A stretch of 64,000 nucleotides of DNA, taken from NCBI GenBank assembly GCA_003598015.1, contig QZKE01000066.1:1-64000 (forward strand), given 5' to 3'. Source of the DNA: Actinomycetota bacterium. Its GTDB lineage: Bacteria > Actinomycetota > Geothermincolia > Geothermincolales > RBG-13-55-18. The notes under the pieces were generated by a model. That model saw only the letters and a program-made list of their open reading frames with translations, had not been told where the DNA came from and searched no databases. Positions 1-64,000 of this stretch are shown here, piece by piece; within the stretch, counting starts at the first letter, position 1, and the number at the start of each line of letters is the position of its first letter. The position numbers and the translations under genes were made by a program.

Positions 1-50
1 GGGAATGGAACGAGCGTGGGCAGGAAGACGGACGGACTATAGAGTGTGGC

Positions 51-230
51 GTGGGTGGTAAGTAATGGGAAGTGGGGTCAGGGCTTGACACGCTTCGCGT
101 GCAACCCGCTGACCCACACCCTATGGGGAAAAGAACGAGCGTAGGTGGTAAGTAATAGGAAGTGGGGTCAGGGCTTGACACGCTTCGCGTGCAACCCGCT
201 GACCCACACCCTACGGGGAAAAGATCGCGG
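51..230. repeat. Two tandem copies of a 90-bp unit (51-140, 141-230), each with a GGGTCAG...CTGACCC hairpin
   Basis: gtgggtggtaagtaatgggaagtggggtcagggcttgacacgcttcgcgtgcaacccgctgacccacaccctatggggaaaagaacg repeated at 90-bp offset. Confidence 0.9.
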
Positions 231-254
231 CGTGGGTTGTATAGAGAGGATGAA

Positions 255-1298
255 ATGGTGGACTGGGAACCGGCCATGAGGGCTACGGCCATAGGCAGCC
301 TTCCTTATATTGATGCGGAGGAAGCCTGTAACGTGACCCTGCGCCATCTGAAGGAGGCCCCGGCCTGGCCTCAATTGCCGAAGCGTGATTTTCGGGAGAA
401 TATGTACGCCCAGTACAGTGAAGGCTTGCCGGGTGTGGTCATCGATATGGACAGGCGCAAGGTCTACTGCGATACCTCCCGCGACCTTCTTCCCGGGATA
501 GAGGCGGTATACGGGGCTTTCCTGGACGGCGACTACGAATCCGTGTCCATAAGCGAGGAATTCGCGGCGGGACTCTATGCCTTCGCGGAGAGGGTGAGGG
601 GTGAGGGGAAGCGGTATCCTCTCCTCAAAGGGCAAGTGACCGGCCCCATAAGTTTCGGGCTCACCGTCCTCGACGAGAACAACCGCCCCATCCTCTATAA
701 CGATGAACTGGCGGACGCTATGGTGAGACTGTTGAACCTCAAGGCGCGATGGATGGAGGCTCTTCTGAGGGAAACCGGGGCGGGCGAGGAGGTACTCGTC
801 TTCTTCGACGAACCCTACCTGGTATCGGTGGGCTCGGCCCTGGTGAGCGTGAGCCCGCAGAGAGTGGTCGATTCCATGCGCCTGTGTATGGAGGGACTGA
901 CCTGCCTGACCGGGGCACACTGCTGTGGGAATACCGATTGGACCTTGCTCTTCGAGGCCGGGGTGGATGTGGTGAACTTCGATGCCTACGGCTACATGGA
1001 GAGCATGGCTCTCTACCCGGAGGAGCTGGCGGCCTTCCTGGAACGGGGCGGCTCGCTGGCCTGGGGCCTGGCGGTCAACAAACCCGAGATAGATGCGGAG
1101 ACGGTAGACAGCCTGGCCCGTCTCTTCGAGGACGGCGTAGAGCTTCTCGCATCCCGGGGGGTTCCGCGGGACCTTCTCGTGGAGAGGGCGATGATCACCC
1201 CGGCGTGCGGCCTCGAGGGCGTATCTCCACAGCAGGCCGAGAGGGCCTACAGGCTCACCACGCAGCTCTCGGAGTTGCTGCGTGGCGGGGGCGGTTGA
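255..1298 (+). CDS. MetE-like core methionine synthase / UroD-MetE superfamily methyltransferase (no folate-binding N-terminal domain)
   Basis: MRATAIGSLPY N-terminus; HCCGNTDW and ITPACGL match MetE zinc-ligand regions; start taken as ATG 255 with GAGAGGA upstream rather than ATG 162 inside the repeat. Confidence 0.65.
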   Translation: MVDWEPAMRATAIGSLPYIDAEEACNVTLRHLKEAPAWPQLPKRDFRENMYAQYSEGLPGVVIDMDRRKVYCDTSRDLLPGIEAVYGAFLDGDYESVSISEEFAAGLYAFAERVRGEGKRYPLLKGQVTGPISFGLTVLDENNRPILYNDELADAMVRLLNLKARWMEALLRETGAGEEVLVFFDEPYLVSVGSALVSVSPQRVVDSMRLCMEGLTCLTGAHCCGNTDWTLLFEAGVDVVNFDAYGYMESMALYPEELAAFLERGGSLAWGLAVNKPEIDAETVDSLARLFEDGVELLASRGVPRDLLVERAMITPACGLEGVSPQQAERAYRLTTQLSELLRGGGG

Positions 1299-1319
1299 CG
1301 GCGATAAGGGGAGAGACGA

Positions 1320-2252
1320 TTGTCAGAGTTGGGATCCAAGGTAAAAGGACTTAGCGAAAGGCATTACGACGACCGCATGCCGCGCTGGTTGCATCGCCCG
1401 TTGCGCGCGGGCAGGAATATGCACGAGGTGGATGCTATCCTGCGCGGCCTGGATCTGCATACCGTTTGCGAGAGCGCGAAGTGCCCCAACCGTATGGAGT
1501 GTTTCTCTTGCCGCACTGCCACCTTCATGCTCCTCGGCGATGTCTGCACCCGCAACTGCAGCTTCTGCTCCGTGGCCAAGGGAATGCCCGGCGCCGTGGA
1601 TGCGGGAGAGCCGGAGAAGGTGGCACAGGCGGCGGCTCGCCTGGGGCTGAAGCATGTTGTAATGACCAGTGTGACCAGGGACGACCTCGCGGACGGTGGC
1701 GCCCACCATTTCGCGGCCGCCATAAAGGCGGTCAGGCATCACCTGCCGGAGGCGACGGTAGAGGTGTTGACTCCGGATTTTCAGGGAGATACGGAAGCAC
1801 TGCAAGTGGTGCTCGAGGAGAGTCCGGAGGTCTTCAACCACAACCTCGAGACGGTAGAGGCGCTCTATGCGGTCGTAAGACCGCAGGCCGGCTACGAGAG
1901 GTCATTGGAGCTACTGCGGGCTGCACGCGGGATTTCGCCACAGACCAGGCTAAAGAGCGGCCTGATGGTAGGGTTGGGGGAATCCCGGGACCAGCTGCGA
2001 GGCACCTTCGGCGACCTCGCGCATGCAGGGTGCGATATGCTCACCATCGGGCAATACCTGCGCCCTTCGCGGGAGCAGCTGAGAGTGGAGAGGTTCCTCT
2101 CCCCGGTGGAGTTCGAGGAACTGCGCAGGCTTGCGGAGGATGCGGGTATACACCAGGTCGCCTCCGCGCCCTTCGTACGCAGTTCCTACCGGGCGAGGGA
2201 GCTTTTGCATAAGCAGGAAAACGGTGGGCCGCACTGCCGGCCACAGGGTTAA
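1320..2252 (+). CDS. lipA: Lipoyl synthase (radical SAM)
   Basis: CESAKCPNRMECF and CTRNCSFCSV cysteine motifs; TTG start. Confidence 0.95.
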   Translation: MSELGSKVKGLSERHYDDRMPRWLHRPLRAGRNMHEVDAILRGLDLHTVCESAKCPNRMECFSCRTATFMLLGDVCTRNCSFCSVAKGMPGAVDAGEPEKVAQAAARLGLKHVVMTSVTRDDLADGGAHHFAAAIKAVRHHLPEATVEVLTPDFQGDTEALQVVLEESPEVFNHNLETVEALYAVVRPQAGYERSLELLRAARGISPQTRLKSGLMVGLGESRDQLRGTFGDLAHAGCDMLTIGQYLRPSREQLRVERFLSPVEFEELRRLAEDAGIHQVASAPFVRSSYRARELLHKQENGGPHCRPQG

Positions 2253-2270
2253 TCAAGGAGGAGGAACGAA

Positions 2271-3155
2271 ATGCTGATCATCGGTGAGAAGGTCAACGTG
2301 ATGATGAAGGCCATCGGGGCCGCCATCAAGGACCGCGAAAAGAAGCCCATCCAGGAGATGGCCTTGCTCCAGGCGGAGGGTGGAGCCAACTGGCTGGATA
2401 TAAACCTGGGTCCCGCCACCAAGGAGGGTCCGGAGAAGATGCGTTTCGTGGTGGAGTCGGTGCAGGCAGTGACCGATCTCCCCCTGGCCCTGGATACCAT
2501 GAATATCGATGCCATGCAGGCAGGCCTGGAGGTGGTAAAGGGCGAGGTGATGATCAACTCCATCTCCTCCCAGCCTGAGCGCATGGAGAAACTCATGCCC
2601 CTGGCTGTCGACAGCAACGCATGGGTAGTGGGTCTTACCCTCAACGCCCAGGGCAACGTACCGCGTGACGCCGACGAGAGGGTGGAGGTGGCGTACAACA
2701 TCCTCATGACCGCGCAGGAGTACGGGATACCGGCGGACAAGATCCTCATCGATCCCATTGTCCTGCCCATCAGCGTAACCCAGGACCAGACCCACGCGCT
2801 GGTCGACTCGATGGATATGCTGCAAGGCGTTTTCGCCGAGTTCGACCCGCCGCCCGGGACGGTGGTCGGTCTCTCCAACGTGTCCAACGGTGTGCCCGAC
2901 GAGTCCCTGTGCAGCCTCATCAACCGCACTCTTCTGGCCGTACTCATGGCCAAAGGTCTTACCGCGGCCATCGTCGACCCCAACGACGAAGAGCTCATGG
3001 GTATCATGAACAAGAACGAGGAGTACCAGATCGTGGAGAAGATCGTGAAAGGTGAATCGGTCGACGAGAGCGATCTTCTCACCATCAAGCTGCTCAAGAC
3101 CTGGCGGGTGTTGACCGAGGAGACGCTCTACGCACACTCGTACCTGGAGCTGTAA
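2271..3155 (+). CDS. acsE: Methyltetrahydrofolate:corrinoid/iron-sulfur protein methyltransferase (AcsE-like, pterin-binding)
   Basis: MLIIGEKVNVMMKAIGAAI, LDINLGPA, GLSNVSNG motifs; RBS aaggaggagg. Confidence 0.8.
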   Translation: MLIIGEKVNVMMKAIGAAIKDREKKPIQEMALLQAEGGANWLDINLGPATKEGPEKMRFVVESVQAVTDLPLALDTMNIDAMQAGLEVVKGEVMINSISSQPERMEKLMPLAVDSNAWVVGLTLNAQGNVPRDADERVEVAYNILMTAQEYGIPADKILIDPIVLPISVTQDQTHALVDSMDMLQGVFAEFDPPPGTVVGLSNVSNGVPDESLCSLINRTLLAVLMAKGLTAAIVDPNDEELMGIMNKNEEYQIVEKIVKGESVDESDLLTIKLLKTWRVLTEETLYAHSYLEL

Positions 3156-3163
3156 GAAGTAAC

Positions 3164-3384
3164 GTGGGTGGTAAGTAATGGGAGGTGGGGTCAGGTCTTT
3201 TTGGACCCTTCGCCCCATTGTTTGTCGGAGGTAATGGGATATGGGGTCAGGTCTTGACGTTTGCGAGAACCTATATGGCAGACGAGGTGTCTTGTAAGCA
3301 AACGCAAGACCTGACCCACACCCTACGGGGAAAAGAACGCACGTAGGTGGTAAACACCCTGCGGGGAACAGATCGTGGCGTGGG
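3164..3384. repeat. Second cluster of the same GGGGTCAGG-type element
   Basis: gtgggtggtaagtaatggga, gacccacaccctacggggaaaagaacg and cacgtaggtggta match the 51-230 repeats; inverted arms at about 3243-3264 and 3297-3317. Confidence 0.85.
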
Positions 3385-3422
3385 AGGAATAAAGAGGGCG
3401 ATAGAAGACGAGGTGGGAGGAA

Positions 3423-3944
3423 ATGGACGACAAAGGCTGTGAGTGCAAGCAACGCTTCGCGGATCCGGACAACCAGGAACCTTTGCTGGGTATCCTCGAG
3501 AGATACGCGGGGGAGAAGGGCGCGCTCATTCCCCTGCTGCAGGATACCCAGGAAGCCTACGGCTACCTCGACGAAAAGATCATGCGGGCTCTGGCAAAGG
3601 GAGCCGGTTACCAGTTGAGCCAGGTATATGGAGTGGCTACATTCTACACGCAGTTCAGGCTGGAGCCCATAGGGGAGCACCTCATCCGCGTATGCCACGG
3701 CACGGCATGTCACGTGGCCGGTGCCGAGCTTATCTCCGAGGAGATCTCCAACTTCCTGGGGGTCAAGGACGGTCAGACCACCCCGGATATGAAGTTTACC
3801 CTGGAGTCGGTGATGTGCGTGGGCGCTTGCTCGCTCTCTCCCATCATGATCGTGGATGAGGACACCCATGGCAAACTGAAGCCCGCAAACGTGCGCAAGG
3901 TACTCAAGAAGTACCGGGGCGGGAACGGGGAGAAGGAAGAATGA
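3423..3944 (+). CDS. NuoE-like [2Fe-2S] subunit (24 kDa) of NADH-linked formate dehydrogenase/hydrogenase
   Basis: GVATFYTQFRLEPIGEHLIRVCHGTACHVAGA and CVGACSLSPIM motifs. Confidence 0.92.
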   Translation: MDDKGCECKQRFADPDNQEPLLGILERYAGEKGALIPLLQDTQEAYGYLDEKIMRALAKGAGYQLSQVYGVATFYTQFRLEPIGEHLIRVCHGTACHVAGAELISEEISNFLGVKDGQTTPDMKFTLESVMCVGACSLSPIMIVDEDTHGKLKPANVRKVLKKYRGGNGEKEE

Positions 3945-5725
3945 GCACGGGCGGCAAGAACAAGTTGGTCCTCGGCTACGGTACTTGCGGTATCGCCGCC
4001 GGGGCGACAGCGGTAAAGGATGCACTGGAAAATGAGCTGGCGACGGGAAAATACGATGCATATCTCGATATCGCAGGTTGCATGGGATTCTGTTTCCGGG
4101 AACCCATCGTAGAGGTCACGGACCCGGATGGAAGATCAGTAATCTACGGTGACCTTTCGCCCAAGCGGGTCTCCCGGCTCCTGGAGGCGGTCGCGGGAGG
4201 CGAGGTGATAGAGGACTGGGTGGTACGCCGCTCCGACGAGCCGGGTGCGGGAGAGGGCGACTTCCTCGCCAACCAGCACCGCATCGTCCTGCGCAACTGC
4301 GGCAATATAAATCCCGAGAGCATCGAGGAATACATATCCACCGGTGGATACGAGGCGGCAAGGAAAGCCCTGACCTCCATGACCCCCGAGGAACTCATCG
4401 ACGAAGTGGGAAAGTCCGGCATCCGTGGCCGCGGCGGGGCGGGATTCCCCACCGGCACCAAGTGGGGCTTCGCCCGCAAGGCGAAGGGCGAACAGAAATA
4501 TCTGGTATGCAACGCCGACGAGGGAGATCCCGGCGCCTTCATGGATCGCAGCGTACTGGAGGGAGATCCCCATGCGGTGATCGAGGGCATGATCGTCGCC
4601 GGGTACGCCATCGGAGCCACCCAAGCCTACATCTATTGCCGGGCCGAATACCCCCTGGCCTTGAAGCGGCTGGACATCGCCATCGCGGCATGCCACGAGT
4701 GGGGTTACCTGGGCCAGGGCATCTTCGGCACCGACTGGGATTTCGACATCAAGATCAAGAAAGGCGCCGGCGCCTTCGTGTGCGGCGAGGAGACGGCCCT
4801 TATCGCCTCCATCGAGGGCAAGCGGGGCATGCCCCGGCCGCGGCCGCCTTTCCCGGCCAACGAAGGGTTATGGGGCAAACCCACCAACATCAACAACGTC
4901 GAGACCCTGGCGGCCATCCCCTGGATCATCGCCAACGGGGGGGACAGGTACGCCAGCGTAGGCACGGAGAAGAGCAAGGGCACGAAGGTCTTCTGCCTGG
5001 CGGGCAAGGTGCGCCGCAGTGGCCTGGCCGAGGTACCCATGGGCTATACGCTGCGCCAGGTTATCTTCGACGTGGGAGGCGGGGTGCGGGAGGGCAAGGA
5101 GTTCAAGGCTGTACAGATGGGGGGACCATCCGGAGGGTGTCTCCCGGCCAGCCTCCTCGACACCCTGGTGGACTACGATGCCATCACCGCAACCGGAGCC
5201 ATCATGGGCTCGGGCGGCATGATCGTGGCCGATTCATCCACCTGCATGGTGGACCTGGCACGTTACTTCCTCTCCTTCACCCAGGAGGAGAGCTGCGGCA
5301 AATGCGTTCCCTGCCGTATCGGCACCAAGCGCATGCTGGAGATACTGGCGCGTATCTGCTCGGGCGAAGGCGAGCCGGAGGACCTCGAACGGCTGGACAT
5401 ACTGGCCGGCGATATCAAGGCCGGCAGCCTGTGCGCCCTAGGGGGAACGGCGCCCAACCCGGTGCTCACCACCCTGAAATATTTCCGCAACGAATACGAA
5501 GACCACATCCTGCGTAAGAAATGTACCGCGGGAGTCTGCCCCGCCCTCATCACCCTGCATATCCAGGAGGATATCTGCACGGGATGCGGCGCCTGCGCCA
5601 AGATCTGCCCCGTGGAGGCCATCTCGGGGGAGAAGAAGGAGCCGCATGCAATTGACGCCGATACCTGTATTCGCTGCAAGTTATGCCTGAGTCGCTGCCC
5701 GGAAGAAGCAATCTACGCGGAGTGA
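3941..5725 (+). CDS. NuoF-like flavin/NADH-binding subunit with C-terminal 2x[4Fe-4S] domain (HydB/HylB-like)
   Basis: GRGGAGFPTGTKW, CNADEGDPGAFMDR, SCGKCVPCRIGTKRM; CTGCGACAKICP and CIRCKLCLSRCP. Confidence 0.93.
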   Translation: MSTGGKNKLVLGYGTCGIAAGATAVKDALENELATGKYDAYLDIAGCMGFCFREPIVEVTDPDGRSVIYGDLSPKRVSRLLEAVAGGEVIEDWVVRRSDEPGAGEGDFLANQHRIVLRNCGNINPESIEEYISTGGYEAARKALTSMTPEELIDEVGKSGIRGRGGAGFPTGTKWGFARKAKGEQKYLVCNADEGDPGAFMDRSVLEGDPHAVIEGMIVAGYAIGATQAYIYCRAEYPLALKRLDIAIAACHEWGYLGQGIFGTDWDFDIKIKKGAGAFVCGEETALIASIEGKRGMPRPRPPFPANEGLWGKPTNINNVETLAAIPWIIANGGDRYASVGTEKSKGTKVFCLAGKVRRSGLAEVPMGYTLRQVIFDVGGGVREGKEFKAVQMGGPSGGCLPASLLDTLVDYDAITATGAIMGSGGMIVADSSTCMVDLARYFLSFTQEESCGKCVPCRIGTKRMLEILARICSGEGEPEDLERLDILAGDIKAGSLCALGGTAPNPVLTTLKYFRNEYEDHILRKKCTAGVCPALITLHIQEDICTGCGACAKICPVEAISGEKKEPHAIDADTCIRCKLCLSRCPEEAIYAE

Positions 5726-5726
5726 G

Positions 5727-8468
5727 GTGGAAATGATGGAGCAAGTTCATCTGAATATAGACGGTAAAGACATCTTGACCACTTCCGATCGCACCATCCT
5801 TGAGGCGGCACGGGAGAACGGCATCCGCATCCCCAGCCTCTGCAATGAACAGCGCATGGAGCCCTATGGGGCATGCCGCATCTGCCTGGTAGAGGTGGAG
5901 GGGGCGAGGGGTCTTCTGCCGGCCTGCTACACCACGGTCACCGATGGTATGGTGGTGCATACCGCCACCGAGGAGCTGATAAGGATCAGGCGGACGATCC
6001 TCGAGCTCATCCTCTCCGACCATCCCAAGGACTGTATGACCTGCGAGAGTACGGGCAGTTGCGAACTTCAGGACCTGGCCTACGAATACGGCGTGAAGGA
6101 CGCGCGCTTTCGGGGCGAGGAACACCATTACGAGGTGCTCGCCGATAATCCCCTTATCGAACGAGATTACGATAAGTGCATACTCTGTGGCCGCTGCATC
6201 CGCATCTGCCGCGAGGTACAGGGAGTAGGGGTCTACGACTTCGTCAACCGGGGTTTCGATTCCGTCCCCGGCATACCCTACGACAAGCCCATGATGGAAT
6301 CGCCCTGCGAGTTCTGCGGGCAGTGCGTATCCACCTGTCCCACTGGAGCCATCACCTCCATCCCATCCAAAGGAAAAGGCAGGTCGTGGCAGGTCGAGAA
6401 GGTCAGGACAACCTGTGCGTATTGCGGTTGTGGTTGCCAACTCGACCTGCATGTTCGTGAAGGAGAGATCGTCGAGGTATCTTCTCCGCTCATGGTGGGG
6501 CCGGGGCAGGGCAACCTCTGCGTAAAAGGACGCTACGGCTATTCCTTCGTGCAGCATGAGGATCGCCTGACCACGCCCCTGGTGAGGAAGGGCGGGGATC
6601 TGGTTCCGGCCGCATGGGAGGAGGCCCTGGGAATGGTCGCCAATCATATCAGGGAGGCCATGGACGACGAGGGCCCGGACAGCGTCGCCTTCCTGTCCTC
6701 GGCGAGGTGCACAAACGAGGAAAACTACCTGCTCATGAAACTGGCACGCGCGGTGGTCGGCACCAATAACGTCGACCACTGCGCCCGGTTATGACACAGC
6801 TCCACAGTCGCCGGTCTGGCGAAAGCATTCGGGAGCGGGGCCATGACCAACTCCATCGATGACCTGGAGAAAGCGGGATGCATCCTGGTGATCGGATCCA
6901 ACACCACCGAGGGACATCCCATCATCGGTTTGCGCATAAAGCAGGCAGTGATGCAGAACGAATGCAAGTTAATCGTGGCGGAGCCCCGCCACATCCGTCT
7001 CTGTTATTACGCCGACCAATGGCTGCAGCAGAGGCCTGGAAGCGATGTGGCCCTGCTCAACGGCATGATGAACGTGATCCTGGCGGAAGGCCTGGCGGAT
7101 GAGGAGTTCATCCGGGAGCGCACCGAGGGATTCGAGGAGTTCAAGAAGGTAGTGGAGGAGTACGCTCCGGAACGGGCGTCCGAGATATGCGGCGTAGAAG
7201 CGGACGAGATCAGGCGCGCCGCGCGGACTTTCGCCGGGGCGGAGAGAGCGGCCATCGTCTACGCCATGGGCATCACCCAACATACTACGGGGGTGGATAA
7301 CGTCCTCTCCCTGGCCAACCTGGCCATGCTCACGGGCAACCTGGGCATGGAGGGGACGGGGGTCAATCCGCTGCGCGGGCAGAACAACGTACAGGGGGCC
7401 TGCGACATGGGTGGACTGCCCAACGTCTTCACCGGCTACCAGGCCGTAGCGGATGCAAAGACAAGGGACAAGTTCGAGACGGCATGGGGAGTCGATTATC
7501 TCTCCGGCAATCCGGGGTTGACTCTCATGGAGATGATGGACGGCGCCCACGCGGGGGACATCAAGGTGCTCTATATCATGGGGGAGAACCCGGTGATCTC
7601 TGACCCGGACGTCGAACACCTGAAGGAGGCACTGGAGAGGGTCGACTTCCTGGTGGTCCAGGATATCTTTCTCACCGAGACGGCACGCTACGCAGACGTG
7701 GTCCTTCCCGCCGTATCCTTCGCGGAGAAGGAAGGAACGTTTACCAATACGGACCGCCGCGTGCAGAGGGTGCGCAAGGCGGTTGAACCCCCGGGAGAGG
7801 CCCGTGACGACCTGTGGATAATCGCCCAGGTCTCATCCAGGTTGGGCTACGACATGGGCGATACCCCGGCGCCGCGGATCATGGAGGAGATAGCCTCGCT
7901 TACTCCCTCCTACGGCGGTATATCCTACGCGAGACTGGAGGAGGAGGGTGAGCTGAGATGGCCTTGCCCCAGTGCGGACCATCCCGGCACCCCCATCCTC
8001 CATGTGGGCAAGATCACCCGGGGTAAGGGCCTTTTCAGCCCGGTAGAATACAGGCCGCCGGCCGAACTGCCCGATGAAGAATATCCGCTCGTGATGACCA
8101 CGGGCAGGTTGCTCGCCCACTACCATACCGGTACCATGACCCGCCGCGTGAAAGCCCTTGACGAGCTGGTGCCGCGCAACCAGGTATGGGTTAATCCCGG
8201 CGACGCCGAGAAGCTGGGAGTGGGGAACGGTCAGGAGGTCGCACTACAGTCGCGCCGTGGTTCCATCAGGCTGGAAGCCAAGGTCACGGATAAGGTAGGG
8301 GAAGGAGTTGTCTTCGTGCCCTTCCATTTCGGGGAGTCACCCGCCAACGCTCTGACCAATCCGGCGCTGGACCCGGTGGCGAAGATCCCGGAGTTCAAAG
8401 TCGCCGCGGTACGCATCCTGACGGGTGAGTCCATGGCTGGCATCAACTATAGCACCAGCGTCACGTGA
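5727..8468 (+). CDS. fdhA: Selenocysteine-containing formate dehydrogenase alpha subunit (UGA 6792-6794 read as Sec)
   Basis: ORFs 5727-6794 and 6843-8468 share one frame; sequence across the UGA reads [30 protein letters not shown], matching the FdhF active-site context; N-terminal [2Fe-2S]/[4Fe-4S] domain and C-terminal molybdopterin domain. Confidence 0.93.
6795..6822 (+). promoter_or_regulatory. Bacterial SECIS-like hairpin downstream of the UGA
   Basis: TCGCC-GGTCT-GGCGA (6808-6822): 5-bp perfect stem, GGUCU loop starting 18 nt after the UGA. Confidence 0.85.
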
Positions 8469-8633
8469 TGGCGGACGGATCGGCGTGACGGCCGGTTTTT
8501 TGCTGACCACGCGATGTTTCGATGGTAGAATAGTAACGGACTGGGGCGAGAGGAATTGTCGGAAAGACTTTGCCGGAAGGGTTTGGTCCCTGACAGGGGC
8601 CGTAGCAGATCGTAGAAACGGGAGAGATGTTCT

Positions 8634-10142
8634 ATGAATCTATACCAGAATCTCGTGAAGACGGCGGAGAGTAATCCCGATGCCACGGCCCTCTATTTCG
8701 GCCATGACACCATATCCTACGGGGAGCTTCTCGCGCGCACAAACCGCCTGGCCAACGGCCTGCGCGGCCTGGGGCTGGACGAGAACTCCAAGGCGGCCAT
8801 ACTGCTGCGCAACGTGCCCGAATTCGTCATCTCGTACTATGCCGTGCTCTCCCTCGGGGCGACGGTAGTCCCCCTCTGCTATATGTGCCTGGCGGAGGAG
8901 GTGGAGAAGATTGTCTGCGACTCCATGGTCGAGACGCTCATCACCAACTTCGAGTTCGACGACCTCGTGAAGGAACTGCAGAACTCCATGTGCTCCCAGA
9001 TTCACCGCTACATCGTCAAGGATGCGCCGGAACTCGAGGGGGTTATCCAGTACGAGAAGCTGGTCGAGGGACAGCCCGACACTTGCGATGCCGCGGAGCG
9101 GGCCGAGGACGACGTGGCGGTCATCCTCTACGCACCGACATCGTCCAAGGTGGTAAGAGGGTGCATGCTCACCCACAGCAACCTCGACTGGAACACTGAG
9201 GCGATGACCAGGGAGTGTTCCCTGTCCCCGCAGGACGTGATCATGGCGGTATTGCCTTTTTTCGCGGTTTACGGGCAGAGCTGTGTCATGAACTCCGCCG
9301 TTAAAGCCGGCGCGAGCCTGGTGCTGCAGGAGTCCTTCATCCCCGGAGAGGTGCTCAAAGCACTGCAACACGAACAGGTGACCGTGTTTTTCGGCGTGCC
9401 CACGATGTTCGTCTATATCCTCAACCATCCGCTGATCTACCAGTACGACCTGGGGTCGGTGCGTCTGTGGTTCACCGGGGGAGCGCCCTTCCCGCGCGAG
9501 GTCATGGACCGCTGGAACAACGAGCTGGGATCGCGGATATTCGAGGGCTACGGCCTCACCGAAGCCGCGCCCCTGGTCGCCATGCAGCCCCTGGATGGTC
9601 CTTACAAGATCGGTTCCATAGGGGTACCCCCCGAGGGTCTCGAGGTGAAGGCCATCGATGAGGAGGGCAAGGAGCTGGAGCACGGCGATGTCGGGGAACT
9701 GATCGTCAAGGGGCCCAACGTCATGAAGGGGTATTACAACAAGCCGGAGGAGACGGATAAGGTCCTGAAGGACGGCTGGCTCTACACCGGAGACATGGTC
9801 TATATCGACGAGGACGGCTATATATTCATCGTGGGACGCAAGAAGGATCTCATCATCCGGGGCGGCTTCAACATCTATCCCCGGGAGATAGAGGAGGTCC
9901 TGGTCTCCCATCCTCTCATCTCGGAAGCGGCTGTAGTAGGTATACCCAATAAATATCTGGGTGAGGAAGTCAAGGCATACGTCAAGCAGAAACCGGGCTC
10001 CAACCTCACCGAGGAGCAGGTCCTGGAATTCTGCGAGGAGCACCTGCCGTACTACAAAACGCCCAAGTTCATCGTCTTCGTACGCTCCTTTAAAAAAGAC
10101 CCCTCGGGACAGATCCTCAAGGATCTCATAGAGGAAGCCTAG
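8634..10142 (+). CDS. Acyl-CoA synthetase / AMP-dependent ligase
   Basis: Weak AMP-binding P-loop (YAPTSSKVVRGCMLTHSN), EGYGLTEAAP, YTGDMVYIDEDGYIFIVGRKKDLIIRGGFNIYP. Confidence 0.92.
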   Translation: MNLYQNLVKTAESNPDATALYFGHDTISYGELLARTNRLANGLRGLGLDENSKAAILLRNVPEFVISYYAVLSLGATVVPLCYMCLAEEVEKIVCDSMVETLITNFEFDDLVKELQNSMCSQIHRYIVKDAPELEGVIQYEKLVEGQPDTCDAAERAEDDVAVILYAPTSSKVVRGCMLTHSNLDWNTEAMTRECSLSPQDVIMAVLPFFAVYGQSCVMNSAVKAGASLVLQESFIPGEVLKALQHEQVTVFFGVPTMFVYILNHPLIYQYDLGSVRLWFTGGAPFPREVMDRWNNELGSRIFEGYGLTEAAPLVAMQPLDGPYKIGSIGVPPEGLEVKAIDEEGKELEHGDVGELIVKGPNVMKGYYNKPEETDKVLKDGWLYTGDMVYIDEDGYIFIVGRKKDLIIRGGFNIYPREIEEVLVSHPLISEAAVVGIPNKYLGEEVKAYVKQKPGSNLTEEQVLEFCEEHLPYYKTPKFIVFVRSFKKDPSGQILKDLIEEA

Positions 10143-10207
10143 GGTTCCCGAGCCCGGGGGTAAGTGCTTTCCCGGCCCGGGCTAGCCGAGTCGTCTGCGA
10201 CGAGGCG

Positions 10208-10242
10208 TATTGCGAGGAGTCCGCGACGAAGCAACCTCGATA
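10208..10242. repeat. Dispersed motif, TATTGCGAGGAGTCCGCGACGAAGCAACCTCGAT
   Basis: Degenerate inverted copy of the motif at 10611-10645. Confidence 0.6.
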
Positions 10243-10360
10243 GTGCATCACGCATCTCTTTGTAGAGTGCGGCCGGGATGTCCTCGCTCCTCACTCGCAG
10301 TGCAGTATATCCAGGGCGAATCCTTCTTGCGTATATACTGCTCGCCAATGTCGCTTCGGA

Positions 10361-10792
10361 CCAACCCCCGGATCCCGGGTTGTGTTTATTGTGCAGGCTA
10401 TGCCCGGACGCGGTCTGCTGTCCTTGGCGGTTGGATACACTCGGTTCCCTCGTTTGGCCACCCCTTTTTCACCACTACCATAGCTCTCTATACAGCTGGT
10501 AACGGTCTCGCTCGGCGCGCAGCCGGCGGGATAGGAGGAAGAGGCCTCATTTTCATTTGCCCGCACTCGCTACGATACCTTCACCATCAACCGAAATGGG
10601 ATTATCAATCGAGATTGCCGTGTCGCTTCGCTCCTCGCAACACGGTTTTCCACTGCGCGGAAAACCTGGTCCTCCGGGCTGGCGGCAGTGCGGATGGAAG
10701 CTCGGGCCAACCCGCGGATCATGGGATGAGTTTTTTATACGGGCTATGCCCGGGCGTGGTTCTGCTGTCCCTGGCGGTTGGATACACCCGGC
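10361..10792. repeat. Degenerate direct repeat, about 85 bp (about 10361-10445 and 10708-10792)
   Basis: ccaacccccggatcccggg...ggctatgcccggacgcggtctgctgtccttggcggttggatacactcgg versus ccaacccgcggatcatggg...ggctatgcccgggcgtggttctgctgtccctggcggttggatacacccgg. Confidence 0.8.
10611..10645. repeat. Dispersed motif GAGATTGCCGTGTCGCTTCGCTCCTCGCAACACGG
   Basis: Inverted relative to 10208-10242. Confidence 0.65.
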
Positions 10793-10940
10793 CTACCCCC
10801 TTTTCTGCTCCTTGCACTTCACCTCCAGTAAGTTCGTTCTGCCGGACACACCCGACTTCATACTGCGAGGATGCGCAGATATGCTGCATATAGAGTAGAA
10901 TACGGGACGAAGCGTTACCACGAAAACGGGAGATAGCCTG

Positions 10941-11597
10941 TTGTCTTCCCTTATCGACCGGTTGCTGGACTGGCTTATGCCCCTCTTCTCCAACTGGGGC
11001 TACCTCATCGTATTCGCGGGCGTCTTTCTCGAGAGTATCTTCCTGACCGGGTGGATAGCGCCGGGTACGACCGTCATACTCATCGGGAGCTTTTTCGCGG
11101 CCCAGGGGGAGCTCAACATCCTCATGTTGTGGGTTACCTGCGTCGTGGCCGCCCTGCTGGGAGACAATGTCGGTTATTTCATCGGCAGGAAAATGGGCGC
11201 TGAGGCGGCGGAACGTTACAACAGCAAGTCGCGACTGCGCCGCGGCATGCTTAAGAGCCAGGGGTTCTTCCGGCGCTATGGCGGAATCACGGTGCTCTTC
11301 GGGCGCATGTTGTCGGGCGTGGACGCTTTTATACCCGTGACCGCCGGCATGAACGCCATGCCACACTGGAAATACATGGCCTATGACATTCCCGCCGCCA
11401 TGCTCTGGTCCGGCATCTTCTGCGCCTTGGGATATTTTTTCGGCGAGAATTGGCAGGCCATAGACGATGTCATCAGCTGGCTGGGATGGGGTGCACTGCT
11501 GCTGGCAGTCCTGGTCGTCGTCGTGATAGTGCTGGTGAAACGGCGCAAGAAGAGCAGGGAGTCGCTGATGGAGGATGGCGGCGGCATCAAGGATTGA
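10941..11597 (+). CDS. DedA family membrane protein
   Basis: VFLESIFLTGWIAPGTTVILIGSFFAAQG, GDNVGYFIGRKMG, GRMLSGVDAFIPVTAGMNAM. Confidence 0.93.
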   Translation: MSSLIDRLLDWLMPLFSNWGYLIVFAGVFLESIFLTGWIAPGTTVILIGSFFAAQGELNILMLWVTCVVAALLGDNVGYFIGRKMGAEAAERYNSKSRLRRGMLKSQGFFRRYGGITVLFGRMLSGVDAFIPVTAGMNAMPHWKYMAYDIPAAMLWSGIFCALGYFFGENWQAIDDVISWLGWGALLLAVLVVVVIVLVKRRKKSRESLMEDGGGIKD

Positions 11598-11873
11598 CCG
11601 GCAAGTGCCGGGTCAAGTTGCGGGGTTCACTCCTCTTGTCCGCTAGGTCTGATACGGCCAGGGAGGCGCCGGGGGGCGTAGCTTGCGGATCGGGCCGGAA
11701 TACCTCTATATCTTGCCGGAACGATCGAGCCGGGCCAGGAATGCCGAGACGCAAGTCAAACCGGCTGACCCCCGTTTTACTTCCCTTCCCGCCGTGTGCT
11801 ACTATCACGTTAATTTTATGCTGTCTTGACTGTTTAACTTGGGTAAACGCAGTAATTTTCGGGAGACAAGGCA

Positions 11874-12374
11874 TTGTCCGGAGGTTACGCTTTCAGCAAG
11901 AAGCTGTTACTATGCATCCTGCTATTCGCTTTCTGGGTGGCGCTCACCGCTACCCTGGCCCTCTACGACCTGGTGCTCGGGGCCATATGCTCGGCTTTCG
12001 TTGCGGTGATCACCGTCAGCCTGCTGGGACGCGCTCTCGATCCCCGCATAACCCCCATGGTGCTGCTCAGGCTGCCCGTGTTCATGGTGCGGCTGGTCTG
12101 GGAGATAATAAAGGCCAATTACGATGTGGCCAAGATCATTCTCAACCCCAGGCTGCCCATTGATCCCAGGATTGTGGAATACCGCACCTACCTGGCAGGC
12201 GATCTTCCCCGCACGGTCTTTTCGGATTCCATTACCCTCACGCCGGGCACGGTGACGGTGGACCTGGAGGAGGATCTGCTCAAGGTCCACTGCCTCTGCC
12301 CCTACCACGAGGAGGGGCTGTCCGGCCTGGAGGAGATGGTGGCGTGGCTGTTCGGGGAGAAGAGACATGGATGA
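11874..12374 (+). CDS. mrpE: Na+/H+ antiporter subunit E
   Basis: PVFMVRLVWEIIKANYDVAKIILNPRLPIDPRIVEYRT; position in Mrp operon. Confidence 0.92.
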   Translation: MSGGYAFSKKLLLCILLFAFWVALTATLALYDLVLGAICSAFVAVITVSLLGRALDPRITPMVLLRLPVFMVRLVWEIIKANYDVAKIILNPRLPIDPRIVEYRTYLAGDLPRTVFSDSITLTPGTVTVDLEEDLLKVHCLCPYHEEGLSGLEEMVAWLFGEKRHG

Positions 12375-12639
12375 CTTCCTCACCGTCATCGCCTTGATCA
12401 TCAGCCTCAACGCGGTGATCTGCCTCTACCGGGCCGTGATCGGACCGACCACCCAGGACCGCTTGCTGGGCGTGAATATCGTAGGCACCAAGACCCTGGT
12501 GGTAGTGATCCTGATCACTTTTATCCAAGCCGAGAGCTTCTTCCTGGACGTGGCCATCGTCTATGCCCTGCTGCTCTTCGTGGTGACCGTCGCCGTCTCG
12601 CGCTACCTGGAGGCCGAGGGCTGGGAGGAGATGAAGTAG
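12367..12639 (+). CDS. mrpF: Na+/H+ antiporter subunit F
   Basis: YRAVIGPTTQDRLLGVNIVGTKT; overlaps mrpE. Confidence 0.9.
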   Translation: MDDFLTVIALIISLNAVICLYRAVIGPTTQDRLLGVNIVGTKTLVVVILITFIQAESFFLDVAIVYALLLFVVTVAVSRYLEAEGWEEMK

Positions 12640-12640
12640 T

Positions 12641-12970
12641 ATGGCTCAGAACATCGTGGCGGGCGTCTTCTGCTGCATCGGCACCTTCTTCTTCCTGCTG
12701 GGCACCACGGGGCTGGTGCGCATGCCGGATGTCTTCACGCGGCTTCACCCGTCAACCAAGTGCGACACCCTGGGCGCGTGTTCTGTGATCATCGGCATGG
12801 CCGTGTACAGCGGCTGGTCCTGGGACCTCTTGAAACTCGTCCTCATCGCCTGTTTCGTGCTCCTCTCCAGCGCCACCTGCGGGCATGCCATCGGCCGCTC
12901 CGCGCTCAAGAGGGATATCGCATACTGGAGAAAAGACCGTAAGGAAGTGGAAGATGGGCACGGCGCTTAA
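12641..12970 (+). CDS. mrpG: Na+/H+ antiporter subunit G
   Basis: LLGTTGLVRMPDVFTRLHPSTKCDTLG. Confidence 0.92.
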   Translation: MAQNIVAGVFCCIGTFFFLLGTTGLVRMPDVFTRLHPSTKCDTLGACSVIIGMAVYSGWSWDLLKLVLIACFVLLSSATCGHAIGRSALKRDIAYWRKDRKEVEDGHGA

Positions 12971-13205
12971 CCTCACCTTCCTTGTACTCCTCGTGGCCAC
13001 GGCCCTCCTCGCGGTTTTCGCGCGTGACCTCCTCGCGGCGGTGATCATCTTCTCCGTGTACAGCCTGATCATGGCCCTGATGTGGCAGCGCCTGCAGGCG
13101 CCCGACCTGGCCCTCACCGAGGCCGCGGTAGGTGCTGGAGTGACCGCGGTCCTCTTCGTCGTGACCATCTTCAAGACGCGTCGCAGGGAGGAGGAAGAGG
13201 ATTGA
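12954..13205 (+). CDS. DUF4040 / MbhD-like antiporter subunit
   Basis: LLAAVIIFSVYSLIMALMWQRLQAPDLALTEAAVGAGVTAVLF; ORF-track start 12885 is probably too far upstream; exact start uncertain. Confidence 0.8.
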   Translation: MGTALNLTFLVLLVATALLAVFARDLLAAVIIFSVYSLIMALMWQRLQAPDLALTEAAVGAGVTAVLFVVTIFKTRRREEEED

Positions 13206-13954
13206 AGAGAGTAGTCTCCCTGCTGTTCATAGCCGCGCTGCTCGCCCTCCTCCTCTACGTGGTGGCCAACATGCCTCCCATGGGCGACCCGGAGAATCCC
13301 ACCAATTCCAGTGAGGTCATCAAGCGCTACCTGAACGAAGCGGAGGAGGAGACGCATTGCGAGAACGTGATCACCGGCATCATCCTCAATTACAGAGGCT
13401 ACGATACCATGGGGGAGGTGACGGTCATCTTCTGCGCCCTCGCTGCGGTTCTCGCGGTGCTGGGCAGGGAGAAGCGGGGGAAGATCTACGCCTACGCAGA
13501 CCGCTCCAGGGTGCCGTCCTCAGCTATCGTCAGGACCATGGTGGCCTTCCTGGTGCCCTTCATCATCCTCTTCTCCATCTATACCATCCTGCACGGCGAG
13601 ATCTCACCCGGAGGAGGTTTCCAGGGAGGAGCCATAGTCGGGGGCAGCATGATCATCTTCACCACCATATTCGGCCTCTACGAGTCATCACAGCGCATCC
13701 CGCAGAAATTGCGCGCTCCCCTGGAGGGTTCCGCCGTGATCACTTTCTTCATCGTAGGCATACTGGGCATGGCGGGAGGTGGGAATTTCCTCACCTATGC
13801 CTGGCCCAATATCGCTACGAACCTGCAGCCCTCCGTGGTGACCTGGCTGACCATCCTGGTGGAGATAGGCATAGGCCTCGGCGGTGCCATGGTGCTCATA
13901 TCCATCCTCTTCAGCATGATCCGGGAGGAGGAAGAGATTGCGGTTGCTCCATAA
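13202..13954 (+). CDS. mrpB: MrpB-like antiporter subunit with MbhE-like N-terminal segment
   Basis: HGEISPGGGFQGGAIVGGSMIIF; N-terminal ENVITGIILNYRGYDTMGEVTVIF; coordinates inferred within ORF 13082-13954. Confidence 0.85.
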   Translation: MKRVVSLLFIAALLALLLYVVANMPPMGDPENPTNSSEVIKRYLNEAEEETHCENVITGIILNYRGYDTMGEVTVIFCALAAVLAVLGREKRGKIYAYADRSRVPSSAIVRTMVAFLVPFIILFSIYTILHGEISPGGGFQGGAIVGGSMIIFTTIFGLYESSQRIPQKLRAPLEGSAVITFFIVGILGMAGGGNFLTYAWPNIATNLQPSVVTWLTILVEIGIGLGGAMVLISILFSMIREEEEIAVAP

Positions 13955-14330
13955 CTACCATTACATTGTGGCCATGCTTCTCTTCTGCATCGGGCTGTAT
14001 ACGGTAATCGTGCGCCGCAATATCATCAAGAAACTCATCGGCCTGAACATCATGGAGACATCGGTATTCCTTTTCTATATATCGCTGGGATACCTGGAAG
14101 GAGGCATCGCTCCCATACGTGTCGGTGGAGCGGATCCCTCCCGCATGGTAAACCCCATACCGCAGGCCCTCATCCTCACGGGCATCGTGGTGGCGGTGAG
14201 CGTGACCGCCCTGGCCCTTGCCCTGGTCATCCTCCTCTACCGCCAGTACGGCACCCTGGACGTGGACCGCCTCTTCCGCGACGAGGAAGTGGAGGAGGAA
14301 ACGGCGGAGGAGAAGGAGGGCACCGCGTAG
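13938..14330 (+). CDS. mrpC: Na+/H+ antiporter subunit C (NuoK-like)
   Basis: IGLYTVIVRRNIIKKLIGLNIMETSVFLFYIS, NPIPQALILTGIVVAVSVTALALALVI. Confidence 0.93.
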   Translation: MRLLHNYHYIVAMLLFCIGLYTVIVRRNIIKKLIGLNIMETSVFLFYISLGYLEGGIAPIRVGGADPSRMVNPIPQALILTGIVVAVSVTALALALVILLYRQYGTLDVDRLFRDEEVEEETAEEKEGTA

Positions 14331-15815
14331 ATGGGCGCCTATCGCCATTTCCCCATCCTCATGATCACCATTCCTTTGTTATGCGCGGTGCTCATGCCCT
14401 TCCTGGGCTACCTGAGGCAGAAGTGGGTGGCCTGGGCGGCCCTGATCCCGCTGGCCTCCTCCACCATCCTGGGCTTCCTGCTCATCGGCAAAGTCCCACC
14501 CGACGGGTATATCAGCTATCATCTGGGCAACTGGGCGCCTCCCTGGGGGATAGAGGTACGCGTGGATTTCATGGGGCTCTTCCTCATGCTGGTGGTATGC
14601 TGTATCAGCTTCCTGGCCCTCGTCTTCTCCCGGCGCTATATAGAGAGGGAGGTCTCCGGGGGGCGCCTGACCGCCTACTACGTGCTCTTCCTGCTCATGT
14701 CCGGGGCTATGCTCGGTTTCGTGGCCACCGGGGATATCTTCAACCTCTTCGTGTTCATGGAGATCCTGGCGCTGTCCTCCTACGCGCTGGTGGCTATCAC
14801 CGGAAACCGCAACGCCGTGCGCGCCGCCTTCAAGTACGTACTCATGGGCGCACCTTCCTCTATTATGGTGCTGCTGGCCATCGGGTTTCTCTACTCAGCC
14901 ACCGGGACATTGAACATGGCCGACCTCGCGGGACGTATAGCGGAGTCGGGCTACAGCGAGGTGCTTATCGTATCCTTTATCCTCTTCGTCATCGGATTCG
15001 GAGTGAAGGCGGCCCTCTTTCCCCTGCATATGTGGCTTCCGGATGCCCATTCCATCGCGCCCTCACCCATAAGCGCGCTCCTCTCCGGCCTGCTGGTGGA
15101 GGTGGGCGCCTTCGCCATCCTGAGGATAACCTTTTCCGTCTTCACCACGTCCGCGGATAATCTCATGGCGGGAACCCTGGATGCCGTAAGCATATTTGCG
15201 GCCGCGGCGGTGCTTTACGGGGGGATCATGGCCATCATGCAGAAGGACCTAAAGATGATGATCGCCTATTCGACCGTCAGCCATATCGGCTATATCTTCC
15301 TGGGTATAACGGCGTTTACCAGGGAGGGCCTGGCGGGCGCCATGTACCACATGCTCGACCATGGTCTGGCCAAGGCCTGCCTCTTCCTCTGCGCGGGGTG
15401 CTTCATCTACATGAAGGGATACCGGCGCATAGACGAGCTCAAGGGAGCCTGGCGCCAGATGCCCTGGACCTGCTTCGCTTTCGCCCTGGCCTCCATATCC
15501 GTTATCGGCATCCCTCCCACAGCCGGTTTTATCAGCAAGTTCTACCTCATCTACGGGAACTTCACCTCGCAGAGGTGGCCCTACGCGCTGGTGCTCCTGG
15601 TAGGGGCGATACTGGCTGCGGTATACTGCTTCCGTGTGATCTATTACATGTTCTTCCAGCCTGGGAAGGAGGGGGCCTGGGAGGAGAACACCAGGGACGC
15701 CGCTCCCTCCATGCTAACGCCCATCTGGATCCTCTCCCTGGGCACGCTTTTCTTCGGGGTGTTCTCGGGTCTTATAATCGATTCGCTGCTCAAGGCGGCG
15801 CAGTATCTGTTGTGA
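14331..15815 (+). CDS. mrpD: Na+/H+ antiporter subunit D (NuoN/M-like)
   Basis: FGVKAALFPLHMWLPDAHSIAPSPISALLSGLLVEVGAF. Confidence 0.93.
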   Translation: MGAYRHFPILMITIPLLCAVLMPFLGYLRQKWVAWAALIPLASSTILGFLLIGKVPPDGYISYHLGNWAPPWGIEVRVDFMGLFLMLVVCCISFLALVFSRRYIEREVSGGRLTAYYVLFLLMSGAMLGFVATGDIFNLFVFMEILALSSYALVAITGNRNAVRAAFKYVLMGAPSSIMVLLAIGFLYSATGTLNMADLAGRIAESGYSEVLIVSFILFVIGFGVKAALFPLHMWLPDAHSIAPSPISALLSGLLVEVGAFAILRITFSVFTTSADNLMAGTLDAVSIFAAAAVLYGGIMAIMQKDLKMMIAYSTVSHIGYIFLGITAFTREGLAGAMYHMLDHGLAKACLFLCAGCFIYMKGYRRIDELKGAWRQMPWTCFAFALASISVIGIPPTAGFISKFYLIYGNFTSQRWPYALVLLVGAILAAVYCFRVIYYMFFQPGKEGAWEENTRDAAPSMLTPIWILSLGTLFFGVFSGLIIDSLLKAAQYLL

Positions 15816-15930
15816 AACGAAGGGGGTAGTCGATGCCACGGGACAGCACATCGCCCTTCTCGGGTCTTATAATCGATTCGCTGCTCAAGGCGGCGCAGTA
15901 TCTGTTGTGAAACGAAGGGGGTAGTCGATG
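15762..15930. repeat. 74-bp perfect direct repeat (15762-15835, 15857-15930), 95-bp period, spanning the mrpD stop and next start
   Basis: ttctcgggtcttataatcgattcgctgctcaaggcggcgcagtatctgttgtgaaacgaagggggtagtcgatg occurs twice. Confidence 0.98.
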
Positions 15931-17739
15931 TCGGATAACAGCACATTCTCCGTAATACCGCTTATAGCGATGCTGCTTCCCTGGGTGTCGCTGGTGGTGA
16001 TCGTGGCCATGCCCAAGAAGGCGAAGCAGCTGCGATTATGGCTGTGCTTCCTGGGGACGGTGGCCACCTTCGGGGTGGTACTGTCCCTGTTGCCGGGCAT
16101 CCTGGACGGCAATACCTATACCATCAAGCTGGCCAGCGTGGTACAGGGGCTGGAGATGCGCCTCAGCGTGGATACGCTGGGCTATTATTTCTCGCTCATC
16201 CTGTCCTTTATCTGGATGCTGACCACCCTCTACTCTATCTCCTATATCGACCATAAAGAGAACCGCTTTTTCGCCTTCATGGCCTTGTGCGAGTCTTTCC
16301 TGCTGGGTTGCGCGTTCTCCGCCAACATGTTCACTTACTTCATCTTCTACGAGATGATGACCTTCGGATCCTACCCCCTGATTATCCACGAGGAGACGGC
16401 CATGGCGCGCCGGGCCGGTTACAAGTACCTCGTGTACGCCATCGCGGCCGGCACTGTCCTCTTCTTCGCCATCATCGCTCATTATTTCTGGGGGGATGGC
16501 CAGCTGGGATTCGGGCAGTACGGCGTTTTGAGCCTGGAGTTCGCGGGACGTGCCGCTCTGACCACCATCTTCTTCGCCTACCTGGCCGGATTCGGGGTGA
16601 AGGCGGCCATCATGCCCCTGCACGGGTGGGTGCCCGACGCCCATCCGGCGGCGCCCTCCCCGGCCAGCGCGCTGCTCTCCGGGGTTATCCTGAAGGCGGG
16701 TGCCTTCGGCATCGTCCGCGTGGTCTTCAACGTCTTCGGGGTGGAGCTCATGCGGGAGCTGAACGTGTTCATCGTCATGGCCGTTCTGGCCTGCATCACC
16801 ATCGTGGTGGCCTCCGTCTTCGCCCTCACCCAGGACAACCTGAAACGCCGGCTGGCCTACTCGAGCATCGGGCAGGTCTCCTATATCATCCTGGGGCTGG
16901 CCATGCTGGCCCAGGATGGCGCCCTGGGCGGCGTCATGCACATCACCCACCATGCCCTGATGAAGGGCTGCCTCTTCCTCTGCGCCGGGGTGATCCTGGT
17001 AAAGACCGGCAAAAAGAACATCAGCGAGATGAAGGGGGTTGGATACAAACTACCGATAACCATGATCTGCTTCTCCATCTGCGCCCTGGCCATGATGGGG
17101 ACGCCGCCGTCGGTGGGATTCATCACCAAGTGGCTGTTGGGCAGCGGCTCCCTGGAGGCGGGATTACCCGTCTATATCGTAGTGCTGCTGGTGAGCGCCC
17201 TGCTCAACGCGGCCTATTTCCTGCCCATTATCTATATCGCGTTCTTCCGCTGGGAGGGCGACGATGAGGAGGGGCACGGGGATACCCACCGTCCCAAGCT
17301 GGTGTTCGGCAAGGAGGCGGACCACAAGCTGGTGGTACCCCTGGTCATCCTGTCAGCCCTGGTGATCATCGTAGGTATATGGGTGACCGTCCCCGGCTTT
17401 CCGTATTCACTGGTCAACCCCGCCGTTGAGGATATCTACGGCAGCAATGTCTCGGGTCATGTCTACGAAGACGAGAACGGAAACGGTATCTACGACGATG
17501 ACGATCCGGGCGTGGCGGGAGTGACGGTCCAGCTGAGCCTGGATGGAGAGGTAGTGGCGAGCACCGATAGCGATGAGACGGGCTTGTACGAATTCGAGAA
17601 GATCGAGGAGGGAACGTACGATATCGAGGTTATCACCGGGGCGGGGATGTCCGCCGTCGGCTCCACGCTGATCAGGGGGGTGAAGGTGACGTCCAACGAG
17701 GACGTAATCGTGGAAAGGCCCTTCCTGGTCAGTCCCTGA
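15928..17739 (+). CDS. Second MrpD-like antiporter subunit fused to a C-terminal SdrD-B/Cna-B-like beta-sandwich domain
   Basis: FGVKAAIMPLHGWVPDAHPAAPSPASALLSGVILK; C-terminus GSNVSGHVYEDENGNGIYDDDDPGVAGVTVQLSLDGEVVASTDSDETGLYEFEKIEEGTYDIEV. Confidence 0.9.
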   Translation: MSDNSTFSVIPLIAMLLPWVSLVVIVAMPKKAKQLRLWLCFLGTVATFGVVLSLLPGILDGNTYTIKLASVVQGLEMRLSVDTLGYYFSLILSFIWMLTTLYSISYIDHKENRFFAFMALCESFLLGCAFSANMFTYFIFYEMMTFGSYPLIIHEETAMARRAGYKYLVYAIAAGTVLFFAIIAHYFWGDGQLGFGQYGVLSLEFAGRAALTTIFFAYLAGFGVKAAIMPLHGWVPDAHPAAPSPASALLSGVILKAGAFGIVRVVFNVFGVELMRELNVFIVMAVLACITIVVASVFALTQDNLKRRLAYSSIGQVSYIILGLAMLAQDGALGGVMHITHHALMKGCLFLCAGVILVKTGKKNISEMKGVGYKLPITMICFSICALAMMGTPPSVGFITKWLLGSGSLEAGLPVYIVVLLVSALLNAAYFLPIIYIAFFRWEGDDEEGHGDTHRPKLVFGKEADHKLVVPLVILSALVIIVGIWVTVPGFPYSLVNPAVEDIYGSNVSGHVYEDENGNGIYDDDDPGVAGVTVQLSLDGEVVASTDSDETGLYEFEKIEEGTYDIEVITGAGMSAVGSTLIRGVKVTSNEDVIVERPFLVSP

Positions 17740-17756
17740 CACGATGAGGTAGAGGG

Positions 17757-19904
17757 TTGCACGAGACGAAGGTAGCGATATTCGCATACTCCATCCTGCC
17801 CATCCTCGCCATGGCGCTGCCCGTGGCGGGAGCACTGCTGGCTGCGGTAGCGGGGGAGAAGCGGGCGCGCTTGCGCAACTGGGCCGCGGTGGTCGCCACC
17901 GGGGCGACGCTGCTCATGGCGGTGCTCATACTGGTGAAGGTGCTATCCGTCGGCGCGGTCTATTTCAACCTGGATATCATGCGCATCGGCACCAGCTACG
18001 TGTGCAACCTGGAGGTCGACGCCATCGGGGCGTTCTTCGTCTTCTTCACGGCGATCCTGTGGTTCGCCGCTTCCCTGCACGCTTTTCGCTACATGGATCA
18101 CGAACATAAGCGCACGCGCTTCTTCTTCTTCATGCTCCTCACCGAGACCGCCACCCTGGGGGTGTTCATGGTCCAGGACTACTTCAGCCTCTACCTGTTC
18201 TTCGAGGCCATGGGGCTGCTGGCCTATGTCCTGGTTATCCACTCCGAAACGGACAAGGCTCGCTCTGCGGCCGCCAAGTACATATGCATGACCGTGGTCG
18301 GAGGCCTGAGCCTCATCGGGGGCATCTTCCTCTACCTGGGCGCCGCGGGCACGATCGCTTTCAAACCCCTGGCCGATAGTGCCTGGCTCACGGGTTCCTT
18401 CAAAGTTGTGGCCCTGATCTGCCTCATCGCAGGCTTCGGCGTGAAAGCGGGCATGGTGCCCCTGCATATCTGGCTCCCCGACGCTCATCCCGCCGCGCCC
18501 TCCCCCGCAAGTGCCCTCCTCTCCGGGGTGATGATCAAGGCGGGCGCATACGGAATCCTGAGAACCGCGCTCACCTTCTTCCAGCAGCCGCCGGTCCATG
18601 CCGCGGAAGCCGAGGTAGTCAGCGGCGCTCACGCCGCGGAGGGGGCGGTGCACGCCGCGTCCGGAATCGCGGGCGACGTGCGCATGCTGGGATTTGCCAT
18701 AATATGGATGGCAGTGGCCACCATGTTCATCGGCATGTTGCTGGCCCTGGTGCAGAACGATATCAAGCGCACCCTGGCCTATTCGAGCGTCAGCCAGATG
18801 GGGTATATCCTCTTCGGCGTCGGGTGCATGACTTACCTGGGGGCGGAAGGGGCCATGGGCATGGGCGGCAGCCTCTACCACATCATCAACCACGCTTTCT
18901 TCAAGGGATGTTTCTTCCTCGCCGCGGGCTCCATTCTCTTCTGCGCCCACGAACTGGATATGTACAAACTGGGTGGCCTGTGGAGACGTATGCCCCTGAC
19001 CACCATATTCTGGTGCATCGCTGCGCTGGGCATCATGGGTATCCCTTTCCTGAACGGCTTCGTGTCTAAGACCCTCCTGCATCATGCCATCGTCGAATCG
19101 CACGAGTTCGCCGTGGGGGCCAACCTGGCCACGGCCGGATGGGTGAAGATGGCAGAGATCATGTTCATCATAACCAGTGGCGGCACCATCGGATATATCA
19201 CCAAGATGACCTACTACACGTTCTTCCGCGGGCCGGACCGGGAGCACGCGCATCATATCGAGCACGTAAAGGAAGCGCCCGCGTGGATGCTCGCAGGCAC
19301 CGGACTACTGGCCGCCGGGGTTTTGTTCAATGGCCTTTTCCCCGGCGTGCTCCTGAGCAAGCTTATCGGCCCGACGGTGCAGACGGTGCCGGGCTTCGAT
19401 CCCCATATGGCTGCCCACGTAGCGGAGGTCCCCATATTCATTTGGGGGAACTTCAAGGAGATCCTCGTCCCCCTGGCCATCGGTATCTCCGTCTTTGTCC
19501 TGGGGGCCTGGCCCGACCTTTTCGGAAGAAGGCGGCGGGGTCCGGATATCTTCCATATCCGGCTCCCGCGCTGGCTGGGGGTGGACTACTGGTACGTGCG
19601 GGGAGCCAGAGACTCGCTGGCGATACTCTTTGCCGGGCAGAGGACCTATGGGCCCATCAAAATGCGCGTTATATCCATGCTGAAACAGGGGGCGTACGGG
19701 ACGGTTCACACGGTCCGGGATGTGATCTACCCGGCGCTCACGGAGAAGCCCTACGAGCGGGTCAAGGAAGGTGTGATCAGGCTGGCCGGGGATACTCGCC
19801 GCAGGCTGTTGCCCAGGATAAGAGAGTACCAGGGAGATCTCGCCGTCGGAGCCCTGGTTATCGCGGTATCACTCACCATCTTCCTTATCATGAGGTTGCT
19901 GTGA
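17757..19904 (+). CDS. MrpA/MrpD-type large antiporter subunit with C-terminal extension
   Basis: FGVKAGMVPLHIWLPDAHPAAPSPASALLSGVMIKAGAYG; TTG start. Confidence 0.88.
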   Translation: MHETKVAIFAYSILPILAMALPVAGALLAAVAGEKRARLRNWAAVVATGATLLMAVLILVKVLSVGAVYFNLDIMRIGTSYVCNLEVDAIGAFFVFFTAILWFAASLHAFRYMDHEHKRTRFFFFMLLTETATLGVFMVQDYFSLYLFFEAMGLLAYVLVIHSETDKARSAAAKYICMTVVGGLSLIGGIFLYLGAAGTIAFKPLADSAWLTGSFKVVALICLIAGFGVKAGMVPLHIWLPDAHPAAPSPASALLSGVMIKAGAYGILRTALTFFQQPPVHAAEAEVVSGAHAAEGAVHAASGIAGDVRMLGFAIIWMAVATMFIGMLLALVQNDIKRTLAYSSVSQMGYILFGVGCMTYLGAEGAMGMGGSLYHIINHAFFKGCFFLAAGSILFCAHELDMYKLGGLWRRMPLTTIFWCIAALGIMGIPFLNGFVSKTLLHHAIVESHEFAVGANLATAGWVKMAEIMFIITSGGTIGYITKMTYYTFFRGPDREHAHHIEHVKEAPAWMLAGTGLLAAGVLFNGLFPGVLLSKLIGPTVQTVPGFDPHMAAHVAEVPIFIWGNFKEILVPLAIGISVFVLGAWPDLFGRRRRGPDIFHIRLPRWLGVDYWYVRGARDSLAILFAGQRTYGPIKMRVISMLKQGAYGTVHTVRDVIYPALTEKPYERVKEGVIRLAGDTRRRLLPRIREYQGDLAVGALVIAVSLTIFLIMRLL

Positions 19905-19953
19905 GCGTATGAAGAATGAATATGTTGAGGTATAGCTTCCATTAACCGGGAGA

Positions 19954-20409
19954 ATGTATGAGACGAATCGGGAGTACGGATACGGGATGATGATACGGTT
20001 TGCTTTGCTGGTGGCCGAGTCCGGTGTGAGCAGGGACTTCTTCGCGGTCCTGGTAGCGGGGCTGGCCGGAATCGCGGTCCTCTTCTACGCCGCCGCTTCG
20101 GATCTCTTCGATCTCAAGCTCTTCAAGTTCGATCCCTACGCCTTCAGGCTCCCCAGGGAAGCCCGTGTCGAATACTGGTACACTAGGGCGGCGAAGAGGT
20201 TCGAGTCTTTCCTGGCCGATGGAGGCTGGAGCTACGCCAAGGCAAAAAAACAGGCAAGGGTGAGGGTGAAAAGGGACTGGCGCAGAATGCGCAAAGAAAC
20301 GCGCAGGATGTTGCCGGAAGCCGTCAAGCGGCTTAACCGCGATGTCGCGCTGGGCGCGCTGGCGATAGCCATCGTCCTGGTGGCCCTGTTGATCATAAGC
20401 CTGGTATAG
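19954..20409 (+). CDS. Hypothetical membrane protein resembling the C-terminal extension of the upstream subunit
   Basis: VEYWYTRAAKRF...RRMLPEAVKRLNRDVALGALAIAIVLVALLIISLV; two predicted TM segments. Confidence 0.7.
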   Translation: MYETNREYGYGMMIRFALLVAESGVSRDFFAVLVAGLAGIAVLFYAAASDLFDLKLFKFDPYAFRLPREARVEYWYTRAAKRFESFLADGGWSYAKAKKQARVRVKRDWRRMRKETRRMLPEAVKRLNRDVALGALAIAIVLVALLIISLV

Positions 20410-20467
20410 GAAGGAAACATGCGGACTCGCCCGGGCGGGCAGAGTCTGCTACCGGAGACAGGGGGAG

Positions 20468-20707
20468 ATGATGAAGAAAGCGATTCCTCTTTTGGTAGTC
20501 GGCGTGGCCGTGCTATTGTTATTTGGAAGTCTCGCCCCGGCTCTGGCCCAGGAGGAGGGCGATACGGAGGACGGAGGCGGTAGCAGCCTTCGCCTTATCG
20601 TCATCATCGCGGCCATATGGTTGGTGATCATAGCGGCCGTGATCACGGTGGTCATAATGACGAGGAAGAAATCCGGAGAAGATGAGAGGGAAAGCCGCGA
20701 GGGTTAG
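20468..20707 (+). CDS. Small membrane protein with signal peptide and TM helix
   Basis: LLFGSLAPALAQEE, then SLRLIVIIAAIWLVIIAAVITVVIM; ATG preceded by gggggag. Confidence 0.65.
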   Translation: MMKKAIPLLVVGVAVLLLFGSLAPALAQEEGDTEDGGGSSLRLIVIIAAIWLVIIAAVITVVIMTRKKSGEDERESREG

Positions 20708-20802
20708 CCGCCGTCCCGCAGAACGGGAGCCCTCGTTGTGCCCACCCGATCGCGCGGTGGAAAACGGAAAACGGAACGATTGGAAAGGAATGGTGATATC
20801 GC

Positions 20803-21252
20803 ATGGATGAAAGGCTGTACACCGCTTCCCGCTGGCTTACTGCCCTGGCCATTATCCTGGTACCCTTATCGGTCATCGCCGTCGTCTCCGGCGCATGGGG
20901 CCTGAACTACCAGTTCGACACCGCGCAATGGACACGTTACCTGCTTTTCGCGTCCTGGATTCTGCTGGCCCTTTCGGTTATCGCGGGCATTGCCAACCTC
21001 ATCAGCCCACCCGAGGTAACGCTGGAAAAGCCGGTGGCGCCGGCACGCATGGAGGCCGCAGGCGAGACGGAAGGAGATGAGGAGGAGACCGCAAAAAGTG
21101 CCCCCCAGGCGGATAAACCCCCCTTCAATGTCGGCTATGCTTTCCTGCTGGCACAGGCATGTACCCTGGCGTTGGGGGTTGTCCTCTACGTTGCCTACAT
21201 CTCCTGGATGATCCTGGGACTGCAATCCTATCCGGCCCTGACCGGCCTGTAA
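20803..21252 (+). CDS. Hypothetical membrane protein
   Basis: Hydrophobic segments flank an acidic linker; ATG start. Confidence 0.65.
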   Translation: MDERLYTASRWLTALAIILVPLSVIAVVSGAWGLNYQFDTAQWTRYLLFASWILLALSVIAGIANLISPPEVTLEKPVAPARMEAAGETEGDEEETAKSAPQADKPPFNVGYAFLLAQACTLALGVVLYVAYISWMILGLQSYPALTGL

Positions 21253-21265
21253 GAGCGAACGGAAG

Positions 21266-21997
21266 ATGGGGGAATATCTCCGCCGCTTTTACCGGGAACA
21301 CGTACAAGCTGCGGGCCTGGTCTCTTTCAACGTGGTGCTGGAAGAGAGCGATCTCTTCATTTTCGCCGTACGCGATCTTTCCGCCGCAGCCCGTTCATCC
21401 CTGGCTCGCCACCGCGGGGACCTGGAGGAGTTCATATCCCGCCAGCCGCGTTTCGGGACTTCATTCGTGCCCTATACCGTTCCGGAGGCATCTCCGCCCC
21501 TGGTCACCCTCATGGCTGAAGCGTCCGCCAGGGTGGGGGTTGGACCCATGGCAGCCGTGGCCGGAGCCATTGCGGATATGGTGGGGGAGGACCTGGCGTC
21601 CCTGTCAACGGAGGTCATCGTGGAGAACGGCGGGGACATCCACATCCGTTCCGGGCGGGAGAGGCGCGTGGGAGTATTCGCCGGGGGTTCCCCTTTCAGC
21701 GGGCGCCTGGCCTTACGCATACCCCCCACATCTGCGCAGGGGTTGGGGGTATGTACATCTTCCGCCACGGTGGGTCCCTCCTACAGCGCCGGCGGGGCCG
21801 ATTCGGCCCTGGTGGTGGCGGAGAGCGCCGCGCTGGCAGATGCCGCCGCCAGCGCTCTGGGCAACCGGGCCAAGACCCCGGGATACATCGAGGAAGCGGT
21901 AAACGGCGTGGCGGCCATCGAGGGCGTCATAGGCTGCCTGGTGGTCATGGGCGAGGACCTCGGCGTGCGGGGCGACCTGCAGCTGGAAGGGGTATGA
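21266..21997 (+). CDS. UPF0280 family (ApbE-like) protein
   Basis: YRRFYREHV-type N-terminus, GPMAAVAGAIADMVGEDL, ENGGDIHIRSGRERRVGVFAG. Confidence 0.88.
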   Translation: MGEYLRRFYREHVQAAGLVSFNVVLEESDLFIFAVRDLSAAARSSLARHRGDLEEFISRQPRFGTSFVPYTVPEASPPLVTLMAEASARVGVGPMAAVAGAIADMVGEDLASLSTEVIVENGGDIHIRSGRERRVGVFAGGSPFSGRLALRIPPTSAQGLGVCTSSATVGPSYSAGGADSALVVAESAALADAAASALGNRAKTPGYIEEAVNGVAAIEGVIGCLVVMGEDLGVRGDLQLEGV

Positions 21998-22001
21998 CCC
22001 C

Positions 22002-22385
22002 CTAGAAGAAGGAAGCCACCGTCTCCAGCAACTCGTCGGGATCGGCCGGTTTCTCGAGGTAAGCCGCGTAGTCCATCTGCTTGCCGGTCTCCAGTTCGTA
22101 GCGCCGTCTGCTTACTTCCTCCCGCACCGATGTCAGGACGATCAGGGGCGTACCGGCCCAACGCTCGAAGCGCGGCTCGTGCAGGGTGTTGATCACGGCG
22201 AAGCCGTCCACGCGGGGCATGAGCAGGTCCAGGATGACCAGGTCGGGGCTTTCCGCCTCGATCTTCTCCAGTGCTTCCCCCCCGTCTTTTGCGGTTATGA
22301 TCTCGTATCCTTCGTCCTCGAGAAGCATCGAGACTACCTCCACGACATCGGGATCATCATCGGCAAGCAGTATTCTCTTGTTCAT
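22002..22385 (-). CDS. Response regulator, receiver domain only
   Basis: RILLADDDPDVVEVVSMLLEDEGYEIITAKDGGEALEKIEAESPDLVILDLLMPRVDGF. Confidence 0.95.
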   Translation of the reverse strand: MNKRILLADDDPDVVEVVSMLLEDEGYEIITAKDGGEALEKIEAESPDLVILDLLMPRVDGFAVINTLHEPRFERWAGTPLIVLTSVREEVSRRRYELETGKQMDYAAYLEKPADPDELLETVASFF

Positions 22386-22406
22386 CGTTTACCTCCAGCT
22401 ATTCCT

Positions 22407-23762
22407 TCAGGCCGTCCCCGTGATATTATCGACTCCCGGCGTACCCGTACCCGCACCTTCCTCGAGCATGTAACGATCCTCCACGCGGCAAGTCACGCCT
22501 ATGGGTATGGAAAAGGAAACCAGGGTACCGGTGCCGGTCTCCGGCACCGGGCTTGTTACCTCTATGGTGCCGTGGTGCATATCGATTATGCGTTTGCATA
22601 TCGATAATCCCAGCCCCGTGCCCTCCAGAGATTCCGGGTCGCCCTTGAAGAACTCCTCGAAGACATGGGGCAGATGCCCGGGATCTATCCCCGTCCCGCT
22701 GTCCTCGATGTCCACCGTTACGGCATCGTTCTCGCGCCGCGCACGGATGGTTATGCGGCCGCCACGTGGTGTATGGCGCACTGAATTGGAGACCAGGTTG
22801 AGGATGAGCTGCTGCAGACGTATATCCGAGGCGAACACCTCGGGAAGGGGACGGTGTATCTCCGTGGCCACCGTAATGCCCTGGAGCGACGCAAGCTCGT
22901 GGGCCATCTCCACCGCGGCTCCCAGCACTTCCTCCCAAGCGATGGTTTTGAACTCCGTGACGATCTGCCCGCTCTCCAGGCGAGAGAGCTCCAGGAGGTC
23001 GCTGATAAGCTCCATCATCCCGTCCATGCGCTCGATACTGCGGTGTATGCCTTTGACCATGCGTTCATCGAGGCAATCCGTGCTCTTGCGCAATAGAAGC
23101 TTGAGGTAGCCCTGCACCGCCACCAGGGGTGACTTGAGGTCATGGGTAACCATGGAGAGGAAGCTGAGAAAATGGCGGCGTTCGTCTCTGATGCGGGCCA
23201 GGTCGCGTCGGGCCTGCTCGGCGTCCCTCTCCAGGCGTTCCTGGTTCTCCGCGCTGCGCAGGATGCTTCCGCCGAGCTCGGCGATGGATTCCAGGAACTC
23301 GAGGTCTTCCCGGTCGAAGCTCATGCTCTGCGCAAAGAAGAGGCGCATGATGCCCTGCACCTGCTGCTTGTCGCGGAAGGGAAGGAAAACGATGGAAGCA
23401 ATGCCCTCGCGCTCCAGCACCTCTTTGTGGGTTATGCGGGGGTCGCCGGCCACGTCCCATACGAAGAGGGGATTGCCCTTGAGCACCTGCTTCAGTGCGT
23501 CGTCGGCCAGGATCTGGCCTCCGCGCAGCAGGTCCTGGTCGATGCCGCAGCTCACACGCGGAATCATGCGTTTGCCATCTTCCCCGATGGTGAGCAGGGA
23601 GCAGCCTTTTGCCTCCGTGCCCCGGGCTGTCGCCTCTACCAGGGCGCGGATGATGTTATCCGCCCCACCCGCAGCGATCACGGAAAGGGCTATCTCGCGA
23701 ATGATCTTATGTCGCAATTGCCCACCGTACCTAGGGTATGAAGATCGGCTCCCCCGTCGCAA
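22407..23762 (-). CDS. GAF-domain sensor histidine kinase
   Basis: LSMVTHDLKSPLVAVQGYLKLL (H-box), NSVRHTPRGGRI, DSGTGIDPGHLPHVFEEF, GTGLGLSICKRI. Confidence 0.93.
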   Translation of the reverse strand: MRRGSRSSYPRYGGQLRHKIIREIALSVIAAGGADNIIRALVEATARGTEAKGCSLLTIGEDGKRMIPRVSCGIDQDLLRGGQILADDALKQVLKGNPLFVWDVAGDPRITHKEVLEREGIASIVFLPFRDKQQVQGIMRLFFAQSMSFDREDLEFLESIAELGGSILRSAENQERLERDAEQARRDLARIRDERRHFLSFLSMVTHDLKSPLVAVQGYLKLLLRKSTDCLDERMVKGIHRSIERMDGMMELISDLLELSRLESGQIVTEFKTIAWEEVLGAAVEMAHELASLQGITVATEIHRPLPEVFASDIRLQQLILNLVSNSVRHTPRGGRITIRARRENDAVTVDIEDSGTGIDPGHLPHVFEEFFKGDPESLEGTGLGLSICKRIIDMHHGTIEVTSPVPETGTGTLVSFSIPIGVTCRVEDRYMLEEGAGTGTPGVDNITGTA

Positions 23763-23800
23763 GGATTTGAATAATAGGTTCTTCTTCGAGAAGTATGGGC

Positions 23801-23947
23801 GTCAGGCATAGGGGTCGGCCCTGGACTTATGCCTGAGCAATATGCCCAGTATATATACATGGGGATTTGAGTGACACCTTATTATCTTTCCTCCTGCTCC
23901 TCCCGGCTGTTTCAGGCATAAGTCCAGGGCCGACCCCTATGCCTGAC
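23801..23947. repeat. MITE-like element with 36-bp perfect inverted repeats (23801-23836, 23912-23947)
   Basis: gtcaggcataggggtcggccctggacttatgcctga and its exact reverse complement; each arm also contains a TCAGGCATA/TATGCCTGA stem. Confidence 0.95.
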
Positions 23948-24028
23948 GATGTCTCCCACTATACTCTACCCACACTTCTCGGAGAAGAACTGAATAATAT
24001 TATACATACCCGCATGGCGTGCGTATAA

Positions 24029-26427
<2,399 letters not shown>

Positions 26428-26447
26428 GAAGCAAGGGGGACAACGCT

Positions 26448-27125
26448 TTGAGCGCCTATGTTCTCTCGGCGACAGCCCTGGTCCTGACAGGCATCATGGC
26501 GTGGCTGTGGGAGAGCGGAGAGACGCGGAGTGAGCCCGCGCGCCTCCTCCTGGCTTGGCTCTGCCTGAGCGCCATTACCGCGCTCATAGCCGCGGCGGGG
26601 ATATGGATCAAAGACCCCACCATAAGTCTTTCCTTCACCGCGGCCGCCCGCTTGTGCTCCATGATCATCGTCTTCCTGCTGTTCATGTTCGCGCGTTCCT
26701 TCAGCAGCCCGGCGGATTTTACCCTCATCTTCTGGTCCATTCCCCTGCAGTTCGGCATGGCCGCGATCATCCTCAATTGGGGGAACATGTTCAAGCTCAG
26801 CGGGGATATGTGGGTAATGGATATGGGTAGTTCATTTGCCTTGGCCACCGTTTTCGTGAACTGGTTTTATGCCGTACTGGCCTTGACGTACGCGGCAGTG
26901 CTCTATATAACTCTGCGCCGGGAGGGCAGGGATAAGGAGAAAAAACGGACGATGATCATGATCGCAGCATTCCTCGTACTGCTCGTAGCGAGCGGGGTCA
27001 GAGGATCTCTGAGCGGCGCGGTCGGTTTCGCTATTACCCTGGGGTATCTGGGCCACCTTGCGGGAGTGTTGCTGCTGGTCTGGGCTTTTCACGGACCCAT
27101 ACTGCTCAAACCGGCGGAGAGATGA
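26448..27125 (+). CDS. Multi-pass membrane protein of unknown function between gatC and gatA
   Basis: About 7 hydrophobic segments; TTG start inferred ([19 protein letters not shown]). Confidence 0.7.
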
Positions 27126-27138
27126 GAGGTGTATTGGA

Positions 27139-28614
27139 TTGGAAGCACTGTACGCAATGAAAGCATGGGAATTGCAGGATATGATCGACCGCGGCGAGGT
27201 GAGCGTATCGGAGGTGCTGGACGCGGTGCTCGCCCGCCTCGAGCAGGTCGAGAACGAGGTGCATTCCTATATTACGCTGACCCTGGATGCCGCGCGCGCG
27301 GCAGCGGCCGAGGCGGACCGGGCGAGGGATGGCGGAAAGAGCCCGGGCGCGGCGGCAGGCATCCCCATGGCCATCAAGGACGTCTTGTGCACGCGGGGAA
27401 TACGCACCACTTGCGGTTCGCGCATCCTCGAGGAATACATACCCGTTTACGATGCCACCGTACTGGAGAGACTGCGCCACGCGGGCCTGGTGTTGGTGGG
27501 GAAGGCCAACATGGACGAGTTCGCCATGGGGTCGTCCACCGAGAACTCGGCCTACGGCCCCACCCGCAACCCCTGGGACCTGGAGCGTGTCCCCGGCGGA
27601 TCGAGCGGAGGTTCGGCCGCGGCGGTCGCCGCGGGGGAAGCGATCTGGGCCTTGGGCTCCGACACGGGAGGCTCCATACGCCAGCCCGCTTCCTTCTGCG
27701 GCCTTGTGGGCATGAAACCGACCTACGGGCTGGTCTCCCGTTACGGGCTGGTCGCCTTCGCTTCTTCCCTGGACCAGGTAGGTCCCATAGCACGAGACGT
27801 GCGGGACTGTGCCCTCCTGTTATCCCTCATCGCCGGGCACGATCGCCGCGATTCCACCTCCTTACGGCTCGAGCCGCCCGATTATCTCTCGGCCATGCAG
27901 GGGGATATCCGGGGCCTCAGGGTGGGGATGCCACGCGAGCTCATGCAGGAGGGCTTGACGCCGGGTGTGAGGAAGGCGATGGAAGACTGCCTCCAGAAAT
28001 TCGAGCAACTGGGTGCGGAGGTGGACGAGGCCACGCTGCCCAATCTCGATTATGCGCTCTCCGCCTATTACATCATCGCCCCCGCCGAAGCAAGTTCCAA
28101 CCTGGCCCGCTTCGACGGAGTACGCTACGGCCTGCGGGTGGAAGGCGCCGAAGACATGATGGAGATGTACGGCAGGACACGTGCCGCTGGCTTCGGGCCG
28201 GAGGTCAAGCGGCGCATTATGTTGGGAACCTACGCTCTTTCAGCGGGATACTATGAAGCCTATTACGGCCAGGCCCAGAAGGTAAGGACTCTCATCATTC
28301 GGGATTTCGATGCCGCTTACGAGAAATACGATATATTGGTGAGCCCGACCACCCCGACACCTGCATTCGCGCTGGGGGAGAAGGTGGAGGACCCTCTGGC
28401 CATGTACCTCTCGGATGTGTGCACTATTCCGGTGAACCTGGCGGGCATTCCGGCTATCAGCATACCCTGCGGCCTGGAGGACGGGCTTCCGGTGGGCCTG
28501 CAGATCATGGGCAAGGTACTGGACGAAACTACCGTCCTGCGCGCGGCAAGGGTCATGGAGGAAGCCCTCGCCTTCCGTGAGAAGCCCGGTTCCGGGAAGG
28601 GGGTGGGAGCATGA
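27139..28614 (+). CDS. gatA: Asp/Glu-tRNA amidotransferase subunit A
   Basis: [67 protein letters not shown]; start TTG 27139 or ATG 27157. Confidence 0.95.
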
Positions 28615-30068
28615 GCGGGTTAGAGGTAGTAATCGGCCTGGAGATACATGCCGAGCTCAAGACCCTCTCCAAGATGTTCTGCTCCTGTGACGCTTCCTTT
28701 GGAGGAGAACCGAACTCTCGAACCTGCCCGGTATGCCTGGGGCTCCCCGGAGTCCTGCCGGTGCTCAACCGCAAGGCGGTGGAACTGGCGACGCGTCTGG
28801 CGCTGGCTCTGCATTGCGATATAGCTCCTTACAGTATCTTCCACCGCAAAAACTATTTCTATCCCGATATGCCCAAGAATTTTCAGATATCCCAGTATGA
28901 CCTGCCGCTGGGGATCGGAGGCTACCTGGACCTGGAGATGGAAGAGGGAAGGGTGCGTGTAGGCATTACACGCGTACACCTGGAGGAGGATACCGGCAAG
29001 ACCGTGCACGCCAGCGAGAGCGGGAGGATACACGATTCGGAGTACAGCCTGGAGGACTTCAACCGCGCCGGTGTGCCCCTGCTGGAGATAGTGACGGAAC
29101 CCGATATCCGCACGCCTATACAGGCACGTATGTTTATGCAGGAACTGAAGAGCATCATGGAGCACCTGGAGGTGTCGGACTGCAAGATGGAGGAAGGCAG
29201 CCTGCGCTGCGACGCGAACGTATCCCTGCGTCCGCAGGGTTCTCCGCAGCTCGGAGTGAAGGCCGAAGTTAAAAACATGAACTCGTTTCGGGCCCTCTAC
29301 CGCGCCCTGGATTACGAGATAATGCGGCAAGGGGATTTGCTGGCCTCGGGAGGAGAGGTGGTACAGGAAACACGGCACTGGGACGCGGACTCGGGCGTGA
29401 CCACGCCGCTGCGTACAAAGGAGTACGCCTACGACTACCGTTATTTCCCCGAACCGGACCTGGTGCCGCTGCAGCTGGACCTCTCTTTCATCGACGGGGT
29501 TCGGGCTGGCCTCCCAGAGCTCCCGTCGCAGAGGAGGAGCCGCTTGCAGGAGGATTTAGGCCTGCCGGAACACGATGCCGGGCTTCTCACTTCCTCAAAG
29601 GCCCTCGCCGACTTCTTCGAGGCCGCGGTGGATGCCGGAGCGGAGCCCAAGGCGGCCAGCAACTGGATGATGGGGGAACTTTCCGCACACCTCAACGCTC
29701 ATAATATCGAGATCTCAGAGGTGCCTATAACGCCCGCTCAACTCGCAGCCATGATCGCACTGATCGATAAGGGGGTTATCAGCGGCAAGATCGCCAAATC
29801 CGTCTTCGAGGCTATGCTGGCAAGCGGCAATGATGCGGAGACCATCGTAAAGGAAAAGGGCATCACCCAGATAAGCGACGAGGAAGAGCTGGTCAGGCAT
29901 ATAGAGGAGGCGATAAGGGAAAACCCAGCCAGTGTCGAAGATTACCGCAAAGGCAAGGAGAAGGCCCTGGGATTCCTGGTCGGGCAGGTGATGCGCAAGA
30001 CCAAAGGTCGGGCTAACCCGCAGCTCGTGAACGAGCTGCTGCGGCGCAGCCTGGAAGGCGAGGGATGA
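28611..30068 (+). CDS. gatB: Asp/Glu-tRNA amidotransferase subunit B
   Basis: [55 protein letters not shown]. Confidence 0.97.
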
Positions 30069-30100
30069 GAGCCCGATAACGGAATGACTGGAGGTAGAAT

Positions 30101-31096
30101 ATGGTAGACGAAGTCCAGAAGACGTGTCCTGGTTGCGGCACGCCTTTAAAGGAGGGAGCATCGTTCTGCACCAATTGCGGCGCCGCACTGACGGGACCGG
30201 AGGCGGCTGCAGCCGCGGCCGCTGCGCCCCCGCCGACGGCGGAAGGACCTCCTCCGGTGCCACCGGCTGCAGCCGGAGCGCCGCCCGTGCCCCCTGTACC
30301 TCAAGCGCCGGTGCCACCGGCGGTGGGAGAAGGTGCCCCCGAGGCACCCATGCCCGGAATAGCCCCGATGGTGCCGCCCAAACGCAGCAAGGCGCCACTG
30401 GTAGTGGGCGTCATCGGCGGTATCCTGGTCGTGGCGGGCATCGTGGTGCTGGTGCTGTGGCTCGCCGTATGGAAGGACGGTGGTGGGGGAGGCGCCGGTG
30501 ACCCCATAGACCTGGCGGAGCAATACATCAACGCCATGGAGAAGGGGGATGCAGACGCCTATTTCGCATGCTTTGAGCCCGAGTTCTTCTCCATGGAGGA
30601 CAATCCCCTCATGGAGGAGATGGGCATGGATGTCAAGGAACTGATCGAGATGACCTTCGACATCGCCGAGATAAAGTTCGACGACTACGCCCTGGAGCTG
30701 GAATCCGAGCAGGGGAACAAGGCCACGGTAGTGACCACCTCCGGGAACCTGTCCATCTCGAGCATGGGTTTCGAGCAGGAATACGACCTGGCGGAAGAGC
30801 CCATGGTCTTCGAGATGATCAAGAAGAACGGCAGGTGGTACCTGAGCGATGACCCCATGCCGGGTTCCATGGGAGGCGATATGGATCTCGAGGACCTCAA
30901 CATAGAGGACCTCGACCTGGAGGACCTGGACCAACTCATACCCGAGGATCTCAACATGGAGGACTTCGAGAATATGTTTCCCGAGGACCTCAACCTGGAG
31001 GACCTGGAGAATATGAGCGAGGAGGACATCAACCAGCTCCTCGAGGAACTGGAGAAGTTGATGGAGGATATGCCCACCGAGGGGAATAGCACCTGA
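30101..31096 (+). CDS. Zinc-ribbon membrane-anchored protein with acidic LED-repeat C-terminus
   Basis: CPGCGTPLKEGASFCTNCGAAL; Pro/Ala linker; TM LVVGVIGGILVVAGIVVLVLWLAVW; (LEDL)n tail. Confidence 0.85.
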   Translation: MVDEVQKTCPGCGTPLKEGASFCTNCGAALTGPEAAAAAAAAPPPTAEGPPPVPPAAAGAPPVPPVPQAPVPPAVGEGAPEAPMPGIAPMVPPKRSKAPLVVGVIGGILVVAGIVVLVLWLAVWKDGGGGGAGDPIDLAEQYINAMEKGDADAYFACFEPEFFSMEDNPLMEEMGMDVKELIEMTFDIAEIKFDDYALELESEQGNKATVVTTSGNLSISSMGFEQEYDLAEEPMVFEMIKKNGRWYLSDDPMPGSMGGDMDLEDLNIEDLDLEDLDQLIPEDLNMEDFENMFPEDLNLEDLENMSEEDINQLLEELEKLMEDMPTEGNST

Positions 31097-31138
31097 TAGC
31101 TGTGGGCAGCTCCGGGTGAGTATCTAGTAGAGGACGGG

Positions 31139-31166
31139 AAAGGCGGAGGCGAGAACCTCCGCCTTT
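31139..31166. terminator. Bidirectional intrinsic terminator between convergent genes
   Basis: AAAGGCGGAGG cgagaa CCTCCGCCTTT followed by T-rich tract. Confidence 0.9.
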
Positions 31167-31187
31167 TCGTGCTTTGCTCTTTACGTC

Positions 31188-31577
31188 TCAGGCCTCGGCT
31201 ACCAGCTTCTCGTAGGCGGCGGCGTCCATGAGATCGTCCGCTCCCGAGGGGTCTCCGAGCTCCACCTTGACCATCCACCCCGCTTCGTAGCAGTCCTCGT
31301 TGATGATCTCCGGCGCCTCGACGACTTCCTGGTTGGTCTCGACGATGGTGCCGTTGACCGGGCTGTATACGTCGGAGACGGACTTCACGGATTCGATCTC
31401 CGCATAGGGCTTGCCGGTTGCGACTTCCGTTCCCGTAGCCGGGAGTTCGAGGAAGACGATCTCTCCAAGCTGGTCCTGGGCGTAATAGGTTATTCCCAGG
31501 GTGGCGATGTTGCCATCGATCCGGGCCCAGCAGTGCTCTTCATGATACTTGAGGTCATCAGGGTACATGTGCTTCAC
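31188..31577 (-). CDS. gcvH: Glycine cleavage system H protein
   Basis: HCWARIDGNIATLGITYYAQDQLGEIVFLELPATGTEV, ESVKSVSDVYSPVNGTIVETN (lipoyl Lys). Confidence 0.95.
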   Translation of the reverse strand: MKHMYPDDLKYHEEHCWARIDGNIATLGITYYAQDQLGEIVFLELPATGTEVATGKPYAEIESVKSVSDVYSPVNGTIVETNQEVVEAPEIINEDCYEAGWMVKVELGDPSGADDLMDAAAYEKLVAEA

Positions 31578-31641
31578 CTCCAGGTAGCTCGAACACGACT
31601 ATGACATAATATCGCAACCGCCAGCGGTGTGCTATACCGCT

Positions 31642-33051
31642 CTATTTTCGCGCCGGGGCCGCATGGATGGCACGGTCATGTGCAGCTTCAGCCGCTTCCA
31701 TCACGGCCTCCGCAAGGCTGGGATGGGCGTGTACGGTCCTCCCGAGCTGGCTGGCGGTTATGCCCATCTGTATGGCCAGGGCGAGCTCGTGGATGAGGTC
31801 GGATGCATGAGCACTCATGATCTGGCAACCGATGATCTTATCCGATCCGGCATCCGTAACCAGTTGGATGAAGCCCTGCCCCTTGCCCATGGCCAGAGCC
31901 TTGCCCAGGCCGCCGAACATGAAACGCCCGATGCGGGTCTCTATGCCCCGCTCCTCCGCCTTGGAGGGGGTAAGGCCTACGCTGGCTATCTCGGGCTCGG
32001 TGAAAATGCAGGCGGGTACCACGTTATAATTCATCACCGTATCCATACCCATGGCGTTCTCCGCGGCGCACACACCCTCGAACGAGGCGACGTGGGCCAG
32101 AAGGATACCGCCGACGACATCGCCGATGGCGTATACGCCGGGTACACTGGTCTCCATGTGTTCGTTGACCAGGATCTCCCCGCGCTGACCCACCTCGACC
32201 CCCACTCCCTCCAGTCCCAGGCCCGCGGAGTTGAGCGACCTGCCTATGGAGACCAGGAGCTTGTCGGCCTCGAGGACATCGCCGGTGGAGAGCCTTGCCT
32301 TAACACCGTCCGCCCGGTATTCAACCATCTCCTCGATGGTGGTCTCGGTGAGGATCTCGATACCCTTCTTGCTCAAGATCCTCTTCATCTGTTGGGAGAC
32401 GCGATCATCCTCGGTGGGGAGAATGCGCGGCATGAGCTCTACCATGGTGACCTTGGTGCCCAGGGCGTTGTAGATGGTGGCGAATTCAGAGCCCACCACG
32501 CCGCTGCCCACGATGATCATGGCCTTGGGTATCTCGGTGAGTTCCAGGCCCTCGGTGGAGGTAAGGATAGCCGGCTGAGCGAAGTCGAAGGTGGGCAGGC
32601 GTGCCGGCTCCGAGCCCGTGGCCAGGATCACCTTCTCGGTTTCGATGAACTTCTCGCCCTCTTCCGTCTCCACCTTCACCTGGCCGGGCGAAGCGAGGCT
32701 GGCCGTTCCCTGTACGAAATCGACCTTATTGGCCTTGAGGAGCTGCGCGATACCGTTGCGCAGCTGCGCGCTTATCTTCTCCTTGCGCTCCACCATGGCC
32801 TTGAGGTCGGGAACCGGGTCCGAGACTTTGATGCCGTATTCCTCGGCATCTTTGATGGTCTCCAGCGCTTCCGCGCAAGCGAGCAGGGCTTTGGTTGGTA
32901 TGCAGCCCCAGTTGAGGCAGGTACCGCCCAGCAGGTTCTTCTCGACCAGCACAACCTCGCCGCCCAGCTGGGCCGCCCTGATGGCTGCCACGTAGCCTCC
33001 CGGTCCGGCTCCTACGACGACCAGCTTGGCTTTCTGCGTTTCTGCTGCCAT
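31642..33051 (-). CDS. lpdA: Dihydrolipoamide dehydrogenase
   Basis: GAGPGGYVAAIRAAQLGGEVVLVEKNLLGGTCLNWGCIPTKALL. Confidence 0.96.
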   Translation of the reverse strand: MAAETQKAKLVVVGAGPGGYVAAIRAAQLGGEVVLVEKNLLGGTCLNWGCIPTKALLACAEALETIKDAEEYGIKVSDPVPDLKAMVERKEKISAQLRNGIAQLLKANKVDFVQGTASLASPGQVKVETEEGEKFIETEKVILATGSEPARLPTFDFAQPAILTSTEGLELTEIPKAMIIVGSGVVGSEFATIYNALGTKVTMVELMPRILPTEDDRVSQQMKRILSKKGIEILTETTIEEMVEYRADGVKARLSTGDVLEADKLLVSIGRSLNSAGLGLEGVGVEVGQRGEILVNEHMETSVPGVYAIGDVVGGILLAHVASFEGVCAAENAMGMDTVMNYNVVPACIFTEPEIASVGLTPSKAEERGIETRIGRFMFGGLGKALAMGKGQGFIQLVTDAGSDKIIGCQIMSAHASDLIHELALAIQMGITASQLGRTVHAHPSLAEAVMEAAEAAHDRAIHAAPARK

Positions 33052-33416
33052 GTCTCCTCCTTCGGACTATTCTGCGATTCCGCGGGTTTACATCGATGGC
33101 CTGTGGGCATACTTGGCGTGATCCCGTGCCCAGGATATTTTATCATCATCCGAGCACACGGGGTTCTTTTTCCTGCATGGTTGCGCAGATAACCGGTTAT
33201 CCCCTGGCTATGTTCCCGGTCAAGGCGCCTGGTCTGTTTTTTACTTCAGATTCAAGCCTTCAGACTCAAGGCTGGGGGGGTTTTGCGAAAACTCATTTTG
33301 TGGTGAATAATGATAGCCGTGAATCGCTGAGCGCATATGCCGCAAGACGATGAATAGACTCTTCCAGCAGCACCGATATATATACGCAAGAGACATGATG
33401 AGGAGAGGACCGGGCC

Positions 33417-34670
33417 ATGGGCATGACCATAGCCGAGAAGATATTCTCCAACCACTGTGGCCGCGAAGTGCGGGCGGGCGAGCTCGTCGTCACGGAGGTG
33501 GACTTCATGATGGGCCAGGATGGCACCTCCCCCCTGGCTATCAAGGCCTTTCGCGAGCTCGGCGGCGAGAGGGTGCTGGATCCCTCCCGCGTTGCGCTGG
33601 TCATCGATCACAGCGCTCCCAGCCCGCTGGAGGGCGTCTCCAACCTCCATACCCTGATGCGCTCCTTCGCGGCGGAGCATGGGATCGGGATCTTCGACAT
33701 AGGCTGCGGCGTCTGCCACTGCCTCCTCCCCGAGCAGGGCCTGGTCGCGCCGGGGGACATAGTTATTGGAGCGGACTCCCATACCACCACCTACGGGGCC
33801 GTCAACGCCTTCTCGACCGGGGTGGGTTCCACGGACCTGGCCGCGGCGATGCTCACCGGAAGGCTGTGGTTCAAGGTGCCGCATACCCTGCGCCTGGAGC
33901 TGCGGGGCACGCTTCCCATCGGGGTCTACTCCAAAGACGTCGCTCTTTACCTCGCGGGCAGGATCACCGCGGACGGAGCGACCTACATGGCGGTGGAATA
34001 CGGGGGTGAGCTCATCACCTCGCTCAGCGTCGAGGCGCGCTTCACAATATCCAACATGGCGGTGGAGATGGGGGCGAAGGCCGGCCTCATGGAGGCCGAC
34101 GCAAAAACGCTGGAGTGGGTCTCCGGACGTGTCACGCGTCCCTTCAATCCGGCGGCTCCCGACCGCGGCGCCGATTACGCGGAGGTGATGGAATTCGCAC
34201 TGGATGGCCTCCCACCCCAGGTTGCCGAGCCGCACTGCGTGGACAGCGTAAAGCCGGTGGAGGAGTTGGAGGGCATACCTGTCCAGGAAGCGGTCATCGG
34301 GACCTGTACCAATGGCCGCCTCGAGGATCTGGAGGTGGCGGCACGTATCCTGTCCGGCAGGAGGGTCAGCCCCGAGGTGCGTCTCATTGTGGCGCCGGCC
34401 TCCCGCAGGGTGCTCATGCAAGGTATGGAGAAAGGTATAGTGCAGAGGCTGATAGAGGCGGGAGCGGTGTTCGTAGCCCCGGGCTGCGGGCCCTGTGTGG
34501 GCACGCATAACGGCGTGCCCTCGGATGGGGAGCGGGTCATTTCCACGGCAAACCGTAACTTCAAGGGGCGCATGGGGAACGCAAACGCTTTCATCTACCT
34601 GGCCAGCCCGGCCACGGTTGCGGCGAGCGCGGTGGCCGGAAAGATAACCGACCCCCGCCGCATGCTGTAA
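33417..34670 (+). CDS. Aconitase/3-isopropylmalate dehydratase/homoaconitase family, large subunit (first set)
   Basis: GADSHTTTYGAVNAFSTGVGSTDLAAAM, IGTCTNGRLEDLEVAARIL, APGCGPCVGTHNGV. Confidence 0.92.
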   Translation: MGMTIAEKIFSNHCGREVRAGELVVTEVDFMMGQDGTSPLAIKAFRELGGERVLDPSRVALVIDHSAPSPLEGVSNLHTLMRSFAAEHGIGIFDIGCGVCHCLLPEQGLVAPGDIVIGADSHTTTYGAVNAFSTGVGSTDLAAAMLTGRLWFKVPHTLRLELRGTLPIGVYSKDVALYLAGRITADGATYMAVEYGGELITSLSVEARFTISNMAVEMGAKAGLMEADAKTLEWVSGRVTRPFNPAAPDRGADYAEVMEFALDGLPPQVAEPHCVDSVKPVEELEGIPVQEAVIGTCTNGRLEDLEVAARILSGRRVSPEVRLIVAPASRRVLMQGMEKGIVQRLIEAGAVFVAPGCGPCVGTHNGVPSDGERVISTANRNFKGRMGNANAFIYLASPATVAASAVAGKITDPRRML

Positions 34671-34695
34671 GGGCGGGATCGGAGGACGGAGTCAC

Positions 34696-35205
34696 ATGGA
34701 AGAGGGAATGGTGTTGAGGGGCAAGGCCCATGTCTTTGGAGATGATGTGAACACCGATTACATCATCTCGGGCAAGTACAAGTTCAAGACCCTGGACATG
34801 GACGAGCTGGCCTGCCATTGCATGGAGGATCTGGATCCGGATTTCAACCAGAGGGTAAGGCCGGGTGATTTCATCGTAGCCGGCGGTAATTTCGGCTGCG
34901 GCTCCTCGCGGGAGCAGGCACCGCTGGTCATCAAGCATGCCGGCGTGAGTGCCGTACTGGCACGCTCCTTCGCACGCATCTTCTTCCGCAATGCCATCAA
35001 CAAGGGGTTGCCTGTCGTGGAATGCGATACATCGCAGATAGTGGATGGGGACGAACTGGAGATAAACCTGGGGGCGGGGAAAGTAACCGACCTGACACGC
35101 GGCACCGAGATGGATATAATCCCGTTACCCGTGGTGATGATGGAGATAATAAGAGAGGGCGGGCTCATCGATTACCTGAAAAAACACGGAGGATTCAGAC
35201 TATGA
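34696..35205 (+). CDS. LeuD-like/homoaconitase-like small subunit (first set)
   Basis: [60 protein letters not shown]. Confidence 0.92.
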
Positions 35206-36197
35206 AGAAGGTCACACTCATACCCGGAGACGGGATAGGCCCCGAGATCGTAGAAGCCTGCCGCAGGATCGTCGAGGCAGTGGGGGTCGAGATCGCATGG
35301 GACTTGCAGGAGGCGGGGGCCGACGTGATGGAAAAATACGGCACACCCCTGCCGACACACGTCCTCGACTCGATCCGTGCCAACAAGGTGGCCATGAAGG
35401 GCCCCATCACCACACCGGTGGGCTCCGGGTTCCGCAGCATCAACGTCGCCCTGCGCAAGGAACTCGACCTCTATGCCAACCTGCGCCCGGCCAGGAGCAT
35501 AGAGGGAGTGCGTTCCCCCTACAGGGATATCGACCTGGTGGTGGTGAGGGAAAATACCGAAGACCTGTATGCGGGCATCGAGCGCCAGGTCGACGAGGAT
35601 ACGGCGGAGAGCATAAAACTCATAACCCGCGGTGCATCCGAGCGTATCTGCCGTTTCGCCTTCGAGTATGCACGGCGGGAGGGACGGCGCAAGGTTACAG
35701 CGGTGCACAAGGCGAATATCCTCAAGTTCACCGACGGCATGTTCCTGGAGGTGGCGCGCAAGGTGGCGCAGGATTTTCCGGATATCGAGTTCGAGGACCG
35801 CATCGTGGATAATATGGCCATGCAACTGGTGCAGAAACCGCATATCTATGATGTGCTGGTCCTCCCCAACCTCTATGGGGATATCATCTCCGACCTGTGC
35901 GCCGGCCTGGTGGGTGGGCTTGGGGTCGCACCCAGCGCCAATATAGGCGACGAGATACAGGTCTTCGAACCGGTGCACGGCAGCGCCCCCAAATATACCG
36001 GCATGAATAAGGTCAATCCCACCGCCCAGATCCTCACGGGTGTACTCATGCTGCATTACATCGGGGAGGAAGAGGCGGCGAACCGCATCTACGACGCGAC
36101 CACGGCGGTGATCGCGGAAGGCAAGACCGTAACCTACGACCTGGGCGGCGAGGCCGGTACCTCCGATATGGCCGACGCCATTATCGCCAAGCTGTGA
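35202..36197 (+). CDS. NAD-dependent isocitrate/isopropylmalate dehydrogenase family protein, IDH-like
   Basis: [76 protein letters not shown] 35202. Confidence 0.9.
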
Positions 36198-36270
36198 GCA
36201 AGAACACCCCATCCGTCTGAGCAACTACATTCGATAGCCTGCATCGCGAAAGCGATTGTGCCGTCTTCGG

Positions 36271-36476
36271 CACAACGGTGCCAGTCGCCAGTCCCGGCGA
36301 AGCCGGGCCTGGCCTGGCACGAGTACGCTGCGGAGAAATATCACAACGGTGACAGTCGCCAGTCCCGGCGAAGCCGGGCCTGGCCTGGCACGAGTACGCT
36401 GCGGAGAAATATCACAACGGTGCCAGTCGCCAGTCCCCGCGAAGCCGGACCTGGCCTGGCACGAGTACGCTGCGGA
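36271..36476. repeat. About 2.9 tandem copies of a 71-bp hairpin-containing REP-like unit
   Basis: cacaacggtgccagtcgccagtcccggcgaagccgggcctggcctggcacgagtacgctgcggagaaatat starts at 36271, 36342, 36413; GTGCCAG...CCCGGCgaaGCCGGG...CTGGCAC stem. Confidence 0.95.
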
Positions 36477-36531
36477 AATGAGACGAAGTGCGCGCGCCCG
36501 CCGAGGCCTCCGGCGCGGAGAACATATATAG

Positions 36532-36574
36532 ACATATGCCCATAAAGGGTATAACATAGGTTATGGGCATATGT
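36532..36574. promoter_or_regulatory. 14-bp perfect inverted repeat with 15-bp spacer upstream of 36600
   Basis: ACATATGCCCATAA agggtataacatagg TTATGGGCATATGT. Confidence 0.7.
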
Positions 36575-36599
36575 TCGTATAGATACGGGAGGTGAGCAG

Positions 36600-36869
36600 A
36601 TGCCGCAGAGAGGAAGAGGAGGGCCTGATTTCAAAAACAGGCCTGGAGGAGGAAGGGGTAACCCCTACCCGTACTGCCGCCGTTATCCGGGTCTGCCGAG
36701 ACGCTGGTGGACTTGTCCATCGTACCGTTCTCCTACGGGAATGTACCCTGATGCCTATACGGCAGGCGCCTGGCCGGGTCACAATATCGGCTTTTGGCGG
36801 GGGGCGCCAGAAGGGGCTGCAATCATAGGCGGTCGGGATGGCACCGGCGGCGGTCTACGAAGGGTGTAG
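36600..36869 (+). CDS. Small Gly/Pro/Arg/Trp/Tyr-rich protein (possibly DUF5320-like)
   Basis: RBS GGGAGGTGA before ATG 36600; composition resembles the following gene. Confidence 0.5.
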   Translation: MPQRGRGGPDFKNRPGGGRGNPYPYCRRYPGLPRRWWTCPSYRSPTGMYPDAYTAGAWPGHNIGFWRGAPEGAAIIGGRDGTGGGLRRV

Positions 36870-36903
36870 AAAAAAGACGTTCATAGAGAAAGGAGGGTCG
36901 CCG

Positions 36904-37209
36904 GTGGGAGGATATGGCAACCGCAACATGTATTACGCCACCGGGCAGCCGGGATGGATGAGACTCGGGTACAGCCCGGGATGGCGGGGGCGCAGCCCGA
37001 GCGGTCTGGGACCTTGTGCGGAGTACCTGACCACGGGGCGCTGGCCTTCCCCCCAGATGCAGCAGGCATTTCAGGCGGGCGCGGGTGCAGGGACGGCCGC
37101 CATGGGGGCGGGCGAGCTGGATTATCTCAAGAGACAGTCGGACTTCCTCTCCCAACAGCTCGATGATATCCGCAAACGCATCGAGGAACTGGAGAAATCC
37201 GGGGAATAA
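36904..37209 (+). CDS. Small DUF5320-like protein, Gly/Tyr/Trp-rich N-terminus and coiled-coil C-terminus
   Basis: GTG 36904 preceded by AAAGGAGGG; ELDYLKRQSDFLSQQLDDIRKRIEELEKSGE. Confidence 0.65.
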   Translation: MGGYGNRNMYYATGQPGWMRLGYSPGWRGRSPSGLGPCAEYLTTGRWPSPQMQQAFQAGAGAGTAAMGAGELDYLKRQSDFLSQQLDDIRKRIEELEKSGE

Positions 37210-37400
37210 CCGCTTACAGCCAGGGGCCGGGCCTTTAAGCCTGGCCCTCCTTGTTTGTCTGGAGATATGGCCCGGATGATGTCTCTTTTCGCGTGGTTGG
37301 AAGTAACCCCCGGTTTGCTTCCCTGGCGATGAGAGACCCGACCCTGCCGAATGTGGATCAAGCACCCGGCTCTGCTATCATTGGACAAGGAGGATCTATC

Positions 37401-37805
37401 ATGATGGACCTGGACTTGCAGCTTATCGAAGTGGTAGCGGTGGTGGGAGCATCCCGGGATCCCGAGAAGTTCGGCTACAAGGTGCTCAAGGACCTCGAGC
37501 ATGCGGGCTACGAGGCCTACGGGGTGAATCCCTCCTGCGGGGATATAGAAGGCATCCCCTGCTATCCCGACCTCGCGAGCCTTCCCCGCGTGCCCCAGCT
37601 GGTGATAACCGTGGTCCCGCCGAGTGTCACCGAAAAAGTCGTGAGAGAGGCAAAGGAGGCCGGCATCAGCCGCATATGGATGCAGCCGGGCTCCGAATCC
37701 GGGGAGGCGGCAGCTTATTGCGAGGACAACGGCATCGCATACATGCGTGATGCCTGCATAATGATCTTCAGGAAAGAAGGCATCCTCGACCCGGGCGAGA
37801 GCTAG
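37401..37805 (+). CDS. CoA-binding domain protein (YccU-like)
   Basis: VVAVVGASRDPEKFGYKVLKDLEHAGYEAYGVNPSCGDIEGIPCYPDLASLP; start ATG 37401 with AAGGAGG upstream. Confidence 0.9.
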   Translation: MMDLDLQLIEVVAVVGASRDPEKFGYKVLKDLEHAGYEAYGVNPSCGDIEGIPCYPDLASLPRVPQLVITVVPPSVTEKVVREAKEAGISRIWMQPGSESGEAAAYCEDNGIAYMRDACIMIFRKEGILDPGES

Positions 37806-38122
37806 GGCAACGGCGCCCTTGCGGCCCGGGTCATGGGCAATGGCCTTGCTTCGCCGCCGTTACCTTGCGGCCGACCCTATGGTCCTCGCATGGGGGTTTT
37901 ATGCAGGCTACGTCCGTGCATAATGCCGGGATCCAATGCGCCGGCTGCGCATGCTCTATCGTTCATCCAGCCCGGCTCCGAGCAATAAGGAAATTCCCCG
38001 GGCTGGGATGGATTTACCAGGGCATTTCCATTAAATGCGCTTGACGGCGTCATATAATATCTAAATAATACAGTCTATAACTCCGTTTTCGGGTTTCTCG
38101 CACACTCATCCGGAGGGGAAAA

Positions 38123-39808
38123 ATGGAATCTATGAGTGACGCCGCCAAGAAAGGCCTACCCAGGGCGCCCCATCGTTCCCTGCTCAAGGCCATTGGTTAC
38201 ATCGATCGCGAGATCGAGCAGCCCTGGGTGGGGATCGCCTGCGCCATGAACGAGGTCATCCCCGGCCACACTCAGCTGCAGCAGGTCGCAGACGCGGTGA
38301 AAGCGGGCGTACGCATGGGAGGAGGGACTCCCATGCAGTTCGGGATCATTGGAATCTGCGACGGCATTGCCATGGGGCACGCCGGCATGCGCTATTCCCT
38401 TCCCTCACGGGAAAACATCGCCGACAGCGTGGAGATGATGGCCAGGGCCCATGCCTTCGACGCCCTCGTGCTGGTCACCAACTGCGATAAGATCGACCCC
38501 GGTGTACTCATGGCGGCCGCGCGGGTGAACATTCCGGCGGTGGTGGTGAGCGGCGGTCCCATGCTGGCAGGGAGACACCGCGGCAGGGACGTGGACTTCA
38601 TCACGGTCATGGAGGCCCAGGGCGCGGTGAAGGCGGGTCGTATGGAAGCGGAGGAACTAAAGGAGCTGGAAGACTGTGCCTGCCCTGGCTGCGGGAGCTG
38701 CGCCGGCCTCTTCACCGCCAATTCCATGAACTGTCTCACCGAAGCCATCGGCATGGGTCTTCCCGGGAACGGCACCATCCCGGCGGTCTATGCGCAGCGC
38801 CTGCGCCTGGCCAAGGAGGCGGGCATCGCGGTCATGGAGATGCTGCGCGTCGGGCGCAAACCCCGTGACATCATAACCCCGGCGTCCCTGCGTAACGCCC
38901 TGGCGGTGGACATGGCCATCGGCGGATCCTCCAACACCGTGCTCCACCTGCTGGCCATCGCCTACGAGGCGGGGATCGAACTCGACCTGGAGACGATCCA
39001 GGAGGTATGTGACGCTACTCCTAACCTGGCGCGCATAAGCCCGGCGGGCGGGGGTCGCCATCATATGCAGGACCTGCACGAGGCGGGCGGTATCCCGGCG
39101 GTGATGGGGGAGCTTTCCAGGAGAGGGCTTATCGATCTGGACGTTCCCTGCGTCGCCGCGGACCGCATGGGCGATATCATCGCGGGCAGGAAAACTCTCA
39201 ATCCGGAGATCCTGCGACCGGTGGAGGATCCCTATATGGCAACGGGCGGGCTGGCCGTGTTGTGGGGAAACCTGGCTCCGGAGGGAGCGGTGGTCAAGCA
39301 GTCCGCTGTTCCCGATAACCTGCTGCGCCACCGTGGACCCGCGCGGGTCTTCGACGGGGAGGAGGACGCGGTGGAGGCCATGGTGGCGCGGCGCATAGAC
39401 GAGGGCGACATCATCGTGGTCCGCTACGAGGGGCCGCAGGGAGGACCGGGCATGCGGGAGATGCTCAACCCCACGGCTACCATCGCCGGTATGGGTATGG
39501 CGGATAAGGTTGTGCTCGTAACCGACGGCCGCTTCTCCGGCGGATCGCGCGGGGCGGCCATCGGGCATGTGTCCCCCGAGGCCGCACAGGGCGGCCCCAT
39601 AGCCCTGGTTGAGGAGGGGGACGAGATCGAGGTGGATATAGAACAGCGCAGTATAAGGCTGCTTGTGGACGATGAGGAGTTGCGCCGCAGGGCTGATGCC
39701 TGGAGGAAGCCGCCGCTCAAGGTCAGCGGAGGTTACCTGTGGGAGTACGCTAACCGGGTCTCCAGCGCAAGCCGGGGCGCCGTGCGGCTGCTGGTAGAGG
39801 AAGCGTAA
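38123..39808 (+). CDS. ilvD: Dihydroxy-acid dehydratase
   Basis: CDGIAMGHAGMRYSLPSRENIADSVEMM, CDKIDPGVLMAAARVNIPAVVVSGGPM, CPGCGSCAGLFTANSMNCLTEAIGMGLPG. Confidence 0.97.
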   Translation: MESMSDAAKKGLPRAPHRSLLKAIGYIDREIEQPWVGIACAMNEVIPGHTQLQQVADAVKAGVRMGGGTPMQFGIIGICDGIAMGHAGMRYSLPSRENIADSVEMMARAHAFDALVLVTNCDKIDPGVLMAAARVNIPAVVVSGGPMLAGRHRGRDVDFITVMEAQGAVKAGRMEAEELKELEDCACPGCGSCAGLFTANSMNCLTEAIGMGLPGNGTIPAVYAQRLRLAKEAGIAVMEMLRVGRKPRDIITPASLRNALAVDMAIGGSSNTVLHLLAIAYEAGIELDLETIQEVCDATPNLARISPAGGGRHHMQDLHEAGGIPAVMGELSRRGLIDLDVPCVAADRMGDIIAGRKTLNPEILRPVEDPYMATGGLAVLWGNLAPEGAVVKQSAVPDNLLRHRGPARVFDGEEDAVEAMVARRIDEGDIIVVRYEGPQGGPGMREMLNPTATIAGMGMADKVVLVTDGRFSGGSRGAAIGHVSPEAAQGGPIALVEEGDEIEVDIEQRSIRLLVDDEELRRRADAWRKPPLKVSGGYLWEYANRVSSASRGAVRLLVEEA

Positions 39809-39817
39809 GCGGGGAAG

Positions 39818-41575
39818 GTGGTTGCCTTGAAGCTGACTGGGGCCAAGGCGTTGGTGAAGAGCCTCGAGGAGGAGGGCGTGGAGATACTGTTCGGTATCCC
39901 CGGCGGGGTGATGCTCCCGGTATTCGACGCCCTCAATGATAGCAAGATCCGTAAGATCCTCACCCGGCACGAACAGGGGGCGGCCCATGCCGCCGACGGC
40001 TATGCCCGGGTGACCGGCCGCGTGGGCGTATGCATGGCCACATCGGGACCGGGAGCCACGAACCTGGTGACCGGGATCGCCAACTCCTATATGGATTCCA
40101 TTCCCATGGTGGCCATAACCGGGCAGGTGGCCACGAACCTTATAGGCACCGATGCCTTCCAGGAGGCTGACACCACCGGCATCACCATGCCCATAGTCAA
40201 GCACAACTACCTCATCAAGGACCCGGCGGACATAGCCGACGTGGTGCAGGAGGCGTTCTACATCGCGCGCACGGGAAGACCGGGGCCGGTCCTTATCGAC
40301 CTGCCGGTGGACGTATCCCGTGGCGAACTGGAATACCGCCGTCGCGAGCAACCCCTGCTGCGGGGCTATAAGCCTACGATCAAAGGCCATAAGAAACAGA
40401 TCAGAATGGCGGCTCGCGCCATACTCGAGTCCAGGAGCCCCGTCATCTACGTGGGTGGAGGAGTCATCAACTCAGGGGCTTCGCTGGAGTTGAAGAAGCT
40501 GGCAGAGGGCAATAAGATCTTCGTCACCCATACCCTCATGGGCAAGGGCGCGTTCCCGGAGAGCCACCGCCTCTCCCTGGGCATGTTGGGCATGCACGGC
40601 ACCCGCTGCTCCAACTACGCCATATGCGAGACGGACCTCATCGTCGCCGTGGGCGCGCGTTTCGACGATCGCATCACCGGAAAGCTCTCGGAGTTCGCGC
40701 CCAAAGCCACGGTCGTTCATATCGATATCGACCCCGCCGAGATCAGTAAGAACGTGCGTGCCCATATCCCCATAGTGGGAGACTGCAAGCAGGTGCTCAG
40801 AGAGCTCAACCTGGCCATCAAAGAGATGTCCGCGGAGGTGGCGAGCCCGGATCGCCGCGAGTGGAGCACCCTGGTGCTGGATTGGAAGAAAAAATACCCG
40901 CTTATCTATGATAAGGGTTCCGGGCTCAAGCCCCAGTACGTGGTGGAGAAGATCTACGAGGTAACCAAGGGTAATGCCATCGTCTGCACGGAAGTGGGCC
41001 AGAACCAGATGTGGGCGGCCCAGTTCTACAGGATGGAGAAACCACGGCGCTTCGTGTCCTCTGGAGGTCTGGGGACCATGGGCTTCGGCTTCCCCGCCTC
41101 CATCGGGGCACAGTTGGGATGCCCCAAAGACCTCGTCTTCGATATCGCCGGTGACGGGAGTTTCCAGATGACCATGCAGGAGATGGCTACGGCGGTGCTC
41201 GAGGGCACACCCGTCAAGGTGGCCATCCTCAACAACGGTTATCTGGGCATGGTCAGGCAGTGGCAGCAGCTCTTCTACGACCGCACCTATGCATGCACCT
41301 GTCTCCAGCGGGAGCAGAACAGCCCGGACTTCGTCGCCCTGGCCGAGGCTTTCGGGGCCAAGGGTATTCGCGTCGAGGACCCGGATATGGTGGAAGCGGC
41401 CATCGTCGAGGCGATAGAGGCGGATTGCCCGGTACTCATGGATTTCCGCGTGGAGCCGGAGGAGAACGTCTACCCCATGGTAGCCCCAGGGGCGCCGCTG
41501 TACGATATGATCGGGGACATGCTCTATCCGGTGGAGAAGATCCACCCGGAGAAGGCCGAAGAGCCTTTCCTCTAG
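39818..41575 (+). CDS. ilvB: Acetolactate synthase large subunit
   Basis: GIPGGVMLPVFDAL, RHEQGAAHAADGYARVTGRVGVCMATSGPGATNLVTGIANSYMDSIPMVAITGQV. Confidence 0.97.
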   Translation: MVALKLTGAKALVKSLEEEGVEILFGIPGGVMLPVFDALNDSKIRKILTRHEQGAAHAADGYARVTGRVGVCMATSGPGATNLVTGIANSYMDSIPMVAITGQVATNLIGTDAFQEADTTGITMPIVKHNYLIKDPADIADVVQEAFYIARTGRPGPVLIDLPVDVSRGELEYRRREQPLLRGYKPTIKGHKKQIRMAARAILESRSPVIYVGGGVINSGASLELKKLAEGNKIFVTHTLMGKGAFPESHRLSLGMLGMHGTRCSNYAICETDLIVAVGARFDDRITGKLSEFAPKATVVHIDIDPAEISKNVRAHIPIVGDCKQVLRELNLAIKEMSAEVASPDRREWSTLVLDWKKKYPLIYDKGSGLKPQYVVEKIYEVTKGNAIVCTEVGQNQMWAAQFYRMEKPRRFVSSGGLGTMGFGFPASIGAQLGCPKDLVFDIAGDGSFQMTMQEMATAVLEGTPVKVAILNNGYLGMVRQWQQLFYDRTYACTCLQREQNSPDFVALAEAFGAKGIRVEDPDMVEAAIVEAIEADCPVLMDFRVEPEENVYPMVAPGAPLYDMIGDMLYPVEKIHPEKAEEPFL

Positions 41576-41578
41576 GGG

Positions 41579-42064
41579 GTGATGGGGATGAAACATACGC
41601 TTTCGGTTCTGGTCGAGAACAAGCCCGGCGTGCTGGCCAGGGTAGCCGAACTCTTCGCGAGAAGGGGGTTCAATATCGAGAGCCTGGCCGTGGGCACCAC
41701 GGAGAAACCGGACATATCACGCATGACCATCGTCGTGGATGTGGAGGAGCACTCCCTGGAGCAAGTGCGCAAGCAACTGCACAAGCTCATCAACGTCATC
41801 GAGATCAGCGATCTCGATCCGGATTCCTCCGTGGCGCGGGAGCTGGTGCTGGCGAAGATAAAGGTGGATGCGGAGAACCGTTCCGAGGTTATCGAGATAG
41901 CGGACATCTTCCGGGGAAACATAATAGACGTATCGCGGGAGAGCATCATCGTCGAAGTCACCGGCAATGCATCCAAGCTGCGTGCCTTCGAGGACCTGCT
42001 CAAACCCTACGGCATCCGGGAGCTGGTGAGGACGGGCAAGGTAGCCCTGCCGCGAGGGAAATAG
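41579..42064 (+). CDS. ilvN: Acetolactate synthase small subunit
   Basis: KHTLSVLVENKPGVLARVAELFARRGFNIESLAVG. Confidence 0.96.
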   Translation: MMGMKHTLSVLVENKPGVLARVAELFARRGFNIESLAVGTTEKPDISRMTIVVDVEEHSLEQVRKQLHKLINVIEISDLDPDSSVARELVLAKIKVDAENRSEVIEIADIFRGNIIDVSRESIIVEVTGNASKLRAFEDLLKPYGIRELVRTGKVALPRGK

Positions 42065-42085
42065 AACCATAGGAGGAGGTAGGAG

Positions 42086-43081
42086 ATGGCGGAGATATAT
42101 TACGAGGATGACGCGGACCTTTCCCTCCTGGAGGGCAAGACGGTAGCCGTGATCGGATATGGGAGCCAGGGCCATGCGCACGCCTTGAACCTGCGCGACT
42201 CCGGCGTGCGGGTAGTGGTGGGCCTGCGCGAGGCCGATCCCGACCGCGCCAAGGCCGGGGAAGCCGGATTCGAGGTGCTGGGATTGAAGGAGGCGGCCGC
42301 CGCGGGAGACATCGTGGTGATGCTCGTACCCGACCAGTTCCAGAAAGAGGTCTACGAGGAGAGCGTCGAACCGGGGCTCGCGGAAGGCAACGCCCTCTTC
42401 TTCGCCCACGGCTTCAACATCCATTTCAACCAGATCATCCCCCCCGAGAACATCGACGTGATCATGGTGGCGCCCAAGGGGCCGGGCCATATCGTAAGGC
42501 GCATGTACGAGGAAGGCAGCGGGGTGCCTTCTCTGGTGGCGGTGTACCAGGATTATACCGGCCGGGCCCTGGGCATAGGGCTGGCCTACGCCAAGGGGCT
42601 GGGAGCGGCCCGCGCGGGGGTCATCAGGACCACCTTCCGCGAGGAGACCGAGACCGACCTCTTCGGGGAACAATGCGTGCTCTGCGGCGGCGTCACCGAG
42701 CTCATCCGGGCGGGGTTCGACACCCTGGTGGAGGCCGGCTACCAACCGGAGATAGCCTACTTCGAGTGCCTGCACGAACTCAAGCTCATCGTGGACCTCA
42801 TCTACGAACGCGGCATATCCTACATGCGCTACTCCATCAGCGACACCGCCGAATACGGCGACCTGACCCGCGGGCGGAGAATTATCACCGCAGAGACGCG
42901 AGCGGAGATGCGCCGCATCCTGGAAGAGGTGGTAAGCGGGGAGTTCGCGCGCGAGTGGATCCTCGAGAATCAGGCGGGGCGCCCCGTATACTACGCGTTG
43001 CGCCGCCGGGATGCCGCCCACGTCATCGAGCAGGTAGGACGCGAGCTGCGCTCCATGATGAGCTGGCTGCCCAAGGAATAA
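42086..43081 (+). CDS. ilvC: Ketol-acid reductoisomerase
   Basis: [62 protein letters not shown]. Confidence 0.97.
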
Positions 43082-43242
43082 CCGGGTTTTGTTGCGGAAA
43101 CGGACCGAACCCCGGGTATGACGCAGAAGAGCGTTTTGTGATAACTTAAAGTTGCGAGGCTCCTCGGGCTTCGCGGCCTTACAAGAAGCCTGAAGTGAAA
43201 ACCAGGATAAGGAATAGCGGTGAAGGTTACTCTGAAATCGTG

Positions 43243-43298
43243 GGGGTCAGGTCTTTCATCTTGCATACCCGGGAATGCAAAATGAAAGACCTGACCCC
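43243..43298. repeat. 56-bp near-perfect palindrome (GGGGTCAGGTCTTTCAT family)
   Basis: GGGGTCAGGTCTTTCATCTTGCATACCCGGGAATGCAAAATGAAAGACCTGACCCC. Confidence 0.95.
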
Positions 43299-43317
43299 TA
43301 AATAGAGGAGGTAGGAG

Positions 43318-44484
43318 ATGATTCGTAAAGAATACCTGATGACCCCCGGGCCGACGCCCATCCCTCATCAGGTGAGCCTGGTGCAGGCCGAGCCTATTAT
43401 CCACCACCGCACCCCGGCCTATACCGAGCTGTTCGTGCGCATGGTGGAAGGCCTGAAGAAAGTCCTGTTTACCGGCAACGACGTGCTCACCTTCGCGGCT
43501 TCGGGAACGGGGGCCATGGAGGGGGCGGTGTCCAACTGCTTCAGCCCCGGGGACCGCGTGCTGGTGGCGGCGGGAGGCAAGTTCGGACAGCGCTTTGCCG
43601 AGATCGCCAAGGTCTACAGCCTCGAGGTGGAGTCCTATGAATATCCCTGGGATGAAGCGGCGGACCCCGCGATCATCGCGCGCCTGCTCGAGGAGAAACC
43701 GGATATAAAAGGGGTGTTCGTGACCCACAGCGAGACCTCCACGGGGGTGGTGAACGACATCAGGGCCATCGGGAAGGTGGTGAAGGATACCCCCGCCATC
43801 CTCGTGGTCGATTCCATAAGCGGTGCGGGAGCCCTGGAACTGCGCACCGATGCATGGAACATCGACGTCCTGGTGACAGGGTCACAGAAAGCCCTGATGA
43901 CCCCACCCGGCCTGGCGGCGGCGGCGGTCAGTCCCAAGGCATGGGAAATGGTGGAGAAGGCGGAGTCCCCGGCGTATTATTTCTGCTTCCTGAAGACGCG
44001 CAAGAAATACGATTCGGACAACCCGGAGTCGCCCTACACGCCGGCCGTCAGCCTGGTCAAGGCGATGTCCACCGCCACCGATCTCCTGCTCGAGGAGGGG
44101 ATGGAGGCGGCCTGGGAGAGGCATCGCATCCTGGCCATGTGCACCCGGGCGGCGGTGGAGGCTATGGGGTTGGAGCTGTTTCCCAAGACTCTGGACCGCG
44201 CCTACGCGGTGACGGCGGTGAAGGCACCCGAGGGCATAGGTGGGGGGGATATCGTCAAACATATGAACCGCGTACATGGCGTGATCATCGCGGGCGGGCA
44301 GGACAGGCTGAAAGGGCGGATATTCCGCATCGGACACGTGGGATATTACAACTTCTTCGATATGGTGCTGGCGCTGTCAGCCCTCGAGATGACCTTGTCG
44401 GAACTGGGATTCCCCCTCGAGTTGGGCGCAGGCATAGCCGCGGCGGAGAGGGTATACTTGGAGATGACGTCCAGCTCCGGATAA
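43318..44484 (+). CDS. Class V aminotransferase (alanine-glyoxylate/serine-pyruvate type)
   Basis: MTPGPTPIPHQVSLVQAEPIIHHRTPAY, VTGSQKALMTPPGLA (PLP Lys). Confidence 0.9.
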   Translation: MIRKEYLMTPGPTPIPHQVSLVQAEPIIHHRTPAYTELFVRMVEGLKKVLFTGNDVLTFAASGTGAMEGAVSNCFSPGDRVLVAAGGKFGQRFAEIAKVYSLEVESYEYPWDEAADPAIIARLLEEKPDIKGVFVTHSETSTGVVNDIRAIGKVVKDTPAILVVDSISGAGALELRTDAWNIDVLVTGSQKALMTPPGLAAAAVSPKAWEMVEKAESPAYYFCFLKTRKKYDSDNPESPYTPAVSLVKAMSTATDLLLEEGMEAAWERHRILAMCTRAAVEAMGLELFPKTLDRAYAVTAVKAPEGIGGGDIVKHMNRVHGVIIAGGQDRLKGRIFRIGHVGYYNFFDMVLALSALEMTLSELGFPLELGAGIAAAERVYLEMTSSSG

Positions 44485-44585
44485 TGGCGGAGACCAGCGG
44501 TAATGCGTCAGGGAGGCCGAGCGCGGCGGAGCGATCGTAGGATACCGGAGGAAAGCGTTCCCGGAGGATAGAGGAGAATAGGGTT

Positions 44586-46178
44586 ATGGAAGAACCGGCC
44601 CGTATCCTGATCAAAGAGAAGATAGCGACGGCGGGAGTGGAGTTGCTGCGCAAGGATTTCGAGGTGGATTTCGTGCCCGACATGTCCCGCGAAGAGATGC
44701 TCGAGTGTATAGGAGAGTACGAAGGGCTTATCGTGCGATCGGCGACCAAGGTGGACGCGGAGGTCATTCAGGCCGCCAGGCAGATGAAGGTGATAGGACG
44801 TGCCGGGGTGGGCGTGGACAACATCGACGTGGAGGCGGCCACCAAGCGCGGGATAATGGTCATCAACGCCCCCCAGAGCAATATCATCTCCGCCGCGGAA
44901 CAGACCATGGCGCTGCTCATGGCCATGTGCCGCAACGTGCCGGAGGCGGTGGGCTCGCTGCGCGAAAGGTGCTGGGACCGTAAGAAGTTCGAGGGCGTGG
45001 AGCTCTACCACAAGGTGATGGGTATAGTGGGCCTGGGACGCATCGGGACCCTGGTGGCGCATCGCTGTCTCGCCTTCGGGATGCAGGTCATCGCCTACGA
45101 CCCCTACGTCTCCGAGGAGAAAGGGAAGAAACTCGGTGTCGAACTGGTCTCGGAGCTCGAAGAACTGCTGGACCAGGCGGACTTCATCACCGTGCATCTG
45201 CCCAAGACCCCCGAGACATACCACCTCCTGGGGGAGGAGGCTTTCGCGAAGATGAAGGACGGTGTGCGCATACTCAACGTGGCCAGGGGAGGCATCATCG
45301 ACGAGGACGCTCTCCTGGCGGCGCTGGACTCCGGCAAGGTCGCGGCCGCGGCTCTGGACGTGTTCGAGAAGGAGCCGGCCACGGAGTGCCCCCTCATCGG
45401 GCACCCCGGAGTGATCGCCACCCCGCACCTGGGTGCTTCCACCCAGGAGGCGCAAGACCGCGCCGGTACCATGATCGCGGAGTTCGTGCGTTTGGCCCTC
45501 AAAGGGGAGTTCGTAGCCAACGTGGTCAACCTGCCGGTGCCGGCGGAGGTGGACGAGTCCGTGCGTCTCTTCATGCCCCTGGCGGAGAAACTGGGTCTGC
45601 TCCTCACCTACCTGGTGGAGGGGCACGTTGACGAGATAGAGGTCGAGTACCTGGGCGGGCTGGCGGGCAACGAGACGGGAGTGCTCACGGTTGCCGTACT
45701 CAAGGGCTTCTTCCAGAAGGTCGTCTTCGAGCCGGTCAATTATATCAACGCCCCCATCTTCGCCAGGGAACGGGGCATCGCCGTGCGCGAGACCAAGTCC
45801 GAGCAGACCCGGGACTACGTGAACCTGATCATGGTGCGCGGCCGCCGCGACGGCGACGATGTGGCGGTGGGGGGTACGCTGGTCGGCTTGTCCAACGCGG
45901 AGCGCTTCGTCCATGTCTACGAATACGACATAGACTTGAGTCCATCGCAGTACATGGCCTTTTTCCGCTACGCGGATATCCCGGGTATGATCGGAAAGAT
46001 CGGAACCATCCTGGGGAATCACGACATCAACATCGCTCACATGCAGGTGGGCAGGCGCAAGATAAGCGGGGAGGCGGTTATGGGCATCAACGTGGACACC
46101 CCCATTTCGGAGGACGTGATGGAGGAGATACGCAGGGTAACCGACGTGAAGGACAGCAAGTTCATAATATTATGGTGA
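44586..46178 (+). CDS. serA: D-3-phosphoglycerate dehydrogenase, long form with ASB and ACT domains
   Basis: IGRAGVGVDNIDVEAATKRGIMVINAPQSNIISAAEQTMALLMA; C-terminal ACT. Confidence 0.95.
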   Translation: MEEPARILIKEKIATAGVELLRKDFEVDFVPDMSREEMLECIGEYEGLIVRSATKVDAEVIQAARQMKVIGRAGVGVDNIDVEAATKRGIMVINAPQSNIISAAEQTMALLMAMCRNVPEAVGSLRERCWDRKKFEGVELYHKVMGIVGLGRIGTLVAHRCLAFGMQVIAYDPYVSEEKGKKLGVELVSELEELLDQADFITVHLPKTPETYHLLGEEAFAKMKDGVRILNVARGGIIDEDALLAALDSGKVAAAALDVFEKEPATECPLIGHPGVIATPHLGASTQEAQDRAGTMIAEFVRLALKGEFVANVVNLPVPAEVDESVRLFMPLAEKLGLLLTYLVEGHVDEIEVEYLGGLAGNETGVLTVAVLKGFFQKVVFEPVNYINAPIFARERGIAVRETKSEQTRDYVNLIMVRGRRDGDDVAVGGTLVGLSNAERFVHVYEYDIDLSPSQYMAFFRYADIPGMIGKIGTILGNHDINIAHMQVGRRKISGEAVMGINVDTPISEDVMEEIRRVTDVKDSKFIILW

Positions 46179-46199
46179 GAATACGGGGAGGGTAGGCCA

Positions 46200-47834
46200 A
46201 TGACGCAAAGGATATATATCTTCGATACCACGCTGCGGGACGGAGAGCAGGCACCGGGGATCAGCCTGAACCAGAGGGAGAAAGTAGAGATCGCCGAGCA
46301 GCTTGCGCGCCTTGAAGTCGATGCCATCGAGGCCGGGTTCCCCGTCTCCAGCCCGTCCGAATTCGAGGCGGTGAAGTCCATCGCCAAGAACGTCAAGGGG
46401 CCGGTTATCTGTGCCCTGTCCCGTACCGACCGCAACGACATCGACTGGGCCTGGGAAGCCCTGATGTTCGCGGAGCGGCCCCTCATCCATACTTTCATCT
46501 CGACCTCCGAGTACCACATGAAATACCAGCTCAAGAAGACTCCCAAGCAGGTACTGGAGATGGCCAGAGACGCGGTGGCATACGCGCGCAAGTATACGGA
46601 GAACGTCGAGTTCTCGGCCATGGACGCCACGCGTTCGGATCCCAAGTTCCTCTACGAGGTATATGCGGCGGCCATCAAGGCGGGAGCCACGGTGATCAAT
46701 GTCCCGGATACGGTGGGCTACGCCGTCCCCGACGAGTTCGCGGTGCTGGTCGAGGGGATAATGAACAACGTCCCGGGCATAGAGGACGTTATGGTGAGCG
46801 TACACTGCCACAACGACCTGGGCCTGGCGGTGGCTAATTCCCTGGCTGCGGCCCGGGTGGGAGCACGCCAGATCGAGTGCGCCATCAACGGCCTCGGGGA
46901 GCGCGCCGGCAACTGCTCCCTGGAGGAGATAGTGATGATCATCAACACCCGCAAGGACGCGACGGACCTGACCACCGGCATCAATACCCGCGAGATATAC
47001 CAGGCATCGCGGCTGGTCTCCATGCTCACAGGCTACAACGTGCAGCCCAACAAGGCGGTGGTGGGGGACAACGCCTTCGCCCACGAATCGGGCATCCACC
47101 AGGATGGGGTGCTCAAGCACCGGGAGACCTACGAGATCATGCAGCCCGAGGATGTAGGCCTGGTGGAGTCGGAGATTTACCTGGGCAAGCATTCCGGCCG
47201 GCACGCCCTCAAGACCAAGCTCGAGGAGATGGGGTTTTACCTCGACGACAATGGACTGGAGAGGGCTTTTATCCGCTTCAAGGAGCTGGCGGGCAAGAAG
47301 AAAGAGGTCGCGGTCAAAGACCTGGAGGCCATCGCGCTGGACGAGATCCGCACCCTGGAGGAGCTTTTCCAGCTCGAATACATGCAGTCCTCCTCGGGAA
47401 CCGGCGCCATCCCCATCGCGGCGGTGAAGCTCTCTCGCGAGAACAAGGGTTTCGAGGCCACCTCCACCGGGGATGGCCAGGTGGATGCGGTGTGCAGGGC
47501 TATCCTCAAGGCCGCCAAAGTGAGGGCGAAGCTGAAGGCTTACCAGGTACAGGCTATCACCAAGGGCCTGGATGCCATGGGCGACGTCACCGTCAAGCTG
47601 GACATCGAGGGTCACGAGGTGGTAGGACGCGGCGTCAGTCCCGACATCATCGAGGCCAGTGCCCGTGCCTACGTCAACGCCATAAACCGTGCGGTGCAGA
47701 AGGGCCTCATGGAGAAGAAGAAACTGGCTCGCCAGGCCAGGTCCACGAGCGCCGCGAAGAAGCCCGCCGCGAAGAAGCCCGCGGCGAAGAAGCCCGCGGC
47801 GAAGAAGCCCGCGGCCAAGAGGCCCAGGAAATAG
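46200..47834 (+). CDS. leuA: 2-isopropylmalate synthase with Lys/Ala/Pro repeat tail
   Basis: IFDTTLRDGEQAPGISLNQREKVEIAEQLARLEVDAIEAGFPVSSPSEFEAV; tail AAKKPAAKKPAAKKPAAKKPAAKRPRK. Confidence 0.95.
   Translation: MTQRIYIFDTTLRDGEQAPGISLNQREKVEIAEQLARLEVDAIEAGFPVSSPSEFEAVKSIAKNVKGPVICALSRTDRNDIDWAWEALMFAERPLIHTFISTSEYHMKYQLKKTPKQVLEMARDAVAYARKYTENVEFSAMDATRSDPKFLYEVYAAAIKAGATVINVPDTVGYAVPDEFAVLVEGIMNNVPGIEDVMVSVHCHNDLGLAVANSLAAARVGARQIECAINGLGERAGNCSLEEIVMIINTRKDATDLTTGINTREIYQASRLVSMLTGYNVQPNKAVVGDNAFAHESGIHQDGVLKHRETYEIMQPEDVGLVESEIYLGKHSGRHALKTKLEEMGFYLDDNGLERAFIRFKELAGKKKEVAVKDLEAIALDEIRTLEELFQLEYMQSSSGTGAIPIAAVKLSRENKGFEATSTGDGQVDAVCRAILKAAKVRAKLKAYQVQAITKGLDAMGDVTVKLDIEGHEVVGRGVSPDIIEASARAYVNAINRAVQKGLMEKKKLARQARSTSAAKKPAAKKPAAKKPAAKKPAAKRPRK
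47751..47825 (+). repeat. In-frame 15-bp minisatellite (5 units) encoding AAKKP repeats
   Basis: gccgcgaagaagccc x2, gcggcgaagaagccc x2, gcggccaagaggccc. Confidence 0.98.
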
Positions 47835-47855
47835 ACCACTTTCAGGTGAAACCGC

Positions 47856-49121
47856 ATGGGATGTACCATAACCGAGAAGATACTCGCGTGGCATTGTGGC
47901 CGCGATGAGGTGCAGCCGGGAGAGCTTGTCAATGCGCGCGTGGACCTCGTCCTCGCCAACGATATCACCGCACCCCTGGCCATAGAGGCATTCCGCGCCA
48001 TGGGGGCGAAGCAGGTGTTCGACCCCGCCAGGGTAGTGCTGGTGCCGGATCACTTCGCTCCCGCCCGGGACATACTCGCCGCGGAGAACTGCGCCATGAT
48101 CAGGGATTTCGCGCGCGAGCTGGGATTGGAGCATTACTACGAGGTGGGCAGGGTAGGCATCGAACACGTCCTCCTGCCCGAGGAAGGCCTGGTGCTCCCG
48201 GGCGAACTCATCGTGGGCGCCGACTCGCACACCTGCACCTACGGCGCCCTGGGCGCTTTTTCCACGGGGATGGGCTCGACCGACGCGGCCATGGCCATGG
48301 CCCTGGGGGAGGTATGGCTGCGCGTCCCGGAGAGCATGCGCCTGGTCTACGGCGGCGAGCTCGCGCCCTGGGTGGGAGGAAAGGACCTCATCCTGCATAC
48401 CATCGGACGCATCGGGGTGGACGGCGCCCGCTATCGCTCCATGGAGTTCTGCGGCCCGGCCATAGAGGCGCTCTCCATGCAGGGGAGGTTCACCATGGCC
48501 AACATGGCGGTGGAGGCGGGGGCCAAGAACGGCATCTTCGCCGTAGACGGCAAGACCCGCTCCTGGCTGGAGAAGAGGGCGCGGCGCGACTACCGCGTCT
48601 TCGAGAGCGATGCCGACGCCTCATACGCGGAGGAATTGAGTTTCGACGTGAGCGCGCTCGAGCCGCAGGTGGCATTCCCGCACCTGCCCTCCAACGTGCG
48701 CCCCATCTCGCAGGCCGGGGAGGTCAAGATCGATCAGGTGGTTATCGGCTCCTGTACCAACGGATGGCTGGAGGACATGGAGACGGCCGCCCGCATCCTG
48801 GAGGGGAGGGAAGTGCATCCCCACGTCAGGGTGATCGTCTTTCCGGGAACACCCAAGATAAAACTGGAGATGATCCGCCGCGGCTGGATGGAGACCTTTA
48901 TCCAGGCCGGGGCGGTGGTGAGCACCCCCACATGTGGGCCCTGCCTGGGCGGGCACATGGGGGTGATCGCCGCGGGCGAGAGGGCGGTATCTACCACCAA
49001 CCGCAACTTCGTGGGCCGCATGGGCCACAAGGAAGGGGAGGTCTACCTCACCGGACCCGCCGTGGCGGCGGCATCCGCTGTGACCGGCAGGCTCAGCGAC
49101 CCCAGGGAGGTGATGGGATGA
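47856..49121 (+). CDS. leuC: 3-isopropylmalate dehydratase large subunit (second set, leu operon)
   Basis: GADSHTCTYGALGAFSTGMGSTDAAMAMALGEVW, IGSCTNGWLEDMETAARIL; between leuA and leuD. Confidence 0.95.
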   Translation: MGCTITEKILAWHCGRDEVQPGELVNARVDLVLANDITAPLAIEAFRAMGAKQVFDPARVVLVPDHFAPARDILAAENCAMIRDFARELGLEHYYEVGRVGIEHVLLPEEGLVLPGELIVGADSHTCTYGALGAFSTGMGSTDAAMAMALGEVWLRVPESMRLVYGGELAPWVGGKDLILHTIGRIGVDGARYRSMEFCGPAIEALSMQGRFTMANMAVEAGAKNGIFAVDGKTRSWLEKRARRDYRVFESDADASYAEELSFDVSALEPQVAFPHLPSNVRPISQAGEVKIDQVVIGSCTNGWLEDMETAARILEGREVHPHVRVIVFPGTPKIKLEMIRRGWMETFIQAGAVVSTPTCGPCLGGHMGVIAAGERAVSTTNRNFVGRMGHKEGEVYLTGPAVAAASAVTGRLSDPREVMG

Positions 49122-49627
49122 TGGACTCGCTGATCCTGGAGGGAAAGGCCTGGCGTTACGGGCGCGATATCGATACGGACGCGATCATCCCCGCCCGCCA
49201 CCTGGCACTGAAGGATCCCGCCGAGCTCGGTGCGCATTGCCTGGAGGACCTCGACCCCAAGTTCGTGAGGCGGGTGCGCGAGGGGGATTTCATCGTGGCG
49301 GAGGAGAACTTCGGCTCCGGTTCCTCGCGGGAGCATGCCCCCCTGGCCATCAAGGGATGCGGCGTATCCTGCGTCATCGCCGCCTCCTTCGCGAGGATCT
49401 TCTACCGCAATGCCATCAACGTCGGGCTGCCCATCCTGGAATGCCCGCAGGCCGTGGAGGATATCGGCAGGGGAGACCGCCTGCGCGTCAATCTGGAGAA
49501 GGGCACGGTGGAGAATCTCTCGACGGGGAATACGTTTCAGGCACAACCCTTCCCGGAATTCATGCGCGAGATAATCTCCCTGGGTGGGCTGGTACAATAC
49601 GTGAAGAAACGCCTGCAATCCGGCTGA
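49118..49627 (+). CDS. leuD: 3-isopropylmalate dehydratase small subunit
   Basis: GRDIDTDAIIPARHLALKDPAELGAHCLEDLDPKF, ENFGSGSSREHAPLAIKGCGVSCVIAASFARIFYRNAINVGLP. Confidence 0.95.
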   Translation: MMDSLILEGKAWRYGRDIDTDAIIPARHLALKDPAELGAHCLEDLDPKFVRRVREGDFIVAEENFGSGSSREHAPLAIKGCGVSCVIAASFARIFYRNAINVGLPILECPQAVEDIGRGDRLRVNLEKGTVENLSTGNTFQAQPFPEFMREIISLGGLVQYVKKRLQSG

Positions 49628-49725
49628 CGCGGGCCGGGGCGCGGGCGAGCAGGCCGCGGTCACGGGGCAAGCCCTCCCCATATGGCCGCTGGTATGCGCC
49701 GGCGAAATAGAAGGATCGAAAAACA

Positions 49726-50802
49726 TTGACGCGAGGTGAGAGGATGTACAAGATTGCGGTGATCCCCGGCGACGGCACCGGCCCGGAGGTGGCGCGGGAG
49801 GGGGTCAAGGTCCTGGAGGCCATAGCCGGAGTCGCCGGGTTCGACTACGATACGAGATTCTTCGCCTACGGCGGCGACCGCTACCTGGAAACAGGCGTGG
49901 TGCTCGACGACGAAGAACTGGAGGAGCTGCGAGCTTTCGACGCCATCTTCCTCGGCGCCATAGGCCATCCCGGCGTAAAGCCCGGCATCCTGGAGCAGGG
50001 CATCCTGCTGCGCATCCGCTTCGCCCTGGACCAGTACATCAACCTGCGCCCGGTCAAGCTCTTCCCCGGCGTGGACTGCCCCCTCAAGGACAAGGGTCCC
50101 GAGGATATAGACTTCGTGGTGGTGCGCGAGAACACCGAGGGGCTCTACGCGGGCACGGGCGGCTTTCTACGCAAGGGCACCCCCGAGGAAGTAGCGGTGC
50201 AGGAGAGCGTGAACACGCGCAAGGGGGTGGAGCGCTGCCTGCGTTTCGCCTACGAGTATTGCCGCCGCCGCGACCGGGACCGCAAGCTCACCCTGTGCGG
50301 CAAGACCAACGTGCTCACCTACGCCTGGGACCTGTGGGAGCGGACCTTCGAGGAACTGGCACCCGAGTACCCGGATATCGCCACCGACTACGCCCACGTG
50401 GACGCCATCTGTATGTGGTTCGTGAAGAACCCGGAATGGTTCGACGTGGTGGTCACGGACAACATGTTCGGAGACATCATCACCGACCTGGGGGCCATGA
50501 TCCAGGGCGGCATGGGCATCGCCGCGGGAGGCAACATCAATCCCGAGGGCACGTCCATGTTCGAGCCCATCGGGGGATCGGCGCCCAAGTATACGGGCAA
50601 GGACGTCATCAATCCCCTGGCGGCCATCTGCGCCGTGCAGATGATGCTGGACCACCTGGAGGAGAGGAGCGCCGCCGACAGGGTGGAGCGGGCCGTGATA
50701 CGCGTGTGTTCACGGGACCTGGAGTCCCTCTCCGCGGGCAGAATGGGGAAGTCCACTTCAGAGGTGGGGGATCTTGTCGTAAAATACATCAAAGAAGAAT
50801 AA
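49726..50802 (+). CDS. leuB: 3-isopropylmalate dehydrogenase
   Basis: IAVIPGDGTGPEVAREGVKVLEAI, VVRENTEGLYAGTGG, TDNMFGDIITDLGAMIQGGMGIAAGGNINPEG. Confidence 0.92.
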   Translation: MTRGERMYKIAVIPGDGTGPEVAREGVKVLEAIAGVAGFDYDTRFFAYGGDRYLETGVVLDDEELEELRAFDAIFLGAIGHPGVKPGILEQGILLRIRFALDQYINLRPVKLFPGVDCPLKDKGPEDIDFVVVRENTEGLYAGTGGFLRKGTPEEVAVQESVNTRKGVERCLRFAYEYCRRRDRDRKLTLCGKTNVLTYAWDLWERTFEELAPEYPDIATDYAHVDAICMWFVKNPEWFDVVVTDNMFGDIITDLGAMIQGGMGIAAGGNINPEGTSMFEPIGGSAPKYTGKDVINPLAAICAVQMMLDHLEERSAADRVERAVIRVCSRDLESLSAGRMGKSTSEVGDLVVKYIKEE

Positions 50803-50860
50803 AGGGAAGCCGGTGCGGCAGGCACCGGCCATCCTGGGGAATAGAGCGGAAGGAGTTTAG

Positions 50861-51778
50861 ATGCCGATCCCGGAAGTCGAGAAGATCTGGATGGATGGTG
50901 AGCTCGTGGATTGGGCGGATGCCAAGATCCACATCCTCACCCATACCCTGCACTACGGTTCGGGGGTGTTCGAGGGTATCCGCGCCTACGAGACCCCGCG
51001 CGGCGCGGCCGTATTCCGCCTGGGGGATCACATCAAGCGTCTCTACCGTTCCGCGTCCATATACCATATGCCCATCCCCTTTACTCCCGAGGAGCTCATC
51101 GAGGCCACCAAGGTGGTCATCAGGGCAAACGGGCTGAAGAGCTGCTATATCCGCCCCATCGCCATCCGCGGCTATGGCGAGATGGGCCTGCACCCGCTGG
51201 CGGCACCGGTGAACGTGGCCATCGCTGTGTGGCCGTGGGGAGCTTACCTGGGCGAGGAGGGTATCAAGCATGGCGTGATGGCCAAGGTATCTTCGTTCCG
51301 CCGCAACGAGTCCAACTCCATACCCACCGCGGCCAAGGCCACCGGGCAGTATCTCAACTCCATCCTGGCCAAGATGGAGGTGGTGGAGGCCGGATACGAC
51401 GAGGCCGTGCTCCTCAACATGCACGGCCACGTGGCGGACGGAGCGGGGGAGAACATCTTCGTGGTGCGAGGCGGCGCGCTGCTGACTCCGCCCACCACCG
51501 CGGGAGCCCTGGAGGGGGTAACCCGCGACTCGGTCATGCGCATCGCGGAGGATTCCAATATCCCCTGCCGCGAGAAGGACCTGGCGCGCACCGACCTCTA
51601 CACCGCCGAAGAGGCATTCTTCACCGGGACAGCAGCAGAAGTCGTGCCCATACGCGAGGTAGACGATCGCGTCATCGGAGAGCCGGGCCCGATCACCCGG
51701 CGTATACAGGACAAGTTCTTCGAGATCGTCAAGGGCCTGGAGAAAGAGTACGAGCACTGGCTGGAATACGTGGACTAG
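50861..51778 (+). CDS. ilvE: Branched-chain amino acid aminotransferase
   Basis: WMDGELVDWADAKIHILTHTLHYGSGVFEGIRAYETPRG, GYDEAVLLNMHGHVADGAGENIFVVRGG. Confidence 0.96.
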   Translation: MPIPEVEKIWMDGELVDWADAKIHILTHTLHYGSGVFEGIRAYETPRGAAVFRLGDHIKRLYRSASIYHMPIPFTPEELIEATKVVIRANGLKSCYIRPIAIRGYGEMGLHPLAAPVNVAIAVWPWGAYLGEEGIKHGVMAKVSSFRRNESNSIPTAAKATGQYLNSILAKMEVVEAGYDEAVLLNMHGHVADGAGENIFVVRGGALLTPPTTAGALEGVTRDSVMRIAEDSNIPCREKDLARTDLYTAEEAFFTGTAAEVVPIREVDDRVIGEPGPITRRIQDKFFEIVKGLEKEYEHWLEYVD

Positions 51779-51827
51779 GCTTCGATAAAGCGCCCGCACA
51801 CGCATCCGTACCTTTGGAGGATACAGA

Positions 51828-53411
51828 TTGGCTGAAGGCAACGTGAGATTATACGATACCACCCTGCGCGACGGCGCTCAGATGGAGGGCGTGTCCCTCT
51901 CGGTGGAGGATAAGCTGAAGATTCTCCGCCGCCTGGACGAGTTCGGTTTCCATTACGTCGAATGCGGGTATCCCGCCTCCAACCCCAAGGACGCGGAATT
52001 CTTCCGCCGCCTGCCGGAGGTGGAGCTCAAGCATGCGGTGCCGGTAGCCTTCGGTTCCACCCGCAAGGCCATGATCGGGACGGACAAGGACCGTGGGCTG
52101 GAGGAATTGCTGCAGGTCGAGACCCGGGCCATATGCGTGGTCGGCAAGACCTGGGAGCTGCACGTACGCACCGCTCTGCGCACCCAGCTGGACGAGAACC
52201 TGTACATGATCGCGGACACCGTGGACTTCCTGAAGCGACGCGAGCGTGAGGTCATCTACGATGCCGAGCACTTCTTCGACGCTTATAAGAGCAATCCCGT
52301 CTACACCATGCAGACGGTGAAGGCGGCAGTGGAAGCCGGGGCGGACTGGGTGTGCCTGTGCGACACCAACGGCGGCACCCTGCCCTGGGAAGTGCGCGAT
52401 ATCATGCGCGCGGTGGCCGGCGAGATCGGCGTGCCCCTGGGCATACACGCCCACAACGACGGCGAGTGCGCCGTGGCCAACAGCCTGGTGGCGGTGGAGG
52501 AGGGCGCCGCCATGGTGCAGGGGACCATCAACGGCTACGGCGAGAGGTGCGGGAACGCCAACCTATGCTCCATCATACCCGCTCTGAATTTAAAGATGGA
52601 GCTGCCGGCGGTATCCGGGGAAAGCCTCGGCTCCCTCACCGAGCTTTCGCACTTCGTGAGCGAGATCGTGAACATCAAGCCGAATTCACACCAGCCTTAC
52701 GTGGGACAGAAGGCCTTCGCCCACAAGGGCGGCATGCACGTGAGCGCGGTTACGCGCGAACCCGAGACCTACGAGCACATCAGGCCCGAACTGGTGGGGA
52801 ACATGCAGCACATCGAGGTTTCCGAACTCTCCGGAAAGAGCACCATCATCATCAAGGGTAAGGAGCTGGGGCGCGACCTTACCCAGAGCCCCGAGAAGGT
52901 GCAGGAGATCCTGGATATGATCAAGGAGATGGAGCACAAGGGGTATCATTTCGAGGCCGCCGACGGCTCCTTCGAACTGCTCATGCGCCGCCACCTTGGC
53001 ATGCACAAGATATTCTTCCGCCTGGAGAGCTTCCGGGTGATCATGGAGAAGAGGGAGGATGGCAGGGTGGTCACCGAGGCCACCATCAAGGTGCACGTAC
53101 GCGGCAAGAGAATCATCGCCACGGGCGAGGGTAACGGCCCGGTGAACGCCCTGGACACCGCTTTGCGCCTGGCTATCGGCAGGGCCTACCCCGAGCTGGA
53201 CGACATCGACCTCGAGGACTACAAGGTCCTCATCCTCAACCCCGAGAAGGCCACTGCCGCCGTGACCCGCGTGCTCATCGAGAGCGGCGACGGCGAGAAG
53301 ACCTGGGGAACCATAGGCCTTTCCGAAAACATCATCGAGGCCTCCTGGCAGGCCCTGGTGGATTCCATCGAGTACGGCCTCCTGCATAAAAAAGCGCAAC
53401 CGGAGCGATAG
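51828..53411 (+). CDS. cimA: (R)-citramalate synthase
   Basis: LYDTTLRDGAQMEGVSLSVEDKLKI, GIHAHNDGECAVANSLVAVEEGAAMVQGTINGYGERCGNANL, C-terminal regulatory domain. Confidence 0.92.
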   Translation: MAEGNVRLYDTTLRDGAQMEGVSLSVEDKLKILRRLDEFGFHYVECGYPASNPKDAEFFRRLPEVELKHAVPVAFGSTRKAMIGTDKDRGLEELLQVETRAICVVGKTWELHVRTALRTQLDENLYMIADTVDFLKRREREVIYDAEHFFDAYKSNPVYTMQTVKAAVEAGADWVCLCDTNGGTLPWEVRDIMRAVAGEIGVPLGIHAHNDGECAVANSLVAVEEGAAMVQGTINGYGERCGNANLCSIIPALNLKMELPAVSGESLGSLTELSHFVSEIVNIKPNSHQPYVGQKAFAHKGGMHVSAVTREPETYEHIRPELVGNMQHIEVSELSGKSTIIIKGKELGRDLTQSPEKVQEILDMIKEMEHKGYHFEAADGSFELLMRRHLGMHKIFFRLESFRVIMEKREDGRVVTEATIKVHVRGKRIIATGEGNGPVNALDTALRLAIGRAYPELDDIDLEDYKVLILNPEKATAAVTRVLIESGDGEKTWGTIGLSENIIEASWQALVDSIEYGLLHKKAQPER

Positions 53412-53466
53412 GGGTCAGGTCTTTCATTTTGCATACCCGGGTATGCAAAATGAAAGACCTGACCCC
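53411..53466. repeat. 56-bp perfect palindrome overlapping the cimA stop codon
   Basis: GGGGTCAGGTCTTTCATTTTGCATACCCGGGTATGCAAAATGAAAGACCTGACCCC is its own reverse complement. Confidence 0.98.
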
Positions 53467-53487
53467 CAAGAAAGATAAGAAGGGGCG

Positions 53488-54249
53488 ATGATGAAACTTG
53501 CGAGATACCTGCACGAAGGGCATATAAGATACGGCATACTGGAGGGTGATACCCTCCACGAGCTCGAAAGCACGCCCTTCAGCGGCATCGAGAAGCAGGG
53601 GCGCACCTGCGGACTGGACGAGGTGGAGATACTTCCACCCGTCTTCCCCCAGAAGATAATCGCGGTGGGCCTCAATTACCGCGACCACGCCGAGGAGTTC
53701 GACCTGGAGATGCCGGACGAGCCGGTGCTGTTCATGAAACCACCCTCCTCGCTGCTGGCACATGACGGCGAGATTATATACCCGCCCATGAGCAAACGCG
53801 TCGATTATGAGGCGGAGCTGGTGCTGGTGTGCGGAGCGGAGTGCCGTAATGTCGGGGCGGCGGAAGCCCCTGCCTATATCCTCGGCTACACCTGCGGCAA
53901 TGACGTAACCGCCCGCGACCTGCAGGCCAAGGACGGCCAGTGGACGCGCGCCAAGAGCTTCGATACCTTCTGCCCCCTGGGGCCCTTCATCGAGACCGAT
54001 GTCGACCCCGGGGATCTGGCCATCGAGTTGAGGCTGAACGGAGAGGCGCACCAGTCCTCAAATACCGCCAACATGGCCTTCAGCCCGTTGGAGCTGCTGA
54101 GCTTCACGTCCCGCATCATGACCCTCTTCCCCGGAGACGTGATCATGACCGGCACCCCCTCCGGGGTGGGGGAGATGTTCCCCGGCGACACCGTCGAGGT
54201 GCTCATCGCCGGCCTCGACCCCCTGCGCAACTCTGTTATTCAGCGCTAG
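53488..54249 (+). CDS. Fumarylacetoacetate hydrolase family protein
   Basis: IIAVGLNYRDHAEEFDLEMPDEPVLFMKPPSSL, YTCGNDVTARDLQAKDGQWTRAKSFDTFCPLGPFI. Confidence 0.94.
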   Translation: MMKLARYLHEGHIRYGILEGDTLHELESTPFSGIEKQGRTCGLDEVEILPPVFPQKIIAVGLNYRDHAEEFDLEMPDEPVLFMKPPSSLLAHDGEIIYPPMSKRVDYEAELVLVCGAECRNVGAAEAPAYILGYTCGNDVTARDLQAKDGQWTRAKSFDTFCPLGPFIETDVDPGDLAIELRLNGEAHQSSNTANMAFSPLELLSFTSRIMTLFPGDVIMTGTPSGVGEMFPGDTVEVLIAGLDPLRNSVIQR

Positions 54250-54403
54250 GTCGAAAAGGCTGTTTGAGGCAATCATTTGGCAAAACCGCTCCACGTCCGA
54301 TAATCCATAAAGCACAGGGCAATACAGACCAGGGAGAGGACAGACTGGATGGGCTTGGTGTTCGCCTCTATGGCGGCCTTAATATCGCTGTTGGTGAGAT
54401 GAT

Positions 54404-55384
54404 ATGGAGCCGGATTACAGGCGTGCGATAAGGCTGGCGCTGGGGGAGAAACGGCTTTGGGCCGCGGGACTGCTGGCGGCCATCGGCTTTTCCGAAGCGT
54501 GGTGGATCGTCTTCGGTTGGGGGCCGGAGTCCCTGGGCGAGAGATGGGAGAGGGCGGTAGGGGGCTGGATGGGGGACGCGGCCGCCTTCGTGGCCTTCGT
54601 CCTGGCCGCGCTGGCAGCCTTCGTAGTACTCAAGGCCGTGGGTTACCTGGGGGAGATGGTACTGGTGCGCCAGGTGGCACATGAAAGTCCGCGTGGGGTG
54701 CCCGGGTTCGCCGAGGCTTTCTCCTCCTCGCGGCGGCGCTACATCCCCTTCGCGGTTACCCTGCTTCCCTGGGACGCGCTGCGCATAGCGGTCATCTATC
54801 TCCCCACGCTGATCATCCTGGCATGGGACAGGTGGGACCCCCGCCTCCACCATGTCTTACCGTATATCCTGGTCATGCTGGTGTGGTTCCTCATCCTCCT
54901 CGCCGTGTATTACCTGGCAGGCATCACCGTGACGCTGGCGGCCCGCAGCTCCCTGCTCCAAGGGGAGGGGATACCGGAAGCCTGGCGTAGAGGGTGGGAG
55001 CTCCTGCGCGGGAACGCTGGGAGGTGCCTGGCAGTGTGGCTGCAGGCAGTGGCGGCCGATATCCTATTCGTGGTCATAGCCTGGCCGCTCTCCGCCCTAC
55101 TGCCCTGGGTTGCCGGGCAGGTTGCCGATCCCATCGGCTTCGCCCCCGCAAGGTGGCTCATTCATCTCCTCGTATACGCGGTACTCGCGGGTGGCCTGGT
55201 CATCATGCAGGCAGGCATCCAGTGCTACAGGTCATCCCTGTGGACTATAACCTTCCTTGCGCTGAGCGGGGAGCCGGAGGACCGGGAAGATTCCCCTCAA
55301 CGGGGCGACACGGGAGTGGAGGGGGAGACCTTCTACCCGCCGCTCACCCAACTCCCGGGGCCGCCGCCCGGGTTCATGCCCTGA
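54404..55384 (+). CDS. Multi-pass membrane protein of unknown function
   Basis: Several TM segments; ATG start. Confidence 0.75.
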   Translation: MEPDYRRAIRLALGEKRLWAAGLLAAIGFSEAWWIVFGWGPESLGERWERAVGGWMGDAAAFVAFVLAALAAFVVLKAVGYLGEMVLVRQVAHESPRGVPGFAEAFSSSRRRYIPFAVTLLPWDALRIAVIYLPTLIILAWDRWDPRLHHVLPYILVMLVWFLILLAVYYLAGITVTLAARSSLLQGEGIPEAWRRGWELLRGNAGRCLAVWLQAVAADILFVVIAWPLSALLPWVAGQVADPIGFAPARWLIHLLVYAVLAGGLVIMQAGIQCYRSSLWTITFLALSGEPEDREDSPQRGDTGVEGETFYPPLTQLPGPPPGFMP

Positions 55385-55429
55385 GTGGGGGGGCTTACCC
55401 CTGGGCCCGATGCTTCCCGGACAAGAACT

Positions 55430-56134
55430 CTATTTGATGACCTCGTAGAGGAGCCAGACAACGTCGCCCTCCAGCTTCTCCATGCGTTCGAGGCGGAGGG
55501 CTATCACGCCATGCGCTGAAGCGAGCTCGGGGGCGATGAACATGGAACGGAGCTCCTTCCCGCCCACCAGGCACGGGCTGAGCAGCAGGCTGACCTTGTC
55601 CACCAGGCCTTCTCGCAGCAGCACGCCGTTCAAAGTCCCGCCGCAGTCCGCGCGCACCACCGTTATGCCGTAGCGCGAGTTGAGCTCCTCCAGCGCCGCG
55701 CGCATGTCTACGTGGTCGTCGCCGGCGACGATGTAATCGATGCCCAGCCTGTCCAGGTACTCCATGTATTCCCGGGGGGTTGCAGTCGAGACCAGGGCCA
55801 CCGCATCCCGCCAGTACTGCTCCTCGCGCAGCAGGTGCCAGGCCTTTACCCGTCCCCGGCTGTCGGGCACCACCAGGAGGGGCAGCGATCCGTCCCTGTT
55901 GCGTTGCGGAGGTTCGTAACCCTCCAGGTCAAGTTCCAGGTCTTCCTCGGGGTAGCCCGCGACGATGGTGTTCGAGCCAGCCAGGGTGGCTTCTTCCCCG
56001 AATGAGGCGGCTATGCCGTAGAAGAGCGCCAGGTCCGGGGTGATCCAGTCGAAGCGCCCATCCACGCTCACCGCGTTATGCAGTATCACATGTGGCAGCA
56101 TATTACCTCCTTGTGTCTCTTCAGTCAGCCGCAT
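55430..56134 (-). CDS. RibD C-terminal/dihydrofolate reductase-like reductase
   Basis: PHVILHNAVSVDGRFDWI, GSNTIVAGYPEED, VRADCGGTLNGVLLREGLVDKVSLLLSPCLVGG. Confidence 0.85.
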   Translation of the reverse strand: MRLTEETQGGNMLPHVILHNAVSVDGRFDWITPDLALFYGIAASFGEEATLAGSNTIVAGYPEEDLELDLEGYEPPQRNRDGSLPLLVVPDSRGRVKAWHLLREEQYWRDAVALVSTATPREYMEYLDRLGIDYIVAGDDHVDMRAALEELNSRYGITVVRADCGGTLNGVLLREGLVDKVSLLLSPCLVGGKELRSMFIAPELASAHGVIALRLERMEKLEGDVVWLLYEVIK

Positions 56135-56303
56135 GACATGCTATCACATGCCGGTGTCAGTAATGGCGATTCCACAAGAGACGCATAGAAGGCCGTCCGG
56201 CGCATGCTACGAGGAGGATCCGGTCGTGAGATCCAGGGGCTGGACCCCTGAAGACAACGCGACGGACCGCGGGCGGAACGGGACGCAGATCCTCGCCCGG
56301 CCG

Positions 56304-57716
56304 TCAGGCGATTACAGCCTCCCTGCCCTCGCTGTATATTCCGGCCTTGGGTGCGGGCTCGTAGGATGAAGGCGGGTCGGAGTAGCCCGACTCGCAGTTG
56401 CGGTTATAGCGGTTGAACATCTTCATCCACTTGCCGGCGACCATGGGGTCGCGGCTCAGGACGGTCTTCATCTCGCGCAGCACCTGTCCGGTTATGTGGC
56501 GATACCTCCAGACCCCTCGGCCGAAGAGCTCGTGGGCCCTCCTTCTCATCTCCCGTTCGTCGTTACCGGGCAGCGCCCAGCGCATATCCCATCTCCGGGT
56601 ATCGGAGAGACTGGCGGAGATGACGGAATGCGCTTTCACGCGCTCGTCGTATCTGCGCAGGAAAGAGGCCGAAGCATCCCCGGCCTTGACGGCCTCCACG
56701 GCCACGTCGCCGGCGATGGCCCCCGAAAACCAGGCGTTGGGCACACCGTCACCGAAGGCCGAGCTCTCCATGGCGGCCGCGTCACCGATGATGAGCATGC
56801 CCTCTCCGTAGATGGGCATCTCGCGTATCCTGCGGTCGAGCCCGGCATAGATGGGGCAGACGTCGAACATCTTCGCCCTCAGCTTCAGCTTGGGGGCGAT
56901 ATCGTTCTTCCAGCGAGACACGGTGTTCGTGAAATTCTCGAAGTATTCCTCGAGCAGCCTGGCCACATGAGGGATCTTTCCCTCGGTCACCAGGAATTGA
57001 CCCAGGCCGGGGTGGATGCTCTCGCGGTAGGTGAAGATATAGAAGGTGGACCCGTATCCCAGGGGAGCGGTTATCTTCTCGTCGGGCATGGCGCAGTAGA
57101 ACTCCACGCTGTTTCCGAAGGTGCTGTCGACGTCCTCCTTGGCCATCTCGAAATCCCAGAGCATATAGAGCTCGAGGGCGTCGGGCGGCAGCTTGCGTCG
57201 CAAACCCGCCTTGAGGGCCAGGCCGTCCTGGGTGCCCGCGGCGTCGATCACCACTTTGGCCCTGATCTCATCGCCCTTGTCGGTGACGACCCCCTTCACC
57301 CTGTCCTGCTCCATGATGAGATCCATCACCGCCGTGGAGGTGCGCAGCTCGGCCCCGGCTTCCACGGCCCGGTCCGCCAGCCATACGCACATGGGCTCGC
57401 AGTAGGCGCTATAGGTGAGGGCCAGGGGAGGGGGAAGCCACAGCGACTTGTCTGAGGCGTAGATCTCCCCATTTTTCACGAAGTGGTTGACCACCTTGCG
57501 TATGGGTTTCTGCAGGGGAGGGTTGCCGTCGCGTATAAAGGGAGGCGCGAAGAGGAAACCGTAGAAGGGGATGACCAGACCGGATACGACTTTATCCCCC
57601 GGCGTGATAGACCGTTCCAGTACGAGCGTCTTCAGCCCTGCTGAAGCGCACTTATGTGCAGCGACGGGACCGCCGAAACCCGCCCCCACGACCACGACAT
57701 CATAGTCTTCGCCCAT
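56304..57716 (-). CDS. FixC-like FAD-dependent oxidoreductase / geranylgeranyl reductase family
   Basis: MGEDYDVVVVGAGFGGPVAAHKCASAGLKTLVLERS, MLIIGDAAAMESSAFGDGVPNAWFSGAIAG; start set to ATG at 57716. Confidence 0.88.
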   Translation of the reverse strand: MGEDYDVVVVGAGFGGPVAAHKCASAGLKTLVLERSITPGDKVVSGLVIPFYGFLFAPPFIRDGNPPLQKPIRKVVNHFVKNGEIYASDKSLWLPPPLALTYSAYCEPMCVWLADRAVEAGAELRTSTAVMDLIMEQDRVKGVVTDKGDEIRAKVVIDAAGTQDGLALKAGLRRKLPPDALELYMLWDFEMAKEDVDSTFGNSVEFYCAMPDEKITAPLGYGSTFYIFTYRESIHPGLGQFLVTEGKIPHVARLLEEYFENFTNTVSRWKNDIAPKLKLRAKMFDVCPIYAGLDRRIREMPIYGEGMLIIGDAAAMESSAFGDGVPNAWFSGAIAGDVAVEAVKAGDASASFLRRYDERVKAHSVISASLSDTRRWDMRWALPGNDEREMRRRAHELFGRGVWRYRHITGQVLREMKTVLSRDPMVAGKWMKMFNRYNRNCESGYSDPPSSYEPAPKAGIYSEGREAVIA

Positions 57717-57721
57717 GGCTA

Positions 57722-57991
57722 TCACCCCCACCGGGTCCTGAATCCCGTGCCTCCCGGCGGCCAGGAGAAGAGGATAGCTTCGGGCGCGCAGACGTACCAG
57801 CAGGCGCCACATTCCATGCACATATCGAGGTTATCGACCACGGCTTTCTTGCTCGAGATCTTGAAGCATTTCGCCAGGCAGACCCTTACGCAGTTGCCGC
57901 AGCCATCGCATCTCTCCGGGGCGACCGAGATATGCCGGCCCGAACCCTCTACCCACTCCACGCCTGGAAAATCCTGGTAAGTCTTGGTCAT
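57722..57991 (-). CDS. FixX-like ferredoxin
   Basis: CDGCGNCVRVCLAKCF and CMECGACWYVCAPEAI; directly upstream of the FixC-like gene. Confidence 0.88.
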   Translation of the reverse strand: MTKTYQDFPGVEWVEGSGRHISVAPERCDGCGNCVRVCLAKCFKISSKKAVVDNLDMCMECGACWYVCAPEAILFSWPPGGTGFRTRWG

Positions 57992-58205
57992 AAAAAACCC
58001 CTCCTCCTGCCGGGTAATTACTGGTATTTGCGCTACTGCCGATATCTCATCATACTTCCGATGTTTTGCTTAATTCAAGTCAGTAAATGCCCCCTGCATC
58101 CCTACCGCAACCCCAGCTTATTATCGCTTCACCCGTACTTAACGGAGAAGAACCTGATATCATTATTCTCGTTTCACGAGGATGTTCGTTGAAGGAAGGA
58201 GATAG

Positions 58206-59654
58206 GTGTTGCGCCTGCGTTTCGCGCCCAGCCCGACTGGATACCTGCACGTGGGGGGAGCGCGCACAGCGCTATTCAACTGGCTTCTGGCACGACGCTC
58301 CGGGGGCGTATTCATCCTGCGCATCGAGGACACCGACATCTCGCGCTCCACCGAGGAGGCCATCGAGGCCATTATCGAGGATATGCGCTGGCTGGGACTG
58401 GACTGGGACGAGGGCCCGGAGGTGGGAGGGGACCACTGGCCTTACCGACAGACAGGCCGGGCTGCCCTCTACCTGGAGGCGGCTCACGGCCTGCTGGAGG
58501 AGGGCAGGGCCTACCGCTGTTTCTGTCTCCCCGAGGAGTTGGCGGAGCGGCGGGAACGCGCCGCGGCCGAGGGGCGCAGTCCCATGTACGACCGGCGCTG
58601 CCGCGATATCCCGGCGGAGGAAGCCGCGGGCATGGAGAAGGAGGGAAGACCCTTCGCCCTGCGCTTCCTGGTGCCGGAGGGGGAGACGGTGGTGGAGGAC
58701 CTCATCCGAGGCGATGTCGCCTTCTCCAACGCGGAGATAGAGGACTTCGTGCTCCTGCGCAACGACGGATCTCCCACCTACAACCTGGCCGTGGTGGTGG
58801 ACGACCTGGAGATGCGGGTGAGCCACGTGGTGCGCGGGGATGATCATCTCCCCAACACCCCCAAACAGGTCCTGCTCTACCGCGCCCTGGGGGCAGGAGA
58901 ACCCGCCTTCGCCCACCTGCCCATGATCGTGGGGCAGGACGGCAAGCCGCTCTCCAAGCGCCACGGGGACGTGTCCGTGGGCCGTTTCCGGGAGATGGGC
59001 TTCCTGCCCGAGGCCATGGTGAACTTCCTGGCCCTGCTGGGATGGTCGCTGGATGACTCCACGACCCTCATCGACCGCGAGACCCTCGTCGCCAACTTCG
59101 CTCTCGAACGGGTGAGCTCCAAGCCCGCCGTCTGGGACGACGATAAGCTGACGTGGATGAACGCGCAGTACATTATGGCCCTGGGCGACGAGGAGCTGGC
59201 GCGGGTGTTGATGCCCGTAATGGTAGGAGCGGGCCTGATAGCCGCGGACGATGAGGAAGCCCGGGAGAGACTGCAGCGCGCCGCGCCACTCATACGCGAG
59301 CGCATCAAGGTGCTGTCGGATGCCGTTCCCCTGCTGGCCTTCCTCTTCGGGGAGGTGGAGGTAGTGGATGACTCCCGCGAGCTGCTGCGCGGTGACGAGA
59401 ACGTGAGTATCCTCAGGGAGACGGGTAAACGCCTGCTGGAGCTGGGGAGATTTGCGTCGTCTGATATAGAGACGTCGCTGCGGGATATGGCCGATGAGTT
59501 GAGCATAAAGGCGCGCAAGGCCTTTCAGCCCATCCGCGTGGCCATCGCCGGCAGCAAAGTGAGCCCGCCGCTCTTCGAGTCCATGGAGATACTGGGGAGG
59601 GAAAAGTGCATGCAGCGCATCGCTCGCGCCCTGGAGACGGCGCGGGAGGGCTAG
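58206..59654 (+). CDS. gltX: Glutamyl-tRNA synthetase (possibly non-discriminating)
   Basis: LRLRFAPSPTGYLHVGGARTALFNWLLAR, KPLSKRHGDVSVG. Confidence 0.96.
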   Translation: MLRLRFAPSPTGYLHVGGARTALFNWLLARRSGGVFILRIEDTDISRSTEEAIEAIIEDMRWLGLDWDEGPEVGGDHWPYRQTGRAALYLEAAHGLLEEGRAYRCFCLPEELAERRERAAAEGRSPMYDRRCRDIPAEEAAGMEKEGRPFALRFLVPEGETVVEDLIRGDVAFSNAEIEDFVLLRNDGSPTYNLAVVVDDLEMRVSHVVRGDDHLPNTPKQVLLYRALGAGEPAFAHLPMIVGQDGKPLSKRHGDVSVGRFREMGFLPEAMVNFLALLGWSLDDSTTLIDRETLVANFALERVSSKPAVWDDDKLTWMNAQYIMALGDEELARVLMPVMVGAGLIAADDEEARERLQRAAPLIRERIKVLSDAVPLLAFLFGEVEVVDDSRELLRGDENVSILRETGKRLLELGRFASSDIETSLRDMADELSIKARKAFQPIRVAIAGSKVSPPLFESMEILGREKCMQRIARALETAREG

Positions 59655-59819
59655 CATACTTTTTCCTGCGCATGCCTTGCCGGCAGCTTTCCCGATCTGC
59701 GCGGTTGCGAGAAGTGAAGTGACGTGGCAGGCTCGTTTCAAGGAAGGTGCCGCTGCTTAATGGGTAGATAATGAAAGCCCGAACGCGATTGTCGGGGCTG
59801 AACGGTGGAAGGAGACGAA

Positions 59820-60581
59820 ATGCAACTACGCTGGTTGGGTACGGCTGGCTTCGAGCTGAGCAGCGGAGGCGCCACCGTACTTATCGACCCCTATTTCACC
59901 AGGAACCCCAAAGCCAGGCCCGAGCAGAGGTTGAAGCCCGCTGATTTTCCGCACGTGCAGGCGGTCTTCCTGACCCACGGACACTTCGACCACAGCTTCG
60001 ACGTGCCGGCAGTCGTGGAACTCTCCGGTGCGGCGGTATTCGCCTCGCCCGTGGTGTGCCAGTCCCTGGCGTCGAAGGGGGTGCCCTGGAACAGGCTGCG
60101 CCCGTGCTGGGGGGGAGAGAGCGTCGAAGTGGGCCCCTTCCGCTTCACTGCCGTTCCCGCGCGGCATGTCACCTTCGACGCCCACCTGGTGCTCTCCACG
60201 GCATGGAAGTGTCTGCCGCACCTTCCCGAGCTGGCGCGCCTGGGATCGACACACTACCCTTGCGGGCAGGTGCTTGGCTGGTACATAGAGGTGGAGAGTA
60301 AGAGGCTCTTTCACATGGGCAGCGCCTGCCTGCCCCGGGATCTCGACGAGAAAGTGGACGTGTTCATGGTCCCGGTGCAGGGGAGGACGGATATCTGCTC
60401 GGTGGCCGCCGACCTGGTGGCGAGGATAAAGCCGTCGGTGGTCATACCCCATCACCACGACGATTTTTACCCGCCTTTGAGCCGCTACGTGGACCTGGGT
60501 CCCTTCGAGCACGAGCTGCGCCTGCGGGGACTGCAGGTGCAGGTGCGTACCCCCGCCCTTAACAGATTGATGGAACTGTAG
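59820..60581 (+). CDS. Metallo-beta-lactamase fold hydrolase (UPF0173-like)
   Basis: LRWLGTAGFELSSGGATVLIDPYFTR, FLTHGHFDHSFD; start ATG 59820. Confidence 0.88.
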   Translation: MQLRWLGTAGFELSSGGATVLIDPYFTRNPKARPEQRLKPADFPHVQAVFLTHGHFDHSFDVPAVVELSGAAVFASPVVCQSLASKGVPWNRLRPCWGGESVEVGPFRFTAVPARHVTFDAHLVLSTAWKCLPHLPELARLGSTHYPCGQVLGWYIEVESKRLFHMGSACLPRDLDEKVDVFMVPVQGRTDICSVAADLVARIKPSVVIPHHHDDFYPPLSRYVDLGPFEHELRLRGLQVQVRTPALNRLMEL

Positions 60582-60688
60582 GCCGCGACCCAGGCTGCCC
60601 GCCCGCCCGTTTCGCGCACCTTTACGCGCTATGGCGGGTCATAGATAATGGACGGTGAAAATCACGCTATACGACCTGGAGGGATGAC

Positions 60689-61705
60689 ATGGAGAACAAG
60701 CCTTTTAAAGCACTGGTGGCGCGCGAAGGAGAGGGCAAGACCTTCATGCGCTCGCTCGAGACGAGGAATATCGAGGACCTCCCCGCAGGTGATGTGATAA
60801 TCAAGGTCCTCTACAGCTCGGTGAACTACAAGGACGCGCTTTCCGCCTCGGGAAACAGGGGTGTGACCAGGAATTTCCCCCATACACCCGGCATCGACGC
60901 CGCGGGGACGGTGGAGGAGGACGCGAGCGGCAGGTTCTCTTCCGGAGACGAGGTGCTGGTGACCGGCTACGACCTGGGGATGAACACCTCGGGCGGCCTC
61001 GCCGAGTACGTACGCGTGCCCGCCGACTGGGTGGTGAAATTGCCACAGGGCTTGACCCTCAAGGACTCCATGATCTACGGAACGGCGGGGTTCACGGCTG
61101 CCCTTTCGGTACTGAGATTGACCGAGGCAGGCGTGAAGCCGGGGGACGGAGATGTGCTGGTCACCGGGGCCAGCGGCGGCGTGGGCAGCATCGCCATGCG
61201 CATCCTGGCCAAACTCGGCTACACGGTGGTTGCGGCCGCCGGCCTTATGGACGAGGCGGAGTTCGCGCGCTACGAGGAGATACTGACGAGCCTCGGAGCA
61301 TCCAGGGTAATACCCGCCTCCGAGGTCGACGATACCTCGGGCAAGCTCATGTTCAAGGGGATATGGCCCGGCGTGATCGACACCGTTGGAGGCAACATAC
61401 TGGCCACGGTGGTGAAATCCGCAGCCTACGGCGGCGTGGTGACCACCTGCGGCAACGCCGCCGGCCACGAGCTGGACCTCAACGTCTACCCCTTCATCCT
61501 GCGCGGCGTCAGCCTCCTGGGCGTGGACTCGGTTGAGTGTCCCATGGACAGGCGTCTCAAGGTGTGGGAGAAACTGGCGGGCGAGTGGAAGCTGGATAGC
61601 CTGGAGGAGATGTCGGCCGAGATCTCCCTGGATGAGGTCGAGGAGAGGATCCAGCTCCTTCTGGACAAGGCGTCCAAGGGCCGCGCCGTGGTCAAGATAC
61701 AATAA
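60689..61705 (+). CDS. YhdH/YhfP-family quinone oxidoreductase (acrylyl-CoA reductase-like)
   Basis: FKALVAREGEGKTFMRSLETRNIEDLPAGDVIIKVLYSSVNYKDALSASGNRGV, VTGASGGVGSIAMRILAKLGY. Confidence 0.94.
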   Translation: MENKPFKALVAREGEGKTFMRSLETRNIEDLPAGDVIIKVLYSSVNYKDALSASGNRGVTRNFPHTPGIDAAGTVEEDASGRFSSGDEVLVTGYDLGMNTSGGLAEYVRVPADWVVKLPQGLTLKDSMIYGTAGFTAALSVLRLTEAGVKPGDGDVLVTGASGGVGSIAMRILAKLGYTVVAAAGLMDEAEFARYEEILTSLGASRVIPASEVDDTSGKLMFKGIWPGVIDTVGGNILATVVKSAAYGGVVTTCGNAAGHELDLNVYPFILRGVSLLGVDSVECPMDRRLKVWEKLAGEWKLDSLEEMSAEISLDEVEERIQLLLDKASKGRAVVKIQ

Positions 61706-61709
61706 TGGG

Positions 61710-61743
61710 GTCAGGTCTGCTATTCGCTACCCCCGGGGGTATT
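61710..61743. repeat. Half-copy of the GGGGTCAGGTCT palindrome
   Basis: ggggtcaggtctgctattcgctacccccgggggta; the right CTGACCCC arm is absent. Confidence 0.65.
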
Positions 61744-61820
61744 AACACATTCTCGTGAATTGGGTTTCCGCCTCATTGAGCCGGGAAAATCCTTATGCTA
61801 TCATAGCCAAGGACATTCCC

Positions 61821-61894
61821 TGGGGGATCGTCTAACGGTAGGACGCGAGACTCTGGATCTCGTTGTGAGGGTTCGAATCCTTCTCCCCCAGCCA
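61821..61894 (+). tRNA. tRNA-Gln (anticodon CTG)
   Basis: Acceptor TGGGGGA/TCCCCCA, anticodon stem CGAGA-CTCTGGA-TCTCG, T-loop GGTTCGAATCC, encoded CCA. Confidence 0.95.
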
Positions 61895-61914
61895 GAATTA
61901 AATATCGAATGCGT

Positions 61915-61992
61915 GGCGCATTAGTCTAGTTGGCCTAGGACGCCGCCCTCTCAAGGCGGAGATCGCGGGTTCGAATCCCGCATGCGCTACCA
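61915..61992 (+). tRNA. tRNA-Glu (anticodon CTC)
   Basis: Acceptor GGCGCAT/ATGCGCT, anticodon stem CCGCC-CTCTCAA-GGCGG, T-loop GGTTCGAATCC, encoded CCA. Confidence 0.95.
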
Positions 61993-61996
61993 GGAT

Positions 61997-62020
61997 AAAA
62001 GGCCCCTCGCGGGGCCTTTT
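61997..62020 (+). terminator. Rho-independent terminator after tRNA-Glu
   Basis: AAAAGGCCCC tcgc GGGGCCTTTT then T-rich. Confidence 0.93.
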
Positions 62021-62161
62021 TATTTCCAGCCAATATTTATAACCGAACGTGCGATTGGATTGATGGACAAATTATGGGGGAGGCTGAAAGGAAAATCCCT
62101 CGAATATCAACGGATATCATGAGCTTTCTATGATATCTATGAAGCGAAGATTTATCTCGCC

Positions 62162-62791
62162 TTACTTCGCTGTCGCACTAATCCTGACTATTCCACATCC
62201 GCCGCTATCTTCATTCTGGGACCATGTCCCGGGATCTGAGTCTATTACCTCGTATGTCCCGGCCGGCAGGTCTATATCTGGGTAGGCGTTCCAGTAGGCA
62301 TTGGGCACCCCGCCCTGACCCGTCGTGCCTGTGGTTTGCCATGGTCCGTATATCTCTCCGCTGGTCGTGTCTTTGAGGGCAATGGTACCCGGTGCTGCGC
62401 CCATGTTGAGGTAGTGATAGTCCACAATACTGTAAATATGGCGCTCTTCGGAAAGGGTGAAGACGGTCGGGGCGCTGACGCCGTTGTACACGGCTAACGG
62501 GTTACCGTTGTCGAAGACGAGCTCGGTGGCCGGCGCTTCTTCTTTCGTCTGTTCCTCCCCTTCATTACTCGTCTGGTGTTCTTGCTCCTCGGTTTCTTGG
62601 GGCTGCGAAACCTCTTCAGAATCATCTTCAAGGTAAGCCGTTTTCCCGCACGAGCACCCTTGCCCATGTTCTCCACATCCATTAGAGGCCAGGGCTATTA
62701 AACAGAACAACAAAGCAACAGGGGTTAACTTAAGAACGAGTGCGGCCTTGGGTCTATTCGCAAAGGGTTCTGGAACTCGCTTCACGGCCAA
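62162..62791 (-). CDS. Predicted lipoprotein with secreted beta-rich domain
   Basis: Lipobox LASNGC; acidic linker; PGTIALKDTTSGEIYGPWQTTGTTGQGGVPNAYWNAYPDIDLPAGTYEVIDSDPGTWSQNEDSGG. Confidence 0.85.
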   Translation of the reverse strand: MAVKRVPEPFANRPKAALVLKLTPVALLFCLIALASNGCGEHGQGCSCGKTAYLEDDSEEVSQPQETEEQEHQTSNEGEEQTKEEAPATELVFDNGNPLAVYNGVSAPTVFTLSEERHIYSIVDYHYLNMGAAPGTIALKDTTSGEIYGPWQTTGTTGQGGVPNAYWNAYPDIDLPAGTYEVIDSDPGTWSQNEDSGGCGIVRISATAK

Positions 62792-62937
62792 CCTCCTTAC
62801 GCATAAGAGCTATTCGATACCATGAAACACCCATCCAGACGTTATTATAATACTATCTGTAAAGAGGGTCGATGCGAGCGGCAGGAGTCTAACACTTGCC
62901 GCTATCGTTACTTGGTCTCATGAAGAGAACCGCTTAA

Positions 62938-62969
62938 GAAAGAACTCAGAAGTTATGCAGTTGGACACG
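62938..62969. repeat. 32-bp direct repeat, copy 1
   Basis: gaaagaactcagaagttatgcagttggacacg, identical to 63847-63878. Confidence 0.98.
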
Positions 62970-62990
62970 GAGCATTCATGCCCTGCAAGC

Positions 62991-63016
62991 AAAGAGGCCC
63001 CTCACGGGGCCTCTTT
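62991..63016. terminator. Strong hairpin terminator
   Basis: AAAGAGGCCCC tcac GGGGCCTCTTT. Confidence 0.85.
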
Positions 63017-63116
63017 AACGGCTTTTGGTGCTAGATAGCCTGAAGCGCCTGATATTAGAACTCGGTCAACCGACGACGCCGCCTTTTTGCCGGCTCGACG
63101 TATAAGCAGGAATAGT

Positions 63117-63707
63117 TCAACGGATCTTGAACATCACCGCTTCCCCGCCGAAGGGCTGAAAGGTCAGAACAAGACCCTTCTCTCCCGTGGGTACTTCGTA
63201 AACAGCTGTAACGGAAGCTTCCTTGCCCGCATCGATCGGCTGCGCATTGTACAACCCCCCGTAGCCGTTGGTTACCACGAGACTGTACTGCTTGCCCTGG
63301 CCGTCCTCCAAGGTGAGATCGACGGGTTTGACCCCGGTCGAGATATCGGAACCCGTGTTCTTATAGAGGAAGGTGATCATTAGAAATTCGTTGCCGGCAG
63401 AAGGTGCCTGCGAGCTGTTTGTGCTCTCGCCAGCTTCGCCGGTAAGTAGAAGGGCGTTTGCCTCAGGAGAAGCGAGATCATTGGTCACCGTGACTTTGGA
63501 TACGGATACCTTGCCGTCTTCTACAGACGCGGTTTCCCCCACGTCCAGGACCTCTGCTTCCGTTTCTTTCTCGGTTTCCGTCACCTCGGTCTCCTCCGTC
63601 TGCTGCTCCGGCGTGGTGGTTTCGCTCTTCGAGCCACATCCGCTGATAGCCAGGAGAACCATCAGCAAGGATACGAGTAAGATGACCGCAAACAATCTCC
63701 TGTTCAT
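63117..63707 (-). CDS. DUF4352-like (telokin-like) lipoprotein
   Basis: Lipobox LAISGC; NEFLMITFLYKNTGSDISTGVKPVDLTLEDGQGKQY. Confidence 0.88.
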   Translation of the reverse strand: MNRRLFAVILLVSLLMVLLAISGCGSKSETTTPEQQTEETEVTETEKETEAEVLDVGETASVEDGKVSVSKVTVTNDLASPEANALLLTGEAGESTNSSQAPSAGNEFLMITFLYKNTGSDISTGVKPVDLTLEDGQGKQYSLVVTNGYGGLYNAQPIDAGKEASVTAVYEVPTGEKGLVLTFQPFGGEAVMFKIR

Positions 63708-63846
63708 GCCCGTCCTCCTTTCGAATAGACGACAGCAAAAGTGTACTCTTAGAATATGGCAATACTCATCGATGTATTCTCTTGGATCAGGGCTATTTCC
63801 TCCTTCCGATATCTTAACTGGCAGGGAACTTACAACAGCCGTTCGA

Positions 63847-63878
63847 GAAAGAACTCAGAAGTTATGCAGTTGGACACG
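63847..63878. repeat. 32-bp direct repeat, copy 2
   Basis: Identical to 62938-62969. Confidence 0.98.
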
Positions 63879-63884
63879 AGCGCA

Positions 63885-63923
63885 CATGCGCTACCAGGAA
63901 TAAAGGCCCTGCGAGGGGCCTTT
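63885..63923. repeat. Duplicate of the tRNA-Glu 3' end (catgcgctaccagga) plus a related terminator hairpin
   Basis: 15 bp identical to 61981-61995, followed by AAAGGCCCtgcgaGGGGCCTTT. Confidence 0.85.
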
Positions 63924-64000
63924 CTCCTTATCATTAAATGAGGAGAATCCCGTTTCTGGAACATAACGGTTTTCTATCCTATCGTAGTGGGAATGATTTG

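Follow-up and report, generated by a model that had tools for sequence, protein, structure and literature searches.

A single open reading frame in the window (the whole 64,000-nucleotide stretch of DNA analysed here) joins an Mrp-type antiporter subunit to a surface-protein domain. The ORF at 15928-17739 (+) is open for 603 codons with zero internal stops, and its product comprises an MrpD/NuoM-type subunit (residues ~1-504) followed by a single SdrD_B domain (~505-603). Pfam assigns Proton_antipo_M (PF00361) to residues 131-425 (E 1.4e-54, 185.8 bits against a curated cut-off of 21.5) and SdrD_B (PF17210) to residues 511-576 (E 3.1e-16, 60 bits against 29.7); the latter score is well above its cut-off, so the match is not a chance motif. 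Cell-wall adhesins are the usual setting of SdrD_B-type calcium-binding modules. Analysis confirms the fusion, with both Pfam domains in one frame and the same 603-residue protein in two further species; its parts are known, and the combination is conserved and restricted to one uncultured actinobacterial genus. The gene is divided as follows:

15928..17739, + strand: fused gene, mrpD2 with a C-terminal SdrD_B domain, 603 aa (ORF, Pfam, and alignment)
15928..17439, + strand: antiporter part, residues 1-504, 14 TM helices, with conserved E142 (TM5), K225 (TM7), and K401 (TM12)
17440..17736, + strand: SdrD_B (B-domain, Ig-like beta-sandwich), residues 505-603 (Pfam, model, and PDB matches)
17470..17505, + strand: EF-hand-like Ca loop DENGNGIYDDDD, residues 515-526, with D515, N517, N519, D523, and D526 invariant in three species

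The first-pass annotation had placed an SdrD-type domain at the end of the second MrpD-like protein, and much of that description stands: the peptide it quoted occurs verbatim in the ORF translation, the DENGNGIYDDDDPG loop is present, and the gene does lie between a first (14331-15815) and a third (17757-19904) MrpD-like gene. The domain start that it gave, 17441, is off the frame by one base, as residue G505 begins at base 17440; the domain thus covers 17440-17736, followed by the stop codon. Its interpretation is partly supported: the fusion, the SdrD_B identity, the Ca loop, and a junction free of error all hold up, a tether to the envelope has no positive support, and a Ca2+ sensor is supported by the intact Ca loop only.

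The fused gene clusters with mrpE, F, G, B, and C in one operon, of which the other members are:

11874..14330, + strand: mrpE, mrpF, mrpG, mbhD-like, mbhE/mnhB, and mrpC, the small subunits of the same operon
14331..15815, + strand: mrpD1, the upstream antiporter subunit, 494 aa
17757..19904, + strand: mrpD3 (NuoL/HyfB-like), the next gene, 715 aa, starting 17 bases past the stop of the fused gene

Unlike the Mrp operons of Anoxybacillus and Bacillus, this cluster (11874-19904) encodes MrpD/NuoL-like subunits in triplicate and has mbhD-like and mbhE/mnhB as split genes in place of the single long MrpA. The listed ORFs neighbouring 11874-19904 include no apparent hydrogenase or oxidoreductase subunits. 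The gene order, mrpE-F-G-mbhD-mnhB-C-D1-D2-D3 plus two small genes, is identical in the sister species G001, and a genome of the same family that lacks the domain (L047) has the same order, including the two trailing small genes. In the comparison of these two loci, the added domain is the sole difference in gene content. With the rest of the operon unaltered, the genus has cleanly gained a domain of its own at this locus.

Both other species of the genus, found among 59 relatives searched and represented by independent assemblies, encode the full 603-residue fusion at 88% and 86% identity with no stop. In a scan of 84,980 species, one genome each, with a reach limited to close relatives, only those two carry the whole query. 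The junction reads ...PGFPYSL-(V/A)NP(A/V)VEDIYGS-(N/K/E)VSG... across the three species, with VEDIYGS invariant. Between species, the domain has a dN of 0.22-0.29 and a dS of 0.65-0.89 (NG86), giving a dN/dS of 0.24-0.43 against about 0.085 for the antiporter part, and it is 63-66% identical where the antiporter is ~91% identical. With dN well below dS, the domain is genuinely coding, and purifying selection acts on it, though more weakly than on the antiporter. The first-pass annotation had asked for reads to guard against a junction error; the same full-length fusion in diverged, independent assemblies, with an uninterrupted frame and mostly synonymous divergence, excludes a chimera or frameshift that fused two genes, for which we see practically no chance. 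Nothing was found in favour of such an artefact; a tandem duplication does lie just upstream, but outside the junction:

15762..15946, + strand: 95-bp tandem duplication that takes in the 3' end of mrpD1, the intergenic ribosome-binding region, and the opening bases of mrpD2

Its copies are 93% identical over 90 nt. The duplication is not seen in either sister species; it may be peculiar to this strain or have arisen in the assembly.

Outside the genus, orthologues stop at ~500-506 aa, just past TM14; those of the same family, order, and class end (...PGFPYSLVSKVVGVIFP*) about 18 residues beyond that helix. None of the orthologues found outside the genus in 297 genomes across the phylum covers the domain. 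In a plasmid collection, the antiporter homologues are <60% identical, and all five matches listed stop by residue 520 of the query, short of the SdrD_B core. The relatives were also searched for the domain as a neighbouring gene, the observation that the first-pass annotation had named as refuting a fusion, and none encodes it: tblastn with the domain as query returned nothing credible in the unfused loci, where the next mrp gene follows directly, about 16 to 110 bases after the stop, which together rule out a separate downstream gene. On the sequences compared, the domain is restricted to the genus and would have joined MrpD2 in its ancestor. One genome of the same family (G014) has two mrpD2 orthologues on separate contigs (L037 and L017), both without SdrD_B.

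The antiporter part was modelled by AlphaFold with 14 TM helices and a beta-hairpin at residues 63-81. It resembles the MrpD/MbhH/NuoM-type subunits of the Anoxybacillus and Bacillus Mrp complexes (6z16_D and 7qru_D) and of MBH (6cfw_H) in fold (TMt 0.78-0.86), in its 14 TM helices, in the TM5 Glu, TM7 Lys, and TM12 Lys, and in its mrp-operon location, while differing from them in the extra C-terminal SdrD_B domain. E142, K225, and K401 align with the key Glu/Lys residues of MbhH and do not vary across 20 orthologues; as these proton-path residues are intact, the MrpD2 subunit is probably active.

Fourteen helices place the N- and C-termini on the same side of the membrane. In the protein from the window, 16 Lys/Arg residues lie on the odd loops, opposite the termini, versus 5 on the even loops of the N/C side; the means over the 20 orthologues are 14.6 and 7.9, respectively. 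The beta-hairpin, between TM2 and TM3, lies on the same side as the protein ends and corresponds to the element that, in Mrp and complex I, links such subunits at the periplasmic face (PMC7419157). From the positive-inside charge distribution and the hairpin landmark, the C-terminus, and hence the SdrD_B domain, is predicted to be outside the cell, in answer to the earlier question of which side the domain faces. A text search of the literature found no paper on the topology of the MrpD/NuoL C-terminus, so the orientation rests on the charge counts and the landmark.

The domain itself, modelled from a 47-sequence alignment, has a mean pLDDT of 95.8 (AlphaFold), and its best PDB matches are B domains: SdrD 10ps (E 2.5e-07), SdrD 4jdz (TMq 0.79), and UafA 3irp, in agreement with the sequence search. 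The Pfam score, the model, and these matches bear out both the SdrD_B identity and the beta-sandwich proposed in the first-pass annotation, and the Ig-like fold is predicted with high confidence. In the full-length AlphaFold model, placement of the domain is low-confidence, with a pLDDT of 31-76 per ten-residue block from residue 511 onward. Like the staphylococcal SdrD and UafA B domains (PF17210; 10ps, 4jdz, and 3irp), the domain has the B-domain fold (TMq 0.77-0.79) and the first Ca loop; unlike them, it occurs in single copy, lacks an adhesin A region and an LPxTG motif, and forms part of a multi-pass membrane protein. In all three species the loop, D515-x-N517-x-N519-G-x-x-D523-x-x-D526, keeps its five side-chain positions, and by virtue of this loop the domain may bind Ca2+. 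Taken on its own, this invariance is modest evidence because about half of the domain positions are invariant. In staphylococcal B domains, the role shown for Ca2+ is structural, conferring mechanical strength (PMC6232131). The net charge of the domain is -17 to -22 per 99 aa, versus a mean of -12.5 (SD 4.6) for the surface repeats; this is toward the acidic side yet inside the range of the repeats, and we do not claim a special proton-gathering surface.

The domain probably derives from a repeat subtype found in the multi-repeat LPxTG cell-wall proteins that this family encodes, judging from the following comparisons. SdrD_B repeats occur in all 15 genomes of the family, and sortases in 4/4 genomes checked. 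In the loci read, the repeats belong to long multi-repeat proteins ending in LPATG, LPVTG, LPMTG, or LPRTG followed by a hydrophobic stretch and a basic tail. A tree built from 47 repeats unites the three MrpD2 domains in a single clade (100/100) and nests them, at 96/88, in a clade of 12 rows together with a repeat subtype of genomes G001, G003, G005, G009, G011, and G012. The unit boundaries of the MrpD2 domain and of the surface repeats are equal, from YGS... to ...FLN/FLV, indicating that one whole repeat was captured. The LPxTG multi-SdrD proteins (e.g., L141:3726-7898 and L142:7836-10274) provide the closest repeat subtype with these same boundaries, but differ from MrpD2 in that they have a hydrophobic, signal-like stretch at the N-terminus, contain many repeats, and carry an LPxTG-type anchor. 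The contig read from the window's own genome (L140) showed no repeats of this subtype. Divergently oriented pairs of LPxTG-type multi-SdrD_B proteins recur in the family:

L140:5264-7942 and 11823-14249
L141:3726-7898 and 9362-12103
L142:4500-6596 and 7836-10274

The data give good support to a recent event in which a surface-protein module was fused to an ion-translocating subunit related to complex I, at its outward end. The event can be dated to one genus, its source repeats are identifiable, and the unfused sister genera serve as natural controls, offering a direct route to asking whether exofacial add-ons change how Mrp assembles or transports ions. In the open-access literature searched, no paper pairs "SdrD B-like domain" with "antiporter", though the pairing may have been reported elsewhere.

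The explanation that we favour, tentatively, is that the domain is a Ca2+-stabilised exofacial cap or contact surface on an Mrp-type (CPA3) cation/proton antiporter that stands alone. A single SdrD_B repeat would have been copied, in the ancestor of the genus, from a family of LPxTG cell-wall proteins onto the second MrpD-like subunit, at its outward C-terminus right behind TM14 and a short C-terminal helix. Beyond the membrane, the repeat would most likely fold into an acidic beta-sandwich stabilised by Ca2+; because it starts almost straight after the short helix, it would be held near the outer surface of the complex. We infer a structural role there, in subunit packing or non-covalent wall contact, apart from ion translocation. 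The low-confidence placement of the domain in the full-length model counts against this explanation, as does the presence of the fusion in only three species, all of one genus. This restriction, with every other orthologue found managing without the domain, suits the first of its rivals, a passenger captured by duplication and fusion and retained as harmless, with selection acting only to keep it folded and spare the antiporter. The relaxed evolution of the domain relative to the antiporter also fits a passenger; however, the domain is intact in three species despite a synonymous divergence of ~0.5-0.9 per site, and the five Ca-loop ligand positions and the junction are all invariant. We rate a passenger as less likely than a cap and as the foremost alternative to it.

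Regulation by Ca2+ ranks next and is improbable. External Ca2+ acting on the domain would tune antiporter activity, ion exchange, or complex stability, and the sole support in this protein is the integrity of the EF-hand-like loop. B domains do toggle between a strong and a weak state depending on Ca2+ (PMC6232131), and the Mrp antiporter of Thermomicrobium roseum performs Ca2+/H+ antiport (PMC5703873), an analogy by which a Ca2+ link for this Mrp is possible. However, the Ca2+ role demonstrated in known B domains is the structural one, and the ligand check covered one of the three B-domain Ca sites (loop 1). The weakest of the rivals, and the least probable of the three, is the tether suggested in the first-pass annotation, in which the domain would bind wall polymers or LPxTG repeat proteins and so fix the complex in the envelope. 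Its predicted outside location and its kinship with the wall-anchored proteins of these sortase-encoding genomes would suit a tether, but the protein offers one domain with no spacer and almost no linker after TM14, and its C-terminus (...VERPFLVSP) has no LPxTG, hydrophobic stretch, or basic tail, ending instead in FLVSP. Sortase anchoring is thus ruled out for want of a motif, and covalent wall tethering is not supported.

Downstream of mrpD3, a 151-aa gene at 19954-20409 encodes a protein that shares 30% identity with the last 151 residues of MrpD3 (E 2e-11). It has no Pfam match and stays adjacent to mrpD3 in relatives.
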